The notes beneath the pieces were generated by a model. The model worked only from the letters and a program-made list of their open reading frames with translations. It did no database searches and had not been told where the DNA came from. Shown here in pieces: positions 1-64,000 of a DNA stretch of 64,000 nucleotides. The position numbers and the translations under genes were made by a program. The stretch's first letter is position 1. Every line of letters starts with the position of its first letter. Source of the stretch: Halosaccharopolyspora lacisalsi (GTDB lineage: Bacteria > Actinomycetota > Actinomycetes > Mycobacteriales > Pseudonocardiaceae); contig NZ_JACGWZ010000007.1 in assembly GCF_014137975.1 (NCBI RefSeq), forward strand, positions 310,001 through 374,000, in the 5' to 3' direction.

Positions 1-9
1 CCGCGCACC

Positions 10-756
10 TCAAGCAATTCGGGACCGCAGTAGCGCGAAGGCGCGTTCGTCCCTGTCCTGGCGACTGGGGTCGGAGTCCTGCCGGCATCCGACCGTGACG
101 AGGTCCGCGACCTCCCAGCCAGTCCGCTCGAACAACCGCACCAGGCCCTGCCGGGAGAAGATCCAGTAGTTCGTGTCGTCGTTGTTGGCTTCCGACGGGT
201 CCAGCAGATAGGCGACCGGCTGCTGCTCCAGCCTGCTCCGGTGGTCCGGAGTCACCTGTGCGATCCGGGTGGACACGAAGCACAGCGCACTACGGCGCGC
301 GAGCGTCTCCATCACGTAGAACGGGTTCTTCAGGTGGTACAGCAACCCGAGCATCAACACCGCGTCGTAGTGCTCCGCGGGCAACGAGAACTGCGAGTCG
401 AGATCCACGTCGTGGACCCGGCACTCGGAGTCGAGCTCGTCGACCAACCTGCCCGCACCGGCGAGCTTGTTGAAGTTCGGCTGCGCGTTGTCGATCAGAT
501 CCACTCGGCAGCCCAGTTCGGCCTCCAGGAAGAAGCCGAGGTCACCGTCGGCGGCACCGATGTCGGCGACCCGGCCGCCCGCCACGGAGCCGAACACCGA
601 GCGGTTCGGTTCCGACAACAGGGTGTCCAGGTGCAGCACGCTGGCCATCGTGTCGTAGGGGTACCAGTCGAACCCGGTCGGCGCGATCGCGTCCTTGCGC
701 GCCAGCAGCCACTCCCGGAAGGTCAGCGCCCGCTCCCGCAGGGTGTCGAAGTCCAT
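10..756 (-). CDS. SAM-dependent class I methyltransferase
   Basis: 248-aa protein that probably transfers a methyl group from S-adenosylmethionine to an unidentified substrate in the cytoplasm. It has a Rossmann motif I (VADIGAADGDLGFF, near residue 60) and a motif resembling the CmoB/DUF1698 group (MLGLLYHLKNPF), which suggests a nucleic-acid or small-molecule substrate; this part is inference. I chose the ATG at 756 because a Shine-Dalgarno-like CAGGAAAT lies just upstream; an in-frame start at 789 would add 11 residues without a better site. It is transcribed away from the small membrane protein gene at 883. Family certain, substrate unknown. Confidence 0.8.
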   Translation of the reverse strand: MDFDTLRERALTFREWLLARKDAIAPTGFDWYPYDTMASVLHLDTLLSEPNRSVFGSVAGGRVADIGAADGDLGFFLEAELGCRVDLIDNAQPNFNKLAGAGRLVDELDSECRVHDVDLDSQFSLPAEHYDAVLMLGLLYHLKNPFYVMETLARRSALCFVSTRIAQVTPDHRSRLEQQPVAYLLDPSEANNDDTNYWIFSRQGLVRLFERTGWEVADLVTVGCRQDSDPSRQDRDERAFALLRSRIA

Positions 757-882
757 GGTGATTTCCTGTCTCGGACGCGCGACGGGCACGCGTTCCGGCC
801 GGTGGTGTCGACGAGCCTCGAAGGCGAATCATGCCCGACGCCACATTCCGTGCGATGCCCACCTGTGGCTATCCTGGTGCGC

Positions 883-993
883 GTGGAACTCATACCTTTC
901 TTGCACTGGGGCCTGGTCACCATGGTCGGGGTCGCCGCCGTGGCGACCCTGTGGTTCGCCGGCTACGTGGTCTGGCGCCTCTACAGCGACTGA
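883..993 (+). CDS. Small single-pass membrane protein (36 aa)
   Basis: Short reading frame MELIPFLHWGL... ending in WRLYSD. It contains one hydrophobic segment (about residues 9-30, with LVTMVGVAAVATLWFAGYVV) and a short charged C-terminus, the layout of a single-pass small membrane protein. The start is GTG 883, with an in-frame GTG at 877; no strong ribosome-binding site is visible for either, so the start is tentative. Similar tiny membrane proteins occur widely in actinobacteria, but no function is known to me. It precedes the nitrobindin-like gene by 50 bp and could be co-transcribed with it. Confidence 0.5.
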   Translation: MELIPFLHWGLVTMVGVAAVATLWFAGYVVWRLYSD

Positions 994-1043
994 GTGGCTC
1001 TCCGACGTGGTGTGTGGGCAGGTCAGCGGCCCAGGTAACCTCG

Positions 1044-1703
1044 ATGGCGATGAACGCCACGCCCGACCAACCGACGAATCAGCCCTCTCCGGGAAGCGGT
1101 GACGCGGCGGTACAAGCCGCCGCCGAACGCGCCGAGTACACGCGCAACCGCAACCTCCCCGAGTTCGACGACCTGCCCGGTAGCGGCGACACCGCCAACC
1201 TCAGGCTGGGCCCCGAGATCAACAGCGCTTGCCTGGCGTTGCTGCCGCTGGTCGGTGTGTGGCGCGGCGAGGGCGAGGCCAAGCACCCCTCGATGAGCGA
1301 GAGCTACCGGTTCGTCCAGCAGGTCACCTTCTCCCACGACGGTCGCCCGTTCCTGCACTACGAAAGCCGCGCATGGAAGCTGGACGCCCAGGGCGGCAAC
1401 GTCGTCGAGCCCGCGTTCCGCGAGAGCGGCTGGTGGCGTCCCCAGCCCGACGACACCATCGAGCTGCTGCTCACGCACTCCACCGGAGTCGCGGAGATGT
1501 TCTTCGGCAAGCCGAAGAACCAGACGACGTGGGAGCTGTCCACCGACGCGATCCTGCGCACCCCGACCTCGGAGGACGTGACCGCCGCGAGCAGGCTCTA
1601 CGGCGTCGTCGAGGGCTCGCTGGCCTACGTCGAGGAGCGGGCCACCTCCGAGCACGAGATGCAGCCGCGCCTGTCCGCCAAGCTCGAACGAGTCGTCGGC
1701 TGA
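1044..1703 (+). CDS. FABP-like / nitrobindin-fold protein lacking the heme-ligand histidine
   Basis: 219-aa beta-barrel protein of the THAP4/nitrobindin (UPF0678) family. The N-terminal 40 residues are low complexity; then come the family motif GVWRGEGEA (about residue 75) and the last-strand segment MQPRLSAKLERV. In heme-binding nitrobindins a histidine in this last strand (pattern HL.A.L) coordinates iron; here the aligned position is Arg (QPRL), so heme binding in the usual way is doubtful. Actinobacterial members are known to lack this residue. ATG 1044 is chosen over the in-frame ATG 1050. It faces pabC across a hairpin-rich spacer, the same pairing as Rv0813c/Rv0812 in mycobacteria. Confidence 0.8.
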   Translation: MAMNATPDQPTNQPSPGSGDAAVQAAAERAEYTRNRNLPEFDDLPGSGDTANLRLGPEINSACLALLPLVGVWRGEGEAKHPSMSESYRFVQQVTFSHDGRPFLHYESRAWKLDAQGGNVVEPAFRESGWWRPQPDDTIELLLTHSTGVAEMFFGKPKNQTTWELSTDAILRTPTSEDVTAASRLYGVVEGSLAYVEERATSEHEMQPRLSAKLERVVG

Positions 1704-1817
1704 TTGTGAATCAGTACTGATCCCCTGCTCCACGTCGGGCGAGCGGCGCCGGCGACCTGAACCCTGACTTTCGCCCCGAGCACGCAAGTGGACCGGCCGC
1801 GGGTTCTCGAATGCGCC

Positions 1818-1975
1818 TGCGGCGCGAAGCGCCTCCGTGAGAGGTGGCGGCCGGGTTACGGGCGGGTGCCTCGCGAGGAAAGCCCCGCGGAGACGCTGCG
1901 GCGCGCAGCACCTCCGCGGGGGCGGTGGCCGGGTTACGGGCGGAACCCGCCCGAGGTTCCGCCGCAGGACCCACC
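1818..1975. repeat. Imperfect tandem duplication, period about 79 bp
   Basis: Two diverged copies of a GC-rich unit begin at 1818 and 1897. Shared blocks are TGCGGCGCG.AGC.CCTCCG and a GGTGGC(GG)CCGGGTTACGGGCGG core (1843-1865 and 1924-1943). The unit lies wholly between convergent genes and has no convincing coding potential. It looks like a duplicated intergenic repetitive element of the REP/BIME kind; whether it occurs elsewhere in the genome cannot be told from this window, where I saw no third copy. Confidence 0.6.
1885..1963. terminator. Paired hairpins between convergent genes
   Basis: Hairpin 1 is CCGCGGAG...CTCCGCGG (1885-1892 / 1912-1919) with an inner perfect GCTGCG/CGCAGC. Hairpin 2 is GGCGGAAC...GTTCCGCC (1939-1946 / 1956-1963). 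They sit in the 3' ends of the converging nitrobindin-like and pabC transcripts and could stop transcription both ways. Neither has a U-tract, as is usual for high-GC actinobacteria. Confidence 0.5.
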
Positions 1976-2000
1976 GCACAACCCATTCGCACGATCTTGA

Positions 2001-2849
2001 TCAGTATTGGCTTTCGTAGAGCTTGGTGATCTGCTGGTGCTGCTCGTCGGCTGCCCGGACGTCGACACCGTCGATGGTGTTCACCCGGGTGATCAGCCGG
2101 ACGCTGGAGGCCAACCAGACTCCGTCGGAGTCGAACAACCACTCACCGGGGAAGGTGGCGACCTCGGTCCGCCATCCGGCCTGCTCGGCGGCGCGGAACA
2201 ACGCGCCCTGGGTGGTTCCCGGCAACACCCCCGATTCGGGGGGTGTGGTGTAGAGGGTGTCTCCCCTGGCCAGCACGACGTTGGAGGTCGGCCCCTCCAG
2301 CACCGAGCCGTCGGTCGCGGTGAACACGACCTCGTCGACTCCCCGCTTCTCCGCCTCGCGCATGGCGGCCATGTTCACCGCGTACGACAGCGTCTTGGCC
2401 GACAGCAGCAGCCAGGGAGCCCGCTGCTTCAGGTCCGGCGCGAAGCCACGTTCCAGTGTGACCGCCGAGACTCCCTCGGCACGCTTGCGCAGCATTTCCG
2501 CCGAGATCTGCTGCCCCATGGCGAATCCGGTCTGGCCGCCGTCACCACCGTCGACGCCCCGGGTGCAGACGAGTTTGAGGGCCATCTCGGGGTCGGTGTC
2601 CCACGGCCAGTGATCGATCACCGCCCGCGCGGCGCGTTCGAACCCGGCACGGTCGGGCGGATCCATGTCCATGAGCTGGGCGGAGCGCTCCAGCCGGTCC
2701 AGGTGGGGGCCGAGTTCGCGGGGCTGCCGCTCGACGACCAGGATCGTCTCGAAGATGCCGTCGCCACGCTGCACACCCAGATCGTCGGCGCGCAGCAGCG
2801 GCGCCTGGGCGTCCGCGATGGTCCCGTCCAACAGAGCCAGTACACGCAT
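2001..2849 (-). CDS. pabC: Aminodeoxychorismate lyase (class IV PLP enzyme)
   Basis: 282-aa fold-type IV pyridoxal-phosphate enzyme. The family reaction converts 4-amino-4-deoxychorismate to p-aminobenzoate and pyruvate for folate synthesis, in the cytoplasm. The PLP-binding lysine is K152 in LLLSAKTLSY; the entry motif RGDGIFET (residues 28-35) and the phosphate-binding SNVVLA/GVLPGTTQ segments follow. It could instead be a branched-chain or D-amino-acid transaminase, since these share the fold; the mycobacterial gene next to the nitrobindin homologue is annotated as this lyase. ATG at 2849. Convergent with the nitrobindin-like gene and divergent from the Fur-family gene. Confidence 0.75.
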   Translation of the reverse strand: MRVLALLDGTIADAQAPLLRADDLGVQRGDGIFETILVVERQPRELGPHLDRLERSAQLMDMDPPDRAGFERAARAVIDHWPWDTDPEMALKLVCTRGVDGGDGGQTGFAMGQQISAEMLRKRAEGVSAVTLERGFAPDLKQRAPWLLLSAKTLSYAVNMAAMREAEKRGVDEVVFTATDGSVLEGPTSNVVLARGDTLYTTPPESGVLPGTTQGALFRAAEQAGWRTEVATFPGEWLFDSDGVWLASSVRLITRVNTIDGVDVRAADEQHQQITKLYESQY

Positions 2850-2976
2850 ACTCGCAGCCTAGCCGTGAAACCCCGTGCGGGCTTGCGTAGGTGCTTCTCG
2901 AACCCGTGGACGACCACCACGGGGCCGGCCGTCCTACGATCGGTGGGTCGGCACGAAACGGACACGGGAGTGGGCG

Positions 2977-3417
2977 GTGACGGACCGAGGATCGCTGCGT
3001 AACACGCTGCACCAACGCGGGATGCGGATGACCCCGCAACGGCAGTTGGTGTTGGACGCGGTACGCGAGCTGGAGCACGCGACGCCGGAACAGGTGTGTC
3101 GCCGTGTCCAGCGCGCGACTCCGACGGTCAACATCACCACGGTCTACCGCGCGCTGGACCTGCTGGAGGAGCTGGGGTTGGTGCGCCACACCCACCTGGG
3201 TCACGGTGCGCCCACGTACTCCGTGGAGGAGCACGAACACGTCCACCTCGTCTGCCACCGCTGCGGCGGGATCGACGAGGTGCCGTGCGAGCTGCTCGAC
3301 GGGCTCGCGGAAATACTCGACCGGCAGCACGGGTTCGCCCTCGACGCGACCCATCTCGCGCTCTCCGGCAGCTGCCGCGACTGCCGCGAAGCCACACCCG
3401 AACAGGAGCGGGCATGA
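2977..3417 (+). CDS. Fur-family regulator, Nur-like (nickel-type metal sites)
   Basis: 146-aa metal-dependent repressor. An N-terminal winged helix (ITTVYRALDLLEELGLV, residues 53-69) binds DNA and a C-terminal half dimerises. Visible metal ligands are the structural Zn cysteines C93, C96, C133, C136, a cluster H34/H86/H88/H90, and H71/H73/H126. This spacing matches, within one residue, the M-site and Ni-site histidines described for Streptomyces Nur, so a nickel-responsive regulator is the best reading; a Zur/PerR-like role is the alternative. GTG 2977 is chosen because GGGAG lies 7 nt upstream. Its last codon overlaps the next start (ATGA), so it is translationally coupled to ygfZ. Confidence 0.75.
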   Translation: MTDRGSLRNTLHQRGMRMTPQRQLVLDAVRELEHATPEQVCRRVQRATPTVNITTVYRALDLLEELGLVRHTHLGHGAPTYSVEEHEHVHLVCHRCGGIDEVPCELLDGLAEILDRQHGFALDATHLALSGSCRDCREATPEQERA

Positions 3418-4562
3418 AATCACCTTTGCTGGAACTGCCGGGGGCCGTGCCGCCCCCGGAGGACTCCGCGGACGCGGGTGTACCGCGTCACTTCGGGGAC
3501 CCGTTCTCCGAACAACGCTCGGCGGTCCGCTCCGCGGTGGTCGTGGACCGATCACACCGCGAGGTGATCGCGGTGCCCGGCGAGGAGCGACTGAGCTGGC
3601 TGCACCTGGTGCTGTCGCAGCACATGAACGACTTGGAAGAGGGGTGGGGCACCGAGTCCCTGGTGCTGGACACCCAGGGCCGCGTCGACAGCCACATGCT
3701 CGTCGCCCACCACGACGGCGTCGTCTACCTGGACACCGACGCGGGAGCCATGGCCACCAGCGCCCTGCCCAGCATGGGTGTCGACGGCAGGCAGTCGCTG
3801 ATGGAGTACCTGGAGGCGATGCGCTTCTGGTCCAAGGTCGAGCCCCGCGAGGCCACCGGCGAGTTCGCCGTGTTCACCGTCGTCGGACCGGACGCCGCCA
3901 CCGTGCTGGAGCGGGCCGGGGTCTCGCCCGTGCCCACGCAGCCCTACGAGGTGACCGGCCTGCCCGGTGGCGGGTTCGTGCGCCAGGTGCCGTTCCGGGG
4001 CCTGTTCACGGCGGATCTGCTGGTGCCGCGCGCTTCGATGGTCGAGTGGTGGCAGTCGCTGACCGACAACGGGGCTCGCCCCTCGGGAAGCCAGGCCTTC
4101 GAGGCCCTGCGGGTGGAGGCGCTGCGCCCGCGTGTCGGCTTCGACACGGACGAACGCGCGATCCCGCACGAGCTGGGGTGGATCCACCAGGCCGCTCACG
4201 TGGCCAAGGGGTGCTACCGGGGCCAGGAAACCGTGGCCAAGGTCCACAACGTGGGCAAGCCGCCGCGTCGGATGGTGCTGCTGCATCTGGACGGTTCGGT
4301 CGAGGTCCGTCCCGAATCCGGCGACCCCGTCCACCACGGTGACCGCAAGGTGGGACGCGTGGGCAGCGTGGTGCTGCATCACGAGCTCGGTCCGGTGGCG
4401 CTGGCGTTGCTCAAGCGCAGCGCACCGGTCGACGTCGACCTGATGGCCGGTGACGCCGAGCAGGACCGGGCGGTGGCCGCGGCCGTGGACCCGGACTCGG
4501 TGCCGCCGGACACCGGCGAACCCCCGGGCAAGGTGGCCGCGCAGGGCCTGCGCGGCCGGTGA
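3414..4562 (+). CDS. ygfZ: YgfZ/GcvT-fold protein, folate-dependent Fe-S repair factor
   Basis: 382-aa cytoplasmic protein of the YgfZ/IbaG-independent Fe-S maintenance family, which uses folate and supports assembly or repair of certain Fe-S enzymes. The signature KGCYRGQE (about residue 265) with its conserved cysteine, followed by TVAKVHNVGKPPRR, is intact. The N-terminal domain has the tetrahydrofolate-binding aminomethyltransferase fold. The start ATG overlaps the stop of the Fur-family gene by 4 bp, giving a two-gene operon; joining a metal regulator to an Fe-S factor is consistent with metal-stress control. Length is normal for actinobacteria. Confidence 0.88.
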   Translation: MKSPLLELPGAVPPPEDSADAGVPRHFGDPFSEQRSAVRSAVVVDRSHREVIAVPGEERLSWLHLVLSQHMNDLEEGWGTESLVLDTQGRVDSHMLVAHHDGVVYLDTDAGAMATSALPSMGVDGRQSLMEYLEAMRFWSKVEPREATGEFAVFTVVGPDAATVLERAGVSPVPTQPYEVTGLPGGGFVRQVPFRGLFTADLLVPRASMVEWWQSLTDNGARPSGSQAFEALRVEALRPRVGFDTDERAIPHELGWIHQAAHVAKGCYRGQETVAKVHNVGKPPRRMVLLHLDGSVEVRPESGDPVHHGDRKVGRVGSVVLHHELGPVALALLKRSAPVDVDLMAGDAEQDRAVAAAVDPDSVPPDTGEPPGKVAAQGLRGR

Positions 4563-4590
4563 TCCGGGCGCCTGTGCCAGGATCGCGGGC

Positions 4591-5346
4591 ATGACAGCGC
4601 CGTCTCACACGCCGGTGGGAACGATCATCACGATCGCTCCCACCGGAGCTCACGCCAAGGCCGATGTTCCCCAGCTTCCGGTAAGCACCGAGGAAGTGGC
4701 CGGCGCGGCCGCCGACTGCGAGCGTGTGGGGGCGGCGGTGATCGACCTGGAACCCCGGCACGACACCGCGTTGCCCGATGTTGTGGCCGCCGTGCGCGGC
4801 CGCAGTGGTCTGCTAGTGCGGGTCACGGCCTACGCCCGTTCGGAGACCCTGGAGACCCTGCTCGACGCAGGGGCCGACATCATCACGTGTCCGCTGGAAG
4901 CTCCGGACGACTTCGTGGCCGACCTGCGCGAGGGCGCGGGCATCCGTGGCATCGCGGTGCACTACGAGGTGCGCGACCAAGCCGGATTGGACGCGCTGCG
5001 CAGGCTCGAGCTCGTGGACCCACCGCATGTGGTCCTCGTGCTGGGCGAGAAGCTTCCCGGCACGGTGGCAGGGCTGTCGGAGGTTCTCGCGGAGCTCGAC
5101 GCGGGAACCACCTTCACGACCACGGGGTTGGGGACGACGAGTCTTCCGGTGCTGCTGACCGCGCTCGCCGCGGGCGGGCACGTGCGCGTGGGCATGGCCG
5201 ACACCCTCGACTACGCCGACGGTGTCCCGGTTCGGGACAACACCCAGCTCGCGGCCAGGGCCACCGGGGTCGCCAAGATCGCCCAGCGGGCCCCGGTACC
5301 ACCGGAGGAAGCCCGGTCGACGCTGCTGCCGGAGCCTCCGGCGTGA
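4591..5346 (+). CDS. BKACE-fold (DUF849) protein lacking the zinc ligands
   Basis: 251-aa TIM-barrel protein related to 3-keto-5-aminohexanoate / beta-keto acid cleavage enzymes. Family features are the N-terminal IITIAPTGAH, the TTTGLGTTSLPVLL segment and GGHVRVGMADT near the C-terminus. In active members zinc is held by an HxH pair (typically IHLHVR) and a Glu in GGHVRVGLED; here the equivalents read IDLEPR and GMAD, so all three ligands are gone. It may be catalytically dead or use other chemistry. It starts 28 bp after ygfZ, on the same strand, and is followed by the RsiG-like gene. Confidence 0.7.
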   Translation: MTAPSHTPVGTIITIAPTGAHAKADVPQLPVSTEEVAGAAADCERVGAAVIDLEPRHDTALPDVVAAVRGRSGLLVRVTAYARSETLETLLDAGADIITCPLEAPDDFVADLREGAGIRGIAVHYEVRDQAGLDALRRLELVDPPHVVLVLGEKLPGTVAGLSEVLAELDAGTTFTTTGLGTTSLPVLLTALAAGGHVRVGMADTLDYADGVPVRDNTQLAARATGVAKIAQRAPVPPEEARSTLLPEPPA

Positions 5347-5447
5347 GCTCCGTCGCGAACGCGGAAGGTGGCCTCGTTCGGCGGGAATACGTGCGAAAGG
5401 ACCACGATGCCTTGGCGGAGGCCTCCTCGGTGCCGGAGGATGGAGGC

Positions 5448-6008
5448 GTGATCGAAGTCCGTCCCGGTGGCCGGCGCCGCATCGACAGGGTGCTGTCCCC
5501 GGAATACACCAACGAGATCGAGCATCGCGAGCTGCGGCTGGTGCGGCAGCTGCGGAACGAGGCCGCGCAGGAGGAGACCGATCTTTCCTACCTGCGCAGA
5601 ATGCTGCACGCCCGCATCGACATCGTGCGAGCCGAGCAACGCCGACGCCACGAGGACGGCTCGGCGTCGGTGGTTCACGAGCTCGTGCGCATCCTGTCCG
5701 ACAACGCCGTCGGCCCCGCCACCGGATCGGGCCGGTACCAGACCACCGAGCCCTCGCGTGCCCAGTCGCACCGCAGGCACGAGGAAGCCCTGGTCTCCGA
5801 CGTCGATCTCTCCGACGTGATGTCGTTGTCCGCGGAGAAGCTGGACGAGGCGCTGCGGGCCTACACCTGCGAGGAGGATTCGGTGTCACGGCGACGCCGC
5901 GAGGTGCAGGAGGTGGTGGATCGGCTCAATGCCGAGATCGCACGCCGTTACAGGGAGGGGGCGGCCTCGGTGGACGAGTTGCTGGCCGCGGAGCAGGACG
6001 AGCAGTGA
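5448..6008 (+). CDS. RsiG-type anti-sigma factor (c-di-GMP responsive, WhiG partner)
   Basis: 186-aa helical, charged protein of the family once called aerial mycelium formation protein. In Streptomyces, RsiG bound to c-di-GMP holds sigma WhiG inactive and so controls sporulation. The published signature E(x3)S(x2)R(x3)Q(x3)D appears twice: complete at E143-S147-R150-Q154-D158, and with Q replaced by His at E43-S47-R50-H54-D58. GTG 5448 has GGAGGA 8 nt upstream and gives the typical beginning IEVRPGGRRRIDRVL; an upstream in-frame GTG at 5343, overlapping the previous stop, would add 35 poorly conserved residues. No whiG gene is in the window. The stop overlaps the asparaginase start. Confidence 0.75.
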   Translation: MIEVRPGGRRRIDRVLSPEYTNEIEHRELRLVRQLRNEAAQEETDLSYLRRMLHARIDIVRAEQRRRHEDGSASVVHELVRILSDNAVGPATGSGRYQTTEPSRAQSHRRHEEALVSDVDLSDVMSLSAEKLDEALRAYTCEEDSVSRRRREVQEVVDRLNAEIARRYREGAASVDELLAAEQDEQ

Positions 6009-6964
6009 CCGCGGCGATCCCCCTCGTCGAGATCGTCCGGGGTGGTGTCCGTGAGGGTGTGCACCACGGCTCGGTGGTCGTGACCGCCCCCGACGGATCG
6101 GTGCTGCGGGCGGTCGGCGACGTCGACTCCGCCACGTACCCACGTTCGTCCAACAAGCCCGCGCAGGCGACGGGAATGCTGCGCGCCGGGCTGGAGCTGC
6201 CGGAGCAGGCCGATCTGGCCCTGGCTGCCTCCTCGCACAGTGGTGAATCCGCCCACATCGCGCGAGTGCGGGAGCTGCTGCGTCGGAACGGGCTGAGCGA
6301 GGGCGCGCTGCGGTGTCCGCGGGACTGGCCGTTGAACGAGGCGGCCAGGGACGAGCGGGCCGAGCAGGGTTTCGGCAGGCAACGCATCGCGATGAACTGT
6401 TCGGGAAAGCACTCGGCGATGCTCGCCACCTGCGTGCAACGTGGCTGGAGCTTGGACGACTACCTGGACCCGAAGCACCCGTTGCAGGTCGAGCTGCACG
6501 CGACCGTGACCGAGCTCGCCGCCGAGCCGATCGCGGCCACGAGCGTCGACGGGTGCGGGGCTCCGCTGTTCGCGATCTCACTCACCGGGCTCGCCCGGAT
6601 GTTCTCCCACCACGTCACCGCCGCGCCCGGCCTTCCGCGGCGGCGGGTGGCCGATGCGATGCGTGCCCACCCGTGGCTGGTGTCGGGGTCCGGACGCGCC
6701 GACTCGAAGCTGATGAGCGCGGTTCCGGGATTGTTGTCCAAGGAGGGGGTCGAGGGCGTGCTGGCGCTCGCGCTGCCCGACGGGCACGGCATCGCGATCA
6801 AGATCGAGGACGGTGCCGCGCGCGCACGCCTGCCCGTGGCGGTCGCGACACTGCGCACCCTGGGGATCGACGTCGGAGAGCTCGAAGCACTGGCCGAGGA
6901 GCCCCTGTTCGGCGGTGGCGAGCGGGTGGGCGCCGTGCGCCCGATCCCCGGCGCCCTCGACTGA
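6005..6964 (+). CDS. Asparaginase, Rhizobium-type (PF06089 family)
   Basis: 319-aa cytoplasmic enzyme, predicted to hydrolyse L-asparagine to aspartate and ammonia. It belongs to the class of Rhizobium etli inducible asparaginase rather than the AnsA/AnsB class. S48 and K51 (RSSNK) fit the catalytic SxxK pair of that class; SSHSGE (76-81), NCSGKHSAML and VDGCGAP supply the second serine and the zinc-site cysteines. GTG start overlaps the stop of the RsiG-like gene (GTGA), so the two are coupled. The gene ends before a long perfect inverted repeat. Confidence 0.82.
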   Translation: MTAAIPLVEIVRGGVREGVHHGSVVVTAPDGSVLRAVGDVDSATYPRSSNKPAQATGMLRAGLELPEQADLALAASSHSGESAHIARVRELLRRNGLSEGALRCPRDWPLNEAARDERAEQGFGRQRIAMNCSGKHSAMLATCVQRGWSLDDYLDPKHPLQVELHATVTELAAEPIAATSVDGCGAPLFAISLTGLARMFSHHVTAAPGLPRRRVADAMRAHPWLVSGSGRADSKLMSAVPGLLSKEGVEGVLALALPDGHGIAIKIEDGAARARLPVAVATLRTLGIDVGELEALAEEPLFGGGERVGAVRPIPGALD

Positions 6965-7045
6965 CTTCGCGGCTGCGCGGGTGGCGAGAGCGCACGGAGA
7001 ACCGCCCACCCAGCTGCACCTGCCGTCAGGCACGCGGTGGTGCGG

Positions 7046-7080
7046 TTTTCCCTAAAGTTGTGGCACAACTTTAGGGAAAA
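7046..7080. repeat. Perfect 16-bp AT-rich inverted repeat, 3-nt loop
   Basis: Arms TTTTCCCTAAAGTTGT (7046-7061) and its exact complement (7065-7080) flank GGC. It lies between the converging asparaginase and 7162-8055 genes, where a bidirectional terminator would be expected. However the base of the stem is T-rich on the left and A-rich on the right, so an RNA from either strand ends in A rather than U after the stem, the reverse of an intrinsic terminator. Its low GC content stands out strongly against the flanks. Confidence 0.85.
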
Positions 7081-7161
7081 TCGTCAAACCCCGCGGCACG
7101 GCCCCAGTCCGGGCTCCCCCACGGGAACCGCCGCACAAGCCGTTCCGCGGCCCCTGAGAGC

Positions 7162-8055
7162 TCAGTTGTAGCGTTCGTGGGAGGCGAACTCGGACCAGAA
7201 GTCACGCAGCGCCTCGTAGCGCTGCCCGACCTCGGTGTTTCGCCCCTCCTCCATGGCGTCCACGATCGCGGCGATGTCCTCGGCCGACGTGTCGGCATCG
7301 ATGTCCTCGCGAGACATCATCTGCACCAGGCCGCCGTAGTCCAGTTCCACGGCCGAGTACGGGTGGAACCGTTCCAGCCAGCGCTCCGTTTCCCGCAGCA
7401 TCCTGGTCGGCCCTTCCTCCCCGAGGGAGTTGCGGGTCGCTGTGTGGGCCCGAGCGACCCGCCTGCGGGCGTCGGCCATCGACGTCTGCCAGGACACGCG
7501 CTCGATCCGGCCCGTCTCGCTCACGCGAATCCGTCGCTGCTCCGGATCGATCACCACGAACCAGGGCAGCGGCACCGTCCACGTCGACGACAGCACGTGG
7601 ACGGCGCTGTCGGAGAGCTCCTGGACCACGGCCGTGGCTCGGGACCTCGCGGTCTCCTCCGGCACAGTCAGCGCCGCCGTGCGCAACGGCGCGTCGGCGG
7701 CGCCGATGAAGCCCACCAGCGCGGCGGCGGAACGTCCCCGCAGATCCAGCGGGCACACCAGCGGCCCCGGCCCGACGGAGTCGGCCGGTCCGGTGGCGAC
7801 CTCCTCCGGATCGAGCACGAGGACCTCCTCCCGGCTCGGTCCGCTTCCGACGACCGCCTCCCCGGGCAACAGGTGAGGACGGGTGGAGACCTGTGTACGC
7901 AACCACAAGTCCTGTTCGTGCGAACCCACGACGGCCGGATCCACCGAACCGCTCTCCACGGCTTCGGCGAGTCGTTCCCGCGCGGACGCTTCGAAGGAAG
8001 ACAGGGGTTCGTACACCCTCAGGTAGGCGACGAACGGCTCTGGCACAGCGAGCAT
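7162..8055 (-). CDS. Conserved actinobacterial protein of unknown function (Rv0811c-like position)
   Basis: 297-aa soluble protein with no signal peptide or membrane segment. The start MLAVPEPFVAYLRVYEPL is supported by ATG at 8055. The centre contains VLSSTWTVPLPWFVVIDPEQR and the C-terminus is acidic and helical (SREDIDADTSAEDIAAIVDAMEEG). I do not recognise a catalytic motif. Its place next to the DUF3073 gene matches the position of Rv0811c beside Rv0810c in mycobacteria, so it is probably a vertically inherited actinobacterial core gene; function is unknown. Confidence 0.75.
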   Translation of the reverse strand: MLAVPEPFVAYLRVYEPLSSFEASARERLAEAVESGSVDPAVVGSHEQDLWLRTQVSTRPHLLPGEAVVGSGPSREEVLVLDPEEVATGPADSVGPGPLVCPLDLRGRSAAALVGFIGAADAPLRTAALTVPEETARSRATAVVQELSDSAVHVLSSTWTVPLPWFVVIDPEQRRIRVSETGRIERVSWQTSMADARRRVARAHTATRNSLGEEGPTRMLRETERWLERFHPYSAVELDYGGLVQMMSREDIDADTSAEDIAAIVDAMEEGRNTEVGQRYEALRDFWSEFASHERYN

Positions 8056-8268
8056 GGTGCCATGTTCGCGAGCTGCTCGTTCGGCCTGCCCGCGTGTCGC
8101 GGGCGTGGATGGGGGCTAACTCACCCCGACGAGGGCACCCCAGTACCGGCACCACGTCGCGTAGAACCGCATCGGCGCGGTACGGTAGTTACAGGAAAAG
8201 TTGTCGAGATCATGCGGGGCCGCCGTTCCCCTGGCCGCCCCGCACACCCTGTGCGAGGGGGTCGAGCC

Positions 8269-8451
8269 ATGGGGCGCGGCCGGGCTAAGGCCAAGCAGAC
8301 GAAGGTGGCCCGCGAGCTGAAGTACAACTCGCCCAACATGGATGTGGATGCCTTGGAGCGTGAGCTCTCCTCGGACTATAGGGGCGAGTGGTACGAGCAG
8401 GATCGCGGCGACCCATACGACGACGACGGGTACGACGACCACCGGTACTGA
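8269..8451 (+). CDS. DUF3073 small basic-acidic protein
   Basis: 60-aa protein beginning MGRGRAKAKQTKVAREL, the invariant start of the DUF3073 family, and ending in an acidic aromatic tail (DPYDDDGYDDHRY). The basic half suggests nucleic-acid or ribosome contact, but no function is established. GAGGGGGT upstream of ATG 8269 is a good ribosome-binding site. The leader contains a long near-perfect GC hairpin (about 8213-8246). In other actinobacteria the gene adjoins purM; here a metal cassette separates them. Confidence 0.9.
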   Translation: MGRGRAKAKQTKVARELKYNSPNMDVDALERELSSDYRGEWYEQDRGDPYDDDGYDDHRY

Positions 8452-8462
8452 CGCACGACCCG

Positions 8463-8496
8463 ACCGAGTGAGCGGTAGCGCAACCGCTCACTCGGT
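8463..8496 (+). terminator. Hairpin terminator after the DUF3073 gene
   Basis: Perfect 14-bp stem ACCGAGTGAGCGGT / ACCGCTCACTCGGT with a 6-nt loop AGCGCA, 11 nt after the stop codon, followed by TGGTGT. Confidence 0.75.
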
Positions 8497-8622
8497 TGGT
8501 GTGCGGCCGATGTCGCCGTGACCGCGTGAGTCAGCGGGTGAGTTGACGAGCCAGTGGTCACCGGACCACCCGCGCGGCGTGGACAGCACGCTCGCGGGTC
8601 GTACATCGATGTTCGGAAGCGA

Positions 8623-8661
8623 CGTCCGTGGCGTCACCGGCTGCCGGTGACGCCACGGACG
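8623..8661 (-). terminator. Hairpin terminator of the DUF4396 gene
   Basis: Perfect 18-bp stem (8623-8640 / 8644-8661) with a 3-nt loop CTG, 45 bp beyond the stop of the minus-strand DUF4396 gene. It may also back up the DUF3073 terminator on the other strand. Confidence 0.7.
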
Positions 8662-8705
8662 CTTATCAAGCCTCCCCTCGGCTCGATCGCGGGTCGGACT
8701 CCGGC

Positions 8706-9167
8706 TCAGTGCCCGGCGTGGGCATGGGCGCCGTGGACGACGGCGTGTCCCCTGCCCCTCGCGATCATCCACTTGTTGACCGGTGTCGTGAGCACGAAGG
8801 CCACACCCAGTGCCAGGACCAGCGCCACCCAGAACAGCACGCTGAGCGGTCCGGCGTGCATCGCGCCGGGGATCAGCACCATCACGGCGTTGTCCACGAT
8901 CTCCATGACCGCGATCGAGAGCGTGTCGGCGGCCAGGGCCAGCCGGGCTGCTCTGCCGAAGGTCTCCCCCGAGCGCAGCACACCGCGCATGGTCAGGGCG
9001 TAGCCGAACAGGAACGCGAGCGCGACCGAGAGCAACACGGTGGTCGCGTTGTGCAGGCCGACCGAGGTGCCGACGACCATCCCGAGGATCTCACCGAGAG
9101 CACAGCCGGTGAGGCAGTGCAGTGTCGCCGAGGCCGCCATCGACCAGGACGCGGCGGACATGGGCAT
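8706..9167 (-). CDS. DUF4396 family integral membrane protein
   Basis: 153-aa protein with about four hydrophobic helices. Polar residues inside or beside helices (TLHCLTGCALGE near the N-terminus; VMEIVDNAVM) and a His-rich C-terminal tail (HAVVHGAHAHAGH) suggest metal handling. ATG 9167 follows GGAAGGGG; GTG 9170 is an alternative. It is divergent from the DUF6153/DUF305 pair across a CsoR-like operator, which links the set to copper or a related metal. Transport function is inferred only from topology and context. Confidence 0.8.
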   Translation of the reverse strand: MPMSAASWSMAASATLHCLTGCALGEILGMVVGTSVGLHNATTVLLSVALAFLFGYALTMRGVLRSGETFGRAARLALAADTLSIAVMEIVDNAVMVLIPGAMHAGPLSVLFWVALVLALGVAFVLTTPVNKWMIARGRGHAVVHGAHAHAGH

Positions 9168-9214
9168 CACTCCCCTTCCATCACGATCAACGATCGCCCG
9201 GCCTAACCAACTTC

Positions 9215-9229
9215 TACCCCCAGGGGGTA
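9215..9229. promoter_or_regulatory. CsoR/RcnR-family-like operator in a divergent promoter
   Basis: Perfect inverted repeat TACCCCC-A-GGGGGTA followed by TATT. G-tract palindromes with T/A ends are typical operators of the CsoR/RcnR/CstR metal- and sulfur-sensing repressors. It lies 47 bp from the DUF4396 start and 32 bp from the DUF6153 start, suitable for repressing both. No CsoR gene lies in the window. Confidence 0.6.
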
Positions 9230-9260
9230 TATTCCTCGCAGGTCGCGGGAAGGAGTCGAC

Positions 9261-9627
9261 GTGGTGCGCTCAGTCGCCAAGGTCCTCCTGCTCATCGCGG
9301 TGCTCTCCGGTGTGGTGGCCATGCACCAGCTGCCGATCGCACAGCACGGACATCAGGAGACCGCTGCCGTCGCCGTGGCCGGGACCGGGGGCCACTCCGG
9401 CCACGGGTGCTGCCGCGACGCGAACCCCGGCGGTGGGATCATGCTGCACCTGTGCCTGGCCGTCACGGTGGCCGCGATGATGCTGCGGGGCGCTGCGCCT
9501 CCTCGGCCGGGTCCCGGACGTCCGGCGATACCTCCGCGCCGGGGGCGTCGCCCTCGGGAGCGCCACGCTCCGAGCTCCTCCCTGGTTGCGACCGTGCCTG
9601 CACTCCCTACGGGTTCTCCGGCTGTGA
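9261..9627 (+). pseudogene. DUF6153-like protein, apparent +1 frameshift
   Basis: The N-terminal part reads VRSVAKVLLLIAVLSGVVAM as a signal/membrane segment, then His/Cys-rich GGHSGHGCC and a second hydrophobic segment HLCLAVTVAAMML. After G-run 9487-9490 the natural continuation (LRLLGRVPDVRRYLRAG ... LRVLRL, stop 9625-9627) lies in the next frame; removing one G joins them into a normal-length family member of about 121 aa. Left unshifted, the frame runs to 9935 and overlaps the DUF305 gene, which is implausible. AAGGAG precedes GTG 9261. Either a real mutation or a base-call error. Confidence 0.6.
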
Positions 9628-9690
9628 TCACCGGGACGGCCCGAGCCGTCACCAGCGATGACCACACGGAAGAGATCCGACAGGAGAACG

Positions 9691-10266
9691 ATGAACGAGC
9701 GCGGGTTCGGCGCCGCCCCGGTCGTGGCGGCGGCACTGGCGACGGCCGGTTGCGGTACGGCGGGCACGAACACCGAACCGGAACGGCCTCCTGCTCCGCC
9801 GTCCCGGTCGCAGGCACCCGTCGACGTCAACCGGGTCGACATCACGTTCGCGAGCGACATGATCCCGCACCACGACCAGGCGGTGCGGATGGCCGACATG
9901 GTTCCGAGTCGTACCGACGACGCGGCCCTGCGTGACCTGGCCGAGCGGATTCGCCGGGCACAGCGACCGGAGATCGACAGGATGACCGGTTGGTTGCGCG
10001 ACTGGCAGCCCCCCACCCCCTCGGGCGGTGGGCACGACTCCACGGACGGCATGATGTCGGCCGAGGACATGGCGTTGGACGAGGCGCGCGGCCACGCCTT
10101 CGAGGAGATGTGGCTGCGCATGGTGATCGAGCATCACGAGGGCGCGGTCACCATGGCCCGCACCGAGTTCGACGAAGGTCGCAACGACGCCGCCAGGGAA
10201 CTCGCCCGCGGGATCACCGAGTCCCAGCGGTCCGAGACCGCCGAGACGAGGGCGATGCTCGGCTGA
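9691..10266 (+). CDS. DUF305 family putative lipoprotein
   Basis: 191-aa exported protein. A short N-terminal hydrophobic stretch ends in ALATAGC, a slightly non-canonical lipobox, so surface anchoring is likely. The ferritin-like DUF305 domain shows its hallmark pairs DMIPHHDQAVRMA (about residue 57) and IEHHEGAVTMA (about residue 150), whose His residues are thought to bind metal. AGGAG precedes ATG 9691. Genes of this family commonly sit in copper-regulated groups, in agreement with the operator at 9215. Confidence 0.85.
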   Translation: MNERGFGAAPVVAAALATAGCGTAGTNTEPERPPAPPSRSQAPVDVNRVDITFASDMIPHHDQAVRMADMVPSRTDDAALRDLAERIRRAQRPEIDRMTGWLRDWQPPTPSGGGHDSTDGMMSAEDMALDEARGHAFEEMWLRMVIEHHEGAVTMARTEFDEGRNDAARELARGITESQRSETAETRAMLG

Positions 10267-10272
10267 GCCACG

Positions 10273-10303
10273 AGGTCCGTGGTTCCCGGGGAACCACGGA
10301 CCT
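10273..10303. terminator. Bidirectional hairpin between DUF305 gene and purM
   Basis: Perfect 14-bp stem AGGTCCGTGGTTCC / GGAACCACGGACCT with loop CGG, starting 6 nt after the DUF305 stop and ending 5 nt before the purM stop. Confidence 0.8.
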
Positions 10304-10308
10304 TCGCC

Positions 10309-11427
10309 TCAGAAGCGCGGGTGGTCGCCCCTCATGAGCACTCGCTGACCCTCCTCGGTCTCCTCGACCGAGGGTTGCTTGGACACCTCACCCAGCACCC
10401 AAGCGGGAACGTGGCGGGCCGTGAGCACTGCCAACGCACGGTCGACGTCCTCGGCGGCGACCACCGCGGCCATCCCGACCCCCATGTTGAAGGTGCGCTC
10501 CATCTCCGCGGCCTCGATGCGCCCCCGCTGAGCGATCAGCCGGAACACCGGGTCCGGGGTCCAGCTCGCGCGGTCGAGCACCGCGGTCAGCCCCGGGGGG
10601 ATCACACGCCCCAGGTTGTCGGCCAGTCCACCGCCGGTGACGTGCGCGAACGTACGCACCTGGGCCTCGGCGGCCATGGCCAGGCAGTCCTTGGCGTAGA
10701 TTCGGGTGGGCTCCAGCAGCTCCTCGCCGAGCGTGCGGCCGAACTCCTCGACGTGCCCGGACAACGGCATCCGCGCGCTGTCCAGGAGCACGTGCCGGGC
10801 CAGCGAGTAGCCGTTGGAGTGCAGCCCGGACGACCCCATCGCGATCACGACGTCACCAGCACGCACCCTGTCGGGTCCGAGCACCGCGTTCGCCTCGACG
10901 GCGCCCACGGCGTTGGCCGAGATGTCGTACTCGCCGGAACCCATCATCCCGGGATGTTCGGCGGTCTCCCCGCCCAGCAGCGCGCAGCCCGCCTGCACGC
11001 AGCCCTCGGAGATCCCCTTGACCAGGTCGGAGATGCGCTCGGGGACGACCTTGCCCACGGCGATGTAGTCCTGGAGGAACAACGGTTCCGCGCCGCAGAC
11101 CACCAGGTCGTCGGCGACCATCGCCACCAGGTCGATTCCCACCGTGTCGTGCTTGTCCAGCGCCTGCGAAATGGCGATCTTGGTTCCCACGCCGTCGGTG
11201 GCCGAGGCCAGCACCGGCTCGGACCACCTGTCCAGCGGGAGCTGGAAGAGACCGGCGAAACCGCCGAGCGAGCCGAGCACCTCGGGGCGGGTGGCACGTT
11301 CGGCCCACGGGCGCATCAGCCCCACGGCCTCGTCGCCCGCGTCGATGCTCACCCCGGCGTCGGCGTAGGTGGCCGATGAGCTCCCGGCGGCGTCGGCGTT
11401 GGAGTCCGTGGACAGGTCTTCGGACAC
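10309..11427 (-). CDS. purM: Phosphoribosylformylglycinamidine cyclo-ligase
   Basis: 372-aa cytoplasmic AIR synthetase; it closes FGAM to aminoimidazole ribotide with ATP in purine synthesis. Typical segments are SYADAGVSIDAGDEAV-like SATYADAGVSIDAG, PVLASATDGVGTK, DLVAMVADDLVVCGAEPLFLQDYIA and GGETAEHPGMM. GTG 11427 is chosen because GGAG lies about 8 nt upstream; further upstream starts would add unconserved residues. It follows purF by 144 bp on the same strand and is probably in the same transcript. Confidence 0.93.
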   Translation of the reverse strand: MSEDLSTDSNADAAGSSSATYADAGVSIDAGDEAVGLMRPWAERATRPEVLGSLGGFAGLFQLPLDRWSEPVLASATDGVGTKIAISQALDKHDTVGIDLVAMVADDLVVCGAEPLFLQDYIAVGKVVPERISDLVKGISEGCVQAGCALLGGETAEHPGMMGSGEYDISANAVGAVEANAVLGPDRVRAGDVVIAMGSSGLHSNGYSLARHVLLDSARMPLSGHVEEFGRTLGEELLEPTRIYAKDCLAMAAEAQVRTFAHVTGGGLADNLGRVIPPGLTAVLDRASWTPDPVFRLIAQRGRIEAAEMERTFNMGVGMAAVVAAEDVDRALAVLTARHVPAWVLGEVSKQPSVEETEEGQRVLMRGDHPRF

Positions 11428-11571
11428 GACTGGCTCCACATCTGGTGCTGGGAAGCGATCCGCCCTGGCTGTGACCACGCTACGCGGCACGGGGGATCGA
11501 AGGGTCACAGGTGGTCATCGAAACGATGTCACCACCGACGGTGCGAGGTGCCGCGATTCCCGGCGGCACCC

Positions 11572-13167
11572 TCACGGGCGGCGCACGGCGTCCTCGGCAC
11601 CGTAGCCACTGGGCAGTACGGGCTCGGCGGGGCCGGCCACGCCCGACTCGTCGCTGTCGTCGGAGTTCTCGAGCAGGTACTTGCCGAGCTGATCGGAGTC
11701 GGGAACCGGGATCGGGTAATGCCCGTCGAAGCAGGCGGAGCACAACTGGCTGCGGGGCTGCTCGGAGGCCGAGATCAACGCGTCCAGCGACACGTAGCCG
11801 AGGGTGTCGGCGTCGATCGACTGGCGGATGCCCTCCATGTCGAGGCCGTTGGCGATCAGTTCGGCGCGGGAGGCGAAGTCGATGCCGTAGAAGCACGGCC
11901 AGCGCACCGGCGGCGAGGAGATGCGCACGTGCACCTCCGATGCCCCCGCCTCACGCAGCATCCGCACCAACGCGCGCTGGGTGTTGCCGCGCACGACGGA
12001 GTCGTCGACCACCACCAGGCGCTTGCCCCGGATCACCTCGCGCAACGGGTTGAGCTTCAGCCGGATGCCGAGTTGGCGAATGGTCTGGGAGGGCTGGATG
12101 AAGGTACGCCCGACGTAGGCGTTCTTGACCAGGCCGTTTCCGTAGGGCAGATCGGCTTCCTGGGCGTAGCCGATGGCGGCGGGCGTTCCCGATTCCGGTA
12201 CGGGGATCACCAGGTCGGCCTCGGCGGGATGCTCGCGGGCCAGGCGCCGCCCGATCTCGACCCGGGTACTGTGCACCGACCGGCCACCGATGGTGGTGTC
12301 GGGGCGTGCGAGGTAGACGTACTCGAACACGCAGCCCTTCGGATTCGGTCGCGCGAAGCGGGACGAGCGCAGTCCCCGCTCGTCGACGGCGATCAGCTCT
12401 CCGGCCTCGACCTCGCGCACGAAGGAGGCGCCGACGATGTCCAGCGCCGCGGTCTCGCTGGCGACCACCCAGCCGCGTTCCAGGCGACCCAGCACCAGCG
12501 GCCGGACCCCGTGCGGGTCCCTGGCGGCGTAGAGCGTGGACTCGTCGGAGAAGACCATCGAGAACGCACCGCTCAGGGTGGGCAGCAGCTCCAGCGCCGC
12601 CTGCTCGATGCCCTTCTCCGCGGCGTGCGTGGCCAGCAGCGCGCACACCAGGTCGGAGTCGGTGGTCGCGCGTTCGCAGGCACCCGCGGGTGCCGAGGTG
12701 TTCTGCGCGTCGGTGTCGGCGCCCTCGGTGACGACCCGCTCCATCAGCTCGGCGGTGTTGACCAGGTTCCCGTTGTGCCCGAGAGCCACTCCGCCTCCTC
12801 CCGCTGTGGTGCGGAAGGTCGGCTGCGCGTTCTCCCAGGTTCCACCACCGGTGGTGGAGTAGCGGTTGTGTCCGACGGCGATGTGCCCCTGCAACGAGGC
12901 GAGTACCTGTTCGTCGAAAATCTGGCTGACCAGACCGAGGTCCTTGTAGACCAGCATCTGCGTGCCGTCGGCAGCGGCGATTCCCGCCGCTTCCTGACCG
13001 CGGTGCTGAAGCGCGAACAGACCGTAGAAAGCCAGCTTGGCGACTTCCTCCCCCGGCGCCCACACGCCGAACACCCCGCATTCCTCGCGAGGGACGTCCT
13101 GCTCGATAGCTTCGGGCGACGTCTGGTCCGGCTTGCTCACGCCAGGATATGGCAGGTCGGTGACCAC
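11572..13167 (-). CDS. purF: Amidophosphoribosyltransferase
   Basis: 531-aa enzyme of the first committed step of purine synthesis, transferring the amide of glutamine to PRPP. The N-terminal glutaminase domain begins with the nucleophile C30 (REECGVFGV), so a short propeptide must be removed; the C-terminal phosphoribosyltransferase domain has the PRPP loop KRLVVVDDSVVRGNT. GTG 13167 has GGGAG upstream. The 3' end leads to purM; upstream lies the SCP-like gene, as in mycobacteria (Rv0807-Rv0809). Confidence 0.94.
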   Translation of the reverse strand: MVTDLPYPGVSKPDQTSPEAIEQDVPREECGVFGVWAPGEEVAKLAFYGLFALQHRGQEAAGIAAADGTQMLVYKDLGLVSQIFDEQVLASLQGHIAVGHNRYSTTGGGTWENAQPTFRTTAGGGGVALGHNGNLVNTAELMERVVTEGADTDAQNTSAPAGACERATTDSDLVCALLATHAAEKGIEQAALELLPTLSGAFSMVFSDESTLYAARDPHGVRPLVLGRLERGWVVASETAALDIVGASFVREVEAGELIAVDERGLRSSRFARPNPKGCVFEYVYLARPDTTIGGRSVHSTRVEIGRRLAREHPAEADLVIPVPESGTPAAIGYAQEADLPYGNGLVKNAYVGRTFIQPSQTIRQLGIRLKLNPLREVIRGKRLVVVDDSVVRGNTQRALVRMLREAGASEVHVRISSPPVRWPCFYGIDFASRAELIANGLDMEGIRQSIDADTLGYVSLDALISASEQPRSQLCSACFDGHYPIPVPDSDQLGKYLLENSDDSDESGVAGPAEPVLPSGYGAEDAVRRP

Positions 13168-13219
13168 CGAAAAACTCCCTGTCGAAAGACTGTTGTAACT
13201 GCAGTCGGAGTTACACCCC

Positions 13220-13225
13220 AGTATA
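13220..13225 (-). promoter_or_regulatory. Candidate -10 element for purF
   Basis: Reading the minus strand, TATACT lies about 53 nt before the purF GTG in a locally AT-rich patch. No good -35 hexamer at 17 bp is visible, so the call rests on the -10 alone. Confidence 0.35.
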
Positions 13226-13270
13226 ACGTTCGGTCACCGTCCTCCCGCCCGCGACCAGGATGGACCACAC

Positions 13271-13675
13271 TCAAACTTCGGAGGCGCCCCGACCGGACAC
13301 GCGGAGTAACGGCAACCATCGTGCGAGATCAGCACGCGAGCCGGAGGCCTGGACATCGCCTCGCTCCAACGCCTGCTCCCACGTGAGGCCGCCCGTCGCC
13401 AGCGACAGCCAGGTGTACGAATCCGTCTCGACGACGTTCGGCGGGGTCCCCCTCGTGTGCTGCGGACCCGCCACGCACTGGACCGCGGCGAAAGGCGGTA
13501 CGCGCACCTCCACGCTGTGTCCCGGTGCGAGCTGCTGCAGGGTACGCAGGCTCAGCCGTACGGCGGGCGCGAGCTCGCTGCGCGGGGGCCTCTCGGCCAC
13601 GCCGTCCAGCCACGGCACCACGGTCTCGACGGCGTCGCGAAGCTCGTGCGGGTCCACACTGCGGCGGGAGGGCAT
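13271..13675 (-). CDS. Sterol-carrier-like (SCP_3) family protein
   Basis: 134-aa cytoplasmic protein matching the small actinobacterial sterol carrier family found upstream of purF. Family segments visible are LAPGHSVEVRVPPFAAVQC and HTRGTPPNVVETD. A lipid or hydrophobic-ligand role is implied only by the fold name; the biological function is unknown. ATG at 13675. It is 103 bp upstream of purF on the same strand. The 265 bp before it (13676-13940) carry no gene I can support. Confidence 0.8.
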   Translation of the reverse strand: MPSRRSVDPHELRDAVETVVPWLDGVAERPPRSELAPAVRLSLRTLQQLAPGHSVEVRVPPFAAVQCVAGPQHTRGTPPNVVETDSYTWLSLATGGLTWEQALERGDVQASGSRADLARWLPLLRVSGRGASEV

Positions 13676-13940
13676 GGCTCCACCCTACGAAGCGCGAGCG
13701 AGTCACCGGGAAGGTGCGCCGCCCCGCGCAGCGCACCCACCGTCAGACAAGCGGCGCCGACCGCTGCCCCACCGAGCGCGCAAGCCGACCAGCCGGGGGT
13801 TCTCGGCCGTCGCCTCGCGAGGACAGCGACCCGGGTCCGGAACACGTGGCGTATCGACTACTCGGTGTGTCGGGTCCCGGAGCGAGACGGCGACCGAGGT
13901 TCCCCACCCGCCCCGCTACGTGAGCCATGCCGAAAAATTC

Positions 13941-14705
13941 CTACAGCCAGCCGAGTTTGACTGCTTGCACCCCGGCCTGAAACCTGGTTTCCACGCCCAG
14001 CCGCGTGATCAGTTCGCGCACCCGCCGGTGGGCGGTGCGGGCGCTGAATCCCATGAGGCGACCGATGTTCTCGTCCGTGGAGCCCGAGGCCAGCAGCGAC
14101 AGGATCCAGCGCTCCTCCTCCGACGGCGCCTCGGAGGAGATCGCACCGTGCGAGGTGAACGGGCCGGCGAACCGCCAGAGGTCGTCGAAGATCCGCACCA
14201 GTGCCGCCAACAACGCCGAGCTCCGCACCACCACGGCGCTCTCGACGGTGCGGGAAGTGGTGGTCAGCGGCAGCAGCGCCACCGCGTTGTCCACGAGAAG
14301 GAGTTTGGTGGGGGCGAGGTGGACGATCCGCGCCTGCTCCCCGAGCGAGACCAACCGGGAGGTCACCTCCAGCTGGGGTGGCCGGGCCAGCGCCGCGCGG
14401 TCGTAGAGCACCTGGTAGTCCACCCCCTCGGAAAGTTTGAGGCACTCCAGTGAGTCCAACGACTCGGTGGCGGCGTACGGCGGCTTGACCACTCCCCGCA
14501 CCGTTTCCGAGGCGTCCCGCTGCAGCCGGTACGCGGCCCAGCCGACCCGTCTGGCCCCCCGGACGACCTGGATCACTCCGTCGCTCGACCGGGCCTGGGT
14601 CACCGAGGCCACGAATTCCCGTGCGGGATCTCCCGCCCCGGGATCCGCCGTCTCGTCCGACGAATGCTGCGATGGTCGTGACGTTTCGGTGAATCCGGAC
14701 AGCAC
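13941..14705 (-). CDS. LuxR-type (GerE-like HTH) transcriptional regulator
   Basis: 254-aa protein. The C-terminal 60 residues form a LuxR-like helix-turn-helix (SEEERWILSLLASGSTDENIGRLMG, then FSARTAHRRVRELITRLG). The first part has no receiver domain; it resembles the single-domain regulators with an N-terminal TrmB/PLD-like middle region. GTG 14705 is preferred (AGAGG 6 nt upstream) over a start at 14789. It is downstream of, and on the same strand as, the secreted protease gene, but separated by a terminator. Target unknown. Confidence 0.75.
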   Translation of the reverse strand: MLSGFTETSRPSQHSSDETADPGAGDPAREFVASVTQARSSDGVIQVVRGARRVGWAAYRLQRDASETVRGVVKPPYAATESLDSLECLKLSEGVDYQVLYDRAALARPPQLEVTSRLVSLGEQARIVHLAPTKLLLVDNAVALLPLTTTSRTVESAVVVRSSALLAALVRIFDDLWRFAGPFTSHGAISSEAPSEEERWILSLLASGSTDENIGRLMGFSARTAHRRVRELITRLGVETRFQAGVQAVKLGWL

Positions 14706-14864
14706 CGCGCACCTCTCACTGCCGTGCCCTCCCCGAACGGGCGAGCACTCGATACCCCCTCGGTGGGAACGTAACCAATCCGAGACCACGGGAGAAACCC
14801 ACTTTCGCGGGATCCCGGCCCGGCGTTTCCCGGGGCTGCCGGAGCCGACGCGGGCGAAAACACC

Positions 14865-14901
14865 GCTGGCCCTCCCTCGTCTCAGCCGAGGAAGGGCCAG
14901 C
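14865..14901 (-). terminator. Hairpin terminator of the subtilase gene
   Basis: Stem GCTGGCCCT / AGGGCCAGC plus inner CCTCG / CGAGG with one mismatch (14865-14879 / 14887-14901), 16 bp beyond the protease stop. Confidence 0.7.
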
Positions 14902-14916
14902 CGGGCATGATTCGAT

Positions 14917-16125
14917 TCACAGGGCCGGAACCCGCAACAGATCCGATTCGGTCCCGGGGGGAGCGTTGCCGATCACGTCCTGCGTGGCGCCGTTCTCCAG
15001 GGCCCGCACCGTCTCGGCCGGCTCGGCGCCCGAGTGGGACTGCAGGTACAGAGCTGCCGCGCCGGCCACGTGCGGACTGGCCATCGAGGTGCCGCTGTAG
15101 ACCTGCGTACCGCCACCGGGCACGGTGGAACTGATGCCCACGCCGGGGGCGTAGCCCTCGACCTCCCCGCCGAAGTTGGTGAACTCCGCCGACCGGTCCT
15201 CGGGCCCCGATGCGGCGGTGGTGAACACGCCCCGCGCGCTGGCCGGGGAGAAGTCCGCGGCGTCCTTGCCCGCGTTCCCGGCGGCCACGGACAGGAACAC
15301 ACCGCTGTCGACCAGCGAACTGGCGGCCTCGTTCAGCGCCGGATCCTTGGCTCCCCCCAGTGACATGTTCGCCACCGAGGGCCCCTGGGCGTGCCGGGCC
15401 ACCCAGTCCATGCCCTCGATGATGTCGGCGGTGGTGCCGCTGCCGTCGTCGCCGAGGACCTTCACGCCCACCAGCTCGGCCCGCTTGGCCACGCCGTAGG
15501 TCTCACTCCCGATCGTGCCCGCCACGTGAGTGCCGTGACCCATGCGGTCGATGCCGTCACCACCGGTGGCGTCGTACCCGACCGAGGCTCGTCCCCCGAA
15601 CTCGGGATGCTTCGGCGCGATCCCGGTGTCGAGGACGTAGGCGGTCACTCCCGCACCGGTGTCGCGGGGCCGGTACCGACCGTCCAGCGGCAGTCCCGGC
15701 TGGTCGAGCCGGTCCAGCCCCCACGCCTGCGTGTCGGGCGCGCTGGAGGGACGCGGCGGCTCCAGCTGGACTCGGTAGCTCTCGGAGACCCCCTCCACCG
15801 AGTCCGCGGCCCGCACTCTGCGTAACTGTTCGGGGGCGAGCTCGGCGGAGAATCCGTTGAGGGTCGAGGTGTAGAGGTGCTCGGTGGGCACGCCCAGGTC
15901 GCGAGCGATCTCGCGTGGGGACGTGCCGTCGGTGAGGTTGACGACGTAGGTCCTCGACCCGGCCGACTGCGGAGTGGCTTGCTCCCGCGAATCGCCCGAA
16001 TGCTGGGTGTGCAGCGTCAACGGAGCCAGTTCCGGCACTTCGACGGCTCCGGCCACCGGGGTCACGGCCACCATGAGCGCAGTCGCGGCCACCCCCGCTC
16101 CACAGCCGTGGGAAAGTGTTTTCAT
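14917..16125 (-). CDS. Secreted subtilisin-family serine protease (S8, proteinase K-like)
   Basis: 402-aa preproprotein. Residues 1-27 are a Sec signal peptide ([14 protein letters not shown]); residues about 57-120 form an I9-type inhibitor propeptide ([13 protein letters not shown]). The mature catalytic domain has D166 (AYVLDTGI), H200 (GHGTHVAG), oxyanion N284 (AAGNAG) and S347 ([11 protein letters not shown]), a complete triad. It should be an extracellular broad-specificity peptidase. AGGAGG precedes ATG 16125. A hairpin/palindrome at 16143-16167 sits in its leader or promoter. No C-terminal anchor is present. Confidence 0.92.
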
Positions 16126-16142
16126 CCGTCCCCTCCTGCGGG

Positions 16143-16167
16143 CTCGTCACGGCGTGACCGTGACGAG
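16143..16167. promoter_or_regulatory. Palindrome upstream of the subtilase gene
   Basis: Perfect 10-bp arms CTCGTCACGG / CCGTGACGAG with loop CGTGA, 18-42 nt upstream of the protease ATG on the minus strand. It could be an operator or a leader hairpin. Confidence 0.45.
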
Positions 16168-16351
16168 ACTTGATCGCTTCCGGGACGGAATGTAATGGCC
16201 GTCCTCACTCTTTCGAATGAGTTGGCGAGTTGTCGCCACCTGAGGTGTCACATGAGGGACATATGATCCACGGCCCGTGCACGGTCGGCGGCTCGCCCAT
16301 GCGACAGGAGCCACTCGACGTGGGACGAGCCAGCAGGAACGAGAAGAACTT

Positions 16352-16789
16352 CTAGGACGCCGCGATCCAGCGGCGTAGTCGTGACCTCACCGCGTCGACG
16401 TACTCCGGCGCGGGATCGGACTCCGCGGCGGAGTCGGACTCCGCGGCAGGGGTGATGTCGGCCGGCCTGATCCCGTACTCCAACCCGTAGTGCAGGTACA
16501 GCTCCCGCTCCCGCTCCGGCGGAAGATTCCCCTGCTCCAGCGGAACCTGCGGTGCGTGCCGCACGGCCTCCCGGGACACGGCCACGGTCACCGTGTCGCC
16601 GTCGAACGCCGCGCCCTCCAGCGGAACGAAGCTCTCGTTCGTTCCGAACAGGCCGGTCTGCACCGTGACCCACGCCGGCTGCTCGGTGACGTCGTCGAGG
16701 AAGAGCTCCCCGATGATGCCGATCCGCTGGCCCACGGGGTCGAAGACCTCACATCCGAACAGCCGCAGCGCCTCTCGTTGCCCGATCAC
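16352..16789 (-). CDS. PRC-barrel domain protein
   Basis: 145-aa soluble protein. The N-terminal PRC barrel reads LFGCEVFDPVGQRIGIIGELFLDD and WVTVQTGLFGTNESFVPLEGA; the C-terminal half is acidic and ends RSRLRRWIAAS. Such proteins are often stress- or RNA-related in actinobacteria but no specific role is known here. GTG 16789 is chosen because GGGAGG lies 9-10 nt upstream; a start at 16810 would lack one. It stands alone, divergent from the gene at 16953. Confidence 0.75.
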   Translation of the reverse strand: MIGQREALRLFGCEVFDPVGQRIGIIGELFLDDVTEQPAWVTVQTGLFGTNESFVPLEGAAFDGDTVTVAVSREAVRHAPQVPLEQGNLPPERERELYLHYGLEYGIRPADITPAAESDSAAESDPAPEYVDAVRSRLRRWIAAS

Positions 16790-16952
16790 GAGCGATCGCC
16801 TCCCACCCACCTAGCGCACTGGCCTCGCCCAGTTTGCCCTGTCACACCTTCACGAGCATCGTGCGAGGCATCGGGCACGCGGCACGGGCCTCGTCGTCGA
16901 GACCGATCCGCCGACTCGCCCAGCGGACTGGCATTCTCGGGGGAGTACGCCG

Positions 16953-17567
16953 ATGCCAACGGGGACGGAGTCTCCTTTCATGTCGCAAGAACCGGAACAA
17001 CGTCCCGGCCCGCCGATCACCGAGGAGATGCGGGAACAGGCCAGGCAGACCCCGGACAGCTGGCTCTACATCGTCGACCCGGGCTACCAGTCCTCGGGGG
17101 ACGACGTGCCGCCGGAGGGCGTCGTCGGCGCCTACCGGATCGACTCCGAGGGCGAGATCGACGAGGACTTCCACCACAACGACGAGTACCAGCCCTCGGA
17201 ACAGTCCATGCCGGTACCGGAGCCGACCAACGAGCTGGAGCAGGTGCTCAACAACATCGCCACCGGTGAGGCCCCGGACACGGACCTCCCCCCCGCGGTG
17301 CTGGCTTCCGAGGTCCTGCTCTACGCCACGGAGTCCGAGGAGGACGACTCGGTCTACGCCGCCGAGATGACCGACGGCAGCCAGCTGGTGCCCGCCTGCA
17401 CCTCGTCGGCCCGCGTGCCGGAGGGCTGGCCCGCCTACCGCGTCGTACCGGGCAACGCCCTACCGGAACTGCTCAACGGGCTCGACCTCGGCATCAACCT
17501 CGACGACGCCGTCCGCGCGGTGATCCCGCACGACGTGCTCGTCGAGGCCGCCGCCTCCAAGGACTGA
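16953..17567 (+). CDS. Type VII secretion-associated / SseB-like protein
   Basis: 204-aa acidic soluble protein. The core is TEEMREQARQTPDSWLYIVDPGYQ, repeated acidic stretches, and a C-terminal domain with GWPAYRVVPGNALPELLNGLDLGINL that resembles the SseB-like fold found in proteins annotated as T7SS-associated. No ESX structural gene is in the window, so a link to secretion is by name only. ATG 16953 has GGGGGAG 7 nt upstream; ATG 16980 (MSQEPEQ) is an alternative start. Confidence 0.6.
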   Translation: MPTGTESPFMSQEPEQRPGPPITEEMREQARQTPDSWLYIVDPGYQSSGDDVPPEGVVGAYRIDSEGEIDEDFHHNDEYQPSEQSMPVPEPTNELEQVLNNIATGEAPDTDLPPAVLASEVLLYATESEEDDSVYAAEMTDGSQLVPACTSSARVPEGWPAYRVVPGNALPELLNGLDLGINLDDAVRAVIPHDVLVEAAASKD

Positions 17568-17637
17568 TCACGGACTCTGCCGCCGCACCGGGCGCACCTG
17601 GTGGTCGGTGCGCGGCACAGTCCCTAACCTCGGTGGT

Positions 17638-19512
17638 GTGACCGATCAAGAACGCAGCCTCCCCAGCCCGATCGAGGACTACGCACTCCTGTCCGATATG
17701 CGCACCGCCGCCCTGGTCGGCAAGGACGGTTCGATCGACTGGCTGTGTCTGCCCCGGTTCGACTCGCCCTCGTGCTTCACCCGCCTGCTCGGCGACGACC
17801 ACGACGGCCACTGGCGAATCGCCCCCACCACCGAGGTGACCCGCACCGAACGCGCCTACCGGGGCGACTCGCTGGTGCTGGACACCGACTTCCACACCGA
17901 CGACGGCGTCGTGCGGGTGACCGACAGCATGCCGCCGCACGAGAAGAACGTCGAGGACCAGCCCTGCCTGGTGCGGGTGCTCGAAGGGGTCTCCGGCGAG
18001 GTCCGGGTACGGGTGCGCTGGGTGGTGCGCTTCGCCTACGGCCACTCGATGCCCTGGGTGCGCCACGTCCGCGAAACCACCCCGGTGCTCGACGAGTACC
18101 TGCTGGCCCTGGCCGGACCGCACACCGTGGTGCTGCGCGGTGACGAGCTGCCCCGGCGCAAGGACGACGAACGGGCCCACGAGGTGGTGCTCACCGTCCG
18201 CGAGGGCGAGCGGTTCACCTGGGTGCTGCAGTGGTCCCCGGACTTCGACGACCTGCCACCCCCGATGGACCCCGTGCAGGAGACCCAGGACAGCGAGGAC
18301 TTCTGGAGCGAGTGGTCCGGCAAGATCTGCTACCGGGGTCCGCACCGCGAGGCGGTGCACCGCTCCCTGGCGACCCTCAAGGCCCTGACCTACGGTCCCA
18401 CCGGCGGTATGGTCGCCGCCCCCACCACCTCGCTGCCCGAGGTTCTCGGAGGCAGCCGCAACTGGGACTACCGCTACTGCTGGCTGCGCGACGCGACGCT
18501 GGTGCTGCTGGCCCTGTACAACTTCGGCTGCACCGACGAGGCCCTGGCGTGGCGCCACTGGCTGGGCCGCGCGGTGGCCGGCGACCCGGCCGACGTGCAG
18601 ATCATGTACGGCGTCAACGGGGAGCGGCACCTGCTGGAGTGGGAACCGGACTGGCTGGACGGGTACCAGGGCGCCACCCCGGTCCGCGTCGGCAACGCCG
18701 CCTTCCGGCAGCGCCAGCTCGACATCTACGGCGAGGTCATGGACGCGCTGCACCTGGCCCGCGAGCGGGGGGTCACCGAGACCCAGGCTTCCTGGTCGAT
18801 GCAGCGCGGAATGCTCAAGCACCTGGAAACCATCTGGCAGCAACCGGACAAGGGCCTCTGGGAGGTCCGCGGCCCGGACCGCTTCTTCACCCACTCGCGG
18901 GTGATGGTGTGGGTGGCCTTCGACCGGGCCGTGAAGGCCGTGGAGGAGGACGGACTACCCGGCCCCGTCGAGCGCTGGCGCGAGATCAGGGACACCGTGC
19001 ACGCCGAGGTGCTGATCAAGGGCTGGAACGAGGACATGGGCGCGTTCACCCAGTACTACGGCAGCACCGGTCTCGACGCGGCCACGCTGCTGATCCCGAC
19101 GCTGGGATTCCTGCCCGGCAACGACGAGCGCGTGCGCTCCACCGTGCGCGCTGTGCAGCGACAGTTGCAGCACGGGGTGCTCGTCGACCGCTACACCACC
19201 AGCCCCGAGACCAACTCGGTCGACGGGATGGCCGGGCGCGAGGGCTCCTTCCTGGCGTGCTCGTTCTGGATGGTCGACGCGCTGGCGCTGTGCGGGTACC
19301 GCGAGGAGGCCGAGCGGATGTTCACCGACCTCGTCGAGCTGTCCAACGACGTCGGCCTCTACTCCGAGGAGTACGACCTGGCCAACGGGCGCTTCACGGG
19401 CAACTTCCCCCAGGCCTTCAGCCATCTGGGACTGGTCAACTCGGCGGCCGTCCTCTACGGCGGGCACACTCGGGAGGAGCCGAGCCGCCGCGACGGAAGG
19501 AGACAGGTGTGA
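17638..19512 (+). CDS. GH15 family glycosidase (trehalase / glucoamylase-like)
   Basis: 624-aa cytoplasmic glycoside hydrolase. It has an N-terminal beta-sandwich (PSPIEDYALLSDMRTAALV, SIDWLCLPRFDSPSCF) and an (alpha/alpha)6 barrel with GGSRNWDYRYCWLRDATL, EVRG and GMAGREGSFLACSFWM, the last containing a probable catalytic acidic residue. Mycobacterial relatives hydrolyse trehalose; a glucoamylase specificity cannot be excluded. There is no signal peptide. GTG 17638 is the first good start. Its stop overlaps the start of a glucose-dehydrogenase-like gene, so the pair could release and oxidise glucose. Confidence 0.85.
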   Translation: MTDQERSLPSPIEDYALLSDMRTAALVGKDGSIDWLCLPRFDSPSCFTRLLGDDHDGHWRIAPTTEVTRTERAYRGDSLVLDTDFHTDDGVVRVTDSMPPHEKNVEDQPCLVRVLEGVSGEVRVRVRWVVRFAYGHSMPWVRHVRETTPVLDEYLLALAGPHTVVLRGDELPRRKDDERAHEVVLTVREGERFTWVLQWSPDFDDLPPPMDPVQETQDSEDFWSEWSGKICYRGPHREAVHRSLATLKALTYGPTGGMVAAPTTSLPEVLGGSRNWDYRYCWLRDATLVLLALYNFGCTDEALAWRHWLGRAVAGDPADVQIMYGVNGERHLLEWEPDWLDGYQGATPVRVGNAAFRQRQLDIYGEVMDALHLARERGVTETQASWSMQRGMLKHLETIWQQPDKGLWEVRGPDRFFTHSRVMVWVAFDRAVKAVEEDGLPGPVERWREIRDTVHAEVLIKGWNEDMGAFTQYYGSTGLDAATLLIPTLGFLPGNDERVRSTVRAVQRQLQHGVLVDRYTTSPETNSVDGMAGREGSFLACSFWMVDALALCGYREEAERMFTDLVELSNDVGLYSEEYDLANGRFTGNFPQAFSHLGLVNSAAVLYGGHTREEPSRRDGRRQV

Positions 19513-20552
19513 GGGCCGCGACGGTGTTTCCCGGCAAGCCCGAGTCGAGCAGGGTCGACGAACTGGCCGAACCCGCCCCACGCCCCGGGGAGCTGTTGGT
19601 GGAGGGCCTGCTGGCCGGGGTGTGCGGTACCGACACCGCCGTCACCGAGAACGGGCACGGCAGCCTGCCACCGGGTCGGGAGCGCATGGTGCTGTTCCAC
19701 GAGTCCGTGGGCCGCGTCCGGCAGGCACCGGCGGACAGCGGCTTCGCCGAGGGCGACCACGTGGTGGGAATCGTTCGTCGTCCGGACCCGCGCCCGTGCG
19801 GCGCGTGCGCGGCCGGGGACTGGGACTTCTGCCTCAACGGCGAGTACACCGAGCGCGGTATCAAGGAGCTGGACGGATTCGGCTCCCAGCTGTGGACCAT
19901 CGAACCGGATTTCGCCGTCCGGTCCACTCCGTCGCTGGGTGAGCTGGCCGTGCTGACCGAACCCACCTCGATCGTGGCCAAGGCGTGGGAGCAGGTCGAG
20001 CTGATCGGCAGGCGGACCCACTTCGAGCCGTACAACGTGCTGGTCACCGGTGCCGGACCGGTCGGACTGCTGGCAGCGCTGCTGGGCAAGCGGCGGGGGC
20101 TGGACGTGCACGTGCTGGACAAGGTCACCAGCGGCCCCAAACCCGAACTCGTCCGCGATCTCGGCGCCGAGTACCACACGTCCCTGGACGAGCTGGGCTT
20201 CCGCCCGAACCTGGTGATCGAGGCGACCGGATCCGGCACCGTCGTGTTCGACGTGCTGCGGCGCACCGCCCGCAACGCGATCACCGTGCTGACCGGGATC
20301 TCCGGGCAGGAACGCACCCTGCCCGTGCCGGCGGGGGCGATCAACGACGAGCTGGTCCTGGACAACGACGTGGTCGTGGGCAGCGTCAACGCCAACCTGC
20401 GGCACTACCGGCAGGCCGTGCGGGCACTGGACGAGGCCGACCACGACTGGCTGCACCGGATGATCAGCCGTCGCGTTCCGCTGACGCGCTGGACCGACGC
20501 GCTCGAACAGCGAGCCGACGACGTGAAGATCGTCGTCGATCTCCAGGACTGA
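19509..20552 (+). CDS. Glucose 1-dehydrogenase-like zinc-type MDR oxidoreductase
   Basis: 347-aa medium-chain dehydrogenase. The catalytic-zinc region has GVCGTD and LFHES; a structural-zinc-like lobe CGACAAGDWDFC follows; the nucleotide-binding fold is VTGAGPVGLLAALL. The segment VGSVNANLRHY near the C-terminus is typical of glucose dehydrogenases. It would oxidise glucose to gluconolactone with NAD(P). GTG 19509 overlaps the GH15 stop (GTGA), so expression is coupled and glucose from the upstream enzyme is a plausible substrate. Confidence 0.85.
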   Translation: MRAATVFPGKPESSRVDELAEPAPRPGELLVEGLLAGVCGTDTAVTENGHGSLPPGRERMVLFHESVGRVRQAPADSGFAEGDHVVGIVRRPDPRPCGACAAGDWDFCLNGEYTERGIKELDGFGSQLWTIEPDFAVRSTPSLGELAVLTEPTSIVAKAWEQVELIGRRTHFEPYNVLVTGAGPVGLLAALLGKRRGLDVHVLDKVTSGPKPELVRDLGAEYHTSLDELGFRPNLVIEATGSGTVVFDVLRRTARNAITVLTGISGQERTLPVPAGAINDELVLDNDVVVGSVNANLRHYRQAVRALDEADHDWLHRMISRRVPLTRWTDALEQRADDVKIVVDLQD

Positions 20553-20664
20553 GCCCGGCCCGAAGCCGGGCGGTTTCGCGCGAAACCGGCGAAATCCGGC
20601 TCCGCGCGAAACCGCCCTCGGCTCTTCGTCGCGGGGTGGTCGCACCCGGTGCGACCACCCCGCG
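20553..20664. terminator. Palindrome cluster ending in a 16-bp bidirectional terminator
   Basis: Three elements in 112 bp: GCCCGG...CCGGGC (20553-20571), the perfect palindrome GGTTTCGCGCGAAACC (20572-20587), and a perfect 16-bp hairpin CGCGGGGTGGTCGCAC with loop CCG (20630-20664) that touches the ino1 stop. The last is a clear terminator for both converging genes. Confidence 0.8.
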
Positions 20665-20666
20665 AC

Positions 20667-21779
20667 TCAGCGCTCCGAGTCGCCGGCGATGAAGTCCTCG
20701 ACGGCCTGGTAGGCATCGGAGTCGGAGGACTGCTCCGGCGGGGACTTCATGAAGTACGCCGACGGCGCCGACACCGGCCCGCCGATACCGCGGTCGGTGG
20801 CGATCTTGGCCGCGCGGATCGCGTCGATGATGATGCCCGCCGAGTTCGGCGAGTCCCACACCTCCAGCTTGTACTCCAGGTTCAGCGGCACGTCGCCGAA
20901 CGCGCGCCCCTCCAGCCTGATGTAGGCCCACTTGCGGTCGTCCAGCCACGGCACGTAGTCGGAGGGTCCGATGTGCACGTTGCGCTTGTCGAGGTCGCGA
21001 TCCACCTGCGACGTCACCGACTGCGTCTTGGAGGTCTTCTTCGTCTCCAGCCGCTCCGGCTCCTTCATGTTCAGGAAGTCCATGTTGCCGCCGACGTTGA
21101 GCTGCATGGTGCGGTCCACGTACACACCGCGGTCCTCGAACAGCTTCGCCAGCACGCGGTGCGTGATCGTGGCCCCGATCTGCGACTTGATGTCGTCGCC
21201 GATGATCGGAACCCCGGCGTCGGTGAACTTGCGCGCCCACTCCGGGTCCGAGGCGATGAACACCGGCAGTGCGTTGACGAAGGCCACACCGGCGTCGATG
21301 GCGGCCTGCGCGTAGAACCTGTCGGCGTCCTCCGAGCCCACGGGCAGGTAGGACACCAGCACGTCGGCCTCGGTCTCGCGCAGTGCGGCGACCACGTCGA
21401 CCGGCTCGTCGTCGGACTCGTCGATGGTGTCGCCGTAGTACTGCCCGAGCCCGTCGAGGGTGTGCCCGCGTCGCACGGTCACTCCCAGCGGCGGAACATC
21501 GGTGATCTTGATGGTGTTGTTCTCACTGGCGACCACGGCCTCCGACAGGTCCCGCCCGACCTTCTTGGCGTCCACGTCGAAGGCGGCGACGAACTCGAGA
21601 TCGCGCACGTGGTACCCGCCGAAGTCCACGTGCATCAGCCCCGGCACGCGGGTGGCGGGATCCGTGTCGGCGTAATACTGCACGCCCTGTACCAGCGACG
21701 CGGCGCAGTTACCGACGCCGACTACCGCAACTCGCACCGCACCGCGTGCGGCACCTTCATCGCGACGATCTCCGCCCAT
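20667..21779 (-). CDS. ino1: Myo-inositol-1-phosphate synthase
   Basis: 370-aa cytoplasmic NAD-dependent enzyme converting glucose 6-phosphate to 1L-myo-inositol 1-phosphate, the entry to phosphatidylinositol and mycothiol. Visible are the NAD loop [16 protein letters not shown] (residues 16-31), the family core VGGNMDFLN and the lysine-rich [11 protein letters not shown], and [24 protein letters not shown] lies 9 nt before ATG 21779. Mycobacteria have a PadR-type regulator beside this gene; none is here. Direct repeats and a TATAAT upstream are the visible control signals. Confidence 0.95.
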
Positions 21780-22189
21780 AGCCGCGGGCCTCCTTCTCGG
21801 TCATGCTTCGTGTGTGTTGTCCCACCCGGGATCCGTTCTCGCCGAGCAGCTTCGAACGGCACGCTCCGGCCCGTCCGCGACGATGCGTCGACGACGCGTT
21901 GGAGCCCCGCTCCCGAAACACCGAACGCGATTCGCCCCGACGTTGTTCCTCTGGCTCCCGCGAAAAACTCGGCGGTACCGCGAAAAACTCGGCGGAGTAC
22001 CGCCACGAGTACGCGCACCACCGGCCGGGTCCGACGAGGCATTATATCCCCCCACCCCGTCGCGCCCTGGTCACAGCATCCGATGTGGCGAGCGAGACAC
22101 CGTCTTGCATTGCGCCGGGCGGGTGCTCCGAGCACGGTACGGGGTCCTGGGATGGGGAGGTCTGGCGTAAGGCACGTAAGCTGGGGGAC
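21780..22189. promoter_or_regulatory. 410-bp intergenic control region between ino1 and DUF5318 gene
   Basis: No gene is supportable. It holds two direct repeats CCGCGAAAAACTCGGCGG at 21958-21975 and 21978-21995 (period 20), the second overlapping GGCGG-AGTA-CCGCC. A perfect TATAAT on the minus strand (22046 to 22041) could be the ino1 -10, giving a leader of about 250 nt; no good -35 is seen. The repeats would then lie in the transcribed leader, or a closer promoter is used. The plus-strand gene at 22190 has only a GGGGG run before it. Confidence 0.5.
21958..21995. repeat. Tandem 18-bp direct repeats upstream of ino1
   Basis: Two identical copies of CCGCGAAAAACTCGGCGG, 20 bp apart, i.e. nearly two helical turns, as expected for a dimeric or cooperative DNA-binding protein. 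Located about 180-215 bp from the ino1 start. Confidence 0.75.
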
Positions 22190-22594
22190 GTGCGGACCCA
22201 ACGGCAGGTGGTGGACTACGCGTTGCGGCGACGGTCGCTGCTCGCGCAGTTGCACGCCGGCCAAGTCGGGGTGGATGAGGTCTGCGATGCCGGCCCGTAC
22301 CTGCTACAGGCCGCCAAGTTTCATGGTGTGCCCAGCGACGTGATCTGTCCGGTCTGCCGCAAGGAGCGGCTGACCGAGGTCTCCTGGGTCTTCGGCGACG
22401 AGCTCAAGCACGCTTCGAACTCCGCCAGGGGACCCGAGGAGCTCGCACGCATGGACACCATGTTCAAGGAGTTCAACGTTTTCGTCGTCGAGGTGTGCCG
22501 CACATGTAGCTGGAACCACTTGGTGCTGTCGTACGTCCTGGGAACCGGCGGATCCGATGGCCGCCGCTACGGACGTAGGACCGCGGCAGAGTGA
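22190..22594 (+). CDS. DUF5318 family zinc-ribbon-like protein
   Basis: 134-aa soluble protein of the family located next to ponA1 in mycobacteria (Rv0049 position). Two CxxC pairs (CPVC around residue 52 and CRTC around residue 105, followed by SWNH) probably hold zinc. The middle part is helical. GTG 22190 has GGGGGAC just upstream. Function unknown; conserved synteny with the penicillin-binding protein suggests a link to cell-wall growth, which is inference. Confidence 0.82.
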   Translation: MRTQRQVVDYALRRRSLLAQLHAGQVGVDEVCDAGPYLLQAAKFHGVPSDVICPVCRKERLTEVSWVFGDELKHASNSARGPEELARMDTMFKEFNVFVVEVCRTCSWNHLVLSYVLGTGGSDGRRYGRRTAAE

Positions 22595-22695
22595 ATCCGG
22601 TTGGTCCCGGCGCACCGCACACGCCCCGGCAACGGCCGGTCGACGTGAAAGCACAGCACGGCGTCGCAACGATGCCTGTCCTGGAGGCCTAACTC

Positions 22696-25600
22696 GTGAA
22701 CGACGAGCGAGACGACCGGGCCGAGAGTCGCCACTCACGGCAACCTCCGCCCACGAACCGGGAACCCGGTCGCCCCGGCGAGCGTGGCACGCCCCCACCG
22801 AATCAGCAATCGCCGCAGCAGCCGCCGCAGCGCCCGGATCAAGGTCCACCGGGGCAGCAGCGGCCCCCGCAGCAGTCCGGGAGAGCCGCGTGGCCGGAAG
22901 AGGAGGAGCGCGGCACCTCGGGACCTCCCCAGGGGCAGCCTCCCCCGGGACAACCCCCTCAAGGACAACCGCCCGGGGGGCGTCCGGAACAACAGGGCTG
23001 GCCGACGACGGACCCGCAGTCCCGGGCACGGGGCGAGCCGCCGCGCTCCGGTCCGCAGGACCGTCGTGGCGCCCCGAACGTCGATCCGAACCAGGAGACG
23101 GCCCAGCACCCGCAGGTCCCTTCCGAAGGTCACCGTGGCAGCGGCGCACCGTCACCCGACGAAACCGCGGACGACTCCTCCCCCATCGCGAATCGCCTCA
23201 GTGGTGGGGCGGTCGGCAATCACGCCGACCAGCCCACGCAGGCTCCCCGATCGGCGCAGGGCCCTCCGCCGGGGCAAGCCCCCCCACCAGGGCAGGGCCC
23301 CCCGCCGGGGCAGCAACCGCCGCACGGCCGCAACCAGCCGCCACCACCGGGTGGACAACCCCCGCGTCCCCCGGGTGACCAGCCGACACGGCAGCCCCCG
23401 CAGGGACCACCTCCGCCACCTCCCGGCCAACAGCCGACGCGGCAGTCGGCTTCCCCGCAGCACCCGGGCGAACGGCCGACGGAGAACCTGCCTCCCACCG
23501 ACTCCGAACCACCCACCAGGCACCAGGCCGCCGGTGGAGCGGCAGCGGCCGGTGCGGCCGGTGGAGCGGCAGCGGCCGGAGGTGGCCCGGCACGTGATCC
23601 CGGCCTGATCACCCACCGCTCCGAGCAGGGCGGCTACAACTACTACTCCAACGACGAGCACGACGAGGGTTACGAGGACGAGGACTACTTCGACGACGAC
23701 TACGGTGACGACGACTATGGCGACGACGACTACGGCGACCCGGACGACGAGATGAACGCCGCCCAGGCCAAGAAGGCGCGGCGCAGGAAGATCTGGCGCC
23801 GGGTACGCCGCACCTGCTACGGGGCGGCGGCCCTGATGTTCATCGTCCCGACCGTGATGTTCGTGGTCCTGTACTACAACCTGGAGAACAAGCCTCCGGC
23901 GAAGGTGCAGCGCGAGTACAACACCAGCCTCGTCGTCAAGTACGCCGACGGGTCGCTGCTCAACAAGTTCAGCAGTAGCGACAGCGGACACAGCCGGGTG
24001 CTCATCAAGGACCTCGACGAGGTCTCCGGTGACATGAAGCACGCCACGATGGCCGCCGAGTCCGCGGACTTCTACAGCAACCCGGGATTCTCCCCCACGG
24101 GCATCGCCCGTGCCGTGCTGAACCAGCTCACCGGTGGGCAGGGCGGTGGCTCGACCATCACCCAGCAGTACATCAAGCTCAGCACCGGCAACGACGATCA
24201 CACGATGTGGCGCAAGTTCACCGAGGTCGTCCGCGCCTTCAAGCTGACCAACAACTACGACAAGAACACGATCTTCAAGGCCTACCTCAACACCGCCTAC
24301 TACGGCCGCGGCGCCTACGGCATCCACAACGCCGCCGACGCGTACTTCGGCAAGACGCCGAAGCAGCTCAACGCGGCCGAGTCCGCGGTATTGGCGGGCA
24401 TGGTGCAGCTGCCCAGGGGCAACGATCCCCGGGTCAACCCCGAGCAGGCCCAGCACCGCTGGGAGTACGTCATCGGTCAGATGGCCGACAACGGCTGGAT
24501 CCGCAAGAACGAGGAAAAGACCCTCGAGATGCCGAAGACCAAGCCCCGCATGGCCTGGCGCGGCGAGGGGGTCACGGGAGCGCAGCTGCACATCAAGCAG
24601 CAGGTGACGGCCGAGCTGGAGAAGAAGGGCTACCCGTACGGCACGCTGACCAGCCAGGGCTACCAGGTGGTCACCACCATCGACCCGCAGGCGCAGCGCA
24701 AGGCGGTAGCCGCGGTCGACAAGGTGACCAAGGGCCAACCGGAGAATCTGGACACAGCACTGGTGGCCACCGACCCGAAGACCGGGGCGGTCAGGGCGTA
24801 CTACGGCGGCGGCGGCGTCGGTACCGACTGGGCCGCCGCACCCCAGCAACCGGGTTCCTCGTTCAAGCCGTTCGTGACCATGGCCGGTCTGCAGCAGAAC
24901 AAGGGCATCGGCAGGACCTACGACGGATCGGAACCGCAGACGATCGGGGGCACCAAGTACGTCAACGCCGAAGGCGTCGATTGCAAGCGCCCGAAGCAGT
25001 GCGGGGTCCGGGAGGCCACCACCAAGTCGGTCAACACCGTGTTCGTGAACATGGCCATGCAGTTCGGTCCGGACAAGGTCGCCGAGGCCGCCCACGAGGC
25101 GGGAATTCCGCGTGAGCGGGGTGGGAAGTCGACCTTGGTGGGCCAGGATGGCGTCCCCCATCTCGGCATCGCCCTGGGTCAGTATCGGGCGACCACCACC
25201 AACATGTCCAACGCCTACGGTGCCCTCGCCGACGGGATGAGGACCAAGTCCCACTTCGTCGCCAAGATCGTCGACAGCAACGGCAAGATCATCGAGGACT
25301 TCACCGGCAGCGGGCAGGAACCGGCCTTCGCCTCCAGCAAGGAGGAGAGCAGGAATCTGGCGGCCAACGTCACCGCCTCCATGCTCAACGTGGCCGACCA
25401 CGCCGAGATCGGCGTGGCCAACGACAAGCGCCCCGTCGCCTCCAAGACCGGCACGCACCAGAACGGCGATACCGGGCACAACCTCACGGCGTGGATGGTC
25501 GGCTACACCCCGCAGATCTCCACCGCCGTGTCGATGAGTGCCAACAGCAAGAACGGGCAGGAATCGTTGCTGGACAGCAAGGGCAGCGACGTCTTCGGGT

Positions 25601-26016
25601 CGGAGCTTCCCGGCCACATCTGGCAGGAGTTCATGACCAGCTACCTACAGGGCAAATCCGTCAAGCAGTTCCCGAATCCCGACCCGGTCGGACAGTGGCG
25701 GACCCCGCCCCCGACCCCCACGGAGAAGCCCACGTCGTCGACGAAGCCACCGCCGACGACCACGAAGCCACCGCCGACGACCACGATGCCGCCGACCTCG
25801 AGCAGCGATCCGTCCGCTTCGGAGTCCTCGGATCCCTCCGCCTCCCGCACGGAGCCCACCGAGGAGTGCAGCATCTGGAACCCCGACTGCCAGGAGGGCT
25901 CCGGAAGCGGAAGCGATTCGAACGACGGCGACTCGAACTCCGATTCGGACAACAGCACCGATACGGACGGCAGGCAGAACGCCGTCGGATCGACCGGACG
26001 CCCCGAAGGGGGCTGA
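22696..26016 (+). CDS. ponA1: Bifunctional class A penicillin-binding protein with long Pro-rich cytoplasmic tail
   Basis: 1106-aa peptidoglycan glycosyltransferase-transpeptidase. Residues 1-320 are Pro/Gln/Gly-rich, 320-350 is an acidic D/E/Y tract, a single membrane helix spans about 375-397, then the GT51 domain (catalytic Glu in AAESADFY at about 453; GGSTITQQYIKL) and the transpeptidase (SSFK about 719, SVN, KTGT about 917). The C-terminus is Thr/Pro then Ser/Asp-rich. The usual ED..F motif of GT51 reads ES..F here. GTG 22696 follows GGAGG. The tail is far longer than in typical class A PBPs and is probably disordered and a phosphorylation or partner-docking region. Confidence 0.92.
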   Translation: MNDERDDRAESRHSRQPPPTNREPGRPGERGTPPPNQQSPQQPPQRPDQGPPGQQRPPQQSGRAAWPEEEERGTSGPPQGQPPPGQPPQGQPPGGRPEQQGWPTTDPQSRARGEPPRSGPQDRRGAPNVDPNQETAQHPQVPSEGHRGSGAPSPDETADDSSPIANRLSGGAVGNHADQPTQAPRSAQGPPPGQAPPPGQGPPPGQQPPHGRNQPPPPGGQPPRPPGDQPTRQPPQGPPPPPPGQQPTRQSASPQHPGERPTENLPPTDSEPPTRHQAAGGAAAAGAAGGAAAAGGGPARDPGLITHRSEQGGYNYYSNDEHDEGYEDEDYFDDDYGDDDYGDDDYGDPDDEMNAAQAKKARRRKIWRRVRRTCYGAAALMFIVPTVMFVVLYYNLENKPPAKVQREYNTSLVVKYADGSLLNKFSSSDSGHSRVLIKDLDEVSGDMKHATMAAESADFYSNPGFSPTGIARAVLNQLTGGQGGGSTITQQYIKLSTGNDDHTMWRKFTEVVRAFKLTNNYDKNTIFKAYLNTAYYGRGAYGIHNAADAYFGKTPKQLNAAESAVLAGMVQLPRGNDPRVNPEQAQHRWEYVIGQMADNGWIRKNEEKTLEMPKTKPRMAWRGEGVTGAQLHIKQQVTAELEKKGYPYGTLTSQGYQVVTTIDPQAQRKAVAAVDKVTKGQPENLDTALVATDPKTGAVRAYYGGGGVGTDWAAAPQQPGSSFKPFVTMAGLQQNKGIGRTYDGSEPQTIGGTKYVNAEGVDCKRPKQCGVREATTKSVNTVFVNMAMQFGPDKVAEAAHEAGIPRERGGKSTLVGQDGVPHLGIALGQYRATTTNMSNAYGALADGMRTKSHFVAKIVDSNGKIIEDFTGSGQEPAFASSKEESRNLAANVTASMLNVADHAEIGVANDKRPVASKTGTHQNGDTGHNLTAWMVGYTPQISTAVSMSANSKNGQESLLDSKGSDVFGSELPGHIWQEFMTSYLQGKSVKQFPNPDPVGQWRTPPPTPTEKPTSSTKPPPTTTKPPPTTTMPPTSSSDPSASESSDPSASRTEPTEECSIWNPDCQEGSGSGSDSNDGDSNSDSDNSTDTDGRQNAVGSTGRPEGG

Positions 26017-26024
26017 TCCGGGCA

Positions 26025-26060
26025 CCGGTGGCGACCTCCTTCCGGGAAGGTCGCCACCGG
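26025..26060 (+). terminator. Hairpin terminator after ponA1
   Basis: Perfect 13-bp stem CCGGTGGCGACCT / AGGTCGCCACCGG with a 10-nt loop, 8 nt after the ponA1 stop. Confidence 0.75.
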
Positions 26061-26107
26061 ACCCGGCCGTAGCCGGAACCGCCGCACCCACGCCGTAAAA
26101 TTCGATC

Positions 26108-27721
26108 GTGTCCACGTCGCCGGAACCACCCGAACACGAGTCGCGAACGGGCACCGCTGAACGGGTCTCGGCGGCCGTCGACCGCGCCTCGCTCGGTCCC
26201 GCCGAACGCATGGCGCCCACGTGGACCGAACCCCTGGCACAGCGGCTGAGCCGTCCCTTCGGCGGGAGACTCGGCCGTCACGCCCAGGTCGGACGCCAGT
26301 GGTTCTGGACCCCGCTGCGCGTGATCCTGCTCCTGGCGGTGCTCACCCTGGCCGCGGGCTGGCTGCTCAAGGCGCCGTGCCTGCAGACCCACGAAACCTC
26401 GCAGGGTTTCCGCATCAACTGGGAGCACAGCCGCCAGTACACGGCGATGTGCTACACCGACGTCATTCCCCGCTACGGGATGGGCGATCTCGCCCCCGAC
26501 GGGGTCTTCCCGTACAAGACGTCGTGGGTGGAGAACGCGGGCACTCCGCGGGAGCAGAACCACTACATGGAGTACCCGGTCCTGACGGGACTGTTCCAGT
26601 GGGTCAACGCCAAGATCACCGACGGGTGGCTGACGCTGGCGAAGGCGGGATGGTTGCCGGGGGGAGCTGGTGTCGTCGTCTACTTCGACATCACGGCTTT
26701 CTGGCTCGCCGCCGCGTGGCTGGCCACCATCTGGGCGCTGACGCGCCTGTGCCGAGTACGACTGTGGGACGCCGCGCTGGCGGCCGTGTCACCGCTGGTC
26801 TTCATGCACGCCTTCACCAACTTCGACGCGCTGACCATCGCCTTCGCCACCACCGGGCTCCTGGCGTGGGCCAGGCGCAGACCCGTGCTCGCGGGGGTGC
26901 TGATCGGGCTCGGAGGCGCCGCCAAGCTCTACCCGCTGTTCCTGCTCGGCCCGCTGCTCGTGCTGTGCCTGAGATCCGGCCGAATGCGCGAGGGCACGCG
27001 CGCCCTGCTGGGCGCGGCCGGCGCATGGCTGGTGGTCAACCTGCCGATCGTGCTGCTGTACCCGCGCGGCTGGTGGGAGTTCTTCCGGGTCAACAGCGAA
27101 CGTCCGGCCGATCCGGACTCGCTGTACAACGTGGTGTCCTCCTTCACCGGATGGGCCGGGTTCGACGGCCCGCTCGGGCCGGGCGAGGCACCGACCGTGC
27201 TCAACTCCGTGAGTCTCGCCCTGTTCCTGCTCGGGTGCGTCGCCGTCGGTTGGCTCGCGCTGGCCGCACCGGTCAAACCCAGACTGGCGCAGCTGTGCTT
27301 CCTCCTCGTCGCGGCGTTCCTGCTGACGAACAAGGTGTGGAGTCCGCAGTACTCGCTGTGGCTGGTGCCGCTGGCCGTGCTCGCCCTTCCACGATGGCGG
27401 CTGCTGCTGGTGTGGATGATCGTCGACGCGTCCATCTGGGCGCCGCGCATGTACTACTACCTCGGCACGGCCGACAAGGGCCTGCCGGAGGAGTGGTTCC
27501 TCGGCGCCGTCGTCGTCCGCGACGCCGTGGTCGTGGCCCTGTGCGTGCTGAACGTGCGGGAGATCCTGGACCCGGCCCGCGACAAGGTGCGCACCACGCC
27601 CGGCGGCGACCCGCACGGCGGTTTCCTCGACGACGCACCCGACCGCATCGGGCTCCCCGGCCTCGCCCGTTGGGGGGAAACCCCCACCGCACAGCGGGCG
27701 AAAGTCCCGGCGGCACCGTAG
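26108..27721 (+). CDS. GT87-like polyprenyl-phosphate-dependent glycosyltransferase
   Basis: 537-aa membrane enzyme with about ten transmembrane helices. It occupies the Rv0051 position after ponA1. Family traits are the periplasmic-loop acidic segment CYTDVIPRYG, EYPVLTGLFQW, FTNFDALTIAFA, and KLYPLFLLGPLL. Such enzymes add mannose or a related sugar to envelope glycolipids from a polyprenyl donor; the exact acceptor is unknown. GTG 26108 begins MSTSPEPPEHES after a terminator, so it is probably separately transcribed. A second member of the family is at 32944. Confidence 0.85.
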   Translation: MSTSPEPPEHESRTGTAERVSAAVDRASLGPAERMAPTWTEPLAQRLSRPFGGRLGRHAQVGRQWFWTPLRVILLLAVLTLAAGWLLKAPCLQTHETSQGFRINWEHSRQYTAMCYTDVIPRYGMGDLAPDGVFPYKTSWVENAGTPREQNHYMEYPVLTGLFQWVNAKITDGWLTLAKAGWLPGGAGVVVYFDITAFWLAAAWLATIWALTRLCRVRLWDAALAAVSPLVFMHAFTNFDALTIAFATTGLLAWARRRPVLAGVLIGLGGAAKLYPLFLLGPLLVLCLRSGRMREGTRALLGAAGAWLVVNLPIVLLYPRGWWEFFRVNSERPADPDSLYNVVSSFTGWAGFDGPLGPGEAPTVLNSVSLALFLLGCVAVGWLALAAPVKPRLAQLCFLLVAAFLLTNKVWSPQYSLWLVPLAVLALPRWRLLLVWMIVDASIWAPRMYYYLGTADKGLPEEWFLGAVVVRDAVVVALCVLNVREILDPARDKVRTTPGGDPHGGFLDDAPDRIGLPGLARWGETPTAQRAKVPAAP

Positions 27722-27758
27722 CTTCACCGAGGACGGCACCGATTCTCGGGAGGCAGTA

Positions 27759-28301
27759 ATGGGTTTTCGTCGCAGCGCGGTGGTCCTCGCCACGGCAGCG
27801 GCCGCACTGGTGTCCGCCCCGGCCGCCGGGGCGGCTCCACCGATGAGTGTCGAGCTGGGACATGTGCACTGCAACGACCTCTCCTGGCTGAAGCCGATGG
27901 TGCCGATGCTGGACGACCAGGTCGACGAGAAGCTCGACGAGGTCGCCAACATCCCGGTCACCATCCGCGGAACCGAGAACGGGGACAATGCACCGTTCAC
28001 CATCACCGCCGACGGCGACCGCAAGGCCAAGGGCTCCGTCGGCCCCGGCGGAGTCGTGATCAACGGCATCTCGGTGCCCGACCACGGTGACGTCCGCATC
28101 GAGGTCCGCTCCCACGGCACCGTGTTGCTGGACCGCACCGTCACCGTGTCCTGCCACGACGAGCAGAAACCACCGGAGAAGCGCCCCGCCCCGGACACCC
28201 GGCCGATCGAGCGGCCACCTCAGCCGAACGAGCAGCCGTGGTGGCCCTTCGGGGGCGATTCGGGCTCGATCACCGACCTGCTTCCGCCCTTCCTGCGCTG
28301 A
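27759..28301 (+). CDS. Secreted protein of unknown function
   Basis: 180-aa exported protein. A Sec signal peptide (RRSAVVLATAAAALVSAPAAGA) ends near residue 26, followed by a small beta-rich domain containing two cysteines (HVHCNDL and VSCHDE) that may pair, and a Pro-rich C-terminal 40 residues with PWWPFGG. GGGAGG lies 7 nt before ATG 27759. It is 37 bp after the GT87 gene and likely in the same transcript, which ends at a strong hairpin. I do not recognise the family. Confidence 0.75.
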   Translation: MGFRRSAVVLATAAAALVSAPAAGAAPPMSVELGHVHCNDLSWLKPMVPMLDDQVDEKLDEVANIPVTIRGTENGDNAPFTITADGDRKAKGSVGPGGVVINGISVPDHGDVRIEVRSHGTVLLDRTVTVSCHDEQKPPEKRPAPDTRPIERPPQPNEQPWWPFGGDSGSITDLLPPFLR

Positions 28302-28310
28302 TTCGGGGAG

Positions 28311-28346
28311 CGGTCCGGCGCGACCGCCCCCTGGCGCGCCGGACCG
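28311..28346 (+). terminator. Hairpin terminator after the secreted-protein gene
   Basis: Perfect 12-bp stem CGGTCCGGCGCG / CGCGCCGGACCG with a 12-nt loop, between convergent genes. Confidence 0.75.
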
Positions 28347-28383
28347 TTGCGAGCGGGGTTCTTCGTTCAGGTGCCAGCGGACC

Positions 28384-29046
28384 TCAGTCGGTGCCCGCAC
28401 CCCGGCCCGGAGACCTGTTCCACTGTCGGATCTTGTCGGCGACCTCGCGCAGATGCTCGCTGCCGGGGGCGACGTCGATCTGGAAGTGCCCCGCCTTGGG
28501 CGTCTTCTCCTTTCCGCCCCACCGGACGACCCCCTCGCAGTCGGCGAGGATGTCGCGAACGGTGACGAGCTGTCCGGGGAACAACGCCTCTCCGACACCG
28601 GCCGGGTACTCCCCCGGACGGACGGCGATCGCGGTACCGGACAAGTAGTTGCTCTCGTACGGAGCCGCTATCGTCCGGGAAGTGCTGTGCCCGACGACGT
28701 CGCCGTCTTCCAGCTCCTCGACCTCGTAGTGGAAACGCCGCGCGACGTGCAGCAGCACGACGGCCGCGTCGCCGGCCAGCACCGTCACCGAGGCGTTGCT
28801 GCCCTCGATGACGTGCCCGGCCGTCGGGCTGGCTCGTATCCGCGCCCGGTCATCGATCACCGGCCAACCGTTCGCACTCCTGCCGCCGGTCCAGGTCCCG
28901 GGCTCGGACTCGGCGGCGGGCCTCGACGCCGCGTGGGCCACGCTGTCCAACCCGGAAGTCCACAGCGCCGCGCCACCGGCCACACCGGCTCCGACGGCCA
29001 ACAGCCGTCTTCGCGACAACGACCGCGCGGGGACGGACTCACTCAC
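28384..29046 (-). CDS. Tat-exported M15-like protein with altered metal site
   Basis: 220-aa protein. The N-terminus SRRRLLAVGAGVAGGAA is a twin-arginine signal. The C-terminal domain follows D-Ala-D-Ala carboxypeptidase-like (M15/VanY-type) order: SNYLSGTAIAV, YPAGVG, QLVTVRDILADCEGVVRWGG, GHFQID. In active relatives the first is SNHxSGTAID, whose His and Asp bind zinc; here they are Tyr and Ala, while the last His is kept. It may bind peptidoglycan without cutting it. GTG 29046 is preferred to 29055 on spacing from AAGGAGA. The start overlaps the upstream gene by 8 bp, marking an operon. Confidence 0.7.
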   Translation of the reverse strand: MSESVPARSLSRRRLLAVGAGVAGGAALWTSGLDSVAHAASRPAAESEPGTWTGGRSANGWPVIDDRARIRASPTAGHVIEGSNASVTVLAGDAAVVLLHVARRFHYEVEELEDGDVVGHSTSRTIAAPYESNYLSGTAIAVRPGEYPAGVGEALFPGQLVTVRDILADCEGVVRWGGKEKTPKAGHFQIDVAPGSEHLREVADKIRQWNRSPGRGAGTD

Positions 29047-29497
29047 CAGAACCACTCTCCTTCTTCGTCGGAACCCGAGAACCCCTCAGGCGGAAGTACA
29101 CAGCAGCGACCACGCACACGACCGCGGCGGCGAGGAACGTGTACAGCAGCGGATTGATATAGGGGGCCACCAAATCAAAGGACATGCCGTCCCGCCACAC
29201 GCACACGGTTTTCGGCGGAAACAATCGACTGTCCACTCGTGCAAGATCCGACGGGCCGTGCCCACCGGCCCGCGGCGATGACGCGCACTCCTCCCCCATG
29301 TCGGGCACGCCGAGCCCCTGAAAAAACCCCCAGCTGAATACCAGGTGCGCAAGGCAGGTAAAAACGACCGCACCCTGAACCAGAACCTTGACCGAGTTTT
29401 TCAGAGAGTGTCCCCGAGCAACCAGCACGTAAACGAGTGTCATGACGAGCAGCCCGAGCGATAACAGCGGGGACACCAGCAGAACGAGAAAAAGCAT
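29039..29497 (-). CDS. Small membrane protein with three TM segments
   Basis: 152-aa protein. Hydrophobic helices lie at about 1-27, 38-60 and 112-135; between the last two is a roughly 50-residue loop with two cysteines (GEECASS, KTVCVW) suited to a disulfide outside the membrane. The C-terminus is basic and short. I do not recognise a family. It begins 5 bp after the stop of the DUF1906 protein and overlaps the M15-like gene, so all three are made from one transcript. A holin-like or anchoring role for the upstream protein is possible but unproven. Confidence 0.65.
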   Translation of the reverse strand: MLFLVLLVSPLLSLGLLVMTLVYVLVARGHSLKNSVKVLVQGAVVFTCLAHLVFSWGFFQGLGVPDMGEECASSPRAGGHGPSDLARVDSRLFPPKTVCVWRDGMSFDLVAPYINPLLYTFLAAAVVCVVAAVYFRLRGSRVPTKKESGSGE

Positions 29498-29502
29498 TCT
29501 GC

Positions 29503-31884
29503 TCAGTCTACCTTGCCTGCTGACTTCAGACGCAACAAGCGAGCGTTTTCCTGCCCCACAAGCTGCTGGATAGTGTCAGCATAGCCCTTGATGAACGGAT
29601 CGAGCTTGTAGCCGGGAAGATCCGCCGGAAGTATGACCTTCCAGCCTCCCGATTTCTCGATCGCCGCTATCCGTATACCCTCGAGCTTCAGGTCGACAGC
29701 TCCTTGGAGCATGTCGCTCGCCGTTTTTACCGTGTTTCCGACCGTACCTCCGTAGCGATCGTCATAAAAACTCCTGAAGCGGCTGAGGTGCCCGGTTCCG
29801 CCAATGTGATCTTGAATCGCGTCGACGATGTTCTTTCCATCGCGAACAGCCATACCGACGAGATACCCGTCGACATCCTCGATCAGGTCGCTAAAAGGAA
29901 AGGACGAAGTCTTGTTGATCTTCGCGAGACGGTCCATGCAGAACTTGTATCCGGAGGCGTACTCATCACCGTTGGCGCGCCAGTCTCCGTAGAAGCTACA
30001 CAGGTCACCACCCCAGCCACCGAAGTCACCTCTGTTGGCCTCCGTACCCTCCCCACGTCCCTTGAGGTACACGGCGTTGGCCGTGGCGCCGAAGTGGTCG
30101 ATGTTGATACTCACGCCGTAGGAGGGATCGGTGAATTTCGTAACACGTCGCGGGACATTTTTGTCCACATAGTCAATCCATGCTGTGTCGACGTTTCCGA
30201 TAAGACTTTGCCAGCCGCTGGTAAAACCATTGTATCTCGGATACCGGAGATACTCCATGACGCGCAGGCTGGGGTCACCGCTGCCGTAGGAGCGCGCGGT
30301 GCTGTACAAATCACTGATGTACTGCAGGTACGTGTCCAGCGGTGAATTCTCGTTGTTCACCGAAGCGGAACCTGCATCGGTTCCATACCTATGAATATTC
30401 TTGTCGATCTCGATCGCACCTTCCCCGGACCCGACCGTCAGTGTCTGAATCTGATTGAAGGCCCAGTTATCCGGTAGCGGAAATCCGAGATTTCCGGAAA
30501 ACCCGTAGGACATACCCGCCACGAACGAGTAGCGCGCGTATGCCTCGTTGGACACACGGGAGCACACGTTGCGCGAACCGTAGACACCGGCGATGTACTT
30601 CTTGTTCTGCGAAGACAGGGCTGCCTGCACACCGAAGAAGTACGGGAGAATGTAGTCGTCGATCTGAGGGTCCGTGGCATCGTAGTCGACAGCGAAGTAG
30701 ATGACCGTGCCACGATTGAACCCGTAGTGGTCGGCACGCGCATGAGCCTGAAGACCGTGTTGATAACCTTTGCTGTAGGTGAAATAGTCGACCTCCCTTC
30801 CATAGTACTGCGAAATCGGGAAGACACGTAGTCCATGGTCGAATATGGTCTGCAACTCTCCGGGCCTGATCTCCTTATCCAGATTGCTACCGTCCACGTT
30901 GTCCAAGTATCGACCGATTACCAGGTATCCCGCATCGTGCAGTGTTCGGGCACGCGCTGGTGTGACAGGGGTGCTGCAGTCGGCTGCACTCCCCGGGCGA
31001 TCGGGATTACCCGTCGACACCAGGAGTTGACACCAGGTGTTGTAGTCACCGTTACCATTCCTGACGAGCATGGAGAATCTCTGAAAGGCTTCCACGTACG
31101 TGGTGAGAGCCGAATCGAAGACTTCCTTGAACGTGGTGTGGTAGCTGCTTTCCTCCCCGGCTTCGTGGTTGTTGACCGTACCGTTGAAGACACAGGCCGC
31201 ACTGAAGAGCTGTACGAATACACCGGAATCACCTTCGGCGACGGGATGATCTTTCAGGCCCGCCTTCGTCTGGGGTCCGAAGTTTCCGTTGACCTGCCAG
31301 TCGGGAATACCGAACTCGTACTGGAGCGCCTTCATCAGCGCTTTCTGGACGTCTCGCGAGAAGTGCCCGTCGCAGGGGGCGACGAAGAAGTTCTGCCGAT
31401 CGATGTACCTACCGTTGAGCCACTGCTGGATCTCACGAATCTTCTCGGATCCTCCGGACAGGAGCACATAGGAATCCATCGTTAACAGCGCTTTGAAGAC
31501 CTTGGGCTGCACCATCGTGTTGGTACCGTCCAGCCCGGCTTGTACCTTCATGGAGATGATGGCGTTTCGCGTGTTGCTATGGTAGTTACCATCGACCGGA
31601 CCACCCCAGTAGCCCTTGCAGAAGCAAGCGTGCTGGACGATCCTGACGATGTTCTCGTTCGCCTCACCCGGGCCGATGTCCCCGTGATCCCGAAGATGTC
31701 CCAGCGTTGAGGGGCCGAAGTTGTCCGACAGCGCGGTAATACCCAGCTCGTGCTGCAGCGCACGAGTGAGCGAGTACATGACACCCCACCCGGTTGTCCC
31801 GTCCTCCGGGCATCTTTCGTACCCCGGAACATCGCCGTAGGTGGAGTTGACCCACTTCTGCGCCGCGAGAACCTTCTCGTCCAC
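29503..31884 (-). CDS. DUF1906 glycoside-hydrolase-like protein with peptidoglycan-binding repeats
   Basis: 793-aa protein. Two peptidoglycan-binding-type repeats occupy about 5-115 and 150-225 (LTRALQHELG, then LMKALQYEFG, each followed by NFGP.T..GL). A GH25-like DUF1906 TIM-barrel domain lies at about 305-520 (GYLVIGRYLDN, TVIYFAVDYDA, GVYGSRNVCS). The last 250 residues (FGATANAVYL, DFGGWGGDLCSFYGDW, FSDLIEDVDGYLVG) form a domain I cannot name. There is no signal peptide. GTG 31884 has GGGAGAAG upstream. Codons are visibly less GC-rich than in the surrounding genes, suggesting transfer. First gene of a three-gene operon. Confidence 0.78.
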   Translation of the reverse strand: MDEKVLAAQKWVNSTYGDVPGYERCPEDGTTGWGVMYSLTRALQHELGITALSDNFGPSTLGHLRDHGDIGPGEANENIVRIVQHACFCKGYWGGPVDGNYHSNTRNAIISMKVQAGLDGTNTMVQPKVFKALLTMDSYVLLSGGSEKIREIQQWLNGRYIDRQNFFVAPCDGHFSRDVQKALMKALQYEFGIPDWQVNGNFGPQTKAGLKDHPVAEGDSGVFVQLFSAACVFNGTVNNHEAGEESSYHTTFKEVFDSALTTYVEAFQRFSMLVRNGNGDYNTWCQLLVSTGNPDRPGSAADCSTPVTPARARTLHDAGYLVIGRYLDNVDGSNLDKEIRPGELQTIFDHGLRVFPISQYYGREVDYFTYSKGYQHGLQAHARADHYGFNRGTVIYFAVDYDATDPQIDDYILPYFFGVQAALSSQNKKYIAGVYGSRNVCSRVSNEAYARYSFVAGMSYGFSGNLGFPLPDNWAFNQIQTLTVGSGEGAIEIDKNIHRYGTDAGSASVNNENSPLDTYLQYISDLYSTARSYGSGDPSLRVMEYLRYPRYNGFTSGWQSLIGNVDTAWIDYVDKNVPRRVTKFTDPSYGVSINIDHFGATANAVYLKGRGEGTEANRGDFGGWGGDLCSFYGDWRANGDEYASGYKFCMDRLAKINKTSSFPFSDLIEDVDGYLVGMAVRDGKNIVDAIQDHIGGTGHLSRFRSFYDDRYGGTVGNTVKTASDMLQGAVDLKLEGIRIAAIEKSGGWKVILPADLPGYKLDPFIKGYADTIQQLVGQENARLLRLKSAGKVD

Positions 31885-32357
31885 GGTTCTTCTCCCATCA
31901 AATAAATCGTTCCCCGCCCCCGTGGAACGAGGAACCACACAAAACGGTCGTAGGCCTCACGAGCAGCATGCTCGAAAAATTCGTATCAGTAGGGACGGCC
32001 CACCTGCCGGAGCACCGGAATACCGCCTACACGTCATTATTTAATTATCGAATAATTATACTGTATTAACACGCGAAAATCAAAGTGACGTAAAGCACTT
32101 ATCTAACTACTACAGAAAGAGCAGCGCACTGACCCCGATGCGGCGAACGATACTCAAAGGTTACAAAAAAGCAACCGTTATATACGACTTCCCAGCACCG
32201 AGAGGGATCCTCATACCACTGTCGATGCATATGCGTCACGGAAGTCTGGAAATTCAGCGGTATGCCTTTTGTCACCTTGCTCGACCGTGTTTACTGCTTT
32301 ACTCTTTCAATTCGACCCGTTGAGTGACGGAACCGAAAAAACTCGTGAGGAGAAACG
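31885..32357. promoter_or_regulatory. 473-bp AT-rich intergenic region between divergent island genes
   Basis: No gene is supportable. The middle (about 32030-32125) is strikingly AT-rich for this genome and includes a perfect inverted repeat TAATTAT-CGA-ATAATTA (32042-32058) and several possible -10 sequences (e.g. TATACT on the plus strand at 32057). Both divergent genes must start here. Such AT-rich patches are typical binding targets of Lsr2-type xenogeneic silencers, which is inference. Confidence 0.55.
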
Positions 32358-32852
32358 ATGAGGAACAGAAGTTTAGCGACCAGGAAAGGTTTGTTATCTT
32401 CGGCAAAAGCAGTCACGACAATCGTTGCCATGCTTTTCCTGCAGCTCGTCGCCGCCCAGCCGGCGCAGGCTGCGGGATGCTACGACGGGACGTGCACCGG
32501 CAAGGATCCCGAAGCCATGGGCTGCGCCGCCGACGCCGTGACTGTAGATCGGCTGGTGAACGAGAGCGCGATCTTCGAGCTGCGGTACTCGGCGGCGTGC
32601 CACGCGAACTGGGGGCGCTACGTCAACGGAGGAGCAGGATCTCCTACCCAGACCAACCTGGACGGTGTTCCCCCGGAACCGCACTACCCTCCTTATACTT
32701 TTGACATCTACACATATTGGGCAGGGGGCAGCAAGCAGCACCCCTTCTGGACCCCGATGGGCGCCGGGCGTGACGCCACACGCGTCTGCGGCAGGTACAA
32801 AGACGGCGCCGTCCATGGATGGAACACCTGGTACTGCACGGAATACCACTGA
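32358..32852 (+). CDS. Secreted DUF2690 family protein
   Basis: 164-aa exported protein. The signal peptide (KAVTTIVAMLFLQLVAAQPAQA) ends near residue 39; the mature protein starts GCYDGTCTGKDPEAMGC, the family hallmark with paired cysteines, followed by IFELRYSAACHANWGRY. A total of six mature cysteines suggests disulfides. GAGGAGAAA precedes ATG 32358. DUF2690 proteins are common secreted proteins in Streptomyces relatives with no settled function. Divergent from the DUF1906 operon and in the same low-GC island. Confidence 0.85.
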   Translation: MRNRSLATRKGLLSSAKAVTTIVAMLFLQLVAAQPAQAAGCYDGTCTGKDPEAMGCAADAVTVDRLVNESAIFELRYSAACHANWGRYVNGGAGSPTQTNLDGVPPEPHYPPYTFDIYTYWAGGSKQHPFWTPMGAGRDATRVCGRYKDGAVHGWNTWYCTEYH

Positions 32853-32943
32853 CATAACCGACACTCGGCAGTCGAAGTCGGTATCGGGACCCGAACTTTC
32901 GGAGCAGGTCCCTCCTACCGCAGCCGACGACGAGCCACACCGG

Positions 32944-34350
32944 TCACTCCGGCCGCCCGCCGATCAGGGGGCGCCGGGGTGCTTCCTCGTCGTCGTCCAC
33001 GGGGGAGCGAGCAGCGAGGAAGGCGACGAACAGGCCGACCAGCAGCGCCGCCCGTCCCCACACGCCGAGCACGACCGCCTGAGCGGCGAAACTGCTGTGG
33101 ATCCCGTTGGACGCACCGATCATGTTCAGATACAGCCACCGGAAGATCCCGATCCCCATCACCGCGTCGGCGACGAGATAGGCCACCACCCATCCCCAGC
33201 GCACAGACACCAGCACGAAGAAGGGCAGCAGCCACAGCACGTACTGCGGTGAATGCACCTTGTGCAGCAGCAGGAACCCGCACAACATCGCCGCGCTCAC
33301 CTGGATCCACGGGAACGTCCCCGTCCGCTCCCGGCGCCGCCAGCCCAGCCAGCACGCCAGCGCGAACGAGGCGAGTATCAGCAACGGTGAGACCAGCCCG
33401 ACGACGTCCTGGAACGCCGGTGAGCCGTGGTACGGCAGGAATCCCCAGTACCAGATCGAGTTCGTGCTCAGATCCACCCGCCGCTGGGACTGGTACTGGA
33501 ACGAGGCCAGCCAGCCTTCGAAGCCGGCCAGCACGAACGGCAGGTTCACCACCACGACCGTGGCCACGGCCGCACCGGCCACCCGCAGGGCACCGCGAAC
33601 GTCGAGCCGAGACACCCCTTCGGCGCCGCCGCACCCCCCGGTGAGCACGTACAGGGCCAGCGGCAGCACGAAGATCCCCGGGTAGATCTTGAAGGCGAAC
33701 CCGATTCCCAGCAGGACGGCGCCGAGAGTCGCCCGTCTTCGCAACGACGCGCCACCACGATGCACCACGAACACGGCGGCCACCGCGCACGCGACCGCGG
33801 CCAGGTCCCAGTTGTGGAAGGCGTAGAACACCAGGGGCGGACTCAACGCCCACAACAACGCCCGCCACCCGCTCAACCGACCCAACCACCACGCAGTGAC
33901 CAACCCGAACGGCGCCAGCAACAACGCGGACGCGGCCAGAAAACCGGCGTCGGTGTCGACGAACATCGCACCGAGCCACATCAGCATCCCCGTCAGCACC
34001 GGATACTCCACGACGCCGCCGTAGAGCGAGCCGTCCTCGGTGATGCCGCCGTGCACGTACGGGAACACGTGCCGGTCGACGTCCCGTCCGATCCACAGCT
34101 TCTGGATGTCGGAGTAGCAGACCAGCCCGTAGGAGCGTTCCTGGAAGGACGGCTCCGAGCGCCCCCACTCGTCGAACCCCGGGCCGGTGCAGCGCGCCTT
34201 GTTCGCGTACCCCAGCACCATCGTCAGGCCGGTGAGCAGGCACAACAACGCCAACCCCAGCATGGTCAACCTGCGCCCGGCCCGACCCGGCGTGGCGGAC
34301 TCCCGCGTTCCCCCGATGATCCGGCCTCCCGACTTCCCGCTGCCGGTCAC
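32944..34350 (-). CDS. GT87-like polyprenyl-phosphate-dependent glycosyltransferase (second copy)
   Basis: 468-aa membrane protein with about ten helices, resembling the product of 26108-27721 in layout: short cytosolic N-terminus, EWGRSEPSFQERSYGLVCYSDIQ, EYPVLTGMLMW, FHNWDLAAVACAV, FKIYPGIFVLPL and HSPQYVLWLLPF. It should transfer a sugar to an envelope glycolipid or glycan outside the membrane. GTG 34350 is the first sensible start, 4 bp after the endonuclease IV stop, so the two form an operon. The divergence between the two GT87 genes suggests an old duplication rather than a recent one. Confidence 0.8.
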   Translation of the reverse strand: MTGSGKSGGRIIGGTRESATPGRAGRRLTMLGLALLCLLTGLTMVLGYANKARCTGPGFDEWGRSEPSFQERSYGLVCYSDIQKLWIGRDVDRHVFPYVHGGITEDGSLYGGVVEYPVLTGMLMWLGAMFVDTDAGFLAASALLLAPFGLVTAWWLGRLSGWRALLWALSPPLVFYAFHNWDLAAVACAVAAVFVVHRGGASLRRRATLGAVLLGIGFAFKIYPGIFVLPLALYVLTGGCGGAEGVSRLDVRGALRVAGAAVATVVVVNLPFVLAGFEGWLASFQYQSQRRVDLSTNSIWYWGFLPYHGSPAFQDVVGLVSPLLILASFALACWLGWRRRERTGTFPWIQVSAAMLCGFLLLHKVHSPQYVLWLLPFFVLVSVRWGWVVAYLVADAVMGIGIFRWLYLNMIGASNGIHSSFAAQAVVLGVWGRAALLVGLFVAFLAARSPVDDDEEAPRRPLIGGRPE

Positions 34351-34354
34351 TCGA

Positions 34355-35113
34355 TCATCCCCGCAGGAACGCGATGTCGGCGGCCTGTCCCCGGCCGGGG
34401 GTCTCGACCACGACCGGAGCGTTCGCGCCGGCGCACACGGCGCGCAACACCTCCGGGTCGATGTTCCCGGAACCGATGTTGGCGTGCCGGTCCCGCCACG
34501 ACCCGAACCCGTCGCGGGAATCGTTGAGATGCACCAGATCGATCCGGCCCGTGATCGCCCGCACCCTGTCCACGATGTCGGCGAGGTCCTCGCCCGCCGC
34601 GTAAGCATGGCAGGTGTCCAGGCAGAACCCGGCCCCGAACGCTCCGACGGCGTCCCACAGCCGGGCGATGTCATCCAGACTGCGAGTCATCGCGTTCGCA
34701 CCACCGGCCGTGTTCTCGATCAGCACCGGCACCTCGAAACCGCCGTCGGCCTCCTTGCGCTCGAACAGCTTGCGCCAGTTCGCGACCCCCTCGGCCGGGT
34801 CGTCGTCCTTCGTGACGTGTCCGCCGTGCACCACCACACCGCGGGCACCGACCTCCGCCGCCGCCCGTACCTGCTGGTCGACCGCCTTGCGCGAGGGGAT
34901 CCTGATCCGGTTGTTCAACGAGGCCACGTTGATCCGGTACGGCGCGTGCACGAACACCGCGACCTCGGAGTCGCGCAGACGTTCCGCCTGTGGATGCGGC
35001 TGCGGAGTCTTCCACCCCTGCGGGTCGGACAGGAAGAACTGCACCACCTCGGCGCCGCACTCGCCGGCGGCACCGAGGGGATCGTCATCGCGGACATGAG
35101 CGCCGATGGGCAT
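34355..35113 (-). CDS. nfo: Endonuclease IV-type apurinic/apyrimidinic endonuclease
   Basis: 252-aa cytoplasmic TIM-barrel DNA repair enzyme that cuts at abasic sites using three zinc ions. Metal-binding segments are IGAHV at the N-terminus, FVHAPYRIN, VVVHGGHV, VLIENTAGG, CLDTCHAYAAG, LVHLNDSRDGFGSWRDRHANIGSG and VVVETPG. All expected His/Asp/Glu residues are visible. ATG 35113 gives a start at IGAH typical of the family; no strong ribosome-binding site is seen. Upstream is an unusual palindrome array; downstream the GT87 gene follows directly. Confidence 0.87.
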   Translation of the reverse strand: MPIGAHVRDDDPLGAAGECGAEVVQFFLSDPQGWKTPQPHPQAERLRDSEVAVFVHAPYRINVASLNNRIRIPSRKAVDQQVRAAAEVGARGVVVHGGHVTKDDDPAEGVANWRKLFERKEADGGFEVPVLIENTAGGANAMTRSLDDIARLWDAVGAFGAGFCLDTCHAYAAGEDLADIVDRVRAITGRIDLVHLNDSRDGFGSWRDRHANIGSGNIDPEVLRAVCAGANAPVVVETPGRGQAADIAFLRG

Positions 35114-35196
35114 GCCCCGAGCGTAAAGCAAGCGCGTTCGGGAGGGGCCCGCACACAGTCGTGCACTTTCCGTGAGGAGGGTGCCTCCGTCAGAGT

Positions 35197-35267
35197 GAGT
35201 GGCGTCACTCTTCGGGTGTTCGTGCGTTGATCCGGACACGAACACCTGATCCTGAGTGGTGCCACTC
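35197..35267. promoter_or_regulatory. Triple palindrome array in a divergent promoter
   Basis: Two copies of GAGTG-N4-CACTC (35197-35210, 35254-35267) flank a perfect 10-bp inverted repeat GGTGTTCGTG / CACGAACACC (35215-35224 / 35237-35246). The array lies between the endonuclease IV and repeat-protein genes and ends 28 bp before the latter's ATG. Confidence 0.6.
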
Positions 35268-35295
35268 TCGTCGAACCGGCTGAGGAGCGCGACGG

Positions 35296-36522
35296 ATGAA
35301 CCGACACGGCAGCGGACGCGACCGAACGAGTCACCCCCGTGCACTGCGACGGGCCGCGAGCACGGGAGTCGCCGGAGCCGTGGTCGCCGCGAGCGGGGTC
35401 CTCGGCGTGGGTGCGGCGACGGCAACCGAGCCGGTCGTGATCGACACGTGCACCGGTGAGGTCCCCAGCAGCGCGTTCGGCCAACCGATCGTGGTGGCTC
35501 CCGAAGTCCTCGAGGCCGAAGTCGAACAGGCCGCGCTCAAGGTGTTCCCGTCCCGAGCCGAGCTCGCCGACGAGATTCGTCGGGAGTTCCTGACCACCGA
35601 GGCCGTCTCGCTGGGCACCGTCGCCGAGGAGGACCGGTCCTTCTCCGGGGCCGAACTGTCGGACGCCCTGGCCCCTCGGATCTCCGAGCTGTCCACGGCC
35701 GAGGAACGCACCGAAGCGCTCCGCTCCCACGTGCGCGAACTGGCGGTGCGCGAATGCCGCGGCGGTGCCGACGTCACCGGTCACGAGAAATCGACACCGG
35801 AGCCGGAACCGACGTCGGAGCCCGCACCGACGTCCGATCCAACGCCTTCGCCAACATCCGAACCCGCACCAACCTCGTCGCCGTCGCCAACGTCGTCGGA
35901 ACCCGCACCAACCTCGAAGCCGTCGCCAACATCCGAACCCGGGCCGACCTCGTCGCCGTCGCCAACATCCGAACCCGCACCGACGTCCGAACCCGGGCCG
36001 ACATCGTCACCGTCGCCAACGTCGTCGGAACCCGCACCAACCTCGAAGCCGACACCGACCTCGTCGTCGGCACCAACATCATCGTCGACGCCGAAGCCCG
36101 GACCAGCGGTGAAGCCGACCGATCCCGCACCGAACCCGAGGCCGAGTCCGTCTCGCGCGAAACCGTCCGAATCTCCGAGCAGCGCATCGAGCCCGACCAC
36201 CCTCGATGCGGACGCTTCCTCCGCGCCCGCCGAACGCATGGTGCCGCCGGACTACGCCGCCATGCCCGGGACGCTGCCACCGTGGTCGCGCACGCCCTTC
36301 GGCGCGGCCCCCGACCAGCGACCGAAGGTCGGCGACCGGCTCGAACGGCCCGAGGAGAAGCCCGCCGAAAAACAGCGGGAGCAGGTGCGGGCCGTGGGCA
36401 GCGCCGAAGCCTTGCCCACCGGGGCGAGCGACCGGGTGGCCGTACCGGTGCTGATCGCCGTGGTCACCCTGGCGGCAGCCACCGCGGGACTGGTGCGCAG
36501 CTGGGTCCTCCACCGGAGCTGA
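35296..36522 (+). CDS. Exported Ser/Thr/Pro-repeat surface protein
   Basis: 408-aa protein. Residues 15-48 form a signal peptide (AASTGVAGAVVAASGVLGVGAATA). A helical domain follows (about 50-155) with two cysteines (DTCTG, VRECRGG). Residues about 163-300 are a repeat region built on PTSEPAPTS, PTSSPSP and PTSKP units, typical of a cell-wall-spanning, possibly O-mannosylated stalk. A C-terminal helix (VAVPVLIAVVTLAAATAGLV) with a short basic tail anchors it; there is no LPxTG motif. Repeat number probably varies between strains. The N-terminal domain is of unknown family. Confidence 0.75.
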   Translation: MNRHGSGRDRTSHPRALRRAASTGVAGAVVAASGVLGVGAATATEPVVIDTCTGEVPSSAFGQPIVVAPEVLEAEVEQAALKVFPSRAELADEIRREFLTTEAVSLGTVAEEDRSFSGAELSDALAPRISELSTAEERTEALRSHVRELAVRECRGGADVTGHEKSTPEPEPTSEPAPTSDPTPSPTSEPAPTSSPSPTSSEPAPTSKPSPTSEPGPTSSPSPTSEPAPTSEPGPTSSPSPTSSEPAPTSKPTPTSSSAPTSSSTPKPGPAVKPTDPAPNPRPSPSRAKPSESPSSASSPTTLDADASSAPAERMVPPDYAAMPGTLPPWSRTPFGAAPDQRPKVGDRLERPEEKPAEKQREQVRAVGSAEALPTGASDRVAVPVLIAVVTLAAATAGLVRSWVLHRS

Positions 36523-36623
36523 GGGGAGTCCCTCCGGACCGGCCGGAGGTTCCCGCCCCACGCCACAGCAGGTCGCGGCCGACTTGCTAGCCTGAACCGG
36601 TCCGTCAACGCGACGGCCCTCCT

Positions 36624-36642
36624 GCCGCGGAGAGTCCGCGGC
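36624..36642 (+). promoter_or_regulatory. Leader hairpin upstream of rpsF, candidate S6:S18 site
   Basis: GCCGCGG-AGAGT-CCGCGGC lies 12 nt upstream of AGGAGG and 30 nt before the rpsF start. rpsF leaders in many bacteria carry a CCG-containing hairpin bound by the S6:S18 complex for feedback; position fits, but the exact motif is not established here. Confidence 0.35.
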
Positions 36643-36671
36643 CGCGAGTCCACAGGAGGTGTGTGGTCTTC

Positions 36672-37043
36672 ATGCGTCATTACGAGCTCATGGTCATCCT
36701 CGACCCGAGCCAGGACGAGCGCAACGTCGCTTCGTCCTTGGAAAACTTCCTCAAGGTCATCCGCAACGACGGTGGCAGCATCGAGAAGGTCGACGTCTGG
36801 GGACGTCGCCGCCTCGCCTACGAGATCAACAAGCAGACCGAGGGCGTCTACGTCGTCGTCGACGTCAACAGCGAGTCCGCTTCCATGCAGGAGCTGGACC
36901 GTCAGCTCAACCTCAACGAGATGGTGCTGCGCACCAAGGTCCTGCGGCACGTCGCGCAGCCCCGCAAGGAAGCCCGCCTCGCCCGCGCGAACGCCAAGTC
37001 CGGCGGCAAGACCGCCCCCAGCGAGGCCACCGCGTCCGCCTGA
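36672..37043 (+). CDS. rpsF: 30S ribosomal protein S6
   Basis: 123-aa ribosomal protein ([42 protein letters not shown]), binding 16S rRNA together with S18. The C-terminal 25 residues are a basic Ala/Lys-rich extension longer than the 96-aa mycobacterial protein. ATG 36672 gives the conserved start; GTG 36663 is in frame and closer to AGGAGG but adds three residues. First gene of rpsF-ssb-rpsR-rplI. Confidence 0.95.
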
Positions 37044-37103
37044 TCGCTTCTCAGCGATCGACGGCGCCCCTAGCCGCACCAAGAAGACTGGAGCCCGCAG
37101 GCG

Positions 37104-37577
37104 ATGGCTGGTGAGACCGTAATCACGGTGGTCGGCAACCTGACCGCCGATCCGGAACTGCGCTTCACCCCTTCGGGAGCAGCGGTGGCGAACTTCACGG
37201 TCGCCTCCACTCCCCGGACCTTCGACCGCCAGAGCGGCGAGTGGAAGGACCAGGAAGCGCTGTTCCTGCGCTGCAACATCTGGCGACAGGCCGCCGAGAA
37301 CGTGGCCGAAACGCTTACCCGCGGTATGCGCGTGGTCGTGCAGGGGCGCTTGCGCCAGCGTTCCTTCGAGACGAAGGAGGGCGAGAAGCGCACCGTCGTC
37401 GAGATGGAGGTCGACGAGGTCGGCCCGAGTCTGAAGTACGCGACGGCGAAGGTGAACAAGGTCAGTCGCGGCGGCGGGGGCCAGACGGGCGGCGATTCCG
37501 CGCCGTCCAATGACCCGTGGGGCTCGGCTCCGCCCGCCGGTTCCGGCGGCGGGTTCAGCGACGAGCCGCCCTTCTGA
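37104..37577 (+). CDS. ssb: Single-stranded DNA-binding protein
   Basis: 157-aa protein that coats single-stranded DNA in replication and repair. The OB fold spans residues 1-112 ([39 protein letters not shown]), followed by a Gly-rich linker and the acidic tip FSDEPPF that recruits partner proteins. It lies 60 bp after rpsF; its position in the ribosomal operon is conserved in actinobacteria. Confidence 0.96.
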
Positions 37578-37636
37578 GCAGCGGCCCGACGGCCCTACCC
37601 CCAGACGAAGTTTTCGCTCGCTTAAGGAGCTAGCAC

Positions 37637-37876
37637 ATGGCCAAGGCGCCCGTGCGCAAGCCGAAGAAGAAGGTCTGCGCTTTCTGCAAGGACAAGGCTG
37701 CGCTGAGCATCGATTTCAAGGACACCACGCTGCTGCGCAAGTACATCTCCGACCGGGGCAAGATCCGTGCCCGGCGCGTGACCGGCAACTGCAGCCAGCA
37801 CCAGCGTGACGTCGCCACCGCGGTGAAGAACGCCCGCGAGATGGCGCTGCTGCCCTACACCTCGACCGCCCGCTGA
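37637..37876 (+). CDS. rpsR: 30S ribosomal protein S18, zinc-binding (C+) type
   Basis: 79-aa basic protein with the zinc-ribbon half KVCAFCKDK (C14, C17) and a later cysteine and histidine in GNCSQHQ, the C+ form. A cysteine-free paralogue used in zinc shortage is common in actinobacteria but is not in this window. GGAGCTAGCAC precedes ATG 37637. Confidence 0.96.
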
Positions 37877-37903
37877 CCGACCGACCTCGTTAGGAGACAC
37901 GTC

Positions 37904-38356
37904 GTGAAGATCATTCTGACCGCGGACGTGGCCAACCTCGGTTCCTCGGGTGACATTGTCGAGGTTCGCGACGGCTACGCCCGGAACTACCTGCTGCCCC
38001 AGAACCTGGCCATCGTGGCCACCAAGGGCGCGCAGAAGCAGGTCGAGACCATCCGGCGCTCGCAGGAGGCCCGTCGGGTTCGCGATCTGGAGCACGCCCG
38101 GGAACTCCAGCAGCAGCTGGAGAAGCTGGACACGGTCTCGCTGCCCAAGAAGGTTTCCAAGAAGGGCAAGCTGTTCGGTTCGATCACCGAGTCCGACGTG
38201 GTCGCCGCCGTGCGCAAGGCCGGTGGCCCGCCGCTGGACAAGCGGTCCGTGGACCTCAAGGGGCACATCAAGTCGCTGGGCAAGCACTCGGTGAACGTGC
38301 GGCTGCACCCGGACGTCAACGCCTCGATGGACGTCCTGGTCACCTCCACGGAGTAA
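37904..38356 (+). CDS. rplI: 50S ribosomal protein L9
   Basis: 150-aa two-domain ribosomal protein: N-terminal rRNA-binding domain ([34 protein letters not shown]), a long central helix (about 45-75) and a C-terminal domain ([14 protein letters not shown] ... [16 protein letters not shown]). GGAG lies upstream of the GTG start, 27 bp after rpsR. A hairpin follows, so dnaB is probably transcribed separately. Confidence 0.96.
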
Positions 38357-38428
38357 GAAGAGCCGCCACGCGCTCACGCCGACACGACCGGATCGGTTCC
38401 TGTTCTCAACCGGTCGATGAGTGGATAC

Positions 38429-38454
38429 ATCCGACACGCCGAAGCGCGTCGGAT
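38429..38454 (+). terminator. Hairpin terminator after rplI
   Basis: ATCCGAC / GTCGGAT plus inner CGC / GCG across one mismatch, loop CGAA, 73 nt after the rplI stop. Confidence 0.5.
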
Positions 38455-38484
38455 TAGCGACATGCCGCAGTAAAGCGGTTCATG

Positions 38485-38625
38485 CTGTCCACAAGTTATC
38501 CACAGGGCTTGACCTGGGGTTTCCATGGGATCTCCACTGGTTTTCCCCAGGTTTTCCCCAAGTGGGATGCTGTCCTGTGGATAACTTCGGCACTTCTCCA
38601 CAAGTTGTCCCCACTCTTGTCCACA
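38485..38625. other. DnaA-box cluster upstream of dnaB
   Basis: In 141 bp lie TTATCCACA (38496-38504), its complement TGTGGATAA (38576-38584) and TTGTCCACA (38617-38625), all perfect boxes, plus near matches CTGTCCACA (38485-38493), TTCTCCACA (38594-38602) and TTGTCCCCA (38605-38613), and two TTTTCCCCA (38541, 38552). The rest of the 473-bp gap (38357-38829) has no gene. No dnaA or dnaN is present, so this is not the standard oriC locus; a DnaA-controlled promoter or titration site is the likeliest reading. Confidence 0.8.
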
Positions 38626-38829
38626 GCCCTGTTTGCCTCCTTCCGCGCGGCGGTCTAGCTTCATCGCGCGGGGAGTCGCGACAGCCGTGGAGTGAACCCG
38701 CTCGAGGCCGCCCGGAGTTTCCGAAACCGGGGTCGGCGAGCACCGCAGACACATCGTTGGCAAGGACGGATCCGCCGCCCTCCGGGCGAGATGGTCCGAC
38801 TCGGCGCGTCCAGGAGGTGGCAGAGACCG

Positions 38830-41800
38830 GTGGCGCTGACCGACGAACGCGGGGCCAACCCCTCTCAGGGAGGGGACGGGCGCTCGGGACGCGAACAGAC
38901 CTTCGACCGGCAGCCTCCGCAGGACCTGGAGGCCGAGCAGTCCGTCCTCGGCGGGATGCTGCTGAGCAAGGACGCGATCGCCGACATCGTCGAGGTCGTC
39001 CGCCCCCACGACTTCTACCGCCCCGCCCACCAGGCCATCTACGACTGCGTCCTGGACCTCTACGGGCGCGGTGAACCCGCCGACCCGATCACCGTCTCCG
39101 CCGAGCTGGAGCGCCGCAACGAGCTGTCCCGCGTCGGCGGCGCCCCCTACATGCACACCCTGATCGCGACCGTTCCCACGGCGGCCAACGCGAGCTACTA
39201 CGCCGAGATCGTCGCCGAGAAGGCGGTGCTGCGCCGACTGGTCGAGGCGGGCACCCGCATCGTGCAGTACGGCTACAACGGCTCCGAGGGCGCTGCGATC
39301 GAGGAAGTCGTGGACCGCGCCCAGGCGGCCGTCTACGACGTCACCGAGAACCGCACCAGCGAGGACTACGCCGCGCTGGAGGACCTGCTGCAGCCGACGA
39401 TGGACGAGATCGACGCCATCGCGTCGCGCGGCGGGGACGCCCAGGGACTGCCCACCGACTTCACAGACCTCGACGAGGTCACCAACGGCCTGCACGCCGG
39501 GCAGATGGTGATCGTGGCCGCCCGCCCCGGCGTCGGCAAGGCGCTGGCACTGGACACGCCGCTGCCCACCCCGCGCGGCTGGACCAGCATGGGCGAGGTG
39601 GCCGGGGGAGACCGGCTCCTCGGCGTCGACGGCCGTCCCACGACCGTCGTGGCCGCGACCGAGGTGCTGCACGACCGCCCCTGCCACGAGATCGAGTTCA
39701 ACGACGGCACCGTCGTCGTCGCCGACTCCGAGCACCGCTGGCGGCTGGCCGACGGACGGATCCTGACCACCGAGCAGCTGGCCGCCGAGGACACCCCGCG
39801 GCTCCCCCCGCACGAACGACTCCGGCTACCGGAGCGGGAACTGCCGGTGGCGCCGTACGTGCTGGGGGTCTGGCTGCTGGCGGGGGACCCGGACACCGGC
39901 GGCCTGCGCACCGACGACGCCGAGCTAGTGACGAACCTCGAGCTGGAGGGCGTCGAACCCGGCGACGGACCGCTTTTCGGCGACGAGATCGCCGAGCGGC
40001 TCACCGACCTGGGCACGTGGCGGGACCACGACCTGCCCGCCGAATACCTGCGGGGCAGTGAGCAGCAGCGCCGGGCACTGCTGGCGGGCATGCTCGACGC
40101 GGGCGGTTCCGTGTCCTCGGACGGCACCATCGGCCTGACCATCAGCGAACTCGCTTCCGTCCGGGCCCGGGAGCTGGTGCTCAGCCTCGGTTACGCCTGC
40201 ACGGCGACCCCGAACTGGGAGGACGACGGCGACGAGTTCGACACCTCGGTGCTCGTCTTCGACTCCGGCCCCGACGAGGTGTTCCGGCTCGGACGCAACA
40301 ACGAGCTGCACAAGCGCCTCCGCCGGGAGTCGGACGAGCAGCCGGCGCGCACCGTCGTCGCCGTACGGCCCGTCGACAGCGTGCCGGTGCGCTGCGTCGA
40401 GGTCGACGCGGCCGATCGGCTGTACCTGGCCGGCCGGTCGATGATCCCCACCCACAACTCCACCCTCGGGCTGGACTTCGCCCGCTCAGCCTCGATCAAG
40501 CACGGCATGGCCAGCGTCATCTTCTCGCTGGAGATGGGCCGCACCGAGATCGTCATGCGGATGCTCTCGGCCGAGGCCCGCATCCGGCTGGGCGACATGC
40601 GCGGCGGGCGCATGACCGACGACGACTGGACGCGGCTGGCGCGGCGGATGAGCGAGATCAGCGAGGCACCGCTGTTCATCGACGACTCGCCGAACCTGAC
40701 CATGATGGAGATCCGCGCGAAGGCCCGGCGGCTCAAGCAGCGCAACGACATCAATCTGATCGTCGTGGACTACATGCAGCTGATGACCTCGGGCAAGCGC
40801 GTCGAGTCCCGGCAGCAGGAGGTCTCGGAGTTCTCCCGGAACCTCAAGCTGCTGGCCAAGGAGCTCAACGTTCCCGTCGTGGCCATCTCGCAGCTCAACC
40901 GCGGTCCCGAACAGCGCAACGACCGCCGCCCCCAGCTCTCCGACCTCCGCGAGTCGGGGTGTCTGACCAGCGGCACCCGCCTGCTGCGCGCCGACACCGG
41001 GGCCGAGGTCACCTTCGGCGAACTCATGGAGACCGGGGAGCGCCCCATCGTCTGGTCCCTGGACGAGCGGATGCGCATGGTGCCCCGGCCGATCACCAAC
41101 GTCTTCTCCAGCGGTGTGAAGGAGGTCTTCAGGGTTCGGCTCGCCTCCGGCCGCGAGATCGAAGCGACCGCGAACCACCCGATGCTGACGGTCCGCGACT
41201 GGCTACCGCTGGGGGAACTCGCCGTGGGCGACCGCGTCGCGGTCCCGCGCAGCGTTCCCGAACCGCTCGGCACCGAGTCGATGCCCGAGCCCGAGATCGT
41301 CATGCTGGCGCACCTGACCGGCGACGGCTCCTTCGTGAAGCGCCAGCCGATCCGCTACGCCGGCGTCGACGAGGCCAACCTCGAAGCCGTGACCGAGGCA
41401 GCGAAGCACTTCGGGGTCACACCGGTCCGGGACGAGTACGCCTCGGCCGAGGTGACGACGTTGCGGCTTCCGGCGCCGTATCCGCTCGCACGGGGCGAGC
41501 GGAACCCGATCGCGGCGTGGCTGGACGACATGGGTCTGTTCGGCCTGCGCAGCCACGAGAAGTTCGTCCCGGAGCGGGTGTTCTCCCTGCCGCGCGAGCA
41601 GATCGCCCTGTTCCTGCGCCACCTCTGGGCCACCGACGGGTCGGTGCGCTGGGACGAGACCTACGGTCAGGCCCGGATCCACTACGCCACGTCGAGCAGG
41701 CGTCTCGCGGACGACGTCACCAACCTGCTACTCCGGTTGGGCGTCTTCGCCCGGATCAAGACCGCGAGCAAGGCGGGGGACCGGGACGGTTACCACGTGT

Positions 41801-42414
41801 TGATCTACGGCGGCGAGAACCAGCTGCGCTTCCTGGAGGAGGCGGGAGTTCACGGTGCTCGTTCCCCGCAGGTCGACGTCGTTACCGAGAAACTGCGCTC
41901 CGCCGTCGGGAACACCATCTGCGACACGATCCCCGGGGAGGTGCGGGGACGAGTACGTACGGCTCTGCCCGACCGTTCCGTGACTCGTCGCGAGTTCGCG
42001 ACACGGCTGGGCACGGAATTCTCCGGTTCTGCCACGTGGAAGCGCGCACCCAGTCGAAGCCGGTCGGGCGGGGCCGCCGTTCTCGAGGACACCGAGCTGG
42101 ATAACCCGGCGGCCCGTGACGTGTTCTGGGACGAGATCGTGGAGATCACCCCACTGGGCGAACAGCCGGTCTACGACGCCACGGTCGACGATACGCATAA
42201 CTTTGTATCCAACTGCATAGTTATGCACAACTCCCTCGAGCAAGATGCTGACATGGTGATTCTCATTCACCGGCCCGACGCGTTCGAGCGGGACGATCCA
42301 CGCATGGGCGAGGCGGACCTGATCCTGGCCAAGCACCGCGCGGGACCGACGTCGACGGTGACCGTGGCGCACCAGCTGCACTACAGCCGCTTCGTCGACA
42401 TGGCCAAGGAGTAG
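38830..42414 (+). CDS. dnaB: Replicative DNA helicase precursor with two inteins
   Basis: 1194-aa precursor; splicing leaves a helicase of about 464 aa. The N-terminal domain (QDLEAEQSVLGGMLLSKDAI) binds primase; the RecA-like motor carries a Walker A (ARPGVGK-S) broken by intein 1, Walker B (LIVVDYMQLM) and a later motif (QLSDLRESG-S) broken by intein 2. Extein 3 ends FVDMAKE. GTG 38830 begins VALTDERGANPSQ, with AGGAGG 12 nt upstream; longer in-frame starts read into the DnaA-box region. Without splicing the ATPase cannot work, because both inserts interrupt the active site or its neighbour. Confidence 0.95.
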   Translation: MALTDERGANPSQGGDGRSGREQTFDRQPPQDLEAEQSVLGGMLLSKDAIADIVEVVRPHDFYRPAHQAIYDCVLDLYGRGEPADPITVSAELERRNELSRVGGAPYMHTLIATVPTAANASYYAEIVAEKAVLRRLVEAGTRIVQYGYNGSEGAAIEEVVDRAQAAVYDVTENRTSEDYAALEDLLQPTMDEIDAIASRGGDAQGLPTDFTDLDEVTNGLHAGQMVIVAARPGVGKALALDTPLPTPRGWTSMGEVAGGDRLLGVDGRPTTVVAATEVLHDRPCHEIEFNDGTVVVADSEHRWRLADGRILTTEQLAAEDTPRLPPHERLRLPERELPVAPYVLGVWLLAGDPDTGGLRTDDAELVTNLELEGVEPGDGPLFGDEIAERLTDLGTWRDHDLPAEYLRGSEQQRRALLAGMLDAGGSVSSDGTIGLTISELASVRARELVLSLGYACTATPNWEDDGDEFDTSVLVFDSGPDEVFRLGRNNELHKRLRRESDEQPARTVVAVRPVDSVPVRCVEVDAADRLYLAGRSMIPTHNSTLGLDFARSASIKHGMASVIFSLEMGRTEIVMRMLSAEARIRLGDMRGGRMTDDDWTRLARRMSEISEAPLFIDDSPNLTMMEIRAKARRLKQRNDINLIVVDYMQLMTSGKRVESRQQEVSEFSRNLKLLAKELNVPVVAISQLNRGPEQRNDRRPQLSDLRESGCLTSGTRLLRADTGAEVTFGELMETGERPIVWSLDERMRMVPRPITNVFSSGVKEVFRVRLASGREIEATANHPMLTVRDWLPLGELAVGDRVAVPRSVPEPLGTESMPEPEIVMLAHLTGDGSFVKRQPIRYAGVDEANLEAVTEAAKHFGVTPVRDEYASAEVTTLRLPAPYPLARGERNPIAAWLDDMGLFGLRSHEKFVPERVFSLPREQIALFLRHLWATDGSVRWDETYGQARIHYATSSRRLADDVTNLLLRLGVFARIKTASKAGDRDGYHVLIYGGENQLRFLEEAGVHGARSPQVDVVTEKLRSAVGNTICDTIPGEVRGRVRTALPDRSVTRREFATRLGTEFSGSATWKRAPSRSRSGGAAVLEDTELDNPAARDVFWDEIVEITPLGEQPVYDATVDDTHNFVSNCIVMHNSLEQDADMVILIHRPDAFERDDPRMGEADLILAKHRAGPTSTVTVAHQLHYSRFVDMAKE
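39541..40458 (+). other. DnaB intein 1 (Walker A site, class 3-like, degenerate endonuclease)
   Basis: 306-aa intein (precursor residues 238-543) inserted after GVGK and before STLGLDF. It starts with Ala rather than Cys/Ser. Trp follows the block B His (EHRW), block F has a Cys (PVRCVEVD) and block G ends PTHN: the Trp-Cys-Thr set of class 3 inteins, in which the block F Cys starts splicing. The homing-endonuclease motifs are eroded: the second reads LLAGMLDAGGS where LxDADG is expected, and the first is WLLAGDPD. It lies at the same site as the mycobacterial DnaB intein. Confidence 0.85.
40960..42231 (+). other. DnaB intein 2 (class 1, apparently intact LAGLIDADG endonuclease)
   Basis: 424-aa intein (precursor residues 711-1134) inserted between LRESG and SLEQDADM. 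It has Cys1 (CLTSGTRLL), block B ATANHPML, two intact LAGLIDADG motifs (AHLTGDGSF and LWATDGSV), block F YDATVDDTHNF and C-terminal VMHN followed by Ser. All residues for standard splicing and homing are present. Its last 45 bases and the first 45 of the following extein use AT-rich codons (ATA, TTT, GTA, CAA, GAT, ATT) unlike the rest of dnaB. Confidence 0.88.
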
Positions 42415-42424
42415 GCCCCGCACC

Positions 42425-43100
42425 TCACCGGAGGGAGCGCGCGATGCGGAATCCGACGTCGTCGGTCCGGAAGGTCGGGTGGCTGCGGCGGCGCACCGAG
42501 GCCCGGCAGCTCCAGTGCTCGTCGAACCACCCACCGCCGCGCAGCACTCGGTAAGCGCCGTAGACCTCGGGGTCGTAAAGGTCCCAGCACCACTCCCAGA
42601 CGTTGCCCAGCATGTCGTGCAGCCCCCACGCGTTGGGGCGCTTGCCCCCCCCACGTCGTGGATCCGCTCGTGCGAGTTGCGGCGATGCCAGGCGATCTCG
42701 TCGAGCGGTCCGTAGCGCGGGCCCGTCGTACCGGCGCGGCAGGCGTGTTCCCACTCCGCCTCGGTCGGCAGCCGGTACCCGTCGGCGGAGGTGTCCCACT
42801 CGACGTCCTCGGCGTCGGCGTGCGGGTGGTAGGCGGGCGTCAATTCCTCGTGCCGGGACAGGGCGTTGCAGAACCGGGCCGCGTCCCACCAGGAAACGCC
42901 TTCGACGGGCAACCGGTCGCCTTGCGCGGTGCTCGGCCACTGGCCGGTGACCTGTGCGTACAGCGCCCGGGTGATCGGGTGCGCGGCGAGTTGGTAGGGG
43001 GCGAGCTCGACCGACCACCTGTGCTGCGTTCTCCGGTCCGACAGCGTCACCCGCCCCGGTGGCACAGCGACCATCTTCTCGCTTCCCACGTCCACGCCCA
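42425..43100 (-). pseudogene. FGE-sulfatase-domain (SUMF1-like) gene, frameshifted at a G-tract
   Basis: The first part (MVAVPPGRVTLSDRR; VEGVSWWDAARFCNALS; YRLPTEAEWEHACRAG; RIHDVGG) and the last part (KRPNAWGLHDMLGNVWEWCWD; YRVLRGGGWFDEHWSCRAS; RTDDVGFRIARSLR) lie in different frames. The break is at a run of eight C on the plus strand (42645-42652), i.e. G8 in the gene; nine or six G would restore one 225-aa frame. Only one cysteine remains at the site where true formylglycine-generating enzymes have two, so a sulfatase-activating role is unlikely. ATG 43100 has only a weak ribosome-binding site. Either decayed, phase-variable, or a sequencing error. Confidence 0.7.
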
Positions 43101-43214
43101 TGACGAACGAGCCTACCGATGCCCCGCCCCGGCCGAGGTGTTCCGCGAACCCGCGGTTGCCGCCCCGGTCGTTTTTCGGCCTGAGCGACCGCGCGCGCCT
43201 GCCAGGTTCCGCGC

Positions 43215-43367
43215 ATGAAGCGAACAGTGCCTCCAACCGGTGACGAGAAGGAAAGTCTGCACGGCAGTCGCGACCGACACCGCGACGTGGTGCTGTGGAA
43301 ACTCGACGGCCTCGGCGAGGAGCAGCTACGGCGACCACGCCCGCAAAACCCTCATTCATGCGGTTAG
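43215..43367 (+). pseudogene. Truncated DinB/DUF664 family gene
   Basis: A 50-codon frame MKRTVPPTGDEKESL...RDVVLWKLDGLGEEQLRRP matches the N-terminus of the DUF664/DinB metal-dependent hydrolase-like family (normally about 170 aa), then runs into unrelated sequence and stops at 43367. The rest of the domain, including its metal-binding histidines, is absent. The break falls near 43340, immediately before an AT-rich junction (AAAACCCTCATTCATGC). Confidence 0.55.
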
Positions 43368-43384
43368 TTGTATGAGGCTTGGAG

Positions 43385-43798
43385 GTGGACGATCCGATGG
43401 TGCGGTTGACGGCGTTGTCGGTGTTGGAGCACGCGGGCGCCGATGGTGTGGAGGCCGTGCTGGGATTGTCCGAGGATCCGGTCGCCGGTCCGGCCGCGCG
43501 GATGTGGTTGCAGGGCCGCGACGTGGATGCCGAGGTCCCCCTCCGCTCCGATGATGATCTGACGTTCGCGCTGGACAGCATGTCGATAGCCGCGGAGGAG
43601 GACGCCGAGGCGTTTCTTTCGGAGTTTCGGGACACGGCGACGACGAACCAGATCGCGTTGGTCGAGCGGATGAACCTGGTTCGGCATTCTCGGCGGGACA
43701 GTGTGTTGCGGGTGGTCGCCGAGGGGCATCCGGACGAACGGGTGGCGAGCGTGGCACGGCGTTCGCTGGGTCCGGTGTCGCGGGTCAGGAGCTCGTGA
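43385..43798 (+). CDS. HEAT-repeat-like small protein or gene remnant
   Basis: 137-aa acidic helical protein starting DDPMVRLTALSVLEHAGADG. The segments VRLTALSVLE and VAEGHPDERVASVARRSLG resemble HEAT/adaptin-like repeats. GAGG lies 7 nt before GTG 43385, so it can be translated, but it follows directly on a truncated gene and overlaps the converging HAD gene by 14 bp, so it may be the C-terminal remnant of a longer protein. No function assignable. Confidence 0.5.
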   Translation: MDDPMVRLTALSVLEHAGADGVEAVLGLSEDPVAGPAARMWLQGRDVDAEVPLRSDDDLTFALDSMSIAAEEDAEAFLSEFRDTATTNQIALVERMNLVRHSRRDSVLRVVAEGHPDERVASVARRSLGPVSRVRSS

Positions 43799-44444
43799 GC
43801 CGCCGGATCAGTGGTGGCAGCTCGCTGATCTCGTCGATGACGTGGTGGATCTGCCGGAGCGCCTCGGGGTCCGGTGGGAAGTGGGGGTTGGGTACGGCGA
43901 TGACGGTGGCTCCCGATGCGGCCGCGGCGCGGAGGCCGTTGCCGGAGTCCTCCACGGCCACGCATTCCCGCGGGTCGATGTCGAGTCCCTGGGCTGCCCG
44001 CAGGTAGACGTCGGGGGCGGGTTTGCCCGCGCCGACCTCCTCGCTGGAGACGGTGTGACCGATGGTGCCGGTGAGGTCGGTGGCCTCGAGGTAGCGGCGG
44101 ATGATGCGGGGTGGTGCCGAGCTGGCGATGGCGGTGGGGTGGTCGCGGGCGACGGTGCGAACCGCGTCGGTGGCGTGGGGGATCACGGGTGGTCCCGCGG
44201 CGTAGTGCTGGGCCATGCGTTCGATGACGGTCTCGGCCGTCTGTTCCGGTGTGAGTCGAACTCCGAGCCGGTCGACGAGGTGGCGGGCCCACTCCGGGGT
44301 GCTCATGCCCATGAGCGTTTCGGTGGTTCCCTCGGACCACTCACCACCGTGTTCGGCGACGACGTCGCGCCGGATTCGGTCCCAGAGGTGTTCGGAGTCG
44401 ACGAGGACACCGTCGAGGTCGAAGATCACTGCTCGCGGTAGCAC
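43785..44444 (-). CDS. HAD-superfamily phosphatase (beta-phosphoglucomutase-like)
   Basis: 219-aa cytoplasmic HAD hydrolase, subfamily IA. Motif I is VIFDLDGVLVDSE (nucleophile Asp and acid/base Asp), motif II is AIASSAPPRI, the lysine is in GAGKPAPDVYLRAA, and motif IV is CVAVEDSGNGLRAA. The layout suits a sugar-phosphate phosphatase or mutase; substrate unknown. GTG 44444 has AGGAT about 8 nt upstream; further upstream starts lack conservation. Divergent from the MFS transporter gene. Confidence 0.85.
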   Translation of the reverse strand: MLPRAVIFDLDGVLVDSEHLWDRIRRDVVAEHGGEWSEGTTETLMGMSTPEWARHLVDRLGVRLTPEQTAETVIERMAQHYAAGPPVIPHATDAVRTVARDHPTAIASSAPPRIIRRYLEATDLTGTIGHTVSSEEVGAGKPAPDVYLRAAQGLDIDPRECVAVEDSGNGLRAAAASGATVIAVPNPHFPPDPEALRQIHHVIDEISELPPLIRRLTSS

Positions 44445-44613
44445 ACGGGTGATCCTAAGTGCTGCGCGTTCGGGACGCGGTGTCGATCGCCGTCTCGGTG
44501 CTCGTGCCGGGTGCGGCGTGGTGAGCTTGTTCATCGTCGACTTGGGTTTCCCCGCTCAAAAAGTTAGCATGACAAACGAATTAGCGTGCATGCGAAGCGA
44601 GGTACGTCCACTG

Positions 44614-45837
44614 ATGAGTGGTGCCGGACACGCCAGACTGCTGGATGTCTTCAAGGGGCAACCGAAAGCCGTGTGGATCACGGCCTTCGCCGCGGTGATC
44701 GCCTTCGCCGGTATCGGCCTGGTCGATCCGATCCTGCTGTCCATCGCCGAGGCGCTCGACGCCGGCCCCGAGTCGGTGACCCTGCTGTTCTCCTCCTACC
44801 TCGGGGTGCAGGTCGTGGCGATGCTCGTCACGGGTGCTTTCAGCGCCCGCTTCGGACCCAAGCGCACCGTGGTGACCGGACTCGTGCTCATCGTGCTGGC
44901 GACGCTGGCGTGTGCGCTGGCGGGCACGATCGGGCAGCTGGTGGCGCTGCGTGCCGTCTGGGGGCTGGGTAACGCCCTCTTCATCGCCACGGCGCTGTCG
45001 GTGATCGTGGGCGCGGCCAGCGGTGGGCAGCAGGCGGCGATCCTGCTCTACGAGGCGGCGCTCGGCATCGGACTGTCGGTCGGGCCCCTGCTGGGGGCCC
45101 TGCTCGGCAACATCTCGTGGCGCGGCCCGTTCGCCGGCACGGCGGTGCTGATGGCCGCCGCGCTGGTGCTGTCGCTGCGCTTCCTGCCCCCGGACGAGAA
45201 CGGGCGCGAACAGCGTCAGCCGATCAAGCTGCTCGATCCGCTGCGGGCGCTGCGCCATGGCGGACTGCTGCGCACCTCGGTCGGTTCCGCGCTGTACACG
45301 GCGGCGTTCTTCACCGTGCTCGCGTGGTCTCCGTTCGTGCTGCAGTTCGGCGCGATCGCGGTCGGCCTGGTGTTCTTCGGCTGGGGTGTCTGCGTGGCCG
45401 TCGCGGGCGTGACGTTGGCACCGAAGGTGGCGGCCCGCTTCGGCGAGCTGGGCGGCACCATCATCGCGGTGGTGATCTACGCGGCGCTGATGGGTGTGAT
45501 GACCATCGATTCCAAGGTCGTGGTGGTCGTCTGCGTCATCCTCAGCGGGTTGGCCTCCGGACTGCTCAACACCCTGTTCACCGGCAGTGCCATGAGCGTG
45601 AGTCCGGTTCCGCGGCCGGTGGCCAGCGCCGGTTACAACTTCTGCCGCTGGCTGGGCGGGGCGATCGCCGCGACGATGGTCAGCCACGTCGCCGGGTGGC
45701 TGGGTTCTCCGCACGCCCCCTTCGCCGTCGCGGCAGTGCTGTGCGTGCTCGCGGCGGGTCTGCTCGCACTCGGGTTGCGGCGCCCCGATCCGCACCGGGT
45801 TCCGGACGAGGCCGCGGTGGTCGGCGAGGAATTCTGA
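44614..45837 (+). CDS. MFS transporter (DHA1-type drug efflux family)
   Basis: 407-aa inner-membrane protein with about 12 hydrophobic helices. After a short cytosolic N-terminus (LLDVFKGQPKAVW) helix 1 starts ITAFAAVIAFAGIGLVDPILL; the loop 2-3 signature GAFSARFGPKRTVVTGL and the motif near helix 5 (YEAALGIGLSVGPLLGALLG) are typical of proton-coupled drug exporters. ATG 44614 has GAGG 11 nt upstream; ATG 44569 would add 15 residues but has no ribosome-binding site. An AT-rich promoter patch (AAAAAGTTAGCATGAC) lies just before it. Substrate unknown. Confidence 0.85.
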   Translation: MSGAGHARLLDVFKGQPKAVWITAFAAVIAFAGIGLVDPILLSIAEALDAGPESVTLLFSSYLGVQVVAMLVTGAFSARFGPKRTVVTGLVLIVLATLACALAGTIGQLVALRAVWGLGNALFIATALSVIVGAASGGQQAAILLYEAALGIGLSVGPLLGALLGNISWRGPFAGTAVLMAAALVLSLRFLPPDENGREQRQPIKLLDPLRALRHGGLLRTSVGSALYTAAFFTVLAWSPFVLQFGAIAVGLVFFGWGVCVAVAGVTLAPKVAARFGELGGTIIAVVIYAALMGVMTIDSKVVVVVCVILSGLASGLLNTLFTGSAMSVSPVPRPVASAGYNFCRWLGGAIAATMVSHVAGWLGSPHAPFAVAAVLCVLAAGLLALGLRRPDPHRVPDEAAVVGEEF

Positions 45838-45858
45838 CCGCCCAGTTCGGGCAGAAGT

Positions 45859-45891
45859 GTTCACTGTCACCTCATAACTGCTTGACCTCCC
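45859..45891 (+). promoter_or_regulatory. PHO-box-like direct repeats upstream of the first phoX
   Basis: GTTCACTGTCA (45859), CCTCATAACTG (45870) and CTTGACCTCCC (45881) are 11-nt units in phase; only the first matches the actinobacterial PhoP unit GTTCACC well. Located 31-63 bp before the gene. Confidence 0.4.
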
Positions 45892-45921
45892 AGTACTGTT
45901 CGAAAACCTCGGGAGACTTCG

Positions 45922-47913
45922 ATGCCGTTGCAGCCGCGAAGAAGCCACTGGACGCTGCCCTTGCTCGGAGGTGGACGTGCCCAGGTGACCTGCCGTTATC
46001 GCTGTGGGGACCAGTGCGGGCAGCCTCCGTCGAACGATTCGGCCAACACGTACTTCGGTGATCTGCTCAGCGGCGTGTTCGGCCGTCGTGGCCTGCTGCG
46101 GGCCGGTGCCGTGCTCGGTGCGGTCGGCGTCGTGGGCACGGGCCCCACTCCCGCGCGGGCGGCCACGCCGCCGGTCGGTCTGGGTTTCACGCCGGTGCGG
46201 CCGAACTCCGGGGATGCTGTGGTGGTTCCCGAGGGCTACGAGCAGCGGATCGTCCTGCGGTGGGGCGACCCGGTCGTGCCCGGTGCTCCGGAGTTCGACT
46301 TCGACGACCAGACGGCCGAGGCGCAGGAGCGTCAGTTCGGGTATAACAACGACTTCTGCACGCTGTTACCGCTACCGGACGGCCGGCGGCTGATGGTCAA
46401 CAATCACGAGTACACCAGCGAGGAGTTCCTGTTCTCCGGCTACGACGGGGAGAACCCCACCGAAGAGCAGGTGCGGATCGCCTGGGCAGCTCACGGCCTG
46501 TCCGTGGTCGTGGTCGACCGCTCGGATGACGGCGCGCCGACCGTGGTGCTGGATCGGCTCAACCGGCGCATCACGCTGAACACCGAGTTCGAGGTACGTG
46601 GCCCGGCGGCGAGCAGTGAGCTGTTGAAGACACCGAGCGATCCGAGCGGCCGCCGTGTGCGGGGCACGATGAACAACTGCTCCGGCAGCGTGACCCCGTG
46701 GGGCACGGTGCTCTCCGGCGAGGAGAACGTCCACCAGTACTTCGCCCACGCCGACCGGGTCACCGATCCACGGACCAAGCGGCGACTCGACCGCTACGGC
46801 TTCATGGCCGGGGAGAGCGAACGCAAGTGGGAGCGTTTCGATTCCCGCTGGGACCTCGGGCGGGAACCCAACGAGGCGAACCGGTTCGGCTGGATCGTCG
46901 AGATCGACCCGCACGACCCGGACTCGACCCCGGTCAAGCACACCGCGCTCGGCCGTCTCAAGCACGAGACGGCCACCGTTCGCGTGGCCGAGGACGGCCG
47001 GGTGGTGGCCTACATGGGCGACGACGAGGCGTTCGAGTACCTGTACAAGTTCGTCTCCCACGGCACGATGAAACCGGGCGGCAGCGCGCACGCCCGGCGG
47101 CACAATATGTCGCTGTTGGAGAAGGGGACGTTGTACGTCGCGCGGTTCAGCGGTGACAGTCCCGCTGCCGAGATCGACGGCAGTGGCGCCCTCCCCGCGG
47201 ACGGCGAGTTCGACGGTTCCGGCGAGTGGCTTCCCCTGGCCGGCGGCGCGAAGTCCTACGTCCCCGGCTTCACCGCCGAGGAGGTCTACGTCTTCACCCG
47301 GCTGGCCGCCGACGCTGTCGGCGCCACCAAGATGGACCGACCCGAAGACGTCCAACCCAACCCCGTCAACGGCCGCGTCTACTGCGCGCTGACCAACAAC
47401 TCCAACCGTGGCACGCCGGGCCACGCACCGGTCGACGAGACGAATCCGAGGATCGGCAACAAGCACGGGCACGTGCTGGAGATGGACGACGACGCCACCG
47501 GGACCCGGTTCTCCTGGACCCTGCTGCTGGTCTGCGGGGACCCGGAGGACTCGAACACCTACTTCGGCGGATTCGACAAGAGCCGCGTCAGCCCGATCTC
47601 GTGCCCGGACAACCTCGCCTTCGACCGGCACGGCAACCTGTGGATCACCACCGATTCCTCGGCGGCGCTGGGGGCCAACGACGGTTTGTACGCGGTGCCC
47701 GTCGACGGACCACAGCGCGGTTGTCTCAAGCAGTTCCTGAGCGTGCCTCGAGGAGCCGAGACCTGCGGTCCGGTGATCGACGACGAGTTCGTGCTGGTCT
47801 CCGCGCAGCATCCGGGAGAGGTGGACGGCGCCGATGCCGACCATCCGGTCTCGCACTGGCCCGATGGCGGTGATTCCCGGCCACGCCCCTCCGTGGTGGC
47901 GGTCTGGAGATAG
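45922..47913 (+). CDS. phoX: PhoX-type alkaline phosphatase (DUF839), copy 1
   Basis: 663-aa exported protein. A twin-arginine signal (FGRRGLLRAGAVLGAVGVVG) lies at about residues 52-72, unusually preceded by a 50-residue segment with CRYRCGDQC. The mature beta-propeller has NNDFCTLLPL, NHEYTSEEFLFSG, GTVLSGEENVHQYF, GRLKHETATV, SCPDNLAFDRHGNLW and SHWPDGGDSRPRPS, all typical of Ca/Fe-dependent PhoX phosphomonoesterases that release phosphate outside the cell. Copy 2 lies 250 bp downstream. ATG 45922 follows GGGAGA. Confidence 0.87.
   Translation: MPLQPRRSHWTLPLLGGGRAQVTCRYRCGDQCGQPPSNDSANTYFGDLLSGVFGRRGLLRAGAVLGAVGVVGTGPTPARAATPPVGLGFTPVRPNSGDAVVVPEGYEQRIVLRWGDPVVPGAPEFDFDDQTAEAQERQFGYNNDFCTLLPLPDGRRLMVNNHEYTSEEFLFSGYDGENPTEEQVRIAWAAHGLSVVVVDRSDDGAPTVVLDRLNRRITLNTEFEVRGPAASSELLKTPSDPSGRRVRGTMNNCSGSVTPWGTVLSGEENVHQYFAHADRVTDPRTKRRLDRYGFMAGESERKWERFDSRWDLGREPNEANRFGWIVEIDPHDPDSTPVKHTALGRLKHETATVRVAEDGRVVAYMGDDEAFEYLYKFVSHGTMKPGGSAHARRHNMSLLEKGTLYVARFSGDSPAAEIDGSGALPADGEFDGSGEWLPLAGGAKSYVPGFTAEEVYVFTRLAADAVGATKMDRPEDVQPNPVNGRVYCALTNNSNRGTPGHAPVDETNPRIGNKHGHVLEMDDDATGTRFSWTLLLVCGDPEDSNTYFGGFDKSRVSPISCPDNLAFDRHGNLWITTDSSAALGANDGLYAVPVDGPQRGCLKQFLSVPRGAETCGPVIDDEFVLVSAQHPGEVDGADADHPVSHWPDGGDSRPRPSVVAVWR
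47134..47580 (+). repeat. 447-bp segment identical to 49430-49876
   Basis: Within phoX copy 1; base-for-base equal to the later segment at an offset of 2296 wherever I compared the lines. Shorter identical blocks occur further upstream (around 46720-46803 versus 49016-49099), while signal-peptide regions differ. Confidence 0.85.
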
Positions 47914-48074
47914 CCACCGCCGCGGCGACGCCGGCGCTCGTCCACCACGGCGACGGCCGGGCACCGCGGCGGAAAAACCTCAATCAACAGGTTTCACCCA
48001 ACGTGTCGAAAAAGACGCTGAACGAGTGAACATCCCCGTGGGTGCATGCGGAGTCGGTGACTCTGCGTGGAAGT

Positions 48075-48107
48075 GTTCGTGCGCTGTTCACTTTGAAGTC
48101 TCACCGA
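48075..48107 (+). promoter_or_regulatory. PHO-box-like direct repeats upstream of the second phoX
   Basis: GTTCGTGCGCT (48075) and GTTCACTTTGA (48086) are spaced exactly 11 nt, followed by AGTCTCACCGA (48097), as in PhoP-bound direct repeat units of Streptomyces. 57 bp before the ATG. Confidence 0.45.
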
Positions 48108-48163
48108 CCTCGCCTGACCCGCCTACTGTCGAGACGTTCCCGACCGACGTCTTGGAGGTCCGC

Positions 48164-50239
48164 ATGTCTGCCCGACCGGACAGCGGGCGGGTCGTCCCGC
48201 TCCCCCTCGTGTCCAGCCACTCCGCCAGACGATCCGCGGTGACCTGCGAATACCGCTGCGGCAACGCCTGCGCGCACGAAGCCCCCAACACCTCGGACAA
48301 CGCGTACTTCGGCGACATCGTGGCGAATGTGCTCAGCCGTCGCGGCGCGCTCAAGGGCAGCGCCGTACTGGCGCTGTCCACGGCGGGCGCGATGGCGTTC
48401 GGCGGCACGGCCGCGGCCCGGCCCGCACCACCGCATCCGGAATCGGGTGGTCCGTCGGCGCCGGGAACGGACTTCGATCCGGTCCCGCCGAACACCGAGG
48501 ACCGCGTGGTGGTTCCCGAGGGCTACGAGCAGCGGATCGTCATTCGCTGGGGCGACCCGGTCGTGCCCGGCGCCCCGGAGTTCGACTTCCACCACCAGAC
48601 GCCCGAGGCCCAGCAACGCCAGTTCGGCTACAACAACGACTTCGCGGGGCTGATCCCGCTGGACGGTGCCGGTCGACGCAACCTGCTGGTGGTCAACCAC
48701 GAGTACACCACCGAGACGCACATGTTCCCCGGGTACGACGCGGAGAACCCGACCGAGCAGCAAGTGCGCATCGCCTGGGCCGCGCACGGTCAGTCCGTCC
48801 TGCTGGTCATGCGTGACCTTGCCAGGGGTGGTCTGACAGCGGAACCGAGCCGGTACAACCGGCGCATCACGCTGAACACCGAGTTCGAGGTGCGCGGCCC
48901 CGCCGCGGGCAGCGACCATCTCAAGACCTCGGCCGACCCGAGCGGTACGCGCGTCCTCGGTACCCAGAACAACTGCGCCGGTGGCGTCACTCCGTGGGGG
49001 ACGATGCTCTCCGGTGAGGAGAACGTCCACCAGTACTTCGCCCACGCCGACCGGGTCACCGATCCACGGACCAAGCGGCGACTCGACCGCTACGGCTTCA
49101 ACGCCGGTGCCAGCACTCGCAAGTGGGAGCGGTTCGACGAGCGCTGGGACCTCGGGCGGGAACCCAACGAGGCGAACCGGTTCGGCTGGATCGTCGAGAT
49201 CGACCCGCACGACCCGGACTCGACCCCGGTCAAGCACACCGCGCTCGGCCGTTTCAAGCACGAGGGCGCGACCATCGAGGTCGCCGAGGACGGACGTGTC
49301 GTGGCCTACATGGGCGACGACGAACGCTTCGACTACATGTACAAGTTCGTCTCCCACGGCACGATGAAACCGGGCGGCAGCGCGCACGCCCGGCGGCACA
49401 ACATGGGGTTGCTCGACGAGGGCACCCTCTACGTCGCGCGGTTCAGCGGTGACAGTCCCGCTGCCGAGATCGACGGCAGTGGCGCCCTCCCCGCGGACGG
49501 CGAGTTCGACGGTTCCGGCGAGTGGCTTCCCCTGGCCGGCGGCGCGAAGTCCTACGTCCCCGGCTTCACCGCCGAGGAGGTCTACGTCTTCACCCGGCTG
49601 GCCGCCGACGCTGTCGGCGCCACCAAGATGGACCGACCCGAAGACGTCCAACCCAACCCCGTCAACGGCCGCGTCTACTGCGCGCTGACCAACAACTCCA
49701 ACCGTGGCACGCCGGGCCACGCACCGGTCGACGAGACGAATCCGAGGATCGGCAACAAGCACGGGCACGTGCTGGAGATGGACGACGACGCCACCGGGAC
49801 CCGGTTCTCCTGGACCCTGCTGCTGGTCTGCGGGGACCCGGAGGACTCGAACACCTACTTCGGCGGATTCGACAAGAACCGGGTCAGCCCGATCTCGTGC
49901 CCGGACAACCTCGCCTTCGACCGGCACGGCAACCTGTGGATCTCCACGGACGGCAACGAGTTGGGCTCCCACGACGGGTTGTTCGTCGTCCCGGTCGACG
50001 GACCACAACGTGGCCACGTCAAGCAGTTCCTCACCGTGCCCAACGGGGCCGAGACCTGCGGGCCCATCGTCACCGACAACCTGGTGACCGTGTGCGTGCA
50101 ACACCCGGGGGAGGACGCCGAGGACGCACAACACCCCACCTCGCACTGGCCGGACGGGGGCGACTCCCGACCGCGTCCGTCCCTCACCGCGGTGTGGCGC
50201 GACGAGGGCGGTCGAGCCGGCGAGATCGGACGGCGCTGA
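48164..50239 (+). CDS. phoX: PhoX-type alkaline phosphatase (DUF839), copy 2
   Basis: 691-aa paralogue of the preceding gene with the same architecture: an N-terminal segment with CEYRCGNAC, twin-arginine signal (LSRRGALKGSAVLALSTAGA, about residue 58), and propeller with NNDFAGLIPL, NHEYTTETHMFPG, GTMLSGEENVHQYF, FKHEGATIEV and SHWPDGGDSRPRPS. GGAGG lies 6 nt upstream of ATG 48164. The mature domains share long identical DNA stretches while the signal regions and C-termini differ, so the two copies are being homogenised or result from recent partial conversion. Extracellular phosphate release. Confidence 0.88.
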   Translation: MSARPDSGRVVPLPLVSSHSARRSAVTCEYRCGNACAHEAPNTSDNAYFGDIVANVLSRRGALKGSAVLALSTAGAMAFGGTAAARPAPPHPESGGPSAPGTDFDPVPPNTEDRVVVPEGYEQRIVIRWGDPVVPGAPEFDFHHQTPEAQQRQFGYNNDFAGLIPLDGAGRRNLLVVNHEYTTETHMFPGYDAENPTEQQVRIAWAAHGQSVLLVMRDLARGGLTAEPSRYNRRITLNTEFEVRGPAAGSDHLKTSADPSGTRVLGTQNNCAGGVTPWGTMLSGEENVHQYFAHADRVTDPRTKRRLDRYGFNAGASTRKWERFDERWDLGREPNEANRFGWIVEIDPHDPDSTPVKHTALGRFKHEGATIEVAEDGRVVAYMGDDERFDYMYKFVSHGTMKPGGSAHARRHNMGLLDEGTLYVARFSGDSPAAEIDGSGALPADGEFDGSGEWLPLAGGAKSYVPGFTAEEVYVFTRLAADAVGATKMDRPEDVQPNPVNGRVYCALTNNSNRGTPGHAPVDETNPRIGNKHGHVLEMDDDATGTRFSWTLLLVCGDPEDSNTYFGGFDKNRVSPISCPDNLAFDRHGNLWISTDGNELGSHDGLFVVPVDGPQRGHVKQFLTVPNGAETCGPIVTDNLVTVCVQHPGEDAEDAQHPTSHWPDGGDSRPRPSLTAVWRDEGGRAGEIGRR
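49430..49876 (+). repeat. 447-bp segment identical to 47134-47580
   Basis: Second member of the identical pair inside phoX copy 2. Confidence 0.85.
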
Positions 50240-50245
50240 TCCCGC

Positions 50246-50278
50246 AGCGGGGGCCTCCTCCGGGAAAAGGCCCCCGCT
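50246..50278 (+). terminator. Hairpin terminator after phoX copy 2
   Basis: Perfect 11-bp stem AGCGGGGGCCT / AGGCCCCCGCT with an 11-nt loop, 6 nt after the stop. Confidence 0.75.
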
Positions 50279-50312
50279 GTCCTCGCCGTGGCGTGCGGTT
50301 ACGGTCTCCGGT

Positions 50313-50999
50313 ATGGCTTCCCGACCGACTGCCCTGGTCACCGGTGCCTCGCGAGGCATCGGTGCTGTTGTCGCACGATCCCTGTCCGACACTCACGAGG
50401 TGCTGCTGGGCGGACGCGACAACGCCGCGCTGGAATCACTGGCCCACGAGATCCCCGGATCACGTCCCTGGCCCGTGGAACTCACCGATGACAGCGCCGT
50501 CGCCGCTGCCGCCGAAAGTATCGACGAACTGGACGTGTTGGTCCACAGTGCCGGAACGATCGAACTGGGTGCGGTATCCGAGGTTTCGGCCGACTCGTGG
50601 CGACGCACCTTCGAGCTGAACCTGTTCGCCGTCACCGAGCTGACACGTGTTCTGCTGCCCGCGCTGCGTGCCACGTCCGGGCATGTCGTGCTGGTCAACT
50701 CCGGTGCCGGATTGGGTGCCAAACCGCACTGGGGTTCCTACGCCGCCAGCAAGTTCGCACTGCGTGCCTTCGCCGACGTGCTGCGCGCCGAGGAAGCCGC
50801 CAACGGTGTTCGGGTGACCTCGGTGTTCCCCGGGCGAGTGGCCACCGATATGCAGCGTGGCGTACGCGATGCCGAAGGCGGGGACTTCGAACCCGAGAAC
50901 TACCTGCGGCCCGAGTCGGTCGCCGACTCCATCGTCTCGGCCGTCCGCGCACCCGGTGATGCCCATTTCACCGAGATCGTCGTACGCCCCACTTCCTGA
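50313..50999 (+). CDS. Short-chain dehydrogenase/reductase
   Basis: 228-aa cytoplasmic SDR. Cofactor motif TGASRGIG (residues 10-17), the NAG-like variant HSAGT, catalytic Ser in LVNSGAGLG and YAASK (Tyr/Lys) are all present. R14 in the glycine loop favours NADPH. The C-terminal segment VFPGRVATDMQRGV is typical of the classical family. The short length is still complete. Substrate cannot be assigned. Monocistronic between two terminators or convergent genes. Confidence 0.85.
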   Translation: MASRPTALVTGASRGIGAVVARSLSDTHEVLLGGRDNAALESLAHEIPGSRPWPVELTDDSAVAAAAESIDELDVLVHSAGTIELGAVSEVSADSWRRTFELNLFAVTELTRVLLPALRATSGHVVLVNSGAGLGAKPHWGSYAASKFALRAFADVLRAEEAANGVRVTSVFPGRVATDMQRGVRDAEGGDFEPENYLRPESVADSIVSAVRAPGDAHFTEIVVRPTS

Positions 51000-51072
51000 G
51001 CGGACGGCGACTCCGTGGGATTCGCGCGTGGTGCCGGGGCGACTTCCAGTCCCCGGCACCACCGACCGGGAT

Positions 51073-52404
51073 TCAGCCTCGGACGTGCTCGGCCGCGGTT
51101 CCGGCGACTCGCTGCACGCGGTGCCGATCGACACGGGTGGGTTCGCGTTCCCGGAGGACCTCCTCGCCGGCCACCCACACGTCTCGGACACACCGCGACC
51201 CCGCTGCCCACACCAAATTGGAAAGCACCTGCTCGTCCGCGACGTCGAGTCCGGTAGCGAAGGCGGGATTGTCGACGTCCATGTGCACGATGTCGGCGTA
51301 GCACCCGGGTTCCAGGGAACCGATGTCGTCCCGGTGCAGGGCAGCGGCCCCACCTCGGGTGGCCGCCAGTAGAGCGCAACGAGCCGAAATCGCCGTGGAG
51401 TCCCCTGTGGACAGCCTTGCGAGCATCCCGGCCAGCTGCACCTCCTCCCACAGGTCGAGGTCGTCATTGCTCGACGGGCCATCCGTACCGAGCCCCAGGG
51501 GCATCCCGGAGGCGAGCATGTCGACCGTTCGGGCCGTTCCCGAAGCAAGCTTGGCGTTGGAACCCGGGCAGTGCGCCACCCCGACTCCCCGCCCGGAGAG
51601 GATCGCGATGTCCTCGTCCGACAGGTGCACCCCGTGTGCGGCGAGTACCCGTCCATCGAGCACACCGAGCTTGTCCAGCAACTTCGGCACCGAGCCGTAC
51701 TGCTCCCGCTGCCTGCTGTCCTCGCCGGCGGTTTCGGCGACGTGAGTCTGCACCAGGGCACCACGTTGCTGCGCCTGTTCCCCGATGCTCCGCAATGCTT
51801 CGGGCGGCAGGGTGTATGCCGAGTGGGGGCCATAACCGAGCTCGATCCGCTCACCGGGTCCGAACCGCAGACCGTCGGCGTCGATCCACCGGCTGGTTTC
51901 GTCAACCATCCGTTCCCACCCGCCGAGATCACCGAGATCCGGCATGTCGATCACCGCCGAGGTGAACAGGACCCGTGAACCGACCGCCAGCGTCGCCTCC
52001 ACCACGGACTCACCGGAAAAATACATCTCGGCGCTGGTGGTCACCCCGGCACGCAACATCTCCACGCATCCGAGTTCCATTCCGGCTCGGACGTCGGAGG
52101 GACGCAGTCGGGACTCCGCGGGCCAAACCACCTCACGCAACCAACGCAACAGCGGTAGATCCCCACCCATCCCCCGAAGCAGCGTCATCGGACTGTGGGC
52201 ATGAGCGTTGATCAACCCCGGGAGCAACATCCCCGTGCAGTGCCGTATCACCGTGTCGGTGGCGGTCTTCGGCGCCTGGGAGCGAACTCCGCAGAAGGCG
52301 ACGCGCCCCGAGGTGTCGATGTCGACGACGGCGTCCCGGACGACCGAGCATGTTGCGTCACAGGGCAAAGCCAGTGGTGCGTACAGACGTAATGCGATCG
52401 GCAT
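51073..52404 (-). CDS. Amidohydrolase (SAH/MTA deaminase-like, TrzN/AtzA family)
   Basis: 443-aa cytoplasmic metal-dependent hydrolase. Metal ligands are visible in NAHAHS (HxH), THVAET, AAHGVH and GTDGPSSN (Asp). The pattern fits S-adenosylhomocysteine / 5-methylthioadenosine or guanine-type deaminases; chlorohydrolase-like activity is possible. ATG 52404 follows GGGGGAG. The gene converges with the SDR. No pathway genes are adjacent to narrow the substrate. Confidence 0.83.
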   Translation of the reverse strand: MPIALRLYAPLALPCDATCSVVRDAVVDIDTSGRVAFCGVRSQAPKTATDTVIRHCTGMLLPGLINAHAHSPMTLLRGMGGDLPLLRWLREVVWPAESRLRPSDVRAGMELGCVEMLRAGVTTSAEMYFSGESVVEATLAVGSRVLFTSAVIDMPDLGDLGGWERMVDETSRWIDADGLRFGPGERIELGYGPHSAYTLPPEALRSIGEQAQQRGALVQTHVAETAGEDSRQREQYGSVPKLLDKLGVLDGRVLAAHGVHLSDEDIAILSGRGVGVAHCPGSNAKLASGTARTVDMLASGMPLGLGTDGPSSNDDLDLWEEVQLAGMLARLSTGDSTAISARCALLAATRGGAAALHRDDIGSLEPGCYADIVHMDVDNPAFATGLDVADEQVLSNLVWAAGSRCVRDVWVAGEEVLREREPTRVDRHRVQRVAGTAAEHVRG

Positions 52405-52426
52405 ACCCGTATTCTCCCCCGACTTC

Positions 52427-52531
52427 TCAGGCACCGAAGGTCATGACCGCTCGCACCATGATGAGTCCGGCCGAGAGCATGACGAGAATCAGCACGGCCA
52501 GCAGGATGGTGTCTTGGAGTCCTCGTGTCAT
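52427..52531 (-). CDS. Small single-pass membrane protein (34 aa)
   Basis: MTRGLQDTILLAVLILVMLSAGLIMVRAVMTFGA encodes one helix of about 22 residues with a positively charged start. GAGG lies 11 nt upstream of ATG 52531. It sits 22 bp upstream of the amidohydrolase and downstream of the response regulator, all on the minus strand. The clean helix and complete frame make it more likely real than chance, but no homologue is known to me. Confidence 0.45.
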   Translation of the reverse strand: MTRGLQDTILLAVLILVMLSAGLIMVRAVMTFGA

Positions 52532-52617
52532 GACTCCAACATCCTCACCGCTGAGACTGCTCACCTCGGCTTTTCGGTTTTTCCACCTCGTCCTAGCGGC
52601 TGGGAGTTCCCCGCCGA

Positions 52618-53277
52618 TCAGTCATCCATGAGGTTGCTTCGCCAGGCCCAGGCGGCGGTCTCGACCCGGTTCCGCGCTCTGATCTTGGCTTGGGCGGCGG
52701 CGAGGTGGGTTTTCACGGTGGACAGGGACATGAACAGCTCCTGCCCGATCTCGGTGTTGGTCAGTCCGCGCGCCGTGGCGCGTACCACGTCGACTTCGCG
52801 CTCGGTCAGCGCCTCGACGGGCGGTTCGGTTTGCGCCCGGGAGGGCTCGGAGGGCTGGTGGAAGTGCTTCAGCAAACGCACGGTGATCTGGGGAGACATC
52901 AGCGCGTCACCACGGACCGCGGCTTGAACGGCCTCGACGAGCAGTGCCGGCCCCGCGTCCTTGAGCAGGAATCCGCTCGCGCCGTTGCTCAGTGCTCCGG
53001 CCACGTACTCGTCGAGGTCGAAGGTGGTGACCACGACGACCTTGATCGGCTCCGTGACCTCGGGGCCCGCGAGTTGTTTGGTGGCCTCCAAACCGTCGAG
53101 ACCGGGCATCCTGATGTCCATCAAGCACACGTCGGGACGCTGCTCACGCGCCAGCCGGACGGCCTCGGAACCGGTGGGGACGTCACCGATCACCTCGATG
53201 TCGTCCTCGGCCTCCAGGATCATCCGGAACCCCGCCCGCACCATCTCCTGGTCATCGGCGATCAGTACCCGGATCAT
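52618..53277 (-). CDS. NarL/LuxR-family response regulator
   Basis: 219-aa regulator. The receiver domain has the acidic pair (IADDQ), phospho-acceptor Asp in CLMDIRMPG (residue about 54), Thr/Ser switch (VVVTTFD) and Lys (LLKDAG). The LuxR-type HTH is LTEREVDVVRATARGLTNTEIGQELFMSLSTVKTHL. Its start overlaps the kinase stop by 4 bp. The kinase-regulator pair is divergent from an ABC transporter that it may control. Confidence 0.92.
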   Translation of the reverse strand: MIRVLIADDQEMVRAGFRMILEAEDDIEVIGDVPTGSEAVRLAREQRPDVCLMDIRMPGLDGLEATKQLAGPEVTEPIKVVVVTTFDLDEYVAGALSNGASGFLLKDAGPALLVEAVQAAVRGDALMSPQITVRLLKHFHQPSEPSRAQTEPPVEALTEREVDVVRATARGLTNTEIGQELFMSLSTVKTHLAAAQAKIRARNRVETAAWAWRSNLMDD

Positions 53278-55079
53278 GGGTGTCCCTCTTCCCGCTCGTG
53301 TTCACCAAGAGGCAACCATGCCTCGACCCGCCAACCCACGTGCTCACCGGGGCCGGTGTAGAACCGCCCACCGAGAAGTTCGATCCGCTCCCGCATCCCG
53401 ACCAAACCGTAGCCGCCGGATCCGCCGACGGGATGCGCGGCCGTGTCCGAGCCGTCGTCGGTGACCCGGACGTGCAGGTACGTGTTCGTGTCCTCGACCG
53501 CGACGTGGATCAGCGTGGCGTCCGGAGCGTGTTTCCGAACATTGGTGAGGGACTCCTGCACCAGGCGCAATCCGGAGCGTGCCACTTCGGGAGGAATTCG
53601 CCGCGTCAGTTCGACCGACAACTCGACGCGAGCGGCGTGCCCGTTGTCGGGAAGTGTCCGTTCGGCCCGGGCCACGAGAGCTTCGAGGTCCGCTTCCAGA
53701 TCGCTCGTGGCGTGCTCGGTCATTCCGGAGGCTCCCACCGGGTCGGCACCCCGCATGCTGGCGACCAGCCGCCGCATCGCCGTCAGGGCTTCGGTACCGC
53801 TGGTCGAGATGCGTTCCAGCGCCGCCGACGCGGCCTCCGGCTCCTTCTGCGCGACCACGCGCGCGGCCTGCGACTGCACAACGATGCCGGTGACGTGGTG
53901 GGCGACGACGTCGTGCAGTTCCCGCGCGAGCGCCATCCGCTCGGTGTACTGGGCGTCGGTGATCGCCGCCCGGACCGACTTGGCGCGATCCTCGTCCCGC
54001 GCGCGGAAGTACATGCCGGTTCCCACCGACAGCACCAGCAGAATACCGCCCATGAACAAGGCGGGGTACACGTCGGCCGGAGTTCGAACGGGGGGCTCGC
54101 GCGGCATGACGAGCACGGACACGATGGTCGAGGAAACCAGCGCGCATCCACCCCAGAGCGCCTTGCGCGGCGCGTCGTAGCGGGCGACGAAGGCCATCAG
54201 CAGCATTCCGGCGGCGATATCGGTGGGCGGAATCGCTCCGAGCAGGAACGACGAGCGCGTTATGTCGAGCAGTCGAGTCAGCAGGGTCGTCAGTACCAGC
54301 GCGATCGCACCGAGTAGACTCGCCTCGAACGGTCGCAGCGGAGCGAACACGGCCAGGCCGGCCATCACGATGCAGCTGAGCAGCACCACCCAGCCGCCGG
54401 GCAGGAAAAGCGGCATGTCCGTGCTCGCCACCTGCCCGAACAGCAGCACGCACAGCGCGGCGGTCACCGGCCACTGGCGGCGCAACAGGCCCTGCATGGA
54501 GGTTTCCGCGGCCCGGGGCTCCCGGGCTCGTAAGTACATCCCCGTACCGACGAGCAGGACGAGCTGGAGGAATCCGACCCCGAGGGTGCGCGCCACGCTC
54601 GCCGGGGGCATCACGAACGAGACGCCCGTGCGGACGAAAACCGCGAACAGACACGCTGCCGCGAGCGTGGCGGTCACCACGACCGCCCGGCCACGCGAGG
54701 CCTTCCAGAACACGTACAGCACGAGCAGGGCACCGGCGGCGTTCTCGGTGAAGGTGACGTTCCAGAGCAGGTCGGGGCCCGAGCGTAGCCCGAAGAGGCG
54801 AAACACCACCGTCGACAGGATCATCGCGACGGCTGCGAGCAGACCGGCGCGGACCGGGGAGCGCCGGGCCCACAGGGCCAGCACGGCCATGGCGGTGCTC
54901 GTGGCCAACAGGACCGGACTGCCGGTGCCGTACTGGAGAGTCATGATCGTCTCGCCGCACCACACCAAGCCCAGCAGCGCGGCGAAGATCCACTGCTCGC
55001 GCAACGAAGCGAGCAGGCTGTGCCACCACCACGGGGCCGGTGGACTCACCTGTTCGGGAGCGGTACGGGGCGTGTTCAC
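53274..55079 (-). CDS. Sensor histidine kinase with internally duplicated membrane domain
   Basis: 601-aa membrane kinase. Two successive membrane blocks of about five helices each end in near-identical motifs, VGTGMYLRARE (about residue 190) and VGTGMYFRARDEDR (about 350), showing an internal duplication. The cytoplasmic part has the HisKA_3 box (ALARELHDVVAHHVTGIVVQS, phospho-His in ELHD) and HATPase with DDGS and GYGLVGMRERIELLGG. GTG 55079 is the first start in the conserved part, with a weak ribosome-binding site. The signal sensed is unknown but probably membrane-borne. Confidence 0.85.
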   Translation of the reverse strand: MNTPRTAPEQVSPPAPWWWHSLLASLREQWIFAALLGLVWCGETIMTLQYGTGSPVLLATSTAMAVLALWARRSPVRAGLLAAVAMILSTVVFRLFGLRSGPDLLWNVTFTENAAGALLVLYVFWKASRGRAVVVTATLAAACLFAVFVRTGVSFVMPPASVARTLGVGFLQLVLLVGTGMYLRAREPRAAETSMQGLLRRQWPVTAALCVLLFGQVASTDMPLFLPGGWVVLLSCIVMAGLAVFAPLRPFEASLLGAIALVLTTLLTRLLDITRSSFLLGAIPPTDIAAGMLLMAFVARYDAPRKALWGGCALVSSTIVSVLVMPREPPVRTPADVYPALFMGGILLVLSVGTGMYFRARDEDRAKSVRAAITDAQYTERMALARELHDVVAHHVTGIVVQSQAARVVAQKEPEAASAALERISTSGTEALTAMRRLVASMRGADPVGASGMTEHATSDLEADLEALVARAERTLPDNGHAARVELSVELTRRIPPEVARSGLRLVQESLTNVRKHAPDATLIHVAVEDTNTYLHVRVTDDGSDTAAHPVGGSGGYGLVGMRERIELLGGRFYTGPGEHVGWRVEAWLPLGEHEREEGHP

Positions 55080-55296
55080 CACACGACCGTAACTGTCGGG
55101 GAGTCGGCGCTGTCCCGGTCGAAAGGTTCGGAAGATCCTGGCCGATCGGCCGAGCATCATTCGGCCGCGAAGACGAGGCGCACGCGCTACGACCGCTGCC
55201 ACGCTCGGCAGCGATCACGTCCACCGGCCATCCCGGCGAACACGGCCGATGCCGCTTCCCGACCGGGCACCCCTCGCCCCTGAGGAGAACACGGTG

Positions 55297-56016
55297 ATGT
55301 CCCCAGCTGCCGAACCCCTCGCGTCCCTCCCCCCGCCGACGGGGCCGCTACTCACCGGGCGCGGGTTGTTCAAACGGTACGGTCGGCAGCACGCCCTGGC
55401 CGGCGTCGACATCACCGTCAAGGCCGGCGAGGCCCTGGGGATCGTCGGACCGCACGGTGCCGGCAAGACGACGCTGCTGCACGTGCTGGCCGCGATCCAG
55501 CCCCCGGACAGCGGCGAGGTCGCGCTGCAGGGTCACCGCATCGACCGCCTCGGCGCGGCCGAACGCGGCAAGGTGCGCAGACGGTCCTTCGGGTTCGTGT
55601 TCGCCCGCGGGAAGCTGGTGGACGAACTCACCACCGAGGAGAACGTCGCGCTGCCGCTGCTGGTTTCCGGGGTGGGGCGGTGCCGCGCCCTGGCCGAGGC
55701 ACGTACCCGGCTGGAACGACTCGACCTGAACGGGCTGGAGAACCGGCGTCCCCGTGAGCTCTCGGCCGGGCAAGCACTGCGAGTCACCCTGGCTCGCGCG
55801 TTCGTACACGGGCCCCGGATCGTCTTCGCCGACGAACCCGCGGATGCCCTGGACGTCCGTACCGGAGAAGAGACCGTGAGCACGCTGCTGCGAGCGGCGC
55901 GGGAGGACGAGAGCGCGGTGATCATCACGACTCGTGACCGGGACCTCGTCGCACGTACCGGCACCACGATGGAGATCCGGGAGGGGCTCATCACCGGCGG
56001 GGTGATGGCGGCGTGA
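55297..56016 (+). CDS. ABC transporter ATP-binding protein (LolD/MacB-like)
   Basis: 239-aa ATPase subunit. Walker A is GPHGAGKTT, Q-loop region FGFVFARGKLVDELTTEEN, signature LSAGQALRVTLARA (LSGGQ variant), Walker B IVFADEPADALD. The switch histidine normally in THD reads TTRDRD here, a departure that may weaken ATP hydrolysis. GAGGAG precedes GTG 55294/ATG 55297. The following permease start overlaps its stop. Probably exports or removes a membrane-active compound. Confidence 0.85.
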   Translation: MSPAAEPLASLPPPTGPLLTGRGLFKRYGRQHALAGVDITVKAGEALGIVGPHGAGKTTLLHVLAAIQPPDSGEVALQGHRIDRLGAAERGKVRRRSFGFVFARGKLVDELTTEENVALPLLVSGVGRCRALAEARTRLERLDLNGLENRRPRELSAGQALRVTLARAFVHGPRIVFADEPADALDVRTGEETVSTLLRAAREDESAVIITTRDRDLVARTGTTMEIREGLITGGVMAA

Positions 56017-56753
56017 TCCCCGTGGCGCCGGTCTGGCGAGTCGCCGTGCTCATGGGAATGGCGGCACTGTCCGGATACGGGTTGCTCACGACAGCGGACT
56101 CGGACAACACCGGTGTGCTGCTGTTCGCTCCGGCTCTCACCACCTTGTCCGTGTGGCTCACGGGCCCGTGGATCGCCGCGACGCTCGGGAGGCTTCTCAT
56201 CGGTCGCTGGCACGGTCCGGCCGCGCTCCTGGCCGGGCGCCGCCTGTACGAGAACCCCGACGCCCCCCGGAGAACCTCCTGCGACGCCGTACTGGCCGTT
56301 TTTCTCGGCTCGGTGGGGATGACGCTGTTGCCCGCGTGCCATGGACCGGGGCATTTCCCGGGCGAGTGGACGGAGACGGTCATCATCGGCGTGCTCGTAA
56401 CCGCACCGGCGGGGTGGTGCGCGGTCGCCACGGTGATGACCTCCGTCTTCGACAGGCGGCACGTCTTCGGTGCGCTGTTAGCGGCGGGAACCCCGGTACG
56501 GGTACTGCGCAGGGTCGTGAGCATGGAGGTCACCGTGCCCGCGCTGATCGCCATGTGGGGAGCGGGTGGCGGTGGTGTCGTCATCGGCGCCGTTGTACTG
56601 CGACTGCTCGGCGCGGAGGCGGTGTTCGGGGGATGGATGGCCGCTCCGGCTTTCCTCGGAAGCGGTGCGGCCGTAGTAGCCACCGCCGCCTGCACACCGA
56701 CACTGCGCAGAATCGGCTCCGGCACACAATCCTGGCCTTATGGTCACCAGTGA
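56013..56753 (+). CDS. FtsX-like ABC permease subunit (single-repeat)
   Basis: 246-aa membrane protein with about six hydrophobic segments. The segment FGALLAAGTPVRVLRRVVSMEVTVPAL is the FtsX-family coupling region. Typical partners in this group are about 800 aa with two such units; this one has a single unit and would need to dimerise. GTG 56013 overlaps the ATPase stop. Its last codons and stop lie inside the first of two operator-like repeats. Confidence 0.72.
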   Translation: MIPVAPVWRVAVLMGMAALSGYGLLTTADSDNTGVLLFAPALTTLSVWLTGPWIAATLGRLLIGRWHGPAALLAGRRLYENPDAPRRTSCDAVLAVFLGSVGMTLLPACHGPGHFPGEWTETVIIGVLVTAPAGWCAVATVMTSVFDRRHVFGALLAAGTPVRVLRRVVSMEVTVPALIAMWGAGGGGVVIGAVVLRLLGAEAVFGGWMAAPAFLGSGAAVVATAACTPTLRRIGSGTQSWPYGHQ

Positions 56754-56788
56754 CCAACTGTATGACCTTATGGTCACCAGTGACCAAC
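56736..56788. promoter_or_regulatory. Twin palindromic direct repeats (operator-like)
   Basis: Two identical 23-bp copies (56736-56758, 56766-56788; period 30), each centred on TGGTCACCAGTGACCA with arms of 7 bp. The form is typical of TetR- or GntR-family binding sites. They overlap the permease stop and precede the 40-aa membrane protein gene by about 100 bp. No cognate regulator is adjacent. Confidence 0.65.
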
Positions 56789-56890
56789 CATATGGCCGAT
56801 GCACGAACACAACTTAGGCGTCATGATACGGGAGAAAGCAACGAATCGGAACCCGCTCCCCACAGGGGCCACTGTGAAAGGAAGACAGCA

Positions 56891-57013
56891 ATGATCACTG
56901 TCGCTTTGACCACCGCGGGAACGATCCTGGCACTGGGAGTGCTTCTGCTGATGGCGGTGAGTTCGGAGCTCTCCGATGCCTGGGACCGCAATCCGAGGGA
57001 CAAGGTGAGGTGA
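56891..57013 (+). CDS. Small single-pass membrane protein (40 aa)
   Basis: MITVALTTAGTILALGVLLLMAVSS gives one helix, followed by a charged C-terminus (ELSDAWDRNPRDKVR). GGAAG lies 8 nt before ATG 56891. It is the first gene after twin operator repeats, and the last before the converging trmB, so it may be a separately regulated small protein acting with the ABC permease. No family recognised. Confidence 0.6.
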   Translation: MITVALTTAGTILALGVLLLMAVSSELSDAWDRNPRDKVR

Positions 57014-57021
57014 AAAGGCAC

Positions 57022-57735
57022 TCAGATCCGTTCGAACACGAGATCGCGTATCACGCGACCTTCCTCCTCCGCACGCTGCTCGAATTTTGTCACGGGGCGC
57101 CATTCCGGCCGCGGTGCCCAGCCACCCGGCATGTCAGCATGGTGGTTGCGCAAGGTGGGCTGCTCATGACACATCTCCAGCATCTGCTCGGCGTACTGTT
57201 CCCAGTCGGTAGCCAGATGCAAAAAACCGCCCACGGCAAGTCGAGATGCCATCATTTCGACGATGTCGTCCTGCACCAGCCGGCGCTTGTGGTGCCGTTT
57301 CTTCGGCCACGGATCGGGGAAGAAGACACGGATCTCGGATAGCGAGTTCGGCTCGATGTGGTTGCGCAGCAGCATGACCGCATCACCACGAAGCAGCCGG
57401 AGATTGTCCAAGCCGAGCTTTTCGATACGCAGGAGCAGTTGAGCCAAGCCGGGCTTGTACACCTCCACCGCGAGGTGATTGGCGTCCGGCCGGGCAGTGG
57501 CGAGCTCGGCGGTGGCCTCACCCATCCCGGAGCCGATCTCCAGGATCACCGGTGCCGAGCGACCGAACCATCCGGACACGTCGAGTGTGCCCTCGGGCAG
57601 TGCGTCGATCTCGGCTCCCAGTTCCGGCCAATACCGATCCCACGCGCGTTGCTGCCCGGTTGTCGTCCGCTCGCTGCGTCGAACATAGCTGACAACCGTG
57701 CGGTGGAAGGGAACCTGCTGGTCAGAAGCGCTCAC
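57022..57735 (-). CDS. trmB: tRNA (guanine-N7-)-methyltransferase
   Basis: 237-aa SAM-dependent enzyme methylating G46 of tRNA. SAM motif LEIGSGMGEATAELA (about 65), AVEVYKPGLAQLL, and the family catalytic signature FFPDPWPKKRHHKRRLV, then HLATDWEQYAEQML, are all present. ATG at 57735. Convergent with the 40-aa membrane protein gene, 8 bp apart, with no obvious terminator between. Confidence 0.95.
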   Translation of the reverse strand: MSASDQQVPFHRTVVSYVRRSERTTTGQQRAWDRYWPELGAEIDALPEGTLDVSGWFGRSAPVILEIGSGMGEATAELATARPDANHLAVEVYKPGLAQLLLRIEKLGLDNLRLLRGDAVMLLRNHIEPNSLSEIRVFFPDPWPKKRHHKRRLVQDDIVEMMASRLAVGGFLHLATDWEQYAEQMLEMCHEQPTLRNHHADMPGGWAPRPEWRPVTKFEQRAEEEGRVIRDLVFERI

Positions 57736-57800
57736 GGGGATTCAGTATCGCAAACGGCCGTTCCCGTCCGTCAGGTGCCGCTCATCTTCGACGGACAGGG

Positions 57801-58370
57801 TCACCAGGATTCGATCCGAGTCAGTGACGACTCCAGCTCCGACACACCGCCCAGCGCCGTCGGGTCTCCGGTGAAGGTGTCGCTGTGAGCGGGCACGACG
57901 CTGATCCAGCCGGTGTGCTGATGTGTCAGAACCACGGTGGTGGGCATGATCATGGGTGCCCGGTCCGAGGGTTCGTACTCCCAGTACACGCTTTCACCCG
58001 CTCCCACCCACGGCACGAAGGACCAACCGACCCTGGCGCCGAGCAGCCCGTGCAGGGCGTCCTCGATCTCGAAGGCCTCCGCGCGCGAAGAGATCCGACC
58101 GAGGTCCAGCGCCCGCAGCCACCACGGGACGGGAAGGTCACCGCCGGAGGCGGTCAGCCTCCGGAACAGGTTCAACACCTGCCCCTGCGGCGCACGATGA
58201 ACCCATCCACGACGCAGCGCGGCGGGCGACATCGCGTCGGGTCCCGGTGGCTGCTCCTCCATGAGCAGCGACCATTCCAAGCCCGGCAGTGGCTCCAGCC
58301 GGACATCGGGTGACCTGCGCCGTGGGCACGCCGACAGCCGGTGCCGAAGAAACGGGGAAGTACGGATCAT
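57801..58370 (-). CDS. Hypothetical protein
   Basis: 189-aa soluble protein of unknown family. It contains LPGLEWSLLMEEQPPGPDAMSP-type Pro-rich N-terminal sequence and a C-terminal globular part with WSFVPWVGAGESVYWEYE, MIMPTTVVLTHQHTGWISV and HSDTFTGDPTALGGVSELE. ATG 58370 has AAGG about 8 nt upstream; an in-frame ATG at 58475 would add 35 Arg-rich residues. It shares strand with trmB (65 bp upstream of it). Confidence 0.6.
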   Translation of the reverse strand: MIRTSPFLRHRLSACPRRRSPDVRLEPLPGLEWSLLMEEQPPGPDAMSPAALRRGWVHRAPQGQVLNLFRRLTASGGDLPVPWWLRALDLGRISSRAEAFEIEDALHGLLGARVGWSFVPWVGAGESVYWEYEPSDRAPMIMPTTVVLTHQHTGWISVVPAHSDTFTGDPTALGGVSELESSLTRIESW

Positions 58371-58607
58371 GGAGGGACCTTCCCTTCGCGCGGAACTCCT
58401 CGGAGCACCTCGCGGGACGCCCACGGCAGTGCCTGCCCTGGAGGAGCGATTCGTCGACAACGTCTCCTCCCTCATGCATTACCAGAAAAAGCCTCAAGGG
58501 GGACAAACCGAGCCATATTGTGTCTAAGGTCACAAAACAACAACAGCTTGAGCGTGCTCGTGAGCTCTCGGCTCGACAACCTCCGGCTACTGGCGTGAAG
58601 TGGAGAG

Positions 58608-59075
58608 GTGACGGAACGAACATGGCAACGAGTGGACATCGACGGGGGCGTGGCCGTCGGACTGGAGAACTCGGCCTCCGCTCTGCGTGCCCTGACCGCG
58701 GCCGCCGAAGAAGCCAAGTGCAGGAACACGGTGCTGCACATCGTACGTGCCTGGAGCATCCGCACCGCACCGAAACCGAGGGACTGCCCTCCCGGCGCGG
58801 TGCCCAGTACCGAGCAGTACGAGCAGTCGGTGCTCGCCGACACTCATCAGCTCGTCTCCGAAACGCTCGGGGGAGACCCGGGGTGCCCGGTGGAGGTGCA
58901 CGTGGTGCACTCGCCCTCCCCCCAAGCACTGCTCTCGGCTTCGCGCGGCGCCGACATGCTCGTGGTGGGACATCGCGGGCGCGGCGGTTTCTCCGGACTG
59001 CTGCTCGGCGCGGTCGCCGAGCAGTGCGTCCGTCACGCCTCCTGCCCGGTGCTGGTGGTACGCCCCAGCATGTGA
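58608..59075 (+). CDS. Universal stress protein (UspA family)
   Basis: 155-aa single-domain USP. The ATP-binding signature GHRGRGGFSGLLLGAVAEQC followed by HASCPVLVVRP at the C-terminus is complete, so it is of the ATP-binding kind. GTG 58608 follows GGAGAG. Such proteins act in stress and dormancy responses; specific role unknown. Transcribed alone and followed by GC-rich hairpins. Confidence 0.88.
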   Translation: MTERTWQRVDIDGGVAVGLENSASALRALTAAAEEAKCRNTVLHIVRAWSIRTAPKPRDCPPGAVPSTEQYEQSVLADTHQLVSETLGGDPGCPVEVHVVHSPSPQALLSASRGADMLVVGHRGRGGFSGLLLGAVAEQCVRHASCPVLVVRPSM

Positions 59076-59411
59076 TCCACCTGCGCACGTACCCGGGCCC
59101 GGCTCCGAAAAAGCGCTCCGAAAAAAGCACAGGGCCCGGGCCATCCCCCGAATGACAGCCCGGGCCCTCCCCCGTCCCGACCGCCGGCGCCCCCGAGCGC
59201 GTATGCAGTCGGTCGTTTCGATTGTGCGTGGCCGCGTCATCGCAGTATCCACATCGGACTCGCCACCGAGGGCGGCGACTTTTGTCCACTGTCGACCCAG
59301 CGGAGCGGCCTTGATCTGTGCGCTGATTCTATCCGGGAGGGTGACCAGTATCTCGGCCGGGATGGGTAACACCGGGTAACACGCCCGTCATCGGAAAAAT
59401 CCCCGCGATTT
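59076..59411. terminator. 336-bp convergent spacer with GC hairpins
   Basis: No gene is seen. CCCGGGCCC (59092-59100) pairs with GGGCCCGGG (59132-59140), with a further GCCCGGGCCC at 59158, giving alternative terminator stems after the stress-protein gene. Near the other end GGGTAACAC occurs twice in tandem (59365-59385) just before the ABC permease stop. Confidence 0.5.
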
Positions 59412-60146
59412 TCAGGCATCCCGCCGGTTCGCGGTGACCAGCGCGATGATCAAGAGTACCACTGCCAGTGCGAAGAAGTAGGCCAGTGAGGCCCACGGCC
59501 CCAGCGGAGCGGACTCGGTGAACCTGTTGCTGCCGGTGAGGAAACGTCCGGCCGCGGTGAACGGCATCCACTCCTGCAGGTCCGAGCCGAACGTCGGAAC
59601 GAGACGGATCAACTGCTCCACCAGCATGGACCAGATCAACAGGAGCGTGACCGCACCCGCCGACTGCCTGAGCAGGATGCCCACGGCGATCGAGAAGACC
59701 GCGGCTCCCATGAACACCAGCCCGACTCCGGCGACCAGCCGCCACTGCTCGGCTGTGGCCAACGCCAGGTCGGAGACCGGGGCCAGCACCCACGAAACTC
59801 CCCACGAGCCGAATGCGGCGATCTCTCCGATCACCAGCGCGAGGGCGGCCACGACAGCGGTCTTGGCCAACAGCACCCGGGTGCGGTTCGGTGCGGCCTG
59901 GAAGGTGGCGCGGATGGTTCCGAAGCGGTACTCGGTGGTCACCGCCAGGGCGGCCATGACCATGATGACCATGAGCCCGAACTGGTAGCCGATCTGGGTC
60001 GTCGACACCCCCATCGGAGAGTTCGCGCTCGCCTGGGTGGCCATCAGACCGGCGAAGCCGATGGTCAACGCGAGCGCGAGGAACATCGACCACCACGGCG
60101 AACGGGTCGAGAACAGTTTGATGCGTTCAACAGCGAGCAGAGTCAT
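59412..60146 (-). CDS. ABC-2 type transporter permease
   Basis: 244-aa membrane protein with six helices: ERIKLFSTRSPWWSMFLALALTIGFAGLMA at the start, then YQFGLMVIMVMAALAVTTEYRFGTIRATFQAAPNR, the ABC-2 family hallmark (TTEYRxGTIR). ATG 60146; the ATPase stop is 4 bp upstream, so they form an exporter pair. Likely efflux of a peptide, lipid or drug. Confidence 0.88.
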   Translation of the reverse strand: MTLLAVERIKLFSTRSPWWSMFLALALTIGFAGLMATQASANSPMGVSTTQIGYQFGLMVIMVMAALAVTTEYRFGTIRATFQAAPNRTRVLLAKTAVVAALALVIGEIAAFGSWGVSWVLAPVSDLALATAEQWRLVAGVGLVFMGAAVFSIAVGILLRQSAGAVTLLLIWSMLVEQLIRLVPTFGSDLQEWMPFTAAGRFLTGSNRFTESAPLGPWASLAYFFALAVVLLIIALVTANRRDA

Positions 60147-60150
60147 CGCT

Positions 60151-61092
60151 TCACTTTCCTGCCGTCGTGAGTGTGTCGGTGGGCTGGCCGAAATCGGTCT
60201 GGTACTCCACCGAGTCGCCCGTGAGCCGCATGAAGGCCTCCTCCAGCGAACTGCGCTCCGCCGCCAGTTCGTGCAGGACGATCCCACCTGCCGCCGCGAT
60301 CTCACCGACCTGCTCGGTGTCGGCACCATCGACCAGCAGGCTTTGCGCGTCGGCCGTTCGGGCGGCCAGGCCTCGCTCGGCCAGCAGTCCGGCCAGCTGC
60401 TCTGCCTGAGGCGAGCGAACGCGGACCGAGGAGTCACTGGCCCTGTTGACGAACTCCTCGGTGCTGCACTCGGCGATCAGCTCACCGCGACCGACGACGA
60501 CGAGGTCCTCCGCGGTCAGCGACATCTCCGAGAGCAGGTGACTGGAGACGAGCACCGTGCGCCCCTCGGCGGCCAGTCGCTGCATGAACTGCCTGATCCA
60601 GTGAATGCCCTCGGGGTCGAGTCCGTTGACCGGCTCGTCGAACAGCAACACCTGCGGGTCTCCCAGCAGCGCCGCGGCGATGCCCAGGCGTTGTGACATC
60701 CCCAGCGAGAAGCCACCGGCCTTGCGTCCGGCGACCTTGTCCAGCCCGACCATCCCCAGGACCTCGTCCACCCGCTTCCGGGGGAGGTCGTTGGAGCGGG
60801 CCAGCCAGCGCAGGTGAGCGTGGGCCGAGCGGTTCGGGTGGACCCACCTCGCCTCCACGAGCGCACCGACGTGACGCAGCGGGTACTTGAGCTCCTGGTA
60901 GGGCTTGCCGTCGACGAGCACCTTGCCCGCGCTCGGACGGTCCAGCCCCAGGATCATCCGCATGGTGGTGGACTTACCGGCACCGTTGGGCCCCAGGAAA
61001 CCGGTGACCCGACCCGGTTTGACGGAAAACGACAAGTCGTTGACGGCCACCGTCGAGCCGTAGCGCTTGGTGAGGCCAACAGCCTCTATCAT
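60151..61092 (-). CDS. ABC transporter ATP-binding protein (BcrA/NodI-like)
   Basis: 313-aa ATPase. Walker A GPNGAGKST, signature FSLGMSQRLGIAAALLGDP (SLGMSQ variant typical of ABC-2 exporters), Walker B VLLFDEPVNGLD, switch His in VSSHLLSEM. A C-terminal 90-residue domain follows (SSVRVRSPQAEQLAGLL ... LEEAFMRLTG). AGGAGC lies upstream of ATG 61092, chosen over a start at 61146. Pairs with the permease at 59412. Confidence 0.92.
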   Translation of the reverse strand: MIEAVGLTKRYGSTVAVNDLSFSVKPGRVTGFLGPNGAGKSTTMRMILGLDRPSAGKVLVDGKPYQELKYPLRHVGALVEARWVHPNRSAHAHLRWLARSNDLPRKRVDEVLGMVGLDKVAGRKAGGFSLGMSQRLGIAAALLGDPQVLLFDEPVNGLDPEGIHWIRQFMQRLAAEGRTVLVSSHLLSEMSLTAEDLVVVGRGELIAECSTEEFVNRASDSSVRVRSPQAEQLAGLLAERGLAARTADAQSLLVDGADTEQVGEIAAAGGIVLHELAAERSSLEEAFMRLTGDSVEYQTDFGQPTDTLTTAGK

Positions 61093-61257
61093 GGTCGCTC
61101 CTGCGAAGCTAGGGAAAGGCGTCCGACGCCGCCGTGGCGCCGTCATGACGCCGATACTCCACCAGCATGCCTGTTCCCGAAGCCGTTTCGCGTCGAACCT
61201 CGGTCTGGATTCGGTCTCAGATCCAGGTCGTAGTACGGCCCCACACCGGTATCAGGG

Positions 61258-61276
61258 CCTCGGGGTCACCCCGAGG
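61258..61276. terminator. Hairpin overlapping the Cof-type HAD stop codon
   Basis: CCTCGGGG-TCA-CCCCGAGG; the stop codon of the minus-strand HAD gene sits across the loop and right arm. Confidence 0.5.
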
Positions 61277-62087
61277 GGGTTCCCCCGGAGAACCAGCGGT
61301 CCAGCACCGTGACCAGGCCATCCGCCGCCACGTCGGCGGCGACCTCGGTGGCCGCGGTGCGAACCTCGGGCTGCGCCTGCCCCATCGCCACGGAGTGCCC
61401 GGCCCACTGCAACATTTGTATATCGTTGTCGCCGTCACCTGCCGCGAAGGTGTCCTCGATCGCGATTCCGAGCTCGGCGCGCAGCTTCTCCAGCGCGGCA
61501 CCCTTGGTGACCCCGTCGGGCACGACTGTGACCCACGTGGCGTACTGGTCGATCGTGTAGACGCTGCCGGGCAGTGACACCCCGTCGAGCACCTCGGCGA
61601 CTTCCTCCGGTGTGTGCCCCGCCCAGTGCGCGATCAGCCGGGGCACCGGGCGCTCGGTCAGCTCCGCCACGTCGACCGGCTGTTGCGGACCGTGCAGGTG
61701 AGTTTCGGGAAACCAGCTGGTCACAAGGCTGCCCGTGCCGAGTTGTTCGGCGGCGAACTGCGCTCCGGGAAGCAGCGAGCTCAGCCGCGTGTACACCGGA
61801 GCCGGATCGAAGGTCTCGACGGAGACGGTCTCGCGGGTGGCGGCGTCGAGCCGCACGGCTCCGTTGGAGCACAGCACGGCACCCGCGCTCAGCCCGAGCT
61901 CGTCCAGGACGGGGAGGGTGCCGAGCATGCTGCGACCGGTGGAGACGACGACGTGGCAACCGGCGTCGACCGCTCGGCGCACGGCGGCGCGCACCCCCTC
62001 CGACAGGGTCTGGGTGGCGGGGTCGAGCATGGTGCCGTCGACGTCGAGGGCGACGAGCCGAGGTTTCCACGGGGTTGTTTGACTCAC
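61266..62087 (-). CDS. Cof-type HAD-IIB hydrolase
   Basis: 273-aa cytoplasmic phosphatase. Motif I LVALDVDGTMLDP, motif II VVSTGRSM, the lysine in GVTKGAALEKL, and motif IV FAAGDGDNDIQML with following VAMGQAQPEV are typical of sugar-phosphate or flavin-precursor phosphatases. GTG 62087 follows AGGAG at short spacing; a start at 62150 would add 21 residues. Substrate unknown. Confidence 0.87.
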   Translation of the reverse strand: MSQTTPWKPRLVALDVDGTMLDPATQTLSEGVRAAVRRAVDAGCHVVVSTGRSMLGTLPVLDELGLSAGAVLCSNGAVRLDAATRETVSVETFDPAPVYTRLSSLLPGAQFAAEQLGTGSLVTSWFPETHLHGPQQPVDVAELTERPVPRLIAHWAGHTPEEVAEVLDGVSLPGSVYTIDQYATWVTVVPDGVTKGAALEKLRAELGIAIEDTFAAGDGDNDIQMLQWAGHSVAMGQAQPEVRTAATEVAADVAADGLVTVLDRWFSGGTPSG

Positions 62088-62146
62088 TCCTGTGAGACTA
62101 ACCGCAGTCGCCCGGCGAGCGGGACGTGAACGCGTCGAATCACAAC

Positions 62147-62800
62147 TCATGCTCCCGGGCTGACCAGACCGGTCTCGTACGCCAGCACCACGGCCTGTAC
62201 CCGATCTCGCAGCTCCAGCTTGGACAGTATGTGGCCGATGTGTGTCTTCACGGTGGCCTCGGACAGGAACAACCGCTCGGCCAGCTCGGTGTTGGACAGC
62301 CCCTTGGCCACGTACTCGAGCACTTCGCGCTCCCGCTCGGTGAGCACGTCGAGCACGGAAGCGTCCCGCAGTTCACCGCCGGGCCCGCCCAGGAAACGGT
62401 CCAGCAGGCGACGGGTGACGTTCGGGGACACGACGGCATCGCCGCTGGCCACCGACCGCACCGCCGAGACCAGATCGTCCGGCGGAGTGTCCTTGAGCAG
62501 GAACCCGCCCGCACCCCCGCGCAACGCGGCCAGGGCGTACTCGTCCAGGTCGAAGGTGGTCAGCACGAGCACTTTCGCCGTTTCGGCCGCCACGATGCGA
62601 CGGGTCGCCTCGACGCCGTCGAGCACCGGCATCCGCACGTCCATCAGCACCACGTCGGGCCGGAGGGACTCGGCGAGTTCGACGGCCCGGACGCCGTCAC
62701 CTGCCTCCCCCACGACCTCGAGGTCGTCCTGCGCGTCGAGGACCATGCGAAACCCCATCCGCATGAGTTCCTGGTCGTCCACCAGCAGTACCCGCACCAT
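62147..62800 (-). CDS. Orphan NarL/LuxR-family response regulator
   Basis: 217-aa regulator with receiver (VLLVDDQELMRMGF; VVLMDVRMPVLDG with the phospho-Asp; VLVLTTFD; LLKDTPP) and LuxR HTH (LTEREREVLEYVAKGLSNTELAERLFLSEATVKTHI). ATG 62800 gives the standard start. No histidine kinase is adjacent; its neighbours are a HAD hydrolase and a fatty-acid dehydratase gene, so it is controlled by an unlinked kinase or acts alone. Confidence 0.9.
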   Translation of the reverse strand: MVRVLLVDDQELMRMGFRMVLDAQDDLEVVGEAGDGVRAVELAESLRPDVVLMDVRMPVLDGVEATRRIVAAETAKVLVLTTFDLDEYALAALRGGAGGFLLKDTPPDDLVSAVRSVASGDAVVSPNVTRRLLDRFLGGPGGELRDASVLDVLTEREREVLEYVAKGLSNTELAERLFLSEATVKTHIGHILSKLELRDRVQAVVLAYETGLVSPGA

Positions 62801-62923
62801 GGGAGTCAGCCTATCCAGGCGGGTACGCGCCGGCGACGGGACCGACCACGGTGTTTTTCCGCATCGAGGGCCTCGGCTTTCGAAGCGGGTGATGTCACGT
62901 GCGAGGAGCGGAATCACCCGGTG

Positions 62924-63751
62924 CTACGAGAATCGACCGCGCAGGTGCGGTTTTCCGGACCGGGAGTGGAGGGCGAAGTCCGCGCCGCGCGCGGAGAACT
63001 CGACCGTGGAGGGCAGCAGCACGGGCTTGGCGAAGTCGACGTCGACCGTGTACGCCTCCGGCAGGCGCCCCTCGAACGCCGCGACGCAGCGCGCCTTCGA
63101 CCACATGCCGTGGGCGATCGTGCGGGGAAACCCGAACGCCTTGGCCGCCCACGGGTGCAGGTGGATCGGGTTGCGGTCCCCGGCGATCGCCGCGTAGCGG
63201 CGTCCCAGGTCCGCGGGCAACCGCCAGCTCGCCACGGCCTCACCGGCCTCGACCGCCTCGACCCCGCGCTTCGGCTCCGACTCGTTCGGCTCACCCCGCC
63301 GCAGGTACGTGCTGCTCTCGGTCCAGACCACGTGCTCGTCCACGAGGGTGTCGGTGATGACGTCGAACTGCCTCCCCTTCGGGTGCGGCCGATGGTCGGC
63401 CAGCCGCACTCGCTGCGTCAGCGGCTCGGTGACCAGCAACGGGCGGTACTGGGTGATGCTGTTGGCGATGTGAACGAGTCCGGCCAGCGGGAACGGGAAC
63501 TCCGGATCGGTCATCAGGCGCACCGCCGTGGCGAAGGACAGCACGTGCGGGTAGGTCACGGGCAACTCGTCGCGCATCCCGAACCCGCAGGTCCTGTTGT
63601 AGTCCGCCAGGTGATCGCGGTCCACGACGATGTCGGGGCGCACGTACTCGGTCTCCGGCAGTTCGGCACCGTTGCGCGTCGGCGCGGACAGCACCGCCTT
63701 GAGATACAGCGCGGCCAGGTTCGGGGGACCGCTCAACTCGATCGTGCTCAT
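62924..63751 (-). CDS. MaoC-like 3-hydroxyacyl-thioester dehydratase (HtdX-like)
   Basis: 275-aa double-hotdog protein. The second half has the hydratase motif YAAIAGDRNPIHLHPWAAKAFGFPRTIAHGMW, with the catalytic Asp/His pair. It dehydrates 3-hydroxyacyl-thioesters in fatty acid metabolism. ATG 63751 is 2 bp after the stop of a FabG-like gene; this pair matches mycobacterial htdX-fabG4. Confidence 0.85.
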   Translation of the reverse strand: MSTIELSGPPNLAALYLKAVLSAPTRNGAELPETEYVRPDIVVDRDHLADYNRTCGFGMRDELPVTYPHVLSFATAVRLMTDPEFPFPLAGLVHIANSITQYRPLLVTEPLTQRVRLADHRPHPKGRQFDVITDTLVDEHVVWTESSTYLRRGEPNESEPKRGVEAVEAGEAVASWRLPADLGRRYAAIAGDRNPIHLHPWAAKAFGFPRTIAHGMWSKARCVAAFEGRLPEAYTVDVDFAKPVLLPSTVEFSARGADFALHSRSGKPHLRGRFS

Positions 63752-63753
63752 CG

Positions 63754-64000
63754 TCAGGATCCCAACATGCTCTGGCCGCAGACTCGTACGACGTTGCCGT
63801 TGACGCCCCCGGAGCCGGGATCGGCGTACCAGGCGATGGTCTCGGCGACGTCGATCGGCAACCCGCCCTGCGAGAGGCTGTTCATGCGCCTGCCCGCCTC
63901 ACGGATCATCACGGGTACCGCCGCCGTCATCGACGTCTCGATGAATCCGGGGGCCACGGCGTTGATCGTGACTCCCCGTTCGGCGGCACGCGGCGCGAGC
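63754..64000 (-). CDS. 3-oxoacyl-ACP reductase-like SDR (C-terminal part)
   Basis: The gene enters from beyond the window end; only its last 81 codons are present. Segments [50 protein letters not shown] are typical of FabG-type short-chain dehydrogenases, and the adjacent MaoC gene supports the FabG4 class. The catalytic Tyr/Lys lie outside the window. Confidence 0.82.

Follow-up and report, generated by a model that had tools for sequence, protein, structure and literature searches.

The region upstream of the replicative helicase gene dnaB in Halosaccharopolyspora lacisalsi contains a dense array of DnaA boxes that runs up to a predicted promoter. We consider it probable that this dnaB regulatory region carries a cooperative, promoter-phased DnaA filament that modulates, most likely activates, dnaB. 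DnaA binding and regulation at dnaB are likely, and DnaA is probably an activator there, the sign being less certain than the binding. The array is conserved and in all likelihood functional; regulatory elements of this kind are already known, and it is found here in a new lineage and with a precise geometry. The new elements are the promoter-phased architecture and two companion motifs, the latter apparently undescribed. The link between DnaA and dnaB, measured only in mycobacteria so far, is hereby extended to the whole class, and the geometry of the array is exact and testable, predicting both activation and a dependence on helical phase.

The DnaA-Box Array

The window, that is, the entire 64,000-nucleotide stretch that was analysed, has the gene order rpsF-ssb-rpsR-rplI, array, dnaB. 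The rpsF-ssb-rpsR-rplI operon lies upstream of the array at 36663..38356 on the forward strand, and the target gene, dnaB, follows on the same strand at 38830..42414, with a GTG start behind AGGAGGTG. The closest named relative, as judged by the N-terminal region of DnaB, is Halopolyspora algeriensis (87% identity), which places the organism within the Pseudonocardiaceae group. Two intein-like insertions are apparent in the dnaB gene (38830-42414), the first immediately past the Walker A sequence PGVGK and the second, with splicing and LAGLIDADG domains, past DLRESG.

A first-pass annotation of the sequence had placed a terminator for the rpsF operon ahead of the array. The operon does precede the array, but the terminator was not confirmed: hairpins are possible at 38383-38480, yet the fold of this segment is not unusual (z -1.56) and it showed no U-tract terminator. 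An Rfam search of the region for riboswitches or other structured RNAs returned no match except a sub-threshold snoRNA inside rpsF, which was put down to chance.

The DnaA-box cluster in 38485-38625 is genuine. Scoring against the consensus TTRTCCACA yields three perfect and three one-mismatch boxes in these 141 bp, in agreement with the first-pass count of three perfect and at least three one-mismatch boxes, and the types are also as described there, namely two perfect TTATCCACA boxes on opposite strands and one perfect TTGTCCACA. The first two forward-strand boxes, 11 bp apart, form pair A (38485..38504), which consists of CTGTCCACA with one mismatch at 38485-38493, 148 bp upstream of the predicted -35 element, and a perfect TTATCCACA at 38496-38504, 137 bp upstream of it. 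Pair B (38541..38560, forward strand) is made from two degenerate boxes, both reading TTTTCCCCA, at 38541 and 38552, again 11 bp apart and at distances of 92 and 81 bp from the -35; in an alignment, the relatives have better boxes at these positions. The second perfect TTATCCACA is on the reverse strand at 38576-38584, 57 bp from the -35. Finally, the forward-strand triplet C comprises TTCTCCACA (38594-38602, one mismatch), TTGTCCCCA (38605-38613, one mismatch) and the perfect TTGTCCACA (38617-38625), which precede the -35 by 39, 28 and 16 bp, respectively.

Dinucleotide shuffling predicts 10.3 boxes with one mismatch per 64 kb, equivalent to 0.023 per 141 bp, and at this rate the Poisson probability of finding at least six boxes in 141 bp is about 2e-13. 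Elsewhere in the window, the maximum is two boxes per 160 bp. The whole genome (5.37 Mb in 16 contigs) has 41 perfect boxes, and the dnaB array is the only place where three of them fall within 150 bp, which bears out the unusual density claimed in the first-pass annotation. Tandem box pairs with an 11-bp spacing and no more than two mismatches in all are found twice at the dnaB array; the only others in the genome are a single one at oriC and a palindromic site on contig C8. The reversed pattern, used as a control, gave none on the forward and one on the reverse strand, even at three mismatches.

Contig C8 has, around 2002-2044 within C8:260400-264400, a palindrome of the TTGTCCACA-AGC-TGTGGACAA type with a further TCATCCACA close by, apparently intergenic and ahead of a predicted membrane protein. 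It is possibly an extra DnaA site, and it recalls the palindromic Rv0010c-Rv0011c site in M. tuberculosis.

Helical Phasing Relative to the Promoter

The predicted dnaB promoter occupies 38633..38661 on the forward strand and consists of a -35 element, TTGCCT (38633-38638), a 17-bp spacer and a -10 element, TAGCTT (38656-38661). A promoter of the form TTG...17-18 bp...TANNNT was found upstream of dnaB at 72 of 81 loci, and an alignment of 17 upstream regions displays pair A, pair B and triplet C together with a conserved -35/-10 pair.

Across the 72 loci with a predicted promoter, almost all of the distances from box to -35 are 16/17, 27/28, 38/39, 49, 60, 71, 81, 92, 103, 137 or 148 bp, a ladder that represents a conserved geometry and not 72 separate events, as the loci share descent and are not independent draws. 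For the distances between boxes, the phase coherence at 11 bp is 0.77. In the window, the distances of 148, 137, 92, 81, 39, 28 and 16 bp occupy the same 11-bp rungs as in the relatives. Since the boxes sit on an 11-bp ladder, the array lies along one face of the helix, anchored to the predicted promoter. The box nearest to the promoter stops 7-8 bp short of the -35 and overlaps neither the -35, the -10 nor the start site, which is predicted near 38667.

Conservation Upstream of dnaB

Conservation upstream of dnaB in relatives, which the first-pass annotation had proposed as a check, was found both within the order and beyond it. At least three boxes are present in the 200 bp upstream of dnaB at 69 of 80 Pseudonocardiales loci, and the same test applied to the 3 kb downstream of the dnaB start was positive at none of the 80. 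The 11 loci below the threshold are mostly from Pseudonocardia and metagenome bins. In a class-wide sample, 23 of 40 genomes reach this threshold of three boxes per 200 bp, compared to 0.01 expected from shuffling. An unbiased search returned TTATCCACA as the top-ranked 9-mer upstream of dnaB, present in 31 of 34 diverse actinobacteria (1.2 expected). Three of 33 class regions are altogether devoid of a box close to TTATCCACA. The dnaB region in a record under the title Rhodococcus rhodnii NRRL B-16535 resembles Kibdelosporangium loci, and the record is possibly mislabelled.

With a simple signature, rplI was detected upstream at 63 of the 80 Pseudonocardiales loci and 13 of the 40 class loci, although the signature is crude and its non-detection at a given locus is suggestive only. 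The boxes persist where rplI is not detected directly upstream, which suggests that the cluster travels with dnaB and not with the ribosomal operon.

Probable DnaA Control of dnaB

DnaA was located upstream of dnaB by IDAP-seq in M. tuberculosis and by ChIP-seq in M. smegmatis, and the DnaA variant I282T binds less at the dnaB promoter and shows, uniquely, a reduced expression of dnaB (PMC7738170). The array shares its place and box consensus with this mycobacterial dnaB site, as well as an upstream rplI in the sampled mycobacteria; the boxes here are more numerous and closer to the consensus, and binding was measured there and is predicted here. At the sampled mycobacterial loci, the boxes precede the start of the DnaB match by 188-336 bp. 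Among the sampled genomes, one that encodes a DnaB with an N-terminus near-identical to PDB 2r5u (M. tuberculosis) has the homologous boxes as well. The H. lacisalsi DnaA, identified in its own genome, has the box-recognition signature GGRDHTTV.

The first-pass annotation had suggested DnaA control of helicase supply, a proposal that is well supported by the phasing, the conservation across the class, the way in which the cluster follows dnaB and the mycobacterial data (PMC7738170). Our model is that DnaA, in all likelihood ATP-bound, would load cooperatively on at least seven boxes at whole-turn spacing, so that the protomers would line one face of the DNA and end about 8 bp upstream of the -35 of a sigma-A-type promoter. 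From this array, DnaA would contact RNA polymerase and modulate, most likely activate, transcription of dnaB, and the supply of helicase would thereby be tied to the level of active initiator. For this organism we infer all four of cooperativity, ATP dependence, polymerase contact and direction of control. An activator is favoured because the I282T mutant both binds less and under-expresses dnaB and because the array ends 7-8 bp before the -35.

An unlikely alternative is that the boxes constitute a titration or DnaA-inactivation locus that buffers free DnaA near the origin and limits re-initiation, with the location at dnaB being incidental. The cluster is indeed of high density, and in complete class genomes the usual distance between dnaA and dnaB is 34-143 kb, so that dnaB is duplicated early. 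One comparison is E. coli datA, which, like the array, is a dense cluster of DnaA boxes outside oriC, although the two are not homologous loci. datA is IHF-dependent and situated at a tRNA locus, and we know of no promoter phasing there. The Streptomyces clusters H24, H69 and D78 resemble the array in having multiple high-affinity boxes outside but near oriC in an actinomycete; they reportedly change the initiation frequency and are said to have been studied as titration sites, which speaks for such a role. However, titration requires no exact promoter phasing, yet the distances to the -35 are quantised, and the cluster is retained at dnaB even next to a different upstream neighbour. Titration may occur as a side effect alongside control of dnaB.

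A little less probable again is that DnaA bound to the same array represses dnaB, in the way that it acts on the dnaA promoter. The dnaA promoters of several bacteria are DnaA-repressed, and boxes near the -35 might hinder the polymerase, but the last box leaves the 7-8 bp noted above before the -35 and overlaps neither promoter element nor the start site, and in the mycobacterial DnaA mutant weaker binding goes along with lower, not higher, dnaB expression (PMC7738170). The activating sign is suggested by one DnaA point mutant from another family, and a repressor could have the same geometry.

Companion Motifs

Besides the phased boxes of the favoured activator model, the dnaB upstream region contains two further conserved motifs, which are its least explained part. 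M1 is a tandem at 38432..38467 on the forward strand, with CGACACGCCG at 38432-38441 and CGACATGCCG at 38458-38467, giving a period of 26 bp. Most Pseudonocardiales loci have CGACACGCCG upstream of dnaB as a 26-bp repeat, and in the genomes of six relatives the exact tandem occurs once per genome, always at dnaB. The sampled mycobacteria have CAACACGCCC-27 bp-CGACACGCCG in the place of M1. M2 is found beside box pair A at 38508..38519 on the forward strand, where the sequence is CTTGACCTGGGG, a relative of TCTGACCTGCGG.

At least one copy of M1 is present at 23 of 24 thinned Pseudonocardiales loci against 3.0 expected, but both motifs were first spotted by eye in the alignment, making the Pseudonocardiales statistics partly circular and the class-wide set more independent. 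In the latter, TCTGACCTGCGG was found in either orientation in 14 of 33 regions (2.2 expected), compared to none for the reversed motif, and the unbiased 9-mer search recovered a variant of the M2 core in 13 of 34 (1.5 expected). Further M2 sites, mostly intergenic, exist in the four genomes that were searched, in excess of a reversed-motif control. Of the 20 genomic TSTGACCTGCGG sites that were inspected, a rough gene call places 12 between genes; a regulon was considered for M2 and set aside, the neighbours of the inspected sites having no evident common function.

We know of no protein that binds M1 or M2. It is conceivable, though we hold it only tentatively, that the region works as a composite switch, joining the promoter-phased DnaA filament to two widely conserved factors, one reading the tandem CGACACGCCG and the other TCTGACCTGCGG. 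If so, the supply of helicase in actinobacteria would be gated by DnaA together with a second replication regulator. Located at the helicase gene, M1 and M2 offer conserved handles for fishing out their binding proteins. The GACAC core of CGACACGCCG makes WhiA a conceivable binder, but the WhiA motif is GACAC only, and the main text of the WhiA study makes no mention of dnaB (PMC3781837).

The Chromosomal Origin

The absence of dnaA from the window, remarked on in the first-pass annotation, is explained by its location on contig C9 at 100906-102573. The same contig carries the oriC of the genome, where 12 boxes fill the interval from dnaA to dnaN, the latter named from the usual gene order. 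In this assembly, the array and dnaA are on different contigs, and for the array to lie away from dnaA is unremarkable: it is the rule in the class, since dnaB and dnaA are about 34-143 kb apart by position in 17 genomes that are complete or nearly so.

The first-pass suggestion of a displaced or secondary replication origin element at dnaB is unsupported and highly improbable, for although the box density is comparable to that of oriC, the genome already has its ordinary 12-box oriC on C9, the array has no dnaA/dnaN neighbourhood of the kind by which an oriC is recognised, and a 40-bp AT scan found no AT-rich unwinding element beside the dnaB boxes, the maximum being 0.525 (versus 0.675 at oriC), a value that 26 of 133 ordinary window stretches also attain. 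Upstream of dnaA itself, at 1239-1259 of the C9 excerpt, there is a pair of perfect boxes with a 12-bp spacing, as autoregulation of dnaA would lead one to expect.
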